Assembly (NCBI GenBank): GCA_016928115.1
Contig: JAFGLI010000003.1
Span: 1 to 33,487 of the forward strand
Direction: 5' to 3'
Source of the DNA: Candidatus Woesearchaeota archaeon
GTDB taxonomy: Archaea; Nanobdellota; Nanobdellia; Woesearchaeales; UBA9642
Length of the DNA: 33,487 nt
In this document: piece after piece, positions 1-33,487 of the stretch
Layout: the number at the start of each line of letters is the position of its first letter
Position numbering within the stretch: the first letter of the stretch is position 1
Notes under the pieces: model-generated
Told to the model about the DNA's origin: nothing
What the model saw: the letters and a program-made list of their open reading frames with translations, nothing else
The model's database searches: none
Translations under genes and position numbers: made by a program

Positions 1-1625
1 AAACTGCTTTTTACTCCTGCTCCAAAATGGCTAAATGCTATTTGAGGAAGTGAAACAACTGCTTCTATTTGTGCGTGTTCCATTAAGAAATCTCTAACAT
101 ATTGTAAAGACGAATTTGTTAAAATTCCATCGGGTAAAACTATTGCCATTTTTCCTGTTCCTGCTTTCAAAAAATCTAAACATCTTTCAATATACAAAAT
201 TTCTGTTTTTTGATTTTTCTTATTTTCTCCTAGTTTATACTTTCCTAAATAATCATGTTCAGTTGATTTAACTGTTGCCCCAAATGGTGGATTAGTTAAA
301 ATAATGTCAAACTTATTTTTTCCAAAACCTTGATGAATTTCTGAAATCTCATTTACCTTTCTTAAAGAATCAGTACTTATAATATTTGTATGACCATCAT
401 CATGGATAATCATATTCATTTTACAGACACGGGCTATTTGGTCATTTATTTCAATTCCATAAAGGTTATCTTTTGCAAAATCGTGCCACATTCTAAAATG
501 TTCTTCTGGGCTGTCTGGAAATTCTTTATCAGCTAATTCTCTTACATAATCCATAGCATTAAGCAAAAATCCTCCACTACCACAAGCAGGATCTAAAATA
601 AGTTTATCTTCTTCTGGTTCTAACATTTTAACAGCGAATTGAATAATTTCACGAGGAGTGAAAAATTGCCCCATTTTTCCTTTAAAAAAATCTTCCATAA
701 ATCGCTCAAAAGCAAAACCTTTGGTATCTAAATCAGTTTTATTAAAATTAATACTTTGTAAATGCTCAACTACTCCATAAACTACTTTTGGATTTAGTCG
801 TATATCTTCCTTAAAGACTTCCGCATCTTTAGTTTTTGCATATTGGTATATTTTATCAATTCTTTTAAAAACTTCTTCTGGTGTTTCGTGCGTTCCAATT
901 TGAAATTTATATGGCTCTCCTTTTTTAGTTACAGTTCGCTCTTTTTCTTCCTGTAGTTTGCAAAAAAGAAGTTTTGAAATTTCATCAAAAGCAGTAGTTG
1001 GAGATAACTTTCCTCCTTGCCAAACAGTATCATGTGCTTTATCTAAAACCCTAATCAAATCATCACGAGAAACAAGTTTTAAATCTCTTTCAGTATCCCC
1101 TTTGATAAATTTATATTTTGGTGCTTTTCCATATCGTTCTGGAATATCAGCAATAACATTTTTTTCTCTTTCTCTTTGAGTAAATCCTGCAACATCAAAA
1201 GCAGTTCTTGTTGTTCCTGCAACAACTATTGCATATTTTGCTCTCTTGCTGTTTGCATTTCCAAATGCTTGTTCTATTGCTTGTTTAAACTCTGCATCAG
1301 TTATGCCATCTTTTTTACATTCAACAACTAAATAATTATGTCCCTTTTCATCATAAACAACAATATCTGCTCTATCATCAGGTACTCTTCGCTCAACTTT
1401 TACTTCAATATCAATATTCTCTTTAGGATATTTTTTATCTAAAACCAACTCTACAAAATAAGAAGCCCTTACTTTTTCTTCTGGATTTGTAAATGTTGTA
1501 GAATATTCTCTTTTACAGAAATAAGTAATTCTTTTTTTATCATCAGAAAGTTTAATTATTTTTTCTTTAATCCCTCTTTCAACATTTTCCATAAATATTG
1601 TGGCATTATTATTTTTTTCAGTCAT
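1..1625 (-). CDS. N6-adenine DNA methyltransferase with N-terminal HsdR_N-like PD-(D/E)XK nuclease domain (type I / IIG-like restriction-modification), 3' end beyond left edge
   Basis: Not in the ORF track because it is open at the left edge. My own minus-strand translation from the ATG at 1625 gives MTEKNNNATIFMENVERGIKEKI..., a nuclease-like motif ADIVVYDEKGHNYLVVECKK, MTase motif I DPACGSGGFLLNAM and motif IV NPPFG. Confidence 0.85.
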   Translation of the reverse strand, partial: MTEKNNNATIFMENVERGIKEKIIKLSDDKKRITYFCKREYSTTFTNPEEKVRASYFVELVLDKKYPKENIDIEVKVERRVPDDRADIVVYDEKGHNYLVVECKKDGITDAEFKQAIEQAFGNANSKRAKYAIVVAGTTRTAFDVAGFTQREREKNVIADIPERYGKAPKYKFIKGDTERDLKLVSRDDLIRVLDKAHDTVWQGGKLSPTTAFDEISKLLFCKLQEEKERTVTKKGEPYKFQIGTHETPEEVFKRIDKIYQYAKTKDAEVFKEDIRLNPKVVYGVVEHLQSINFNKTDLDTKGFAFERFMEDFFKGKMGQFFTPREIIQFAVKMLEPEEDKLILDPACGSGGFLLNAMDYVRELADKEFPDSPEEHFRMWHDFAKDNLYGIEINDQIARVCKMNMIIHDDGHTNIISTDSLRKVNEISEIHQGFGKNKFDIILTNPPFGATVKSTEHDYLGKYKLGENKKNQKTEILYIERCLDFLKAGTGKMAIVLPDGILTNSSLQYVRDFLMEHAQIEAVVSLPQIAFSHFGAGVKSS

Positions 1626-1692
1626 ATTAACCCCCTCTTGTAAGAAAATATTATTTACTTATAAATATTTTTATAAAAACAACAATCTAATC

Positions 1693-2076
1693 CTAAAAAG
1701 CCCTTCCTTTCAGCCCAATAGCATAAATCCCGTTCTTCTTTATCCTTTCTTTATAGCCAGGAAAAGAATGGTAAATCTTTATGCCTTCCTCAACAGAATT
1801 TACTCCTGGAAGGACTCTGTCCAGGTATTCAGAATCCAGCATTTCCTGCACAGAAGCATATTTCCTGTTATAATCGATAAAGAAGTTTATTTCAGGCAGG
1901 TTTTCAATTTTTTTATAATTCTCATCAACTGCATAGAATACTGCAATATCCAATGCCTTAATATTAGAATAATTCTTGGAAGGCTTTGAAACATCCGGAA
2001 CCCTGCCCTCTACTTCTTTGATTCCATTATCAATTAATTCATACCATCTCTCTGCCACAGGAAATATCCAGTCCAT
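1693..2076 (-). CDS. ASCH domain (PUA-like) protein
   Basis: RWYELIDNGIKEVEGRV near the N-terminus and GYKERIKKNGIYAIGLK at the C-terminus are typical of ASCH domains. Confidence 0.6.
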   Translation of the reverse strand: MDWIFPVAERWYELIDNGIKEVEGRVPDVSKPSKNYSNIKALDIAVFYAVDENYKKIENLPEINFFIDYNRKYASVQEMLDSEYLDRVLPGVNSVEEGIKIYHSFPGYKERIKKNGIYAIGLKGRAF

Positions 2077-2214
2077 AGAATAAGGGAATTTAAGGGATTA
2101 TATAAATTTTACTTATTGTCTTAATAGTTACGCTTCGCTTCACCCAAATTTTCCAGAATTATTTATGTAAGGCTCTCTCGTTAGGAAACATTATAAATAA
2201 GCTATTATTATAAT

Positions 2215-5208
2215 ATGAATATGGTGCATTATATAGATTCAATTGGAGAATTTCGCTCACTATTAGATTATTATATCTCCTGTCTAGAGAAAGAGGACAT
2301 ATTATCACTTACTTTTAACTACAGATTAGAGGGTAAAAAATTTCATTCAAATATTTTCAAAAAAGAACAATTTTTCTCAGAGAAAAAAGAACAGATTGTA
2401 ATTAAGAAAACTCCTGAAGTTGAAAATATTTTCAAAAACTATAAACTTCTTCAGAGAAATATGCCTGTTTTCTATGGCTACCCTTTATTCATGGATTCTA
2501 ATGGAAATGTTAGCCCTGTTTTCTTTGTTGAAATTTTCTTTGAAGAAAAAGAGGATTCTATTATTCTTACTAAAGAATCTGTAGTTCCAGAATTCAATCA
2601 TTATATCCTGACAAAACATGATTATAATGTAGAGGAGATAAATAAACTTCGCTTAGAAATTGAGGAAGAAGATGATTTTGCGGTTAAACTTCAAAAAATA
2701 ACTGAATTGCTTAATCTTGATAAGAAAACCATCACTTCTGAACTTGAACAAAAACCATTAATGGTAAAACCCTTATCTCAATTAATAAACAAAGCAATTT
2801 TATATTTTGGTGGGAGAATGGGCTTTACTAGGGGATTGGTAGATGAACTACAAAAACTAAAAAAGTTGTCTCAACATCAATTAGAATCAACATCATTAGG
2901 AATTTTGTTTAATAAGGAAAAACATGAAATATCAGAAAACAAAAAAGATCTTCTGGAGATATTTAATCTAAATGAATCCCAAGAAAAAGCAGTCAAGAAT
3001 GCCTTTTCAAATAATATTAGTGTTATTACTGGGCCACCAGGCACAGGAAAATCTCAAGTTGTTCTTAATATTGTGGCAAATGCTGTTTGGAATGATAAAA
3101 ACGTATTATTCGCAAGTAAAAATAACCGAGCAGTAGATGTGGTAAACGAGAAACTTAAAACAATTTTATCTAAAGACTTAATTGTGAGAATGGGTTCCAG
3201 TAAACACAGGAAAAACGCTAAATTACAAATTTATAAGCTCTTCCAAAACAAAAATTCCATAAAAATATCTTCAAACTTTGAAAATGATGTTGAAAAAATA
3301 AATAATATCAACAAAGAAGTAAACGCTCTTAAAGATCAATTGGAAGATATGTCTAAAACCAATGAAGAGATTGAAGAACTACAAAATCAAGCCGATACCA
3401 TGGCAAAAGATATTCCTGAAAAACTTTATAACCAATGCAAAAATGACATATTTGAGAAAATCAATAAATTTGCAGTAGAAAGTGACATAAAAAATAATTT
3501 TGAAAACACAGGTTTAATTAAGAAAATAATTAAGATGTTTTTTCCCTCATTCTACCAACGAAAAGAACAAGCAATTTTCAAAAAATATTATGACCTTTTA
3601 AGTGATAATTTTAGAAGATATTTGGACAAAAATATTAAACTCGCTTCTCAAGAGATAAAAAATTCGTTGAGTTGGATTTTGCTCTTTAAACAAGTTGAAC
3701 TCTTAAGAAAAGAAATTGATAATTTGAAACACAAGTTAGCAAAATCTGATTCTATTTATACTTTACAATCTAAAATAGCCAAATATCAAGAAGAAAAAAT
3801 AAAATTATCAAGAAGCATATTCGAAAATTATTGGTTTAAAAAACTAAAGAAAACCTCTTCTTCTGATGAAAACCATGTTTCTAGATATATAGATGCCTCA
3901 GAAAAACTGGAAAGATACATTGAGGATTATTCTTTATGGAGACAATTAGTAGGAGAACAAGAAAACGAAATTCAAGAGATTTTATCTTTCCTTCCAATTT
4001 GGGTTGTAACTAATCTTTCAGCAAAAAATAGCGTTCCTTTAAAAGAGAATCTTTTTGATTTGTTAATCATTGATGAAGCCTCACAGTGCGATATTGCCTC
4101 TGCTTTACCATTATTTTATAGAGCCAAACAGGCAGTAATTATTGGTGATCCTAAACAATTGAAACATATTTCATTACTTAGAGAGACAGAAGATAAAAAA
4201 ATCGCTTCCCAAAATAAAATTTCTGAGTTGTACTTAGATTATGCTTATAGTAAAAATTCTCTTTATGATATTGCAGAAAGAACAATCAAAAGCAAGAAGA
4301 AATCGCCAATTTTATTAAACAAACATTATCGTTCCTACAAAGATATCATTAATTTTTCCAACGAATATTTTTATGATAAAAAATTAAACATAATGACTGA
4401 TGAGAGCAAATTAATTCCTGATAAAGTTTATCCAAGAGGAGTCAAATGGATTGATATTCGTGGAAAAACTAGCAAAACAAAAAGCCCCTATAACAAAGAA
4501 GAAGCAATTAGGATAATAAATATTCTCAAAAGTTTTAAAAAATCAAAATTAAAGAAAATTTCTTTTGGAATCGTTACTTTGTTTAGGGCTCAAATGGAAT
4601 TAATTGCCGATATGACTAGAAAAACAAAAGAATTGAAAAATATGGATATTACAGTAGGAACAACACATAGATTTCAGGGAGATGAAAAAGATATAATCAT
4701 CTTTTCTCCAGCAATATCACAAGATGTTAAGCAAAAAACACTTAACTGGATTCATAATACCACGCAATTGTTGAATGTGGCTATTACAAGAGCAAGAAGT
4801 GTTCTCCTGATTGTTGGGGATAAGAAAAAATGTCGTGAGGCAGGAGGTTTTCTTAAAAGTTTAGAAGAATATGCAGAATCTAAGAGAGAAATAGATATTA
4901 ATTTTGATTCCCCTGTCGAAGAAAAATTATTCAAATTACTAATGAAAGAGGGGGTTAAAATTCTTCCTCAATATGAAACTAAAATAAGAGGTAAAAAACC
5001 TTATAGGCTTGATTTTGCTTTGTTCATAAATGACAATAAATATGATGTTGAAGTTGATGGTGATAAAGCCCATTCTCAAAAAATTGAATCTGACATTTTA
5101 CGAGATATTCATCTTAGAATGGATGGCTGGAAAGTAAGAAGATTTCAGGTGAGCGAAATTAATAATAATATTAATAAAGTTATGGAAGAGATTAAAAGAC
5201 TTTGTTAA
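2215..5208 (+). CDS. UPF1/DNA2-type superfamily 1 helicase with C-terminal Vsr/DUF559 (MTES_1575)-like endonuclease domain
   Basis: Walker A GPPGTGKSQ, Walker B LLIIDEASQCD, VIIGDPKQLKHIS, GTTHRFQGDEKDIIIF, LNVAITRARSVLLIVGD. The C-terminal segment SPVEEKLFKLLMKEG...PYRLDFALFINDNKYDVEVDGDKAHSQ...RDIHLRMDGWKVRRF is Vsr-like. Confidence 0.88.
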   Translation: MNMVHYIDSIGEFRSLLDYYISCLEKEDILSLTFNYRLEGKKFHSNIFKKEQFFSEKKEQIVIKKTPEVENIFKNYKLLQRNMPVFYGYPLFMDSNGNVSPVFFVEIFFEEKEDSIILTKESVVPEFNHYILTKHDYNVEEINKLRLEIEEEDDFAVKLQKITELLNLDKKTITSELEQKPLMVKPLSQLINKAILYFGGRMGFTRGLVDELQKLKKLSQHQLESTSLGILFNKEKHEISENKKDLLEIFNLNESQEKAVKNAFSNNISVITGPPGTGKSQVVLNIVANAVWNDKNVLFASKNNRAVDVVNEKLKTILSKDLIVRMGSSKHRKNAKLQIYKLFQNKNSIKISSNFENDVEKINNINKEVNALKDQLEDMSKTNEEIEELQNQADTMAKDIPEKLYNQCKNDIFEKINKFAVESDIKNNFENTGLIKKIIKMFFPSFYQRKEQAIFKKYYDLLSDNFRRYLDKNIKLASQEIKNSLSWILLFKQVELLRKEIDNLKHKLAKSDSIYTLQSKIAKYQEEKIKLSRSIFENYWFKKLKKTSSSDENHVSRYIDASEKLERYIEDYSLWRQLVGEQENEIQEILSFLPIWVVTNLSAKNSVPLKENLFDLLIIDEASQCDIASALPLFYRAKQAVIIGDPKQLKHISLLRETEDKKIASQNKISELYLDYAYSKNSLYDIAERTIKSKKKSPILLNKHYRSYKDIINFSNEYFYDKKLNIMTDESKLIPDKVYPRGVKWIDIRGKTSKTKSPYNKEEAIRIINILKSFKKSKLKKISFGIVTLFRAQMELIADMTRKTKELKNMDITVGTTHRFQGDEKDIIIFSPAISQDVKQKTLNWIHNTTQLLNVAITRARSVLLIVGDKKKCREAGGFLKSLEEYAESKREIDINFDSPVEEKLFKLLMKEGVKILPQYETKIRGKKPYRLDFALFINDNKYDVEVDGDKAHSQKIESDILRDIHLRMDGWKVRRFQVSEINNNINKVMEEIKRLC

Positions 5209-5333
5209 CGAGAGAACCCTTATTCTTAACTTTACTCTGGAAAACTACGACACCAATAGATTTTTGGTGGCTTAAAAACTCCGCAGACCATCAAAGGTCT
5301 GCTACATATAACAAAAATCTAACAATCCACCTT

Positions 5334-5801
5334 CTAAACCATTTCTTTTGTCTCATCAAAATATAGAAGTGGAAAATATTTTTCATATTTTTCTGATGTT
5401 GTAAGAAATATTGATTTATCAGCATCATATAATATTTTTCCTTCTTTTATTTTTGAATCTCCAAGTTTTCTTCGATAAGTCGTAGAATGATCAAGCATAA
5501 TTTGTTTTATTTTTATTATTCGTTCATTAGGATAATTATTTTTCTTCAAAAACTCTTCAGCTTTTTTTATACTATTTTCAACATGATTCTTATAATTTTC
5601 TTTATATGTTTTTTCAGAATTATAATCAATGTCATGAAAAATAACTCCTAATTTCAATAACTCAAAATCAACATTTTTTAATTTGTTTGCAATTTCCAAT
5701 GCTCTTTTCATTACATTCTCAACATGAGTCCATTGATGAAAAGAATCATTTTTCTCATATTCTTTCTTTGCAAACAATATTGCTTTCTCAATTATGTCCA
5801 T
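5334..5801 (-). CDS. HD superfamily phosphohydrolase
   Basis: HQWTHVENVMKRALEIAN...LLKLGVIFHDIDY matches the H...HD metal-binding pattern. Confidence 0.8.
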   Translation of the reverse strand: MDIIEKAILFAKKEYEKNDSFHQWTHVENVMKRALEIANKLKNVDFELLKLGVIFHDIDYNSEKTYKENYKNHVENSIKKAEEFLKKNNYPNERIIKIKQIMLDHSTTYRRKLGDSKIKEGKILYDADKSIFLTTSEKYEKYFPLLYFDETKEMV

Positions 5802-5911
5802 AATAAAAAGATTATATGAATCTTAATAAATCTATCGAAGAACACCAAATTTTCCCTTTGCTATCATGCTTTTTAGGGTAAAAAAATCCTGCATTTAAAG
5901 TCCCAGAAAAC

Positions 5912-6157
5912 TTATTTATATACATCCTTTCTATGGTCAAAACAATTAATTATGATGCTGTTTTTCTCAATTCTGTAAATGATCCTAAATGGAGGGATTC
6001 TTATACTCCGATGACCTTTTAGTTTATATTTTAAAGGTTTTCCTGATTCCGGAAGTTGCTCTAATTTCTTAAGATGTTTAATTAATTTCAACCTTGTTTG
6101 TTTATCCTTAATCCTCTTAAACTCCTTTCTGAATTCCTCAGAAAATATTATCTGCAT
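5912..6157 (-). CDS. RelE/ParE-family toxin
   Basis: 81 aa: IIFSEEFRKEFKRIKDKQTRLKLIKHLKKLEQLPESGKPLKYKLKGHRSIRIPPFRIIYRIEKNSIIINCFDHRKDVYK is a RelE-like fold signature (R..R..YRI...I.....HR..VY). Confidence 0.85.
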   Translation of the reverse strand: MQIIFSEEFRKEFKRIKDKQTRLKLIKHLKKLEQLPESGKPLKYKLKGHRSIRIPPFRIIYRIEKNSIIINCFDHRKDVYK

Positions 6158-6194
6158 TTTATCCTCAAGAGATGTTTAGGACACCAGCGATTTC

Positions 6195-6470
6195 TCAATG
6201 CATCAATAAATCATCAATTTCTTCATCAGCCATTTTAGTATCTGCTTTAACAAATCTTCCTTTTTTTATTTCATCTTCACTTCTTCTGATTTTGTCCATT
6301 AACATCATATCATCTCTAAGAGATTCTTTTCTGATTTGTTTCAAAAAAATATTTCCATCTTCATTAAACACAAGAAACTGTGTTGATGGTTTTACGCCTG
6401 CATCTTTCCTAACTTCAGATGGTATTACAACTTGCCCATTCCGGGATATTTTGGTTATAGCAACTTCCAT
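6195..6470 (-). CDS. AbrB/SpoVT/MazE-family antitoxin
   Basis: TKISRNGQVVIPSEVRKDAGVKPSTQFLVFNEDGNIFLKQI is an AbrB swapped-hairpin motif. It lies directly upstream of the RelE-like toxin on the same strand. Confidence 0.85.
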   Translation of the reverse strand: MEVAITKISRNGQVVIPSEVRKDAGVKPSTQFLVFNEDGNIFLKQIRKESLRDDMMLMDKIRRSEDEIKKGRFVKADTKMADEEIDDLLMH

Positions 6471-6481
6471 TTTATATCACC

Positions 6482-6513
6482 TACAATACATTTTAATATT
6501 AAAACATATTGTA
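6482..6513. promoter_or_regulatory. 32-bp near-perfect palindrome, candidate antitoxin operator
   Basis: TACAATAcaTTTTAATATTAAAAcaTATTGTA, with 14 of 16 position pairs complementary, ends 11 bp upstream of the AbrB-like start codon. Confidence 0.6.
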
Positions 6514-6549
6514 TATATAAACTTTTCGGTTTTTGGGGCTTTAATCCAT

Positions 6550-6615
6550 GTGCTGGCAGGTTTTTGCAAAAAATCCTCACTCAATAACTCTCCTCAACAC
6601 AGGAGAAACAAAAAG
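6550..6615 (+). pseudogene. Possible relic of a surface-protein gene related to the ORF at 10369..13737
   Basis: gtgctggcaggtttttgcaaaa (6550..6571) is a 22-nt exact reverse-complement match to 13378..13399. Read in frame from 6551 it gives CWQVFAKNPHSITLLNTGETKSQ*, versus CWQVFAKQPHLNRYVQ in the intact ORF. Confidence 0.35.
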
Positions 6616-6649
6616 TCAATAATAATCTACAGTTAAGAAAACCTCCTTT

Positions 6650-6946
6650 TTAAAGAACTCTTTTTTTGTCTTCATCAATAATGTCCATAATAAGCTTCTC
6701 TACCTTTATACCTCGAAGCTCAGCTAAAGCAATTAGATGTATGAGAGAATCTCCTATTGCATTATCAAGTTTTTCATCACTGAATTTATCCTTCCTTATA
6801 TCTCTACTAACAAATTCTCTTGCTAATTCTCCTACCTCTTCAACAATATGATTAAATGTTGTTTGTTCAGAATCCGGAAAACCTCTCTTTTTTTCCCACA
6901 TTTTCATAAATTCAATGATTTCTTTCTGAAATTTATCAACTTCCAT
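6650..6946 (-). CDS. MazG-like nucleotide pyrophosphohydrolase
   Basis: NHIVEEVGELAREFVSRD...DNAIGDSLIHLIALAELRGI follows the MazG ExxE...ExxD-like helical pattern. I prefer the internal ATG at 6946 (MEVDKFQKEI) as the start. Confidence 0.7.
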   Translation of the reverse strand: MEVDKFQKEIIEFMKMWEKKRGFPDSEQTTFNHIVEEVGELAREFVSRDIRKDKFSDEKLDNAIGDSLIHLIALAELRGIKVEKLIMDIIDEDKKRVL

Positions 6947-7060
6947 AAATAACAAATAAATCATCAATATTAATAAACCTTTCCAAAACCATTTATATAT
7001 CCAATTCTCATTATAAAAAAATCGATAAAATATTTAAATTATTTTAGTTTAAATTTATTA

Positions 7061-7771
7061 ATGAGCAGCTTATTGGATAAAATAATAGAAAATGAAAAGA
7101 CTGAATCCAGGGAAATTATTAATTACCTTCTTGATGTGCCGCATGATTCAATAGATTCAGCATTACATATAGCCCATGCAATAAAATCCGGATTATGTTT
7201 CCCTTATTTCCCGGCAATGTTATTAAATAAAAAAGGAGTTATATTCAAACTGGATGAAGACGACCTTACTAATTATCCTAATGAAGACTTTGGAAAAGAT
7301 ATTGAACAATGCAGTTCTCTACAATATTTAACAGAAGATCCTTGTTTGTATATTAATAATGGTCCTAAAATAGCCATACAAAATCCTGAAATTGAAAAAT
7401 CAACTTTCAAAAGAAGAATACAAGAATTCTCATCAATCAACTCCTATGAATTAGGATGTATAGTCGATATAAAATTATATAAATCACAAACTGAAGACTT
7501 ATCTTTGCCGAATCCTTCAAAGTGTAAAGGAAGTGAAATTATGGGCTCATGGCTTTATAAATCTGATATATTAAAATGGCCTTTTATATTAGAAAAAAAA
7601 CATTGTGAAAGATTTAAATCACATTTTAATAATGTCCCGGGCATGAAAATTTACTATCCTGATTACAGTTTTTGTCATTTTGAAAAAACAGATGAAAAAG
7701 AAATTAAAGATTTTAAAAAATATTTCTCTGAAAAAGTAGAGCCAAAATTAAAAGAAATATTAGACAGATAA
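7061..7771 (+). CDS. Hypothetical protein
   Basis: 236-aa ORF with archaeal-like AT-rich upstream region. No family recognised. Confidence 0.6.
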   Translation: MSSLLDKIIENEKTESREIINYLLDVPHDSIDSALHIAHAIKSGLCFPYFPAMLLNKKGVIFKLDEDDLTNYPNEDFGKDIEQCSSLQYLTEDPCLYINNGPKIAIQNPEIEKSTFKRRIQEFSSINSYELGCIVDIKLYKSQTEDLSLPNPSKCKGSEIMGSWLYKSDILKWPFILEKKHCERFKSHFNNVPGMKIYYPDYSFCHFEKTDEKEIKDFKKYFSEKVEPKLKEILDR

Positions 7772-7801
7772 TTGGTTCCGGAATGGTAAATCTTAAGAAC
7801 A

Positions 7802-8107
7802 TCAGTAAACCTTCTGATTCATAAATCTCTTCCTGAAAACATCATCATCGACTTCTGTATAAGGCATTTTAGTGCCGTCAAAATAACCGCCTAAATTAAC
7901 TTTGTTATATCTTCCTTTTGATATTATTATTATGTTTTCTTCCGCCCTGTTGGAAATTGTTATAGAGCAAAGAGTATCATTCGTGATTGTGTCGCACACA
8001 ATTCTCTTGTCCACAATATATCCCTTATCAATAGGTTTTCCTGGAGAGCATCCGCTGAAAAACAACAGCAATGTGCCCCATCCCAAAATATTTTCCAGAG
8101 ATATCAT
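7802..8107 (-). CDS. Small putative lipoprotein
   Basis: N-terminal hydrophobic stretch followed by a lipobox-like sequence (LLLFFSGCSPG). ATGA overlap with the upstream MEMO1-like gene. Confidence 0.5.
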   Translation of the reverse strand: MISLENILGWGTLLLFFSGCSPGKPIDKGYIVDKRIVCDTITNDTLCSITISNRAEENIIIISKGRYNKVNLGGYFDGTKMPYTEVDDDVFRKRFMNQKVY

Positions 8108-8958
8108 TCAAATATAACAGCAGCATAGCTCACGCTGTTTTTATAATCTGTCTTAAGAATATCTGCAGAAGTATAATACTGCTCTAATCTCACTTTCTTA
8201 GATTTTATTGTTTTAAGCAGTAATGCTATGGGATAAACCCCGCAGATGGTCATAAAGTTATCATCTGTAAACTTAAGAAAGCCTTCAGCATCGAAATTCT
8301 CTATGAACTTTATGGCTTCCCTGTCCTGCTCATATATCCTTTTCTTAACATCTGATGTAAACGGAAGATGGCGGTAATCCCTTCCGTAATGAGTGAAATC
8401 CGAAGACACAATAAAAACAACCTTCTTGCCTGAATCCATTATTGTCTCTTTTAAGTCAAGGGCTATTTTATCTAAATCAGCGTTTGAATCAACCAGAACA
8501 GGCAGTATCTTTATCTTCTCAAGCTTATTCTTATAAATGAACTGAATAAAAGGTATCTGAACCTCTAAAGAATGCTCCATTGCATGCGCCTTTTCATTAA
8601 CTTTAATATTTCCTTTCTCCTTCAGAGCCCTTGCAAAATCCTGGTCCACTCTCACATAGCCGTAAGGCATGTCCCATGTCTCCATGCTTATGCCTGAGCC
8701 ATTGCCGTGATGATTAGGACCTAAAAGAATAAAAAGGTCAGGCATCTCCATTTCCGCTAACTCTTTATAAGCCCAGGCTGCGCACGGCCCTGAATATTTA
8801 TAGCCTGCATGGGGAACAATTACAGCCTTTATCTTCTTGTCAGGCTTGGAAGGAAGTGCTCCCGGACCAAATTTATCTTCAAAACATTCCTTTATTGTCT
8901 TATCCAGTACAGTGACTGCTCCCGGATAGAATTTTCCTGCATAAACTGATTTTCTCAT
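8104..8958 (-). CDS. MEMO1 family protein (AmmeMemoRadiSam system protein B)
   Basis: RKSVYAGKFYPG, VIVPHAGYKYSGPCAAWAY, LLGPNHHG, MEHSLEVQIPFIQ, VSSDFTHYG are hallmark MEMO1 motifs. Confidence 0.93.
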   Translation of the reverse strand: MRKSVYAGKFYPGAVTVLDKTIKECFEDKFGPGALPSKPDKKIKAVIVPHAGYKYSGPCAAWAYKELAEMEMPDLFILLGPNHHGNGSGISMETWDMPYGYVRVDQDFARALKEKGNIKVNEKAHAMEHSLEVQIPFIQFIYKNKLEKIKILPVLVDSNADLDKIALDLKETIMDSGKKVVFIVSSDFTHYGRDYRHLPFTSDVKKRIYEQDREAIKFIENFDAEGFLKFTDDNFMTICGVYPIALLLKTIKSKKVRLEQYYTSADILKTDYKNSVSYAAVIFE

Positions 8959-9006
8959 TTTATTTTACTAAATAGAATTAAGTTTTTAAATATTTCGAAA
9001 GAAAAA

Positions 9007-9324
9007 TTATTTTTTAATTTTCTCTATAATGAAACCAATTAGTGTCCCGATTAAGGCAAAAACAATAACAGCAAGTATGAACCCTACTATGGAAGCCAAA
9101 TAACAGGAACTTGTATTATATATATTACAACCAAGAAAGCCTAATGAAGAAAAAGAAAAAATTATTAAAAAAGAGGGAAGTCCTATTACAAACAAAACAG
9201 ATTTTATAATCCCTTTGCCAGGCAGAAGTGTAGAGATAGGAAAAATAATACTATCCAGAATTCCAATGATTGCTCCAATAAATGCACCTTTCTTGACATA
9301 ACTCCATTTCTTCCAGTTCATCAT
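9007..9324 (-). CDS. Hypothetical small integral membrane protein
   Basis: Three to four hydrophobic segments in 105 aa. No family recognised. Confidence 0.5.
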   Translation of the reverse strand: MMNWKKWSYVKKGAFIGAIIGILDSIIFPISTLLPGKGIIKSVLFVIGLPSFLIIFSFSSLGFLGCNIYNTSSCYLASIVGFILAVIVFALIGTLIGFIIEKIKK

Positions 9325-9394
9325 ATAAAAAACATAAGGGAGTTTTATTTTTATAAATATTCTGTTTTTATTTCCGTAAAAATTAAGAAAAAGT

Positions 9395-10372
9395 TTATTT
9401 CAGCCTTATAGAAGAAAAGAACTGCCATGTTTTTTCCATCAAATCAGTTTCTGTCATATTTAAAAGAAGATGCTGCTCTCCCCCTCCAGGAAGAGAACTG
9501 TACTCAATCACATCCCAGCTGTTATAAAGAGAAACATCACTCATCTGTGTGTTTATGTTGTATAGTCTTGCATCAAGCCTTATGTCATCTTTAGGGGATG
9601 CAAACTTTCTCACCTGGCTTATTGTTATTTTCTTTTCCACACCATCAACCAAAATATGGCTTATGTATAGTCTTTCAAGCTTTCCTCTTGGTGATGCTTC
9701 TTCCGGCTCCTCGGGTTCCTCTGGCTCTTCAGGTTCCTCGGGTTCCTCTTCCTCCGGCTCTTCACAATAATCGCCATTATAATTCTCTATCCATTTCCAT
9801 TCACCATCTTCATAAACACAAGTGTAATCATCCAGAACAGTACAATTTGTCTCACTATAACATCTCTCTTCACAACCAGTGGTATAATTATCATCACAAT
9901 CTAAATAACCATCATCACATCCAAAATTACATCTTGATGAGCCTGCGACTAACTGGCATGTAGGGCAGGTAGTGCCGCATGGATCAGTGCAATTATTATA
10001 AGGAGAACAATACTGGCCAGGAGAATCATCTCTATTCTCTACACATTTACATATAGAATCACTACCGCAAAAACAACTGTTTGTTTCATACACACCATAT
10101 ACGCAATAATTAGTCCAGGGATGTGAATTGTTAAACCCTGGATCTATTGTATCATAAATTATGTCCCCGCAATCAACACATCCCACATCGTTACTACACC
10201 TATCCCTATCACTATAAGGCCTGCATGTGCCATCAATATACTCATTGCAACAATAATTGTCAGGAGCTGAAAACCTATCATCACATGCTGCAGAAACAAA
10301 ACTAATTGAAAACATAAAAGATACAACTAATAAAACCAAAATATAATTTCTGTTTTTCATTTTATTTTTCAT
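9395..10372 (-). CDS. Secreted Cys-rich protein with (EEP)n linker
   Basis: N-terminal signal-like segment (NYILVLLVVSFMFSISFVSAACDD), many Cys pairs, EEPEEPEEPEEPEEPEE linker, and ATGA overlap with the upstream large secreted protein. Confidence 0.7.
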   Translation of the reverse strand: MKNKMKNRNYILVLLVVSFMFSISFVSAACDDRFSAPDNYCCNEYIDGTCRPYSDRDRCSNDVGCVDCGDIIYDTIDPGFNNSHPWTNYCVYGVYETNSCFCGSDSICKCVENRDDSPGQYCSPYNNCTDPCGTTCPTCQLVAGSSRCNFGCDDGYLDCDDNYTTGCEERCYSETNCTVLDDYTCVYEDGEWKWIENYNGDYCEEPEEEEPEEPEEPEEPEEPEEASPRGKLERLYISHILVDGVEKKITISQVRKFASPKDDIRLDARLYNINTQMSDVSLYNSWDVIEYSSLPGGGEQHLLLNMTETDLMEKTWQFFSSIRLK

Positions 10373-13300
10373 AAGTATAACTCCTGTATTATTGTTGGCA
10401 GGTCTTCAACAGGCTCTCCTTCAGACCCGAAAAGGTTTCTCATAAATCCCAGAAACCTGTTCCATGTCCTTATTATAGCATTATGTTCCTCAAACTCAGC
10501 TATTTCCTGCTGTGAGAACACAGCTATCCTGTACTTGTCATTAAAATACATGTAAAATCCTGAACCAAGGTTCCTGTTATAATATTCCATGCAGTTCACA
10601 AACTCAGAGTCTTGTGCATAAACACCTTTACATATATTTTCAGGTTCAGTATCCTCTTCTTTCAGAGGATAATAATTAATAATCTCCTCGTCCATGAATC
10701 CCGTAATATTGGTTACAACAGCACCCATTATTATTCTTTCCTCACCGCCTTCCACTAATTTTAAGACGCAAAGGCTTTCCTTAAACTGCGTATTAATCAT
10801 ATACTCTGATATCTCAGCTTCTGCGTTTATATCATAATTTATAACAGATGAATTTGCGCAGTGAAGAGTATAACTTATTGTTTCATCATTTTCTGTCTTA
10901 TTAAGAGCAAGCTGGTAAAGCCTTGCCGCTAATATAGCCATTGAGGGCGCCTGATCTAATGTTTTCCATATATTTCCATCAGGAGAGCAGTAATGTGTCC
11001 CTAAGACAGAATAATGGTCTTTTCTGACAACATTAACATTTTCATTCCATAAATTATCTCCTGCAGCTATTGTTTTTTCAAGGTTGCACCCATAAAATGC
11101 ACCATCAAAAAATATGATTCCATTATCCTCATAAGAAGGCCTGTTGCCGTAGTTTTTACCCCATAATGCTTCTGTCACAGTAAAGTCATTCTTTACATAA
11201 ATACTGTTCCAGCAACCTGCATTAGTATCATCGTAATATTCTTTTTCTGTGAGTGTTGATTCAGCGCCGCAGCATCTTGTTCCTGTCCATCCAAAGCTTA
11301 GCTTATTATTGCATGCATACCACTGAGGGCCATAACTCCAGAAGTCATCAGGATCTATTGTTTGAGGATTCAAGGAATCAATCCATGTCCTGAAAGGTCC
11401 TGAACAGTAAAGGGTATCTCCTGATTTAGGCCTTAATACAAAATCATCTAAATAAATAGTGGAGTTTTCTGTTGCATCTCCATGTACAGGAAAAGAATAC
11501 TTAAATTCATAGTATTTGATAGGATAATTAATATCGTCCAAAGGAATCATTATGTGGTGAAATACATTAGGTGTTATCTCAGGCAATATAGTGTAATCTG
11601 AAAGCCTGTATGTTTTTCGTGTGTCTGAGCCGTCATCTAAATAAAATGTCACACTATCAACCATTAAATCCATAAATCCTATATCAAATTCAATAAATGA
11701 AAAATCACTGTAATCTTTTATAGCTATCTGGTTTTCAACTTCCTGATAACCAGGCATATAAGCGCCAACTGAACTTGAATCTTCTTCTATAGTCCATGAC
11801 TCATACCAATCAGTTACATAATCAGTATCTCCTTTAATTCTTTTATTAAAACTCTCTATCGTATACAACTCAGAGCCTGTTGTGAATATGTTTCCGTTGT
11901 CAAAATTATTATTATCATCAACAAGATTTATATTATCACAAATACCAAGATAACAGCATTCTGCCCATAAATTCCTATCGTCTCTATTGTAACATACAAA
12001 AGAGTCATTTCTTCCCTGCACTGTGGGACCTTCTAAGTTCCACCTGTAATCAACACAGCATATATGGTCAGGGTCATCCATTGTATCAATTGAAGAAACC
12101 TCTGAAAAGCATTTCAGTACAGCATCTGTGTCAGATGCACTAACAGGAACTATTGTGCCTCCTCTTTCAGCGCATGTTAATTCAGTGACTTCTTCTTCTA
12201 TACAATATCCGTAACAGCATCCGTTTTCTGCGTCTGTGTCAGATGCATGTATCCAGTATCCCTTACACAGGCTTGTGGCCGGGCAGAAATTCCCTTTTTG
12301 GTTTTCACATTCTTTATTTGGATTGCCTATAAAACTACCTGACAGGTTCATGTCTTCTTTCATTTTATACTCTTTTGTATCTGTTTTCTCATCAGGTTCT
12401 GATTCATATTTATATGGATCATCTACATCTTTTTTAGTATTACCAACAATAACATAACATTCCCCGCATGTATTCGGGCTTCTTTCTTCCCATGGCTCAT
12501 AGCCAATAGTATAACAATTATTTTCTTTTACACAACACTTTCCGGATTCACAATCACCACTATCATCAACTTCAAAACCTGGGGGAGCCGCACATATTCT
12601 CTCTCCGGGACCACATGCATTTTCAAAAGTCTGCAGATTTGAAACATGTATTCCTCCTAAAGGAGAATCTCCTGTTGCATCACATACAAACCAGTTCATA
12701 GCATTTGATATTAAATCATCATTTGAATCTGTTAAATCAATATTGTGTATTTTCAGTTCATTATTAATGCCGTCGGCAGGGAACCATTCTCTCATCCATA
12801 TTTCCCCCCCGTCATAATCTTTATCTTCATCACAAAGAAATATACTGCTTGGGTCAATATACCCTTTATCATCTAAACCATCATCACCGCAGCAGCCGTC
12901 TGCTCCTGATATTGCAGAAGGGTTTGTTTTAGCCTCTTCTTTATAATCTTCATACTCTTCTTTATTTTCATCATGACAAGCAGCCTGACAGTCTTCATCA
13001 TTCATATCCACAGGACCATCTTCATCATTATCAATACCATCACTACACCCTTCATCTACATCTGACTCTTCTGTTTCAGTACATGAGCCATGATTACATT
13101 CCTGTTCACCAATACATGCGTTCCCGCATTCTCCACAATGATCACTATCTGTTAAAAGGTCTGCCTCACAGCCATTATCCCAGTTATCATCACAGTTGCC
13201 CCAGTTTTCTTCACAGTGAAGGCAGGAATATGTATAATATCTATGACCAATGCCTGCTTTTATTTTAGTATCAAACCAAAGACCCCCTCCTTGAGATTCC

Positions 13301-13737
13301 TCGCCCTGTGAGCATATTTCCTCCTTAACATGTTCTTCATCTTCAATAAACTGAACATATCTGTTCAAATGGGGCTGTTTTGCAAAAACCTGCCAGCACC
13401 TTACATCACGGTCAGCTGGCCATGTGCACCCTGGAAGGAAATTACTCCACATTGTTACTTCTCCTCTTGTACCAATCTCAGAATATTTTGTATATAAACC
13501 ATCTTCTTCATTTCTTACTGATTCATAATCTGATGAAATTAAACTGAAACACTCACTACGGGAGGTGGGTTCATCATCTTTTCTCTTGCAATCAGCACCA
13601 CAAGATTTAACTTCATAATAAGGACTCTCTTTTGTATTGGATATATAGCACTGAAGAGCATAAGCATAACCTGAGAACATAATCAAGGTAATTAAAATAA
13701 ACACTACTAATAACCTCTTTTTAGCATTAATTTCCAT
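10369..13737 (-). CDS. Large Cys-rich secreted/surface protein with Ca-binding-like DGIDND repeats
   Basis: Signal-like N-terminus (RLLVVFILITLIMFSGYAYALQC), CSDGIDNDEDGPVDMNDEDC, NCDDNWDNGCEADLLTDSDHCGECGNAC, and repeated ASDTDA-containing Cys modules. Confidence 0.8.
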   Translation of the reverse strand: MEINAKKRLLVVFILITLIMFSGYAYALQCYISNTKESPYYEVKSCGADCKRKDDEPTSRSECFSLISSDYESVRNEEDGLYTKYSEIGTRGEVTMWSNFLPGCTWPADRDVRCWQVFAKQPHLNRYVQFIEDEEHVKEEICSQGEESQGGGLWFDTKIKAGIGHRYYTYSCLHCEENWGNCDDNWDNGCEADLLTDSDHCGECGNACIGEQECNHGSCTETEESDVDEGCSDGIDNDEDGPVDMNDEDCQAACHDENKEEYEDYKEEAKTNPSAISGADGCCGDDGLDDKGYIDPSSIFLCDEDKDYDGGEIWMREWFPADGINNELKIHNIDLTDSNDDLISNAMNWFVCDATGDSPLGGIHVSNLQTFENACGPGERICAAPPGFEVDDSGDCESGKCCVKENNCYTIGYEPWEERSPNTCGECYVIVGNTKKDVDDPYKYESEPDEKTDTKEYKMKEDMNLSGSFIGNPNKECENQKGNFCPATSLCKGYWIHASDTDAENGCCYGYCIEEEVTELTCAERGGTIVPVSASDTDAVLKCFSEVSSIDTMDDPDHICCVDYRWNLEGPTVQGRNDSFVCYNRDDRNLWAECCYLGICDNINLVDDNNNFDNGNIFTTGSELYTIESFNKRIKGDTDYVTDWYESWTIEEDSSSVGAYMPGYQEVENQIAIKDYSDFSFIEFDIGFMDLMVDSVTFYLDDGSDTRKTYRLSDYTILPEITPNVFHHIMIPLDDINYPIKYYEFKYSFPVHGDATENSTIYLDDFVLRPKSGDTLYCSGPFRTWIDSLNPQTIDPDDFWSYGPQWYACNNKLSFGWTGTRCCGAESTLTEKEYYDDTNAGCWNSIYVKNDFTVTEALWGKNYGNRPSYEDNGIIFFDGAFYGCNLEKTIAAGDNLWNENVNVVRKDHYSVLGTHYCSPDGNIWKTLDQAPSMAILAARLYQLALNKTENDETISYTLHCANSSVINYDINAEAEISEYMINTQFKESLCVLKLVEGGEERIIMGAVVTNITGFMDEEIINYYPLKEEDTEPENICKGVYAQDSEFVNCMEYYNRNLGSGFYMYFNDKYRIAVFSQQEIAEFEEHNAIIRTWNRFLGFMRNLFGSEGEPVEDLPTIIQELYL

Positions 13738-13827
13738 TTTAAATTAATATTAAGGATTCCCTCTTTTTGATTAATTATCTATAAATATACTCCTTTAAAA
13801 AATTATTGTTTTTTGTTTTAATTGATA

Positions 13828-14151
13828 TTAATCTTTAAGAACATTTAATTTTTTGACCAGTTCATTAAAAACTTTTTTCTTCTTTTCACGGCTTAAATGA
13901 AACAAATTCTTATAAATCATATTTCTGGAAACAGTAAATATATAATTAAGCTTTATAACACTGTCTTTTATTGCTCCCTCTTTTTTAGTCAAATCTATCC
14001 CTTCCATCTCAGTATTGCTTGTTATTCCCGCAACAACAAAATTATTGAATTCCTCAAACAAAACAATAGCCGGCCTTTTTTTTATTTTAAAACTATCTGC
14101 AAACTGTATTCTTGTTAAAACAATATCCCCTGGCTTGAATATATCTGACAT
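13828..14151 (-). CDS. PemK/MazF-like toxin
   Basis: FKPGDIVLTRIQFADSFKIKKRPAIVLFEE...VVAGITSN is a typical MazF-like N-terminal strand pattern. It follows a small antitoxin gene. Confidence 0.8.
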   Translation of the reverse strand: MSDIFKPGDIVLTRIQFADSFKIKKRPAIVLFEEFNNFVVAGITSNTEMEGIDLTKKEGAIKDSVIKLNYIFTVSRNMIYKNLFHLSREKKKKVFNELVKKLNVLKD

Positions 14152-14166
14152 TTTAAAATAATAAGA

Positions 14167-14385
14167 CTAAGCATTCTCCCATGCTTCATCTTCTTTATTA
14201 TCCCATAATTCCTTCATTTTCTCCTGCTGTATTTTATGCAGAAACTCATCATATTGGTTTTTATTTTTTACAAAAACCTTTGCCATTTTTTCTATAAGCT
14301 CATTATATGTCTCCCTGGGATGATCTTTAAGCTTTTTTAGGTTTTTTAATAAAGACTTATCAACCTGTATTGTTGTTGTATTCAT
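14167..14385 (-). CDS. Antitoxin (RHH/VapB-like)
   Basis: 72 aa: MNTTTIQVDKSLLKNLKKLKDHPRETYNELIEKM resembles an RHH N-terminus. It lies immediately upstream of the MazF-like ORF. Confidence 0.7.
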   Translation of the reverse strand: MNTTTIQVDKSLLKNLKKLKDHPRETYNELIEKMAKVFVKNKNQYDEFLHKIQQEKMKELWDNKEDEAWENA

Positions 14386-14420
14386 TATAGTTCACTATAG
14401 TTAATTATAGTTAATTATAT
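14381..14420. repeat. Four tandem 10-bp repeats (consensus TTAATTATAG) spanning the antitoxin start; candidate operator
   Basis: ttcattatag ttcactatag ttaattatag ttaattatat, read directly. Confidence 0.75.
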
Positions 14421-14517
14421 TTAAATCTTTTGTTTTATTTAGAAAAAAAGCCTGTTTTTATAACATTAACTTATTAAAAATTAGAAAAACTACAAAAAAT
14501 CCGGAAATTATTAAGAA

Positions 14518-15096
14518 TCAATCAAACTTCTTTAAACCTAATACAATCTCAAAATTCTTAAAGTCATTATAGCTTCTCATCTCAAAAGGGTCATGGGCAA
14601 AGCTTCTCACAAAACATTTATTATTATATTTATTGCAAATCCTTGAATTCTGGAGCATTCTTCCGATTAAGATTATCTTGGTTATAAAATCTGCTTTTAA
14701 CAAACTGCTGAAATTAAATCCTAAAATAATATCCTTTTCCCTGGCTAACTTGCACCTTACCTGATTTAAGCCGCTGTTGCGGAAATGAAAAGAATCTCTT
14801 TTTGAAGACATTTCCATATTAATTATAATGTCAACATGCTTATCCTCAAAATAGTTTCTTTCAGGAGGTGCAATTATAAAATCAAACTTATTTTTATAAG
14901 AGCCTGCTCTCCTGTTCCCTGAAAGAAAAAAAGCTGTTTTTATTTTTATGTCAGAATCTAAGTCTTTTAATTCTTTTTTATCTTTTTCATTATTAAGAAT
15001 GAAAACTATCTGCTTATAATTCAGCTTTTCAGCTATTTCCAGAAATTCTTTTGCCTTTTTTTTATTGTAAAAAACAAAATCCTCCATTTTAATCAT
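14518..15096 (-). CDS. rnp3: Ribonuclease P protein component 3 (RPP30 family)
   Basis: FDFIIAPPERNYFEDKHVDIIINMEM...FHFRNSGLNQVRCKLAREKDIILGFNFS is a p30-type pattern. Confidence 0.85.
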   Translation of the reverse strand: MIKMEDFVFYNKKKAKEFLEIAEKLNYKQIVFILNNEKDKKELKDLDSDIKIKTAFFLSGNRRAGSYKNKFDFIIAPPERNYFEDKHVDIIINMEMSSKRDSFHFRNSGLNQVRCKLAREKDIILGFNFSSLLKADFITKIILIGRMLQNSRICNKYNNKCFVRSFAHDPFEMRSYNDFKNFEIVLGLKKFD

Positions 15097-15113
15097 ATCT
15101 TTTTCTTATTTAT

Positions 15114-15941
15114 TTAAAGATTTCCAAGAATAACACATTTCATGCATATTTCATCTTTGCAAGACTCACCACAACTCCTGCATTTATTTATTTCCTTATT
15201 ATTCTCATATCTTTTCTCAAGCCAGGGCATTATCTTCAAAAAATAACCCGTGATATTCTCTTTTACATTTTTATTCTCTTTCTCATAATTATCCAGAGCA
15301 ATCCTTATCATGTTCCTGTATGCCAAAGCTCTTAAAGGGCATGCGCAGTAATTCACATTAAACCCCTGCTTTTTACTAAACCTCTCAATCTCTTTCTCCC
15401 TGATAAAATACATAGGCTTTACTCTTGGCACAAAACCCTTTGAATCAATCAACCCTGTTTTAGGGCCTAATCTTGCAGACAAAGATAATCTTGCTGTGAA
15501 TAAATTCATTAAAAACTCCTGTGCAGCATCATCAAGATTATGTCCTGTAACTAATTTATCAAAACCTAAAGTTCTGGCTTTTTTATTTAAAAGATTCCTT
15601 CTCAGGACACCGCATACAGAGCAGTTTTTCAGTTTTATGTTTTTTCTTACTAAAATCTGCTGTATCTCAGGCAAACTGTAACTATATTCATTTTTATATG
15701 AGAAAACATGCAGCTTTATTTTATTCTCTGCACAAAAATGTTTTACATTATCTAAATTTTTCCTGCTGAAATTCCTTATACCTACATCTATATGCAATGC
15801 CTCCACATTATAGCCTAATTGTTTCAATATATACAAAATAGTAGTGGAATCCTTGCCTCCTGAAACAGCCACAGCTATCTTATCGTTCTTATTCAATAAT
15901 CTATATTTTCCTATAGTTCTGGCTATTTTTTCCTTTATCAT
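15114..15941 (-). CDS. tRNA 2-thiolation ATPase, TtuA/NcsA/Ctu1 family
   Basis: PP-loop VAVSGGKDSTTILY, CSVCGVLRRNLLNKKA, GHNLDDAAQEFLMN, C-terminal CRSCGESCKDEICMKC zinc motif. ATG at 15941 preferred over the TTG start at 16007. Confidence 0.85.
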   Translation of the reverse strand: MIKEKIARTIGKYRLLNKNDKIAVAVSGGKDSTTILYILKQLGYNVEALHIDVGIRNFSRKNLDNVKHFCAENKIKLHVFSYKNEYSYSLPEIQQILVRKNIKLKNCSVCGVLRRNLLNKKARTLGFDKLVTGHNLDDAAQEFLMNLFTARLSLSARLGPKTGLIDSKGFVPRVKPMYFIREKEIERFSKKQGFNVNYCACPLRALAYRNMIRIALDNYEKENKNVKENITGYFLKIMPWLEKRYENNKEINKCRSCGESCKDEICMKCVILGNL

Positions 15942-15990
15942 ATGAAAAACAAAAAACCAGGGATTATAAAAAGTTATCTCTCCTGAGAAA

Positions 15991-16093
15991 TCTGCACAGG
16001 AAATCAAGGGGTGGATTCTGTATACTTATTTAATAAATTCCGACATTACAGGCTTTAAAAAGGCATAATCCTGTTCTGCACAGGAAATCAAGG
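15991..16093. repeat. 19-bp direct repeat pair TCTGCACAGGAAATCAAGG (15991..16009 and 16075..16093)
   Basis: Exact copies 84 bp apart (start to start) in the ttuA/tbp divergent intergenic region. Confidence 0.9.
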
Positions 16094-16187
16094 AGGCATA
16101 TCTTCTATAAAATGGTTTTTTAAAAATAAAAGTATTTATAAATAAAGAGAAATTTCGTTTATAAATAAAAAATAACGGGGAGATAAA

Positions 16188-16736
16188 ATGACTGAAGAAC
16201 AAAAAGGCGTAAAAGTTGTCAATATTGTTGTTTCTGCTGATCTTGGCCATGACATTCCTCTGGAAAAAATGGCTGCAACATTACCCAACACAGAATATAA
16301 TCCTGAGCAGTTTCCGGGATTAGTGCTGAGGATAAAGGATCCTAAAACATCTGCTTTAATATTCAGTTCAGGAAAGATTGTGTCTACAGGAGCAAGGAGC
16401 ATGAAAAAAGTCCATGAGTCCCTTGAAAGAATAAAAGAAACTCTGAAGGAAATAGGAATAGAGATAAAGAAAACCCCTGAGGTTGAGATACAGAACATAG
16501 TTGCATCAGGCAATATAGGAATGAACCTCAACCTTAATGTACTGGCACTGAAACTTGATAACACAGAATATGAGCCTGAGCAGTTTCCGGGATTAGTCTA
16601 TAAGCTTATGGAAGCAAAAGCAACCTTCTTATTGTTCAGCAACGGCAAGATAGTATGCACAGGGACAAAAACAGAAGATGGGGTAGGGACGGCAGTAGAC
16701 AAACTGATTAAAAAACTGGAAAAAGTAAAAGCATAG
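16188..16736 (+). CDS. tbp: TATA-box-binding protein
   Basis: Two direct TBP repeats: NIVVSADLGHDIPL...TEYNPEQFPGLVLR and NIVASGNIGMNLNL...TEYEPEQFPGLVYK. Confidence 0.97.
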   Translation: MTEEQKGVKVVNIVVSADLGHDIPLEKMAATLPNTEYNPEQFPGLVLRIKDPKTSALIFSSGKIVSTGARSMKKVHESLERIKETLKEIGIEIKKTPEVEIQNIVASGNIGMNLNLNVLALKLDNTEYEPEQFPGLVYKLMEAKATFLLFSNGKIVCTGTKTEDGVGTAVDKLIKKLEKVKA

Positions 16737-16751
16737 GAATTCTGAATATTT

Positions 16752-16775
16752 CCTGAAATTTTGAACAATTTCCGG
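16752..16775 (+). terminator. Hairpin followed by T-rich stretch downstream of tbp
   Basis: CCTGAAATT-ttgaac-AATTTCCGG (9 bp arms, one mismatch) followed by attttt. Confidence 0.3.
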
Positions 16776-16821
16776 ATTTTTATAAGAAGGGTTAATTAAA
16801 TATTAAAATAAAGATGAAAAA

Positions 16822-18849
16822 ATGGAAGTCCAGGAGCAAATAAATAAATTTTATGACTTTTTTGAAAAAAAGATGCATGATGAGCTGGCTGAGCAGATGA
16901 GCAAAGACAACCATTTCATCGTCGCTGACTTTAATGAGCTGAGCAAGTTTGATATTGAGCTTTCTGAATTATTATTAGAAGAGCCTGAAGAGCTTATAAG
17001 GGCTGCTGAAATAGCTGTTGAGAAATTTGATTTCAACAAAGACACAAGAAATTTCAAGGTGAGGTTCAGGAATCTGCCTGAAAGCCAGAACATAAAGATA
17101 AGGGACATAAGGAGCAAGCATCTCGGGAAGCTTATACAGATAGAGGGGATTGTAAGGCAGAAGTCTGATGTAAGGCCCCAGGTTACATCTGCATTGTTTG
17201 AATGTCCGTCATGCGGGAACAAGATAAGAGTACTTCAGATAAGCAGCAAATTCAGGGAGCCTACAAAATGCCCGTGCGGCAGGAGGGGAAAATTCAAGCT
17301 GATTGACAAGGAGCTTGTTGATGCCCAGAAAATTGTAGTTGAGGAAGTTCCTGAAGAGCTGACAGGAGGGGAGCAGCCAAAAAGGCTTGATGTTTTTCTT
17401 AAAAATGATTTAGTAAGCCCGATAAGCGAGAAAAAGACAAACCCGGGAAGGAAGATAGTTCTTGTAGGGTATATTAAAGAGATTCCTATTGAATTAAGGA
17501 CAGGAGCAAAAAGCATAAGATTTGACCTGATGATGGATGCCAACCATACAGAGCCTGTGGCAGAGGAGTTCAGCGAGCTTGAGCTGAGCAAAAAAGACAA
17601 GGAGGAAATACTAAAATTAAGCAAACAGGAAAACATATACCAGCTGTTTGTGAATTCTTTGGCGCCTTCTATATACGGGCATAATAAAGTGAAAGAAGCA
17701 TTAGTATTACAGATGATGGGAGGCATAAGAAAAAGAAGGGAGGACAGCAATGTCACAAGGGGGGATATCCACATATTATTAGTTGGAGACCCCGGGGCAG
17801 GAAAATCCCAGTTATTGAAAAGGGTAAGCACAATAGCCCCGAAATCAAGATATGTTTCAGGAAAAGGCGCAAGCGGTGCAGGAATGACTGCCAGTGTTGT
17901 AAAAGATGAGTTCATGAGGGGATATGCACTGGAAGCAGGTGCTTTGGTATTGACCAACGGAGGAGTTTGCTGTTTAGACGAGCTTGATAAGATGAGCACA
18001 GAAGACCGAAGTGCAATGCACGAGGCATTAGAGCAGCAGACAGTTTCTATAAGCAAGGCAAACATACAGGCTACATTAAGGGCAGAGGCAGCTGTGCTTG
18101 CAGCAGCAAACCCCAAGTTCGGGAGGTTTGACCCTTATGAGATTATAGCAAAGCAGATAGATTTGCCTTCAACTTTAATAAACAGGTTTGACCTTATTTT
18201 TCCTATAAGGGACCTGCCTGACAGGGAAAAGGATGAAAAACTGGCAAGCTTCGTGCTTAACCTGCATAAAGATAAAAACGCAAACAAAGGGCCTATTGAC
18301 ACAGGATTGCTGAAAAGGTATTTTGCATATGCAAGGCAGAACATAATTCCTGAGCTTACTGAAGAAGCGCTTGAGGAGATAAGGGATTATTATGTAAAGA
18401 TGAGGTCCACGACAAAGACAGAGGAGGAAGGAGGAGCCATCCATTCAGTACCTATATCTCCAAGGCAGCTGGAGGCTTTGATAAGATTAAGTGAGGCTTC
18501 TGCAAAGATATTCCTGAGGGACAAGGTATTGAAGGAAGATGCAAGAAGAGCCATAGAGCTGGTTCATTTCTGTTTATCCCAGGTCGGGATTGACCCTGAA
18601 ACAGGAAGAATAGATATAGATAAGATAAGCACAGGAATAACAGCATCCCAAAGGTCACATATATCTGTTATAAAAGAGATAATAAATGAGCTTGAAAACA
18701 CCATAGGGAAAAGCATCCCTGTGGATGACATAATTAAAGAAGCAAAGATAAAGGATGTAAGCGAAGAAAAGGCTGAGGAGATAATACAGAAGCTTAAAAG
18801 GGCAGGCGACATATTCAGCCCCAAGCCGGGATTTATAAGCAAGGTTTAG
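16822..18849 (+). CDS. mcm: Replicative DNA helicase MCM
   Basis: LLVGDPGAGKSQLLK (Walker A), VCCLDELDKM (Walker B), LINRFDLIFPIRD (Arg finger), N-terminal Zn motif CPSCGNK...CPCGR. Confidence 0.98.
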   Translation: MEVQEQINKFYDFFEKKMHDELAEQMSKDNHFIVADFNELSKFDIELSELLLEEPEELIRAAEIAVEKFDFNKDTRNFKVRFRNLPESQNIKIRDIRSKHLGKLIQIEGIVRQKSDVRPQVTSALFECPSCGNKIRVLQISSKFREPTKCPCGRRGKFKLIDKELVDAQKIVVEEVPEELTGGEQPKRLDVFLKNDLVSPISEKKTNPGRKIVLVGYIKEIPIELRTGAKSIRFDLMMDANHTEPVAEEFSELELSKKDKEEILKLSKQENIYQLFVNSLAPSIYGHNKVKEALVLQMMGGIRKRREDSNVTRGDIHILLVGDPGAGKSQLLKRVSTIAPKSRYVSGKGASGAGMTASVVKDEFMRGYALEAGALVLTNGGVCCLDELDKMSTEDRSAMHEALEQQTVSISKANIQATLRAEAAVLAAANPKFGRFDPYEIIAKQIDLPSTLINRFDLIFPIRDLPDREKDEKLASFVLNLHKDKNANKGPIDTGLLKRYFAYARQNIIPELTEEALEEIRDYYVKMRSTTKTEEEGGAIHSVPISPRQLEALIRLSEASAKIFLRDKVLKEDARRAIELVHFCLSQVGIDPETGRIDIDKISTGITASQRSHISVIKEIINELENTIGKSIPVDDIIKEAKIKDVSEEKAEEIIQKLKRAGDIFSPKPGFISKV

Positions 18850-18853
18850 TAAC

Positions 18854-18880
18854 TTGTTCTGTTGTTCTGATAAAGAACAA
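18854..18880 (+). terminator. Stem-loop with T-tract between mcm and the RPA-like gene
   Basis: TTGTTCT(18862..18868)-gataa-AGAACAA(18874..18880) followed by ATTTTTTAAATTT. The left arm is duplicated at 18854..18860. Confidence 0.45.
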
Positions 18881-18913
18881 ATTTTTTAAATTTGATTATT
18901 TTTCTATTCTTAT

Positions 18914-19525
18914 ATGCCAAGGCAAACATCATATGAGTGCTGGATAAAAAATCTCAGTGAGGGGGAATTTGTAAGAACCAAAGGTTGGGAATCCAGTTAT
19001 GTAAGAACCTGCTACGGTAATATATCCAGGGCAAGCATAATAGGGACAATAGTTGAGAAGAAAGATAATATAATCACAATAGATGACGGGACAGGAAAAA
19101 TAGACCTGAGGGTGTTCGAGGACGGGAACAGCATGATGGAAAGCAGAGAGATAGGGCAGATTGTTATGGTTATAGGTAGGCCCAGGGAATTCAACAATAA
19201 TATATATATGGTGCCTGAAATCATAAAAGAAATAGGAAATAAGAAATGGATTGAATACAGGAAGAAAAAACTTGACTCTAAGAAAAGGGTGGCTTTTGAA
19301 AAAAAGAATATGAAAGTTGAGAAGATGACTGTGCCTGAAGGAAAAATTGATTTCCACAGGAAGATAATTGAGATAATAAAAAAGCTTGATGACGGAAAGG
19401 GGGCTCCTGTAAATAAGATTGTAGAGATGATTGAATCTGAAGAGGCAGAATTATATCTTGAAGACTTGCTGAAAGAAGGGGAGCTATATGAGATTTTCCC
19501 CGGCAGGCTAAAAATTCTGAGCTGA
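18914..19525 (+). CDS. RPA-like single-stranded DNA-binding OB-fold protein
   Basis: ASIIGTIVEKKDNIITIDDGTGKIDLRVFED...IGQIVMVIGRPREFNNNIYMVPEII is an OB fold with the DDGTG motif. It sits downstream of mcm. Confidence 0.82.
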   Translation: MPRQTSYECWIKNLSEGEFVRTKGWESSYVRTCYGNISRASIIGTIVEKKDNIITIDDGTGKIDLRVFEDGNSMMESREIGQIVMVIGRPREFNNNIYMVPEIIKEIGNKKWIEYRKKKLDSKKRVAFEKKNMKVEKMTVPEGKIDFHRKIIEIIKKLDDGKGAPVNKIVEMIESEEAELYLEDLLKEGELYEIFPGRLKILS

Positions 19526-19536
19526 TTTTATGTTCT

Positions 19537-19905
19537 TTAAAAAGAAAGTATTGGAATCTGATGGGGAACAGGCTTAAGCTTCTTTATTGACTCATTAAGG
19601 TCTTTTATATAATCATTTAGAGTATATTCCTTAAAAACAGATTTAAGATAATGCTCAACCCCTGCTTTTTCAAGGCTTTTCTGAAATGAACTGTCCTCTG
19701 GCGGAAAATAAAAAGAGAACTCTTTGTTTGTTTTTTCCTCAAGAAGGTTTTCTTTTATTAAACTGAAATTCTTATTATTTTTTACATTTTTATCATAATC
19801 GCTAAAAAAAGAATATGAAGACAATTCAATAGGGCACAGGAATAAAAATAATGAAAACAAAAAAGGTTTTATTGTTCTGGTTTTATGAATAATTTCTTCT
19901 CTCAT
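19537..19905 (-). CDS. Hypothetical protein with N-terminal hydrophobic segment
   Basis: 122 aa, FLFSLFLFLCPIELSSYSFF signal or anchor. No family recognised. Confidence 0.5.
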   Translation of the reverse strand: MREEIIHKTRTIKPFLFSLFLFLCPIELSSYSFFSDYDKNVKNNKNFSLIKENLLEEKTNKEFSFYFPPEDSSFQKSLEKAGVEHYLKSVFKEYTLNDYIKDLNESIKKLKPVPHQIPILSF

Positions 19906-19953
19906 CTTTTATAATATAAAACAGTGATAATTAATAAATCTTATGTTCTGTGG

Positions 19954-20820
19954 CTAAAAAATAACCGGCGTAATATAAACTTCTAATAAAGCTGCAATAA
20001 ACAATATAAATAAGCTTACCAAGATTAAATCAGCTGAATCCAGAACAATATGCTCGAATTTTCTTGTGCCGAAGTCATGCCTTATAACAGCTATTGAAAT
20101 AATCCCTCCTGCCAGGCCTGCCATGAAATAGGCGAATATCTCAGGAATCCCGTGGATGCTGTATTTGAATAATCCTAATGAAATAATCTTGAAATAGCCT
20201 GCTATCTTTAAAGAGCCTGTGGCTGCAGCCAGAGAAGCCAATCCCGACCTTATGTAATTGCCTATGGCAGTGCTTACAACAGAGGCATTCCATGTAAGGA
20301 TGAATATCGCCCCAACGCCGTAAAGAAATGAAAACAAAATGCAGAATACCAGAACCTTGAGGTTGTTGGAAAAAATATGGAAGAAAACATTAAGGCCTGA
20401 CGATGCCTTTGCGCTTACCATATTGGGTGAGTTTATTGCGCTTATTGTGCTGGTCTGGGATTCAAAAAGCACACTGATTGTTTCAGAAGGAAGCACAACA
20501 TACCAGAAACTCAATGCCAAGGTTACACCTAAAAACAAAAACATAAACGCCTTTAATGCTTTTGTATGCTCCTTGAAGAGAAAATGCTCATTTAAGTCAG
20601 TTAAGTCTTTTTCCTCCTCCATCTTTATTATGTTGTACATCAGGGGAACAGCAGCCATTGTTGTAAGGAAAACAACTATTAAGCTGGAATACTGCCTGAA
20701 TATCCACAGGGAAAGGAAAGCCGCTAAAGTTGAATATAAAAATCCGAGAAATATCAGGCTTGAAGGCCTTTTTTCTGCATTAAACGGATTTATAAGGGAT
20801 TCCAAAACCATTGTAATCAT
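19954..20820 (-). CDS. SpoIIM-like (stage II sporulation protein M family) membrane protein
   Basis: Multiple TM segments, NNLKVLVFCILFSFLYGVGAIFILTWNASVVSTAIG and GIPEIFAYFMAGLAGGIIS are SpoIIM/DUF95 signatures. Confidence 0.85.
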   Translation of the reverse strand: MITMVLESLINPFNAEKRPSSLIFLGFLYSTLAAFLSLWIFRQYSSLIVVFLTTMAAVPLMYNIIKMEEEKDLTDLNEHFLFKEHTKALKAFMFLFLGVTLALSFWYVVLPSETISVLFESQTSTISAINSPNMVSAKASSGLNVFFHIFSNNLKVLVFCILFSFLYGVGAIFILTWNASVVSTAIGNYIRSGLASLAAATGSLKIAGYFKIISLGLFKYSIHGIPEIFAYFMAGLAGGIISIAVIRHDFGTRKFEHIVLDSADLILVSLFILFIAALLEVYITPVIF

Positions 20821-20871
20821 TTAATTAGAAAAGGTGTTTATATATGTTTTTATTTTTATATAAAAGAAAAA

Positions 20872-21831
20872 TCAGCCAAAAGAATAATTTATTTTTTCTA
20901 TCTTCCATGTAATATTAATATCTTCATTAATAATGTATTGTGAAATGCCTTTTTCTGCATATTCCCCGTTTACATACAATGCCCAGTATTCATCTTCTTC
21001 GGGCTTGTAATTATCAATGGATTTTACAAAAACGCCCATCGGATATTCATCATAGTCTAAAACAAAATTTTTTTTCATAAGTTCAAAAGCATTTGCTCCT
21101 TTTTCCACATCTAAATCCTTGTAATTAATGCTTCCTGATCTCTGAATTATCTCAAAATGGCATTTTACTGTACCTTGTATGTCTCTATTAAAATCTGTAG
21201 TCTGGGAAATACATGATGTTATTAACAAAGAAAAAACAACCAAAGCTAAAAAAATAAAATTTCTTGCCTTTATCACATTCTTTGAAATGTCTTTTATTGT
21301 AATTTTTTTCAATATTTTACTCATCCATTTCCAGAGATTATACTCCTGATTAACATCTTCATCCAGAACAGGTACAAGCAAAAAGATATAAGCCAGGCCT
21401 GAAAACAAGTGCATTGCTGTAAAAGGAATCTGGCCTAATAAAGCAACTGAAAAAGGCATCTTAAACAGATAACTGCTCATTATAGGGCCTGTTAAAAAAT
21501 CAAATATCAATATGCCTGCAGTACCTGAGAAGAGATAGGTTCTTAATGTTACATTCTTCAGTCTTTTAAAAACAAAATAAAAAAGCAGGGCAATAAGGCC
21601 ATAAACCAGTGATGTCCCTATGGTCCATAATCCTACTTTATTGACAATAAAATCAAAACTCGCCATTGTAAAAACAACAAAAAGAAAAGGCTTCCACCAT
21701 GAATCTTTTTTAGCAAAAGGGAGCATGCAGCTCATTATAGGATCATTATTAGGGAAAACCCTCAGAAACCTTACAAAATTAATGCCTGCTGTTGATGAAA
21801 AATATTTTAAAATCTTATTCATTTTAATCAT
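20872..21831 (-). CDS. Membrane protein with S-component-like N-terminus and DUF4430 (transcobalamin C-terminal-like) domain
   Basis: N-terminus: KKDSWWKPFLFVVFTMASFDFIVNKVGLWTIGTSLVYGLIALLF...LFDFLTGPIMSS-type segments. C-terminus: GANAFELMKKNFVLDYDEYPMGVFVKSID...YWALYVNGEYAEKGISQYIINEDINITWKIEKI. Confidence 0.6.
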   Translation of the reverse strand: MIKMNKILKYFSSTAGINFVRFLRVFPNNDPIMSCMLPFAKKDSWWKPFLFVVFTMASFDFIVNKVGLWTIGTSLVYGLIALLFYFVFKRLKNVTLRTYLFSGTAGILIFDFLTGPIMSSYLFKMPFSVALLGQIPFTAMHLFSGLAYIFLLVPVLDEDVNQEYNLWKWMSKILKKITIKDISKNVIKARNFIFLALVVFSLLITSCISQTTDFNRDIQGTVKCHFEIIQRSGSINYKDLDVEKGANAFELMKKNFVLDYDEYPMGVFVKSIDNYKPEEDEYWALYVNGEYAEKGISQYIINEDINITWKIEKINYSFG

Positions 21832-22513
21832 TTCTCACAGTACATTTATTGAAATTATTCCTTATTGAATCAGCAAAGGAATTCAGTTCTTCTAAAGTAT
21901 ATTGTCTTTTATTATAAAACTTTTCATCCAGCATTGTTTCTTTTTTCTGGAACTGCTGAAGGAAATATTTTTGCGCGCCTTTCAGCCAGTCTGCTATCTT
22001 TAAAATATCCTCTTTTTTCAGCAGGTCAGGAACAACAGTTGTCCTGAATTCATGGTTTGGAAATTTTTTTATAATCTCAACACTTTTTTTTATTTTATCC
22101 TTATCAACCTTCACTCCTGCAATAATATCATATTTCTCAATGGGCCCTTTTATGTCCATAGCAATATAATCTATGAGTTTTTTGTCAATCAGCTCTTTTA
22201 GTTTCTCCGGGCTTGTACCATTAGTATCTAACTTTACATCATAGCCCATTTCCTTTAGTTTTTTTATGAACTCTTTTAAATCCTTATGAAGCAGAGGCTC
22301 CCCGCCCGTAATTACAACACCGTCAAGTAACCCTTTTCTTTTTTCCAGAAAACCAAGAATTTTTTTTTCATCTATGTGCTTTGCTGTGTTTTCAACAAGG
22401 GACTTATTGTAGCAGTAGGGGCACCTGAAATTGCAGCCTATTGTAAAGATTATCGCAGATATATGGCCCGGGTAATCTATTAATGTATGTTTTTGTATCC
22501 CTCCTATTCTCAT
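21824..22513 (-). CDS. nrdG: Anaerobic ribonucleoside-triphosphate reductase activating protein (radical SAM)
   Basis: CNFRCPYCYN cluster motif, GVVITGGEPLLHKDL, KLDTNGTSPEKL, adjacent to nrdD. Confidence 0.92.
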   Translation of the reverse strand: MRIGGIQKHTLIDYPGHISAIIFTIGCNFRCPYCYNKSLVENTAKHIDEKKILGFLEKRKGLLDGVVITGGEPLLHKDLKEFIKKLKEMGYDVKLDTNGTSPEKLKELIDKKLIDYIAMDIKGPIEKYDIIAGVKVDKDKIKKSVEIIKKFPNHEFRTTVVPDLLKKEDILKIADWLKGAQKYFLQQFQKKETMLDEKFYNKRQYTLEELNSFADSIRNNFNKCTVRND

Positions 22514-22592
22514 TTAAGTGCCTCCCTGATAATCAAATATAAATTAAACAATAAAGAAAAATAAACATAATATATTAAATTAACTGTAAAAA

Positions 22593-24725
22593 CTAAACTG
22601 TTTCAGCAGGTAATTTTTTGACTTCATCTGGTTTCAGCTGCCTGTCAAAGGTTTTCCTTTCCTTAAACTCCTCCTGCTTGCCGTCATGCCACTGTTCAAC
22701 AGGCCTTAAATAGCCGACTGACCTTGACCATATCTCGCACTTGCTTCCGCATTTATCACAAGTTAGATGCTTTCCTGATATATAGCCGTGCTGAGGGCAT
22801 ATGCTGAATGTCGGGGTTATTGAATAATAAGGCAGATGGAAGTTATCTGCTATTTTCTTCACAAGCTTTTTTGTTATTTCAGGGTCAGGGCTTTCCCCTA
22901 TGAAGCCATGAAGAACAGTTCCTCCAGTATATTTTATCTGCAGACTATCCTGAAGCTCCAAAGCCTCAAAGAAGTCATCTGAAAAATCAACAGGAAGTTG
23001 CGAGCTGTTTGTATAATAAGGCTCGACTTCCTTTCCTCTTTTATCCTGATTGTAGAACCTTATGTCAGGATATTTAATCCTGTCCAGCCTTGCCAGCCTG
23101 TAAGAGGTTCCTTCTGCAGGTGTAGCCTCAAGATTGAATATAGAGCCGGTCTCCTGCTGGTAATCAGATAATTTTTTTCTCATAAACATAAGTGTTTTCT
23201 CTGCAAACCTTTTTCCTTCCTCATCTCCTGTTGTTTTTCCGAAAAGATTATAAACTGCTTCATTCATCCCCACTAATCCTATGGTTGAGAAATGATTCTT
23301 CCAGTATTTCCCTTCTGCTTTTTTTATGTTCCTCAGATAATATTTACTGTAAGGATATAATCCTCTTTCAGTATAAGCCTCAAGAATTTCCCTTTTTATA
23401 ATCAGGCTTTGTTTGGCAATATCCATTAAACTGCCTAACCTTCTGAAAAAATCATCCTCATCTTTTGATAAAAAGCCTATTCTCGGCATGTTTATTGTTA
23501 CAACACCTATGGAGCCTGTTAAAGGATTTGAGCCAAATAATCCTCCTCCTCTTTTTTTAAGTTCCCTGTTGTCTATGCGAAGCCTGCAGCACATGCTCCT
23601 TACATCATCAGGCTTCATATCTGAATTTACAAAATTAGAAAAATAAGGTATGCCGTATTTTGAGGTCATTTGCCATATCTTATCATAATTTTCATTATCC
23701 CATTCGAAATCTTTTGTTATGTTATATGTGGGTATGGGAAAGGTAAAAGGCCTTCCTTTTGCATCCCCTGCCATAATGACTTCTGCCAGCGCATTATTGA
23801 ACATATCCATCTCTTTCTGGAACTCACCATAAGTCTCGTCCCTGATTTCTCCTCCTATAATCACAGATTCGTTTTTCATGAATTCAGGGCATTTCAAGTC
23901 GAGTGTAATATTTGTGAAAGGAGTCTGGAATCCAACCCTTGTAGGAACATTCATATTAAAAAGAAACTTCTGTATTGCCTGCTTGACCTCTTTATAATCC
24001 AGGTTGTCATATCTTATAAAAGGAGCCATCAAGGTATCAAAATTAGATAATGCCTGGGCGCCTGCTGCTTCTCCCTGAAGAGTGTATAGAAAATTAACCA
24101 CCTGAAGCAACACTACATCAAAATGCTTTGCAGGCTTTGACTCTATCTTTCCCCTTACTCCTTTGAACCCGGAAACCAGTATGTCTTTCAGATCCCAGCC
24201 AACACAATAAGGCCCTAATGTTCCAAGGTCGTGTATATGAAAATCGCCTTCCTTATGCGCTTCCCTTATGTCTCTTGGGTATGTGCTGTTAAGCCAGTAA
24301 TTTGAAATGACTTTGCTTGTTATATGGACATTCAGCCCCTGTAAAGAAAAGGTCATGTTGCTGTTTTCCCTTACCTGCCAGTCAGACTCATCTATGTAAT
24401 CATCAACCATACTGATATCTCTTATCAGGCCGATAAACTGCCTTATGTTCTTATGCTGCTCCCTGTAGAGTATGTATGCTTTGGATGTTCTGGCGTGCCC
24501 TTTCTCAATAAGAACCTTTTCAACTATGTCCTGGACCTCTTCAACAGAAGGTACTGCATCCCTGAATTTTTCATTTATTATGCTTACAACTTCAAGGGCC
24601 AATTCTTCAGAAAGTTTCCTGTCCTCTCCGCCTACTGCCTGGGCTGCCTTGAATATTGCATTTGTTATCTTTTCCTTGTCAAAATCGACAATTCTACCAT
24701 CTCTTTTCTTTATCCTGTCAACCAT
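22593..24725 (-). CDS. nrdD: Anaerobic (class III) ribonucleoside-triphosphate reductase
   Basis: N-terminal ATP-cone (KKRDGRIVDFDKEKITNAIFKAA), CDKCGSKCEIWSRSVGYLRPVEQW with Zn Cys residues and the RxxGY glycyl-radical site. Confidence 0.97.
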   Translation of the reverse strand: MVDRIKKRDGRIVDFDKEKITNAIFKAAQAVGGEDRKLSEELALEVVSIINEKFRDAVPSVEEVQDIVEKVLIEKGHARTSKAYILYREQHKNIRQFIGLIRDISMVDDYIDESDWQVRENSNMTFSLQGLNVHITSKVISNYWLNSTYPRDIREAHKEGDFHIHDLGTLGPYCVGWDLKDILVSGFKGVRGKIESKPAKHFDVVLLQVVNFLYTLQGEAAGAQALSNFDTLMAPFIRYDNLDYKEVKQAIQKFLFNMNVPTRVGFQTPFTNITLDLKCPEFMKNESVIIGGEIRDETYGEFQKEMDMFNNALAEVIMAGDAKGRPFTFPIPTYNITKDFEWDNENYDKIWQMTSKYGIPYFSNFVNSDMKPDDVRSMCCRLRIDNRELKKRGGGLFGSNPLTGSIGVVTINMPRIGFLSKDEDDFFRRLGSLMDIAKQSLIIKREILEAYTERGLYPYSKYYLRNIKKAEGKYWKNHFSTIGLVGMNEAVYNLFGKTTGDEEGKRFAEKTLMFMRKKLSDYQQETGSIFNLEATPAEGTSYRLARLDRIKYPDIRFYNQDKRGKEVEPYYTNSSQLPVDFSDDFFEALELQDSLQIKYTGGTVLHGFIGESPDPEITKKLVKKIADNFHLPYYSITPTFSICPQHGYISGKHLTCDKCGSKCEIWSRSVGYLRPVEQWHDGKQEEFKERKTFDRQLKPDEVKKLPAETV

Positions 24726-24961
24726 ATTATAACTCCCTTATCGTGCTAATTCACAGCTCTTTTTTGATAAATATTAAGATATAGTCTTATATTTTTATTT
24801 ACAATGAACAGGAAAATTTTAACATATATAAAAATAATTGTCTTTTATTATATATATCATAATAGTTTTTTTAAGGAATTTATTTTAAAATACTTTTTTT
24901 GTTTGCATATAAAAGGATTTATCGCTATCTTTAAATATAAAATCATTTTTCATTAACTAAA

Positions 24962-25378
24962 ATGAATGCTGAGGAATATAAAAAAATGCTTGAAGAAGGG
25001 AAGAAAGAGCTTCCTGATAATTTATCTCATAAAGAGAGGTTTGAGATTCCCGGGGTTAAAGGGCATATCCAGGGAAACAGGACAATAATCGCCAATTTCT
25101 CAAAAATCGCAAACACGCTGGGAAGAAAGCCTGAACATCTATTGAAATATGTCCAGAAAGAGCTTGCAAGCCCGGGAGAACTGATAAAAGGCGCAGTCAT
25201 ATTCGGGAGCAAGATTTCAGCAAAAAAGATAAACCAGAAAATAAGCCAGTACGCAGAGGAATTTGTAATCTGCAAAGAGTGCGGAAAGCCTGATACTGAA
25301 TTGATGAAAAAAGAAGGCATTCTCTTTGTGAAATGCCATGCATGCGGAGCAAGGCACAGCACAGGAAGCTCTGCCTAA
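24962..25378 (+). CDS. Translation initiation factor aIF2 subunit beta
   Basis: 138 aa, N-RTIIANFSKIANTLGRKPEHLLKYVQKELASPG...EFVICKECGKPDTELMKKEGILFVKCHACGARHS. Confidence 0.95.
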   Translation: MNAEEYKKMLEEGKKELPDNLSHKERFEIPGVKGHIQGNRTIIANFSKIANTLGRKPEHLLKYVQKELASPGELIKGAVIFGSKISAKKINQKISQYAEEFVICKECGKPDTELMKKEGILFVKCHACGARHSTGSSA

Positions 25379-25408
25379 GCATCACATAATAAATATATAA
25401 TCCATAAA

Positions 25409-25708
25409 ATGATAGCTGCAAAAAAACATTGTTTTCAGGAAAAAATTGTTTTAGCCATTGCAGATAAAAATATTCTGGGGAAAAAATATTCTGAAAAAGG
25501 GCTTCAGCTGGATTTAAGCTCTGGTTTCTATAAAGGAAAGGAAAAGCCTGAAAAGGAAATTGAAAAAATGATTGATGAAGCAGATATGCTTAATGTTGTG
25601 GGAAAAGAGTCTATTGAATTCTGCATTAAAAAAAGGCTTGTTGATAAAAAAAACATAATAAAAATAAAAGGAATTCCACATACCCAAATCATACTATTAA
25701 AAGAATAA
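25409..25708 (+). CDS. DUF424 family protein
   Basis: VLAIADKNILGKKYSEKGLQLDLSSGFYKG and the neighbourhood next to aIF2-beta. Confidence 0.8.
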   Translation: MIAAKKHCFQEKIVLAIADKNILGKKYSEKGLQLDLSSGFYKGKEKPEKEIEKMIDEADMLNVVGKESIEFCIKKRLVDKKNIIKIKGIPHTQIILLKE

Positions 25709-25772
25709 AAATTGTATAGAAGAGAAGAAAATTCAACAAAAAATTTAAATATCCTTATCTAAATAAAAAATT

Positions 25773-26645
25773 ATGTTATGGCTTATATATGCATTATTGA
25801 CTGCTGTATTAGTATCTTTCAGCACATTAATGGAGAAAAAAGTTTTGTTTAAAGAGCATGCAATGGAATTTTCTGCTGTTCTGGCTTTATTTAATATGAT
25901 TCTGGCTTTGCCTTTTTTCTTATTTGTGGATTTCTCAAAAATAACATTAAGGCCTTTAGTATATATGTTCTTAGCGAGTATCATGGCAGCTGTGGCTTTC
26001 TTGCTTATTATAAAAGCAATGAGGCATATGGAAGTAAGCTCTGTTTCTCCTTTAGTAATAATGGGCCCTGGACTGACTGCTGTTCTGGCTTTTATTTTTC
26101 TTGGGGAGAGTTTATCTGTTTTTGAAATATTAGGAATAGGTTTGTTGTTATTTGGGGCATATATATTAGAAACCAAAGACAGAAAACATCTGCTTGAGCC
26201 TTTTAAAATAATAAAAGAATCAAAATATATTCATTTTATATTAATTAGTATATTGCTTTACAGCATAACTTCTTTGATTAGCAGAGTGGTTTTGGCGCAT
26301 TATAACTTAACTCCTGAAACATACATAGCAATTATACACATATTCTTAGCAATAAACTTCTTTATTATGCTTGCTTTTTTTCATGATGGTATAAAAGGAA
26401 TCAAACACGGTATGAAAAATGCCTGGTTGCCAATATTAATCGTATCTGTTTTTGTTATCAGCTACAGGTTTTTTCAGGCAAATGCTATAAAACTTGCAAG
26501 AGTAGGTTTGGTGGAATCAGTAAAAAAACTTTCTGTTTTGTTTACTGTTATTATAGGCGGGGAAATATTTCATGAAAAAAACCTGATGAAAAAAATAATA
26601 GCTTCTCTGATTATGACAGCAGGAGTTTTATTGATTGTAATATAA
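25773..26645 (+). CDS. EamA/DMT-superfamily transporter
   Basis: About ten TM segments in two repeats. SVSPLVIMGPGLTAVLAFIFLGESLSVFEILGIGLLLFGAYIL is typical. Confidence 0.88.
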   Translation: MLWLIYALLTAVLVSFSTLMEKKVLFKEHAMEFSAVLALFNMILALPFFLFVDFSKITLRPLVYMFLASIMAAVAFLLIIKAMRHMEVSSVSPLVIMGPGLTAVLAFIFLGESLSVFEILGIGLLLFGAYILETKDRKHLLEPFKIIKESKYIHFILISILLYSITSLISRVVLAHYNLTPETYIAIIHIFLAINFFIMLAFFHDGIKGIKHGMKNAWLPILIVSVFVISYRFFQANAIKLARVGLVESVKKLSVLFTVIIGGEIFHEKNLMKKIIASLIMTAGVLLIVI

Positions 26646-26678
26646 ATTAAAAATATGAACTAAAGAAATAATCTTTTT

Positions 26679-29600
26679 CTAACCAAACCATTTACCCAGT
26701 GCTTCCTGCTTCTCTGCCTCTTTCCCGAACATGCTTTCAACCCTTCTTTTCAATAACTCCAAAGATTGTTTAAGATAAACAGGAACATTAAAATTCTCTG
26801 CCAGGCTTAAGCTGGGCTCAAGATATTTAACAATAGAGCCTTCTGAAATTGTGAAAATGATCCTTCCCCCGCATTCGCATTTCCCGTTCAAAGGAGGCCT
26901 CCTGTATTTCTGGTTGCAGTCAACGCACCTGAACTGCTGCTGCGAGAATTTCCTTAAATTGCCTTTGATATCCCTTAAAAAATGCCTTTCTATAACCAAA
27001 GCAGCAACATCCCCTGAATCAACAGCCCTTATCTTCTCTGCAAGATCCATCTGGCTTTTCAGCTTATCTTCCATTGTAGGCAGTGTTTTGTATGCGCTGC
27101 ATGTTACCCCTGCATTTATGTTTTCAGTATTATGAGTAAACCCATAGCCCTCAAACTGCTCTTTTGTCCCTAAAACATCAAAAACCTGCTTTATTTTGTC
27201 TTTTATCTCATTAGGGTGCTTATATCTTCTTGCAGCCTCATATAATTCCATAGGGTATTTCCACACAATATCAACATCAAAAGCCATATCATCAATCTCT
27301 TTTGGATTAAGGGCATATGTTAACACTAATGGGGCATCCATTGTACTGCCCCTGTGCGCCGGCAGGTATTTCTGGGAAAAGTTCAGGAAAGCATCCATCA
27401 TCATCATTATTGATGACTCATCACCGTCGCAGTCCCTTCTCATAGCTGCATGGAAATTAGGATGTGCAAGGAAACCCTGCGTATTAGAAAACCCTATTAT
27501 CCTGCCCAGAATTCCTGCTGATGTATGCGGAGCCAGTCCTATAATTAATTTTCCTACGAGGTCTTTCCTGGAACCAAGATTATAATATCTCGGAAGACTG
27601 TAAACCTTCTCAAGAAGCTCATCTATAAAATTGCATGTCCTGAAAAATATCTCATCACTGGGCTCTTCAGGATTGTCTGCTGAGCATGGAAGTATAATAT
27701 CCTGGCATTTCAGCTCAAGAATCTGGTTTTCATTCTCCAGGTGCTTTTTGTTTATATCATAAAGGTAGCCTAATTCTTTTAATTTTTCAACAGATACATG
27801 AACCTCCTTAGGCTTAAAGTGGGTAAGGGCGACCTCAGAGCAGTCATACCTTATTGTCCCGTCCTTGTTCACATTTATCTTGTTTTCTGCCCTCAGTATC
27901 CCTTTTATCAGGTGCTCAGGAATATGGTCCTTGTTGCTTGTTCCCCTTACTCCTTTTATAAGGTCAGGGTATATTTTTGTTTTTAATTGCTTCAGCAGGT
28001 TATCAAAAATCTCATTTATATTTATGGTTGTCCTTCTGTATGTGCTGAACTCCTCCCCCTCAGCCTCTTTTTCTGAAATCTCCCCCCTGCTTTTGGTTAT
28101 TACAAGGGGCTTTGTCTTTTTGCCGCATTTCTCACAGACCCTGAAAACGGTGTTTTTTGAGCAGTCTTCGCAGAAATAAACAGGAAAATCCGAGACTATT
28201 TTGCCTTTTTCCATTGCTGCCTGGAAGCTTCTTAATTTTCCTCCTTCATAGCCTACAGGAAACAAAACATGGGGCTGTCCCCTCAGCTTTCTCATTTTTG
28301 CCTTTTCAGGCCTTCCCATCCTTGCACCTATAAATGTTCCTGCCTTATCTTCAACTTTAAGAGGAGATATTTCATTTATGAGGTCAAGAACTGTTTTCTT
28401 ATCATCAAAAGAAAGCTCTTTGTTTTTTTCAGTATACTGCCTTATATTTCTTCTTATCTCTATCAAATGGTCATCTCTTTTTTTTGTATCATCAAGCATG
28501 TCCAGAACACTGAAAAAGGCTGTTGCTGTATCTTTATCAAGCACAATATATTCTGAGCTGGCTAATTTATGGGGAACTCCTAATAACTCAAGGGCCCTTT
28601 TCCCTTCGCTGTTGATTATCACTGCCTTGTTTATTATGTTGTCATCAGTATAGTCAATCTTCATCCTCTCAAGCATTTTTATCAATGAATCAAATTCATC
28701 AAAAGAGATTGTCTTCCAGTAAAAAGTATATTTGGGATGTAATGGAATGGATAGTTTTTTGCTGAGGTATACTGAAAGGGAAGCCGAAGGCTTATAATAC
28801 AGGGGCTCTTCAATAAATCTTTTCAGCCTTTCTATATCAAGTTTAAGAAATTCTGCTGATTTGTTTAATATTGTTTCATTTAATCCCTTTGATACTTCAG
28901 CAGGAATATTCTCTTTGTTTTCAGAAAACATATTTAATAGGCTTTTCTTAAAGTGAAGTGCCCATTCCTCCTCGCAGTAGCCGCAGGGAATTAGCTCATG
29001 GGAGCGGTTAAAGAAATCCCCGTAGTTTATCAGAACATCCCCTAAAAACAATATCTCAACTATATCTTTTTTGCATTCTTTCACAGCATCTTCATTATTA
29101 AACTGTATGACTGAGCCGTCTTTTAATTTCACTATAGGTCCTTCTATTGTATCGCATGGAGTGAAAATAGCTGCTTTGCCCGGCCTTTCCACCTTCAGCT
29201 GGGTTCCTGTTGCAATAAAATCATTTGAGACATGCATTGTGCAGGGATGTATTGCCTGGCCTGAATAGCCGCTGGCCCTGCTTCTGCCGTACCTTAACCT
29301 TAAAGAGCCTGTTCTTGAAGGATATCCCAGAACAGGCCTTCCTGCAACCAAATCTTTTATATAAGTATAGTTAGGTTTTACTTTATGGTTATGGTCATGG
29401 TTTTGGTTATTATCTTCTGAAATTGTCTTGCTCTTGGCTTCTTTCTGGATTTTAATGAACTTTTCGAGAAAATCCCAGTGCTCCAAATCAAACTCTTTTC
29501 CCCATTCTTTCAGCCTTTTCCATAATTTAGGGGCTTTCAAAGGTATGCATGAAGAATGTATAAGGCAATAGCCGTTCCTTAATCTGTTTTCAGGAACCCT

Positions 29601-30329
29601 TGGAAGGTCCTTGTAGTTTGAAACCTCATATTTCTCGCTTGGGTCTCCTGCGATTTCAACAGGAAGATGCTTCATGAGGAAATCAGTCTCTTTTTTTGAG
29701 GGAAAATACTGTAAATTAGTAATCATAGTATGATAATCCTCAAGCTCCCTGTGGCAGCGCTCAATCTCCATAGGTGTAGGGTCATAAATAGAGTAATTGA
29801 ATTTTTTTCTTATGTAATCTGCAATAAGAACAGAAACAGAAGCTGCTGTCCCTCCTGCATTTCTTATAGGCCCGCTGTATCTCAACGAGAAATATTTTCC
29901 TTTTCCATCCAGCCTGTCTTTTAATTCAACAGAAACAAGGCCCTCTAACGGGCTTGACACAACACCCACTGTGACATAAGCAAACCCTGTTTTTATGCCT
30001 ATCTCCATTGCCTCTTTTTCGTCTTTGAACTTGCAGAATTTCTGCTGTGCCACTTCCTCAGCTATCTTCAGTGCAACCCTCCAGTCCAGTATACCATATT
30101 TATTCTCAAGCTCAACTATCCTCTTTACTGCCCCTGAGTTTTCCAGCTGTGGTGCAACTATAGATATAATCCCGATAACCCTTTCCGCCATGTTCTTTGC
30201 CAGTTTCACCTCTACATTATCCACAGGGTCATAATTCTTTGCTCTTGCTTTGCCTGCTATTTTATGCCCGTAAAAGCATTTTTTCTTAAGGTCCTCGAAA
30301 TATTTTTTCATATGCTTTGAAGATTCCAT
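26679..30329 (-). CDS. polC: DNA polymerase D large subunit (DP2)
   Basis: 1216 aa with GPIRNAGGTAASVSVLIADY, GYPSRTGSLRLRYGRSRASGYSG, HPNFHAAMRRDCDGDESSIMMMMDAFLNFS (catalytic), C-terminal Zn motif CVDCNQKYRRPPLNGKCECGG. Confidence 0.98.
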   Translation of the reverse strand: MESSKHMKKYFEDLKKKCFYGHKIAGKARAKNYDPVDNVEVKLAKNMAERVIGIISIVAPQLENSGAVKRIVELENKYGILDWRVALKIAEEVAQQKFCKFKDEKEAMEIGIKTGFAYVTVGVVSSPLEGLVSVELKDRLDGKGKYFSLRYSGPIRNAGGTAASVSVLIADYIRKKFNYSIYDPTPMEIERCHRELEDYHTMITNLQYFPSKKETDFLMKHLPVEIAGDPSEKYEVSNYKDLPRVPENRLRNGYCLIHSSCIPLKAPKLWKRLKEWGKEFDLEHWDFLEKFIKIQKEAKSKTISEDNNQNHDHNHKVKPNYTYIKDLVAGRPVLGYPSRTGSLRLRYGRSRASGYSGQAIHPCTMHVSNDFIATGTQLKVERPGKAAIFTPCDTIEGPIVKLKDGSVIQFNNEDAVKECKKDIVEILFLGDVLINYGDFFNRSHELIPCGYCEEEWALHFKKSLLNMFSENKENIPAEVSKGLNETILNKSAEFLKLDIERLKRFIEEPLYYKPSASLSVYLSKKLSIPLHPKYTFYWKTISFDEFDSLIKMLERMKIDYTDDNIINKAVIINSEGKRALELLGVPHKLASSEYIVLDKDTATAFFSVLDMLDDTKKRDDHLIEIRRNIRQYTEKNKELSFDDKKTVLDLINEISPLKVEDKAGTFIGARMGRPEKAKMRKLRGQPHVLFPVGYEGGKLRSFQAAMEKGKIVSDFPVYFCEDCSKNTVFRVCEKCGKKTKPLVITKSRGEISEKEAEGEEFSTYRRTTININEIFDNLLKQLKTKIYPDLIKGVRGTSNKDHIPEHLIKGILRAENKINVNKDGTIRYDCSEVALTHFKPKEVHVSVEKLKELGYLYDINKKHLENENQILELKCQDIILPCSADNPEEPSDEIFFRTCNFIDELLEKVYSLPRYYNLGSRKDLVGKLIIGLAPHTSAGILGRIIGFSNTQGFLAHPNFHAAMRRDCDGDESSIMMMMDAFLNFSQKYLPAHRGSTMDAPLVLTYALNPKEIDDMAFDVDIVWKYPMELYEAARRYKHPNEIKDKIKQVFDVLGTKEQFEGYGFTHNTENINAGVTCSAYKTLPTMEDKLKSQMDLAEKIRAVDSGDVAALVIERHFLRDIKGNLRKFSQQQFRCVDCNQKYRRPPLNGKCECGGRIIFTISEGSIVKYLEPSLSLAENFNVPVYLKQSLELLKRRVESMFGKEAEKQEALGKWFG

Positions 30330-30345
30330 CGTATTATAAACTGCT

Positions 30346-32001
30346 CTAAGTCAAAACCTCTTTTGTTTTTTCTATCTTTTTCATTTCCTGCAGGACATGT
30401 ATGTCTCTTGCCTTTTCCTCTTCCAGCTTGGATTTCCTCAAAAAGTTTATGATTTTTACTTCTCTTGTTTTCAGGTTGACCAGAGGGACTCTTGCTGCCT
30501 GCGGTACAATCCCCCTTTTTTTCTGGTAATCACTTATATCCATCCAGCCTGAAGCATTTATCATAGTTGTTGAATGGTAATTTGAGACGGTTATCCTATG
30601 TATGTGGCCTGTGATGAAAAAATCAGGTATTGTTTTTATCAGCAAAGGGTCTTCATCAGGGTCGGGAACATATAAGCTTGAATTGTGGGAAGGGGCCAGG
30701 TGCCTTCTTTCAAGCAGATACTTCATTACTTTGTCAACCGCCCTGAAGCTTCCCTCTTTTCTTACTTCCTCAAGCATATCTGAATAATATATCAGGGAAG
30801 TCCCATGGTAAAGAAGCACATTGAAGCCAGGAAATTTATCTGTTGCACCTATATTTAAAACAGCAGGGTTGCTTACAAGGAACACATTGTCAAGCTCATA
30901 AAGGGACTCAGCGAAATCTTTGTATATGGGCGGCTGTGGCTCTGCAAGCCTGCCTGCATCATGATTGCCGGGGGAAACAATAATTGAGATATGGGAGGGT
31001 ATTTGCTTCAGGTATTCACTGAATACAGAATACTGTTTTTTTATGTCTTTAATATCGAGGTCTTTCTCATGATTAGGGTAATTTCCCACCCCATCAACAA
31101 GGTCTCCTGCAAAAAAAAGGTATTTTATTTTTTTTATAATCTCTTTCTGTTTTTCATCTCCTTTTTTTCCGTTTATCCATTCAATGAAACTCTCCCATTC
31201 TTTTTTTAGAAAATATTTGCTTCCGAAATGGGTATCGCCTATAAACAAAACATATTCTTCTTCAGGAGATTTTTTATATTCTGAAACCAGAGAAACATCT
31301 GGAAAATATATCTCATCTACAAATAGTATGTTATCATATACCCCACTAACACCAATAACTTCATCAAAATTTATGTTTTTTGCTTTTTTATACAAACCAT
31401 TTTTATTCTTATTAATAAGCACTTTTATGTAGCCTGTATTATCTTCTATCCTGAGAATAATATTGTTGTTTCGTGTGATTGTTTTTTCATAAACCATCCC
31501 TATAGTTGTTACTTTCTGCTTATTTCTTATTGATAATATTTTATTTATTGAAGTTGCATCCCGAAACTGCTGCCTTTTCATTATAAGGGATTTTAAAAAA
31601 CTGAACCTTTTGTTATAATAATCAACAAAATCCTGGAATGTCCTTTCCTTTGAAGGCTTGTTGTATGACGAGATTATTCTTACTTTCCTGGAAAGGGCCT
31701 CATCATACCTGAATATATCTTCTTTTTCCTGGAACTCATCTGCTGGAATATTCCCCGTCATATTTTTTTCAGAAATCCCGTAAATATCTTCTTTATCTCC
31801 TTCTTTTTTAGTTTGCCCGGATTTTATATTGTCCAATAAACCAGTATTTAATACTAACCTCCCTGGATCAATGCCTGAAATATATTTCTCCTTTATTTCA
31901 GTGAAAATATCAGGAGTGCTTAATAATTTGTTTTTCAGTGCATCATCTATTAAAAAAGAATGTTTAAGAAAAAATTCAATAATCTCATTTTCTTCAGCCA
32001 T
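30346..32001 (-). CDS. polB: DNA polymerase D small subunit (DP1)
   Basis: OB-fold plus calcineurin-like phosphoesterase motifs: FIGDTHFGSK, FAGDLVDGVGNYPNH, VSPGNHDAGR, FITGHIHR. ATG at 32001 (MAEENEIIEF) preferred to 32040. Confidence 0.97.
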   Translation of the reverse strand: MAEENEIIEFFLKHSFLIDDALKNKLLSTPDIFTEIKEKYISGIDPGRLVLNTGLLDNIKSGQTKKEGDKEDIYGISEKNMTGNIPADEFQEKEDIFRYDEALSRKVRIISSYNKPSKERTFQDFVDYYNKRFSFLKSLIMKRQQFRDATSINKILSIRNKQKVTTIGMVYEKTITRNNNIILRIEDNTGYIKVLINKNKNGLYKKAKNINFDEVIGVSGVYDNILFVDEIYFPDVSLVSEYKKSPEEEYVLFIGDTHFGSKYFLKKEWESFIEWINGKKGDEKQKEIIKKIKYLFFAGDLVDGVGNYPNHEKDLDIKDIKKQYSVFSEYLKQIPSHISIIVSPGNHDAGRLAEPQPPIYKDFAESLYELDNVFLVSNPAVLNIGATDKFPGFNVLLYHGTSLIYYSDMLEEVRKEGSFRAVDKVMKYLLERRHLAPSHNSSLYVPDPDEDPLLIKTIPDFFITGHIHRITVSNYHSTTMINASGWMDISDYQKKRGIVPQAARVPLVNLKTREVKIINFLRKSKLEEEKARDIHVLQEMKKIEKTKEVLT

Positions 32002-32070
32002 TTTGTTGTCCTTGCCCCCTATAACCCTCTTTTTATACAAGGTTATTAAATAATATAAAATTAGGATAGT

Positions 32071-33285
32071 TTAAAGACCTAAATCCTCTTTTAATATGTT
32101 TTTTATTTTAGGTATCACAGGCTCAGGAATAGAAACTGTAATTTCCCTTGTCCTTCCATAATGCCCTTTGTTTTTTACGCTCGCATTAATAAGCCCGAAC
32201 ATATCCAATTCACTTATTATATCCGAGACCCTTCTCTGTGTCAAAGGCCTGAGGTTAATATTTGAGCATAATTCCTTATACACTGAATAAAGGCCGCCTG
32301 TGGATATTGAATAATTCCTTTTTTTGCTGGATTCATCATTCAGTAAAATGCTGTATAATACCACCTGGAACTGGTTGGGCTGTGTTGTTATTATGTCAAT
32401 CATCTTGTCCCTTTCTATCTTCTTCTCTGCCTCATCCAGCTCAGTTATTGTTATCTTTTCCATATTATTTCTTTCAGCTATTTCACCTGCAACTCTCAGC
32501 AATTCAAGTGCTCTTCTCGCATCCCCGTGCTCCCTTGCAGCATAAGCAGCGCATTTTGATATAACTCCCTCATCCAAAACACCTTTTCTGAAAGACAATT
32601 TTGCCCTCTCTTTCAGTATATTCTGTATCTGCAGCGCATTATATGGTGGGAAAATAATCTCCTCCTCGCTCAATGAACTCTTCACCCTTGGGTCTAAATT
32701 GTCTGCAAACATAAGGTTGTTGCTTATTCCTATTAAAGTAAGCTGGGAATTCTTCAGGTCAGAATTAATCCTTGTAAGGTTATATATGAACTCATCCCCT
32801 GTTTTTTTTATCAGCTGGTCCAGTTCATCTAAAACTAATAAAATATTCTGCTTTTTCTCATCCAGAGCGCTGAAAAACTTATTATATACCTCATCAGTAG
32901 GTAATCCTGTAGGAGGAACAGCCTTGCCAAAAAACCTTACCAACTCAGCCACCAGCCTGTATTCTGTATCTGCAACTTTTTTTAATTTACAATTTATATA
33001 GATTGATTTTAAAGATATGTTTTTGCTTTTTGCAATTTCATTTATGTTATTTAGAAGGTATTTTACAGAAAGAGTCTTTCCAGTCCCTGTTTTTCCATAT
33101 ATAAATAAATTAGAAGGTTTTTCATTCCTTAACACAGGAGCTATGATCTGCGCAATCTTATTTATTTGCTCATCCCTGTGTATTATTTCTTTCGGCATAA
33201 AAACGCTTTGAAGAGTTTTTTTATCTTTAAATAAAGATTTTTTATTAATAAAATCCTCAAAAAAAGTCTTTATGTTGTCTTTCAT
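32071..33285 (-). CDS. Orc1/Cdc6 replication initiator
   Basis: LFIYGKTGTGKTLSVKYLL (Walker A), ILLVLDELDQL (Walker B), SSLSEEEIIFPPYNALQI (sensor/ORC), C-terminal winged helix. Confidence 0.97.
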   Translation of the reverse strand: MKDNIKTFFEDFINKKSLFKDKKTLQSVFMPKEIIHRDEQINKIAQIIAPVLRNEKPSNLFIYGKTGTGKTLSVKYLLNNINEIAKSKNISLKSIYINCKLKKVADTEYRLVAELVRFFGKAVPPTGLPTDEVYNKFFSALDEKKQNILLVLDELDQLIKKTGDEFIYNLTRINSDLKNSQLTLIGISNNLMFADNLDPRVKSSLSEEEIIFPPYNALQIQNILKERAKLSFRKGVLDEGVISKCAAYAAREHGDARRALELLRVAGEIAERNNMEKITITELDEAEKKIERDKMIDIITTQPNQFQVVLYSILLNDESSKKRNYSISTGGLYSVYKELCSNINLRPLTQRRVSDIISELDMFGLINASVKNKGHYGRTREITVSIPEPVIPKIKNILKEDLGL

Positions 33286-33487
33286 TAAATCTGCAAAAGA
33301 AACAAAGGTTTATAAACATTATTTAAGTGTATTATATATTATATAAAATTAGTTTTGGAATTTATATATGCCCCACCTTTATTTCTTATGGAAATTAATT
33401 TTGATTATAAAAATATTCTCTTGATTTTTTAAATATTAAAATCTAATCCTTAATTTTAATTTTCTGATTTTATTATTTTAAATATTA

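Follow-up and report, generated by a model that had tools for sequence, protein, structure and literature searches.

The window analysed here, the whole 33,487-nucleotide stretch of contig JAFGLI010000003.1 from a Candidatus Woesearchaeota archaeon, carries a gene for a helicase-nuclease that we consider likely to be a horizontally exchanged, stand-alone protein, probably used by DPANN archaea as an effector against viruses or plasmids, while the imperfect inverted repeats flanking it most likely reflect a chance pairing of promoter-side sequence with an inherited 3' flank rather than the termini of a mobile unit. In place of a tempting transposon-like reading, this leaves a compact, stand-alone fusion of helicase and Vsr nuclease that moves among archaea with small genomes, and the cross-lineage exchange of its coiled-coil insertion points to a segment that may set specificity. 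In DPANN archaea, few CRISPR and restriction systems and many compact single-gene candidates are found (survey, PMC12988326).

The gene and the parts of its product are located as follows (window positions).

2221..5208, + strand: helicase-nuclease gene, 995 aa (Pfam AAA_11, AAA_12 and DUF559), with start and stop aligned with those of homologues.
3031..3054, + strand: Walker A motif GPPGTGKS of an SF1 helicase (Pfam AAA_11/AAA_19).
3271..3990, + strand: helical insertion resembling a coiled coil, placed between the two Walker motifs, with long helices in the model; part of it comes in a short or a long form among the homologues.
4066..4800, + strand: helicase motifs II to VI (IIDEASQCD, GDPKQL, HYRS, HRFQGDEKD and NVAITRARS; Pfam AAA_12).
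4882..5205, + strand: C-terminal Vsr/DUF559-type PD-(D/E)XK nuclease domain, recognized by Pfam, invariant residues and fold.

In the alignment, the starts of the homologues fall on the ATG at 2221, and another in-frame ATG is located at 2215. With Walker A, Walker B and motifs III to VI of the AAA_11/AAA_12 type, the protein has the features of an SF1 UPF1-like helicase, to which the solved structures of UPF1, Sen1 and SMUBP-2 are near by sequence, and the helicase core also matches IGHMBP2. The inserted segment comprises ~240 residues and is helical in the predicted structure, which is of low confidence outside this segment (the whole-protein model is poor, pLDDT 51), and the N-terminal ~230 residues, which match no Pfam family, may be a recognition part. 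At the nuclease end, DUF559 scores 32.7 bits, above its cut-off of 20.6, and MTES_1575 scores 32.9 bits, below its cut-off of 38.2. Moreover, the residues E, LDFA, ExDG, H, D and R are invariant across eight homologues, and the model of this domain (pLDDT 88) matches the catalytic domain of I-Bth0305I and a DUF559-like protein. Judged by its motifs and its predicted fold, this end is a Vsr/DUF559-type nuclease with intact catalytic motifs.

The surroundings of the gene contain four features that bear on the question of a moved unit.

2149..2183, + strand: left arm of the imperfect inverted repeat (2168-2183 in the preliminary description), obtained by composition-weighted alignment and missing at five homologous loci.
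5206..5244, - strand: right arm of the imperfect inverted repeat (5206-5222 in the preliminary description), starting with the stop codon and likewise obtained by composition-weighted alignment.
2181..2200, + strand: probable archaeal BRE/TATA promoter, TTAGGAAACATTATAAATAA, overlapping the inner end of the left arm.
5209..5264, + strand: 3' tail common to the window and the G138 locus, extending beyond the outer end of the right arm.

Both arms are present as first described: window positions 2168-2183 read TAAGGCTCTCTCGTTA, the reverse complement of 5206-5222 reads TAAGGGTTCTCTCGTTA, and the stop codon TAA of the gene, at 5206-5208, is part of the right arm. In an alignment weighting G and C the arms lengthen outward, weakly and with gaps, to 2149-2183 and 5206-5244. 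The exact 10-nt core TCTCTCGTTA has two copies in the 774-kb genome, both at this gene; from base composition 1.5 occurrences are expected, and the reversed-pattern control yields four.

Searching the order (353 genomes), the class (378) and the phylum (371), in samples that overlap, we found homologues of the helicase-nuclease gene in very few genomes, with five loci including both gene ends (G582, G583, L016/G168, G138 and G173; 79% to 61% aa identity). Identity to the window protein is 79% in G582, 68% in L016/G168 and 61-64% in G138, and for the homologues that lie in pieces on two contigs each it is 69-78% (G583) and 62-65% (G173). None of these five loci has an inverted repeat above shuffles, which is the very outcome, the gene without its termini, that the preliminary description had named as speaking against its proposal. 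The locus in G173 keeps the right-arm core, TAACGAGAGA, after its stop codon, without any left arm, the one in G138 is devoid of the right-arm core, and in G399, represented by the 3' gene end only, the right arm is likewise missing. The limits of the shared DNA differ from locus to locus. For the closest relative, G582, blastn similarity spans 2217 to 5208, from start to stop codon, with unrelated flanks, and the DNA shared with L016 begins at 2181, inside the promoter, and stops at 5208. In G138 the similarity reaches as far as ~5264, with 80% identity across 65 nt (E = 1.3e-9), and the stretch beyond 5222 alone reaches a score that none of 500 shuffles attained. Since none of the DNA shared with G582, L016 or G138 ends at an arm, the arms do not mark the bounds of a moved unit, and the earlier proposal that the repeats delimit a moved or excisable unit is not supported, as sharing stops at the start and stop codons in one relative and runs past the right arm in another.

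These limits also weigh on a related explanation, in which 2149-5244 would be a small non-autonomous element of about 3.1 kb, with the arms as its terminal inverted repeats, the helicase-nuclease as its sole cargo and its mobilizing enzyme encoded elsewhere. We regard this as very improbable: the gene is horizontally mobile, the arms bracket it tightly with a 10-nt core found nowhere else in the genome, and the match is the best inverted one among the tested ORFs, but the repeat is missing at the five homologous loci, the G138 similarity passes the outer end of the right arm, the right-arm core in G173 has no left counterpart, a search of the own genome and ten other genomes gave no second copy of the right arm, and no direct duplication of a target site is visible outside 2149 and 5244. 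No transposase or recombinase adjoins the gene in the window. Rfam has no matches in the window, and a pattern search of viral contigs detected no relative. A clean empty site was not found in the sets searched, where the neighbours of the gene are too poorly matched, the left one (1693-2076) having a homologue in G002 only and the right one (5334-5801) weak homologues only.

For the repeat statistics, the background comprised 353 kb of this genome, including the window. Exact cores of at least 10 nt joining both gene ends are common (19 out of 253 ORFs). By weighted score the window gene represents the top inverted match among 253 ORFs and is the sole ORF at its score level among 315, and unrelated upstream and downstream pairs reach its score with P = 1.2e-4 in inverted and 1.1e-3 in direct orientation. 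Per ~800 genes, our estimate for a 774-kb genome, chance alone should give about 0.1 pairs as strong as this one in inverted and 0.9 in direct orientation, so that a nominal P of ~1e-4 for one gene turns, over ~800 genes and both orientations, into about one such match per genome. The inverted repeat alone is mildly unusual; with the search taken into account it does not exceed chance expectation, and chance similarity, which the preliminary description had itself allowed for, most likely accounts for it. Given the inner arm as first described, the outer extension adds a P of 0.04-0.05 only, and a word of this extension, TTTTCCAGA, occurs 35 times in the 353 kb.

The left arm adjoins a sequence to which we would assign a function of its own. 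L016 and G138 carry the motif TTAGRAA.(A)TTAAA equally far from the start, G582 and G583 do not, and 2181..2200 is probably a BRE/TATA promoter, the transcript of which would likely be leaderless. The abutting of the left arm on this probable promoter, the right arm spanning the stop codon and the nominal P of 1.2e-4 might be taken as signs of a lineage-specific site that acts as a pair in regulation or recombination, either an operator occupied at its two ends or a segment able to invert. This, too, is quite improbable, considering that the pair is kept in no homologue, not even in L016 and G138, which share the promoter motif, and that an inversion would carry the promoter along and would thus not switch the gene. 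Pairing of the arms in RNA is unlikely as well, judging from the place of the left arm, probably upstream of the transcription start. The nominal P together with the best rank among the tested ORFs nevertheless leaves some room for a lineage-specific function of the repeat. On the opposite strand, two terminator-like hairpins (5251-5302, - strand) belong to the convergent HD-domain gene, with one T-run overlapping the outer end of the right arm.

The helicase-nuclease gene is missing from five genomes of the same family, and the order search yielded one other genome with a full homologue, at 32% identity. G582 and G583 belong to other families of the class and have gene identities of 79% and 78% (for G583, over the C-terminal half), whereas MCM identity is 58% in G582 and 56% in G583, compared with 64-66% in same-family genomes, and the DNA polymerase large subunit reaches 50-59% in G582. 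Horizontal transfer between distantly related DPANN archaea, by a vehicle that is not visible, is thus well supported by the sequence comparison, owing to the patchy distribution and an identity far above that of core genes. The horizontally moved unit of the preliminary description accordingly stands as far as the gene is concerned and lacks support with regard to the repeats as its bounds. The first 7.8 kb of the window have a GC content of 28-31%, versus 35.6% for the rest of the contig, and window 1-7800 is consistent with an acquired region.

Amid the low GC of these first 7.8 kb are an HsdM-like gene (3-1625, - strand), coding for an N6-methylase with an N-terminal HSDR_N_2 nuclease-type domain and truncated by the contig end, and toxin-antitoxin-like genes, namely a ParE/MazE-type pair (5912-6470, - strand), a setting that favours our main reading of the helicase-nuclease. 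A PemK-like toxin gene is located near replication genes (13828-14151, - strand). The 32% homologue (L033, G089 contig 44) is placed on a small contig of 9257 bases together with Prim-Pol and DUF3987 genes, and this contig is possibly viral or mis-binned.

Comparing the homologues along their length, we observed a mosaic structure. In the first 2850 nt of the gene, 269 discriminating sites group the window with G582 and 136 with L016 and G138 (~2:1), whereas in the last ~45 nt the discriminating sites favor L016/G138 over G582 by 9 to 1; for this 3' switch in the site pattern, P is about 4e-4, hand-computed from the counts for a region picked after looking. The putative 3' junction would fall near window 5163. 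The 3' tail, too, is common to the window and G138 and not to G582. A second discordance is seen in the coiled-coil segment, of which the short type has exactly 209 aa in the window, G582, L016 and G399 and the long type at least 331 aa in G138 and G173, and the G583 piece, which starts within the segment, retains at least 247 aa nearest to G173. The coil types cross-cut the C-terminal relationships (homologues in L072, L016, L028, L031, L029 and L017), with C-terminal identities of 86% between the window and G583 and 80% between L016 and G138, and 37% within the coiled-coil segment. The simplest reading of these sequence patterns is that segments were exchanged by recombination between lineages. 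More tentatively, and as a possibility to which we give only modest weight, a single-protein immune effector might spread between DPANN lineages nearly as bare coding sequence, recombining at or near its conserved ends and within its coil, in which case the window copy would be a chimera of a G582-like body and G138/L016-like ends and the coil an exchanged specificity cassette.

The top library matches of the protein are defence helicases, comprising MkoC, PDC-S37 and Hhe in PADLOC as well as ProA and Hhe in NCBIfam, with all NCBIfam scores far under the curated cut-offs. The closest layout is that of CnuH from type III-B CoCoNuTs (eLife 2024, PMC11090510): in both proteins a UPF1-like SF1 motor carries a large helical, coiled-coil segment inserted behind Walker A, with a Vsr-like PD-(D/E)XK nuclease directly fused to the motor. 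However, the window protein stands alone, neither an OB fold nor a wHTH was identified in it, and no CnuB or CnuC neighbours (McrBC homologues) were seen in the window. As no McrC-family gene was found in seven genomes (six with a homologue of at least 62% identity plus the own genome, which is 92% complete), in a search whose model a divergent CnuC could escape, we do not file the protein as a CoCoNuT. Hhe, the DUF4011 helicase anti-phage protein (PDLC02194, NF042953), shares a helicase core of the same superfamily and gives a significant partial match, but the window protein is about half as long, has no DUF4011 match and scores 106 bits against a cut-off of 2000. Of the Mokosh proteins (MkoA, MkoC), MkoC gives the best PADLOC score (220 bits, residues 355-912), yet neither the window protein nor its tested window neighbours have a PLD nuclease, the nuclease here being of the Vsr/DUF559 type; a separate PLD gene lies upstream of the homologue in G173 only, where a PLD-like gene is found directly 5' (L030:8737-9426). 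The anti-phage protein ProA (NF058533) and the PADLOC candidate PDC-S37 give partial matches that take in helicase motifs as well as the nuclease end (residues 553-992 and 576-976, respectively), although their known members are 1550-1903 positions long and ProA scores 186 bits against a cut-off of 1500.

By analogy with these families, and taking its mobility into account, the helicase-nuclease probably acts in defence. Around several homologues the genes are ordinary ones (in G582, for instance, that of ribosomal protein S3Ae), and the case for defence therefore does not draw on a consistent defence island. Such neighbours, and a helicase core matching IGHMBP2, UPF1 and Sen1, would fit a housekeeping helicase-nuclease for DNA or RNA repair. 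We find this explanation unlikely: a housekeeping gene would not be expected to be patchily distributed, to pass between families, to change its neighbours, to encode a Vsr-type nuclease or to exchange its insertion. For a defence effector, we infer both the substrate and the coupling of motor and nuclease: the UPF1-like motor would load onto foreign or aberrant or damaged DNA or RNA, the coiled-coil insertion would act in sensing or coupling, and the tethered Vsr-type nuclease would then cut.

Other genes near the homologues include a LAGLIDADG-like gene directly 3' of the one in G582 (L072:10101-10742) and, no more than a few kb away from the homologue with 68% identity, a YhcG-type PDDEXK nuclease (L016:4789-5769) and a tyrosine recombinase (L016:13546-14847).
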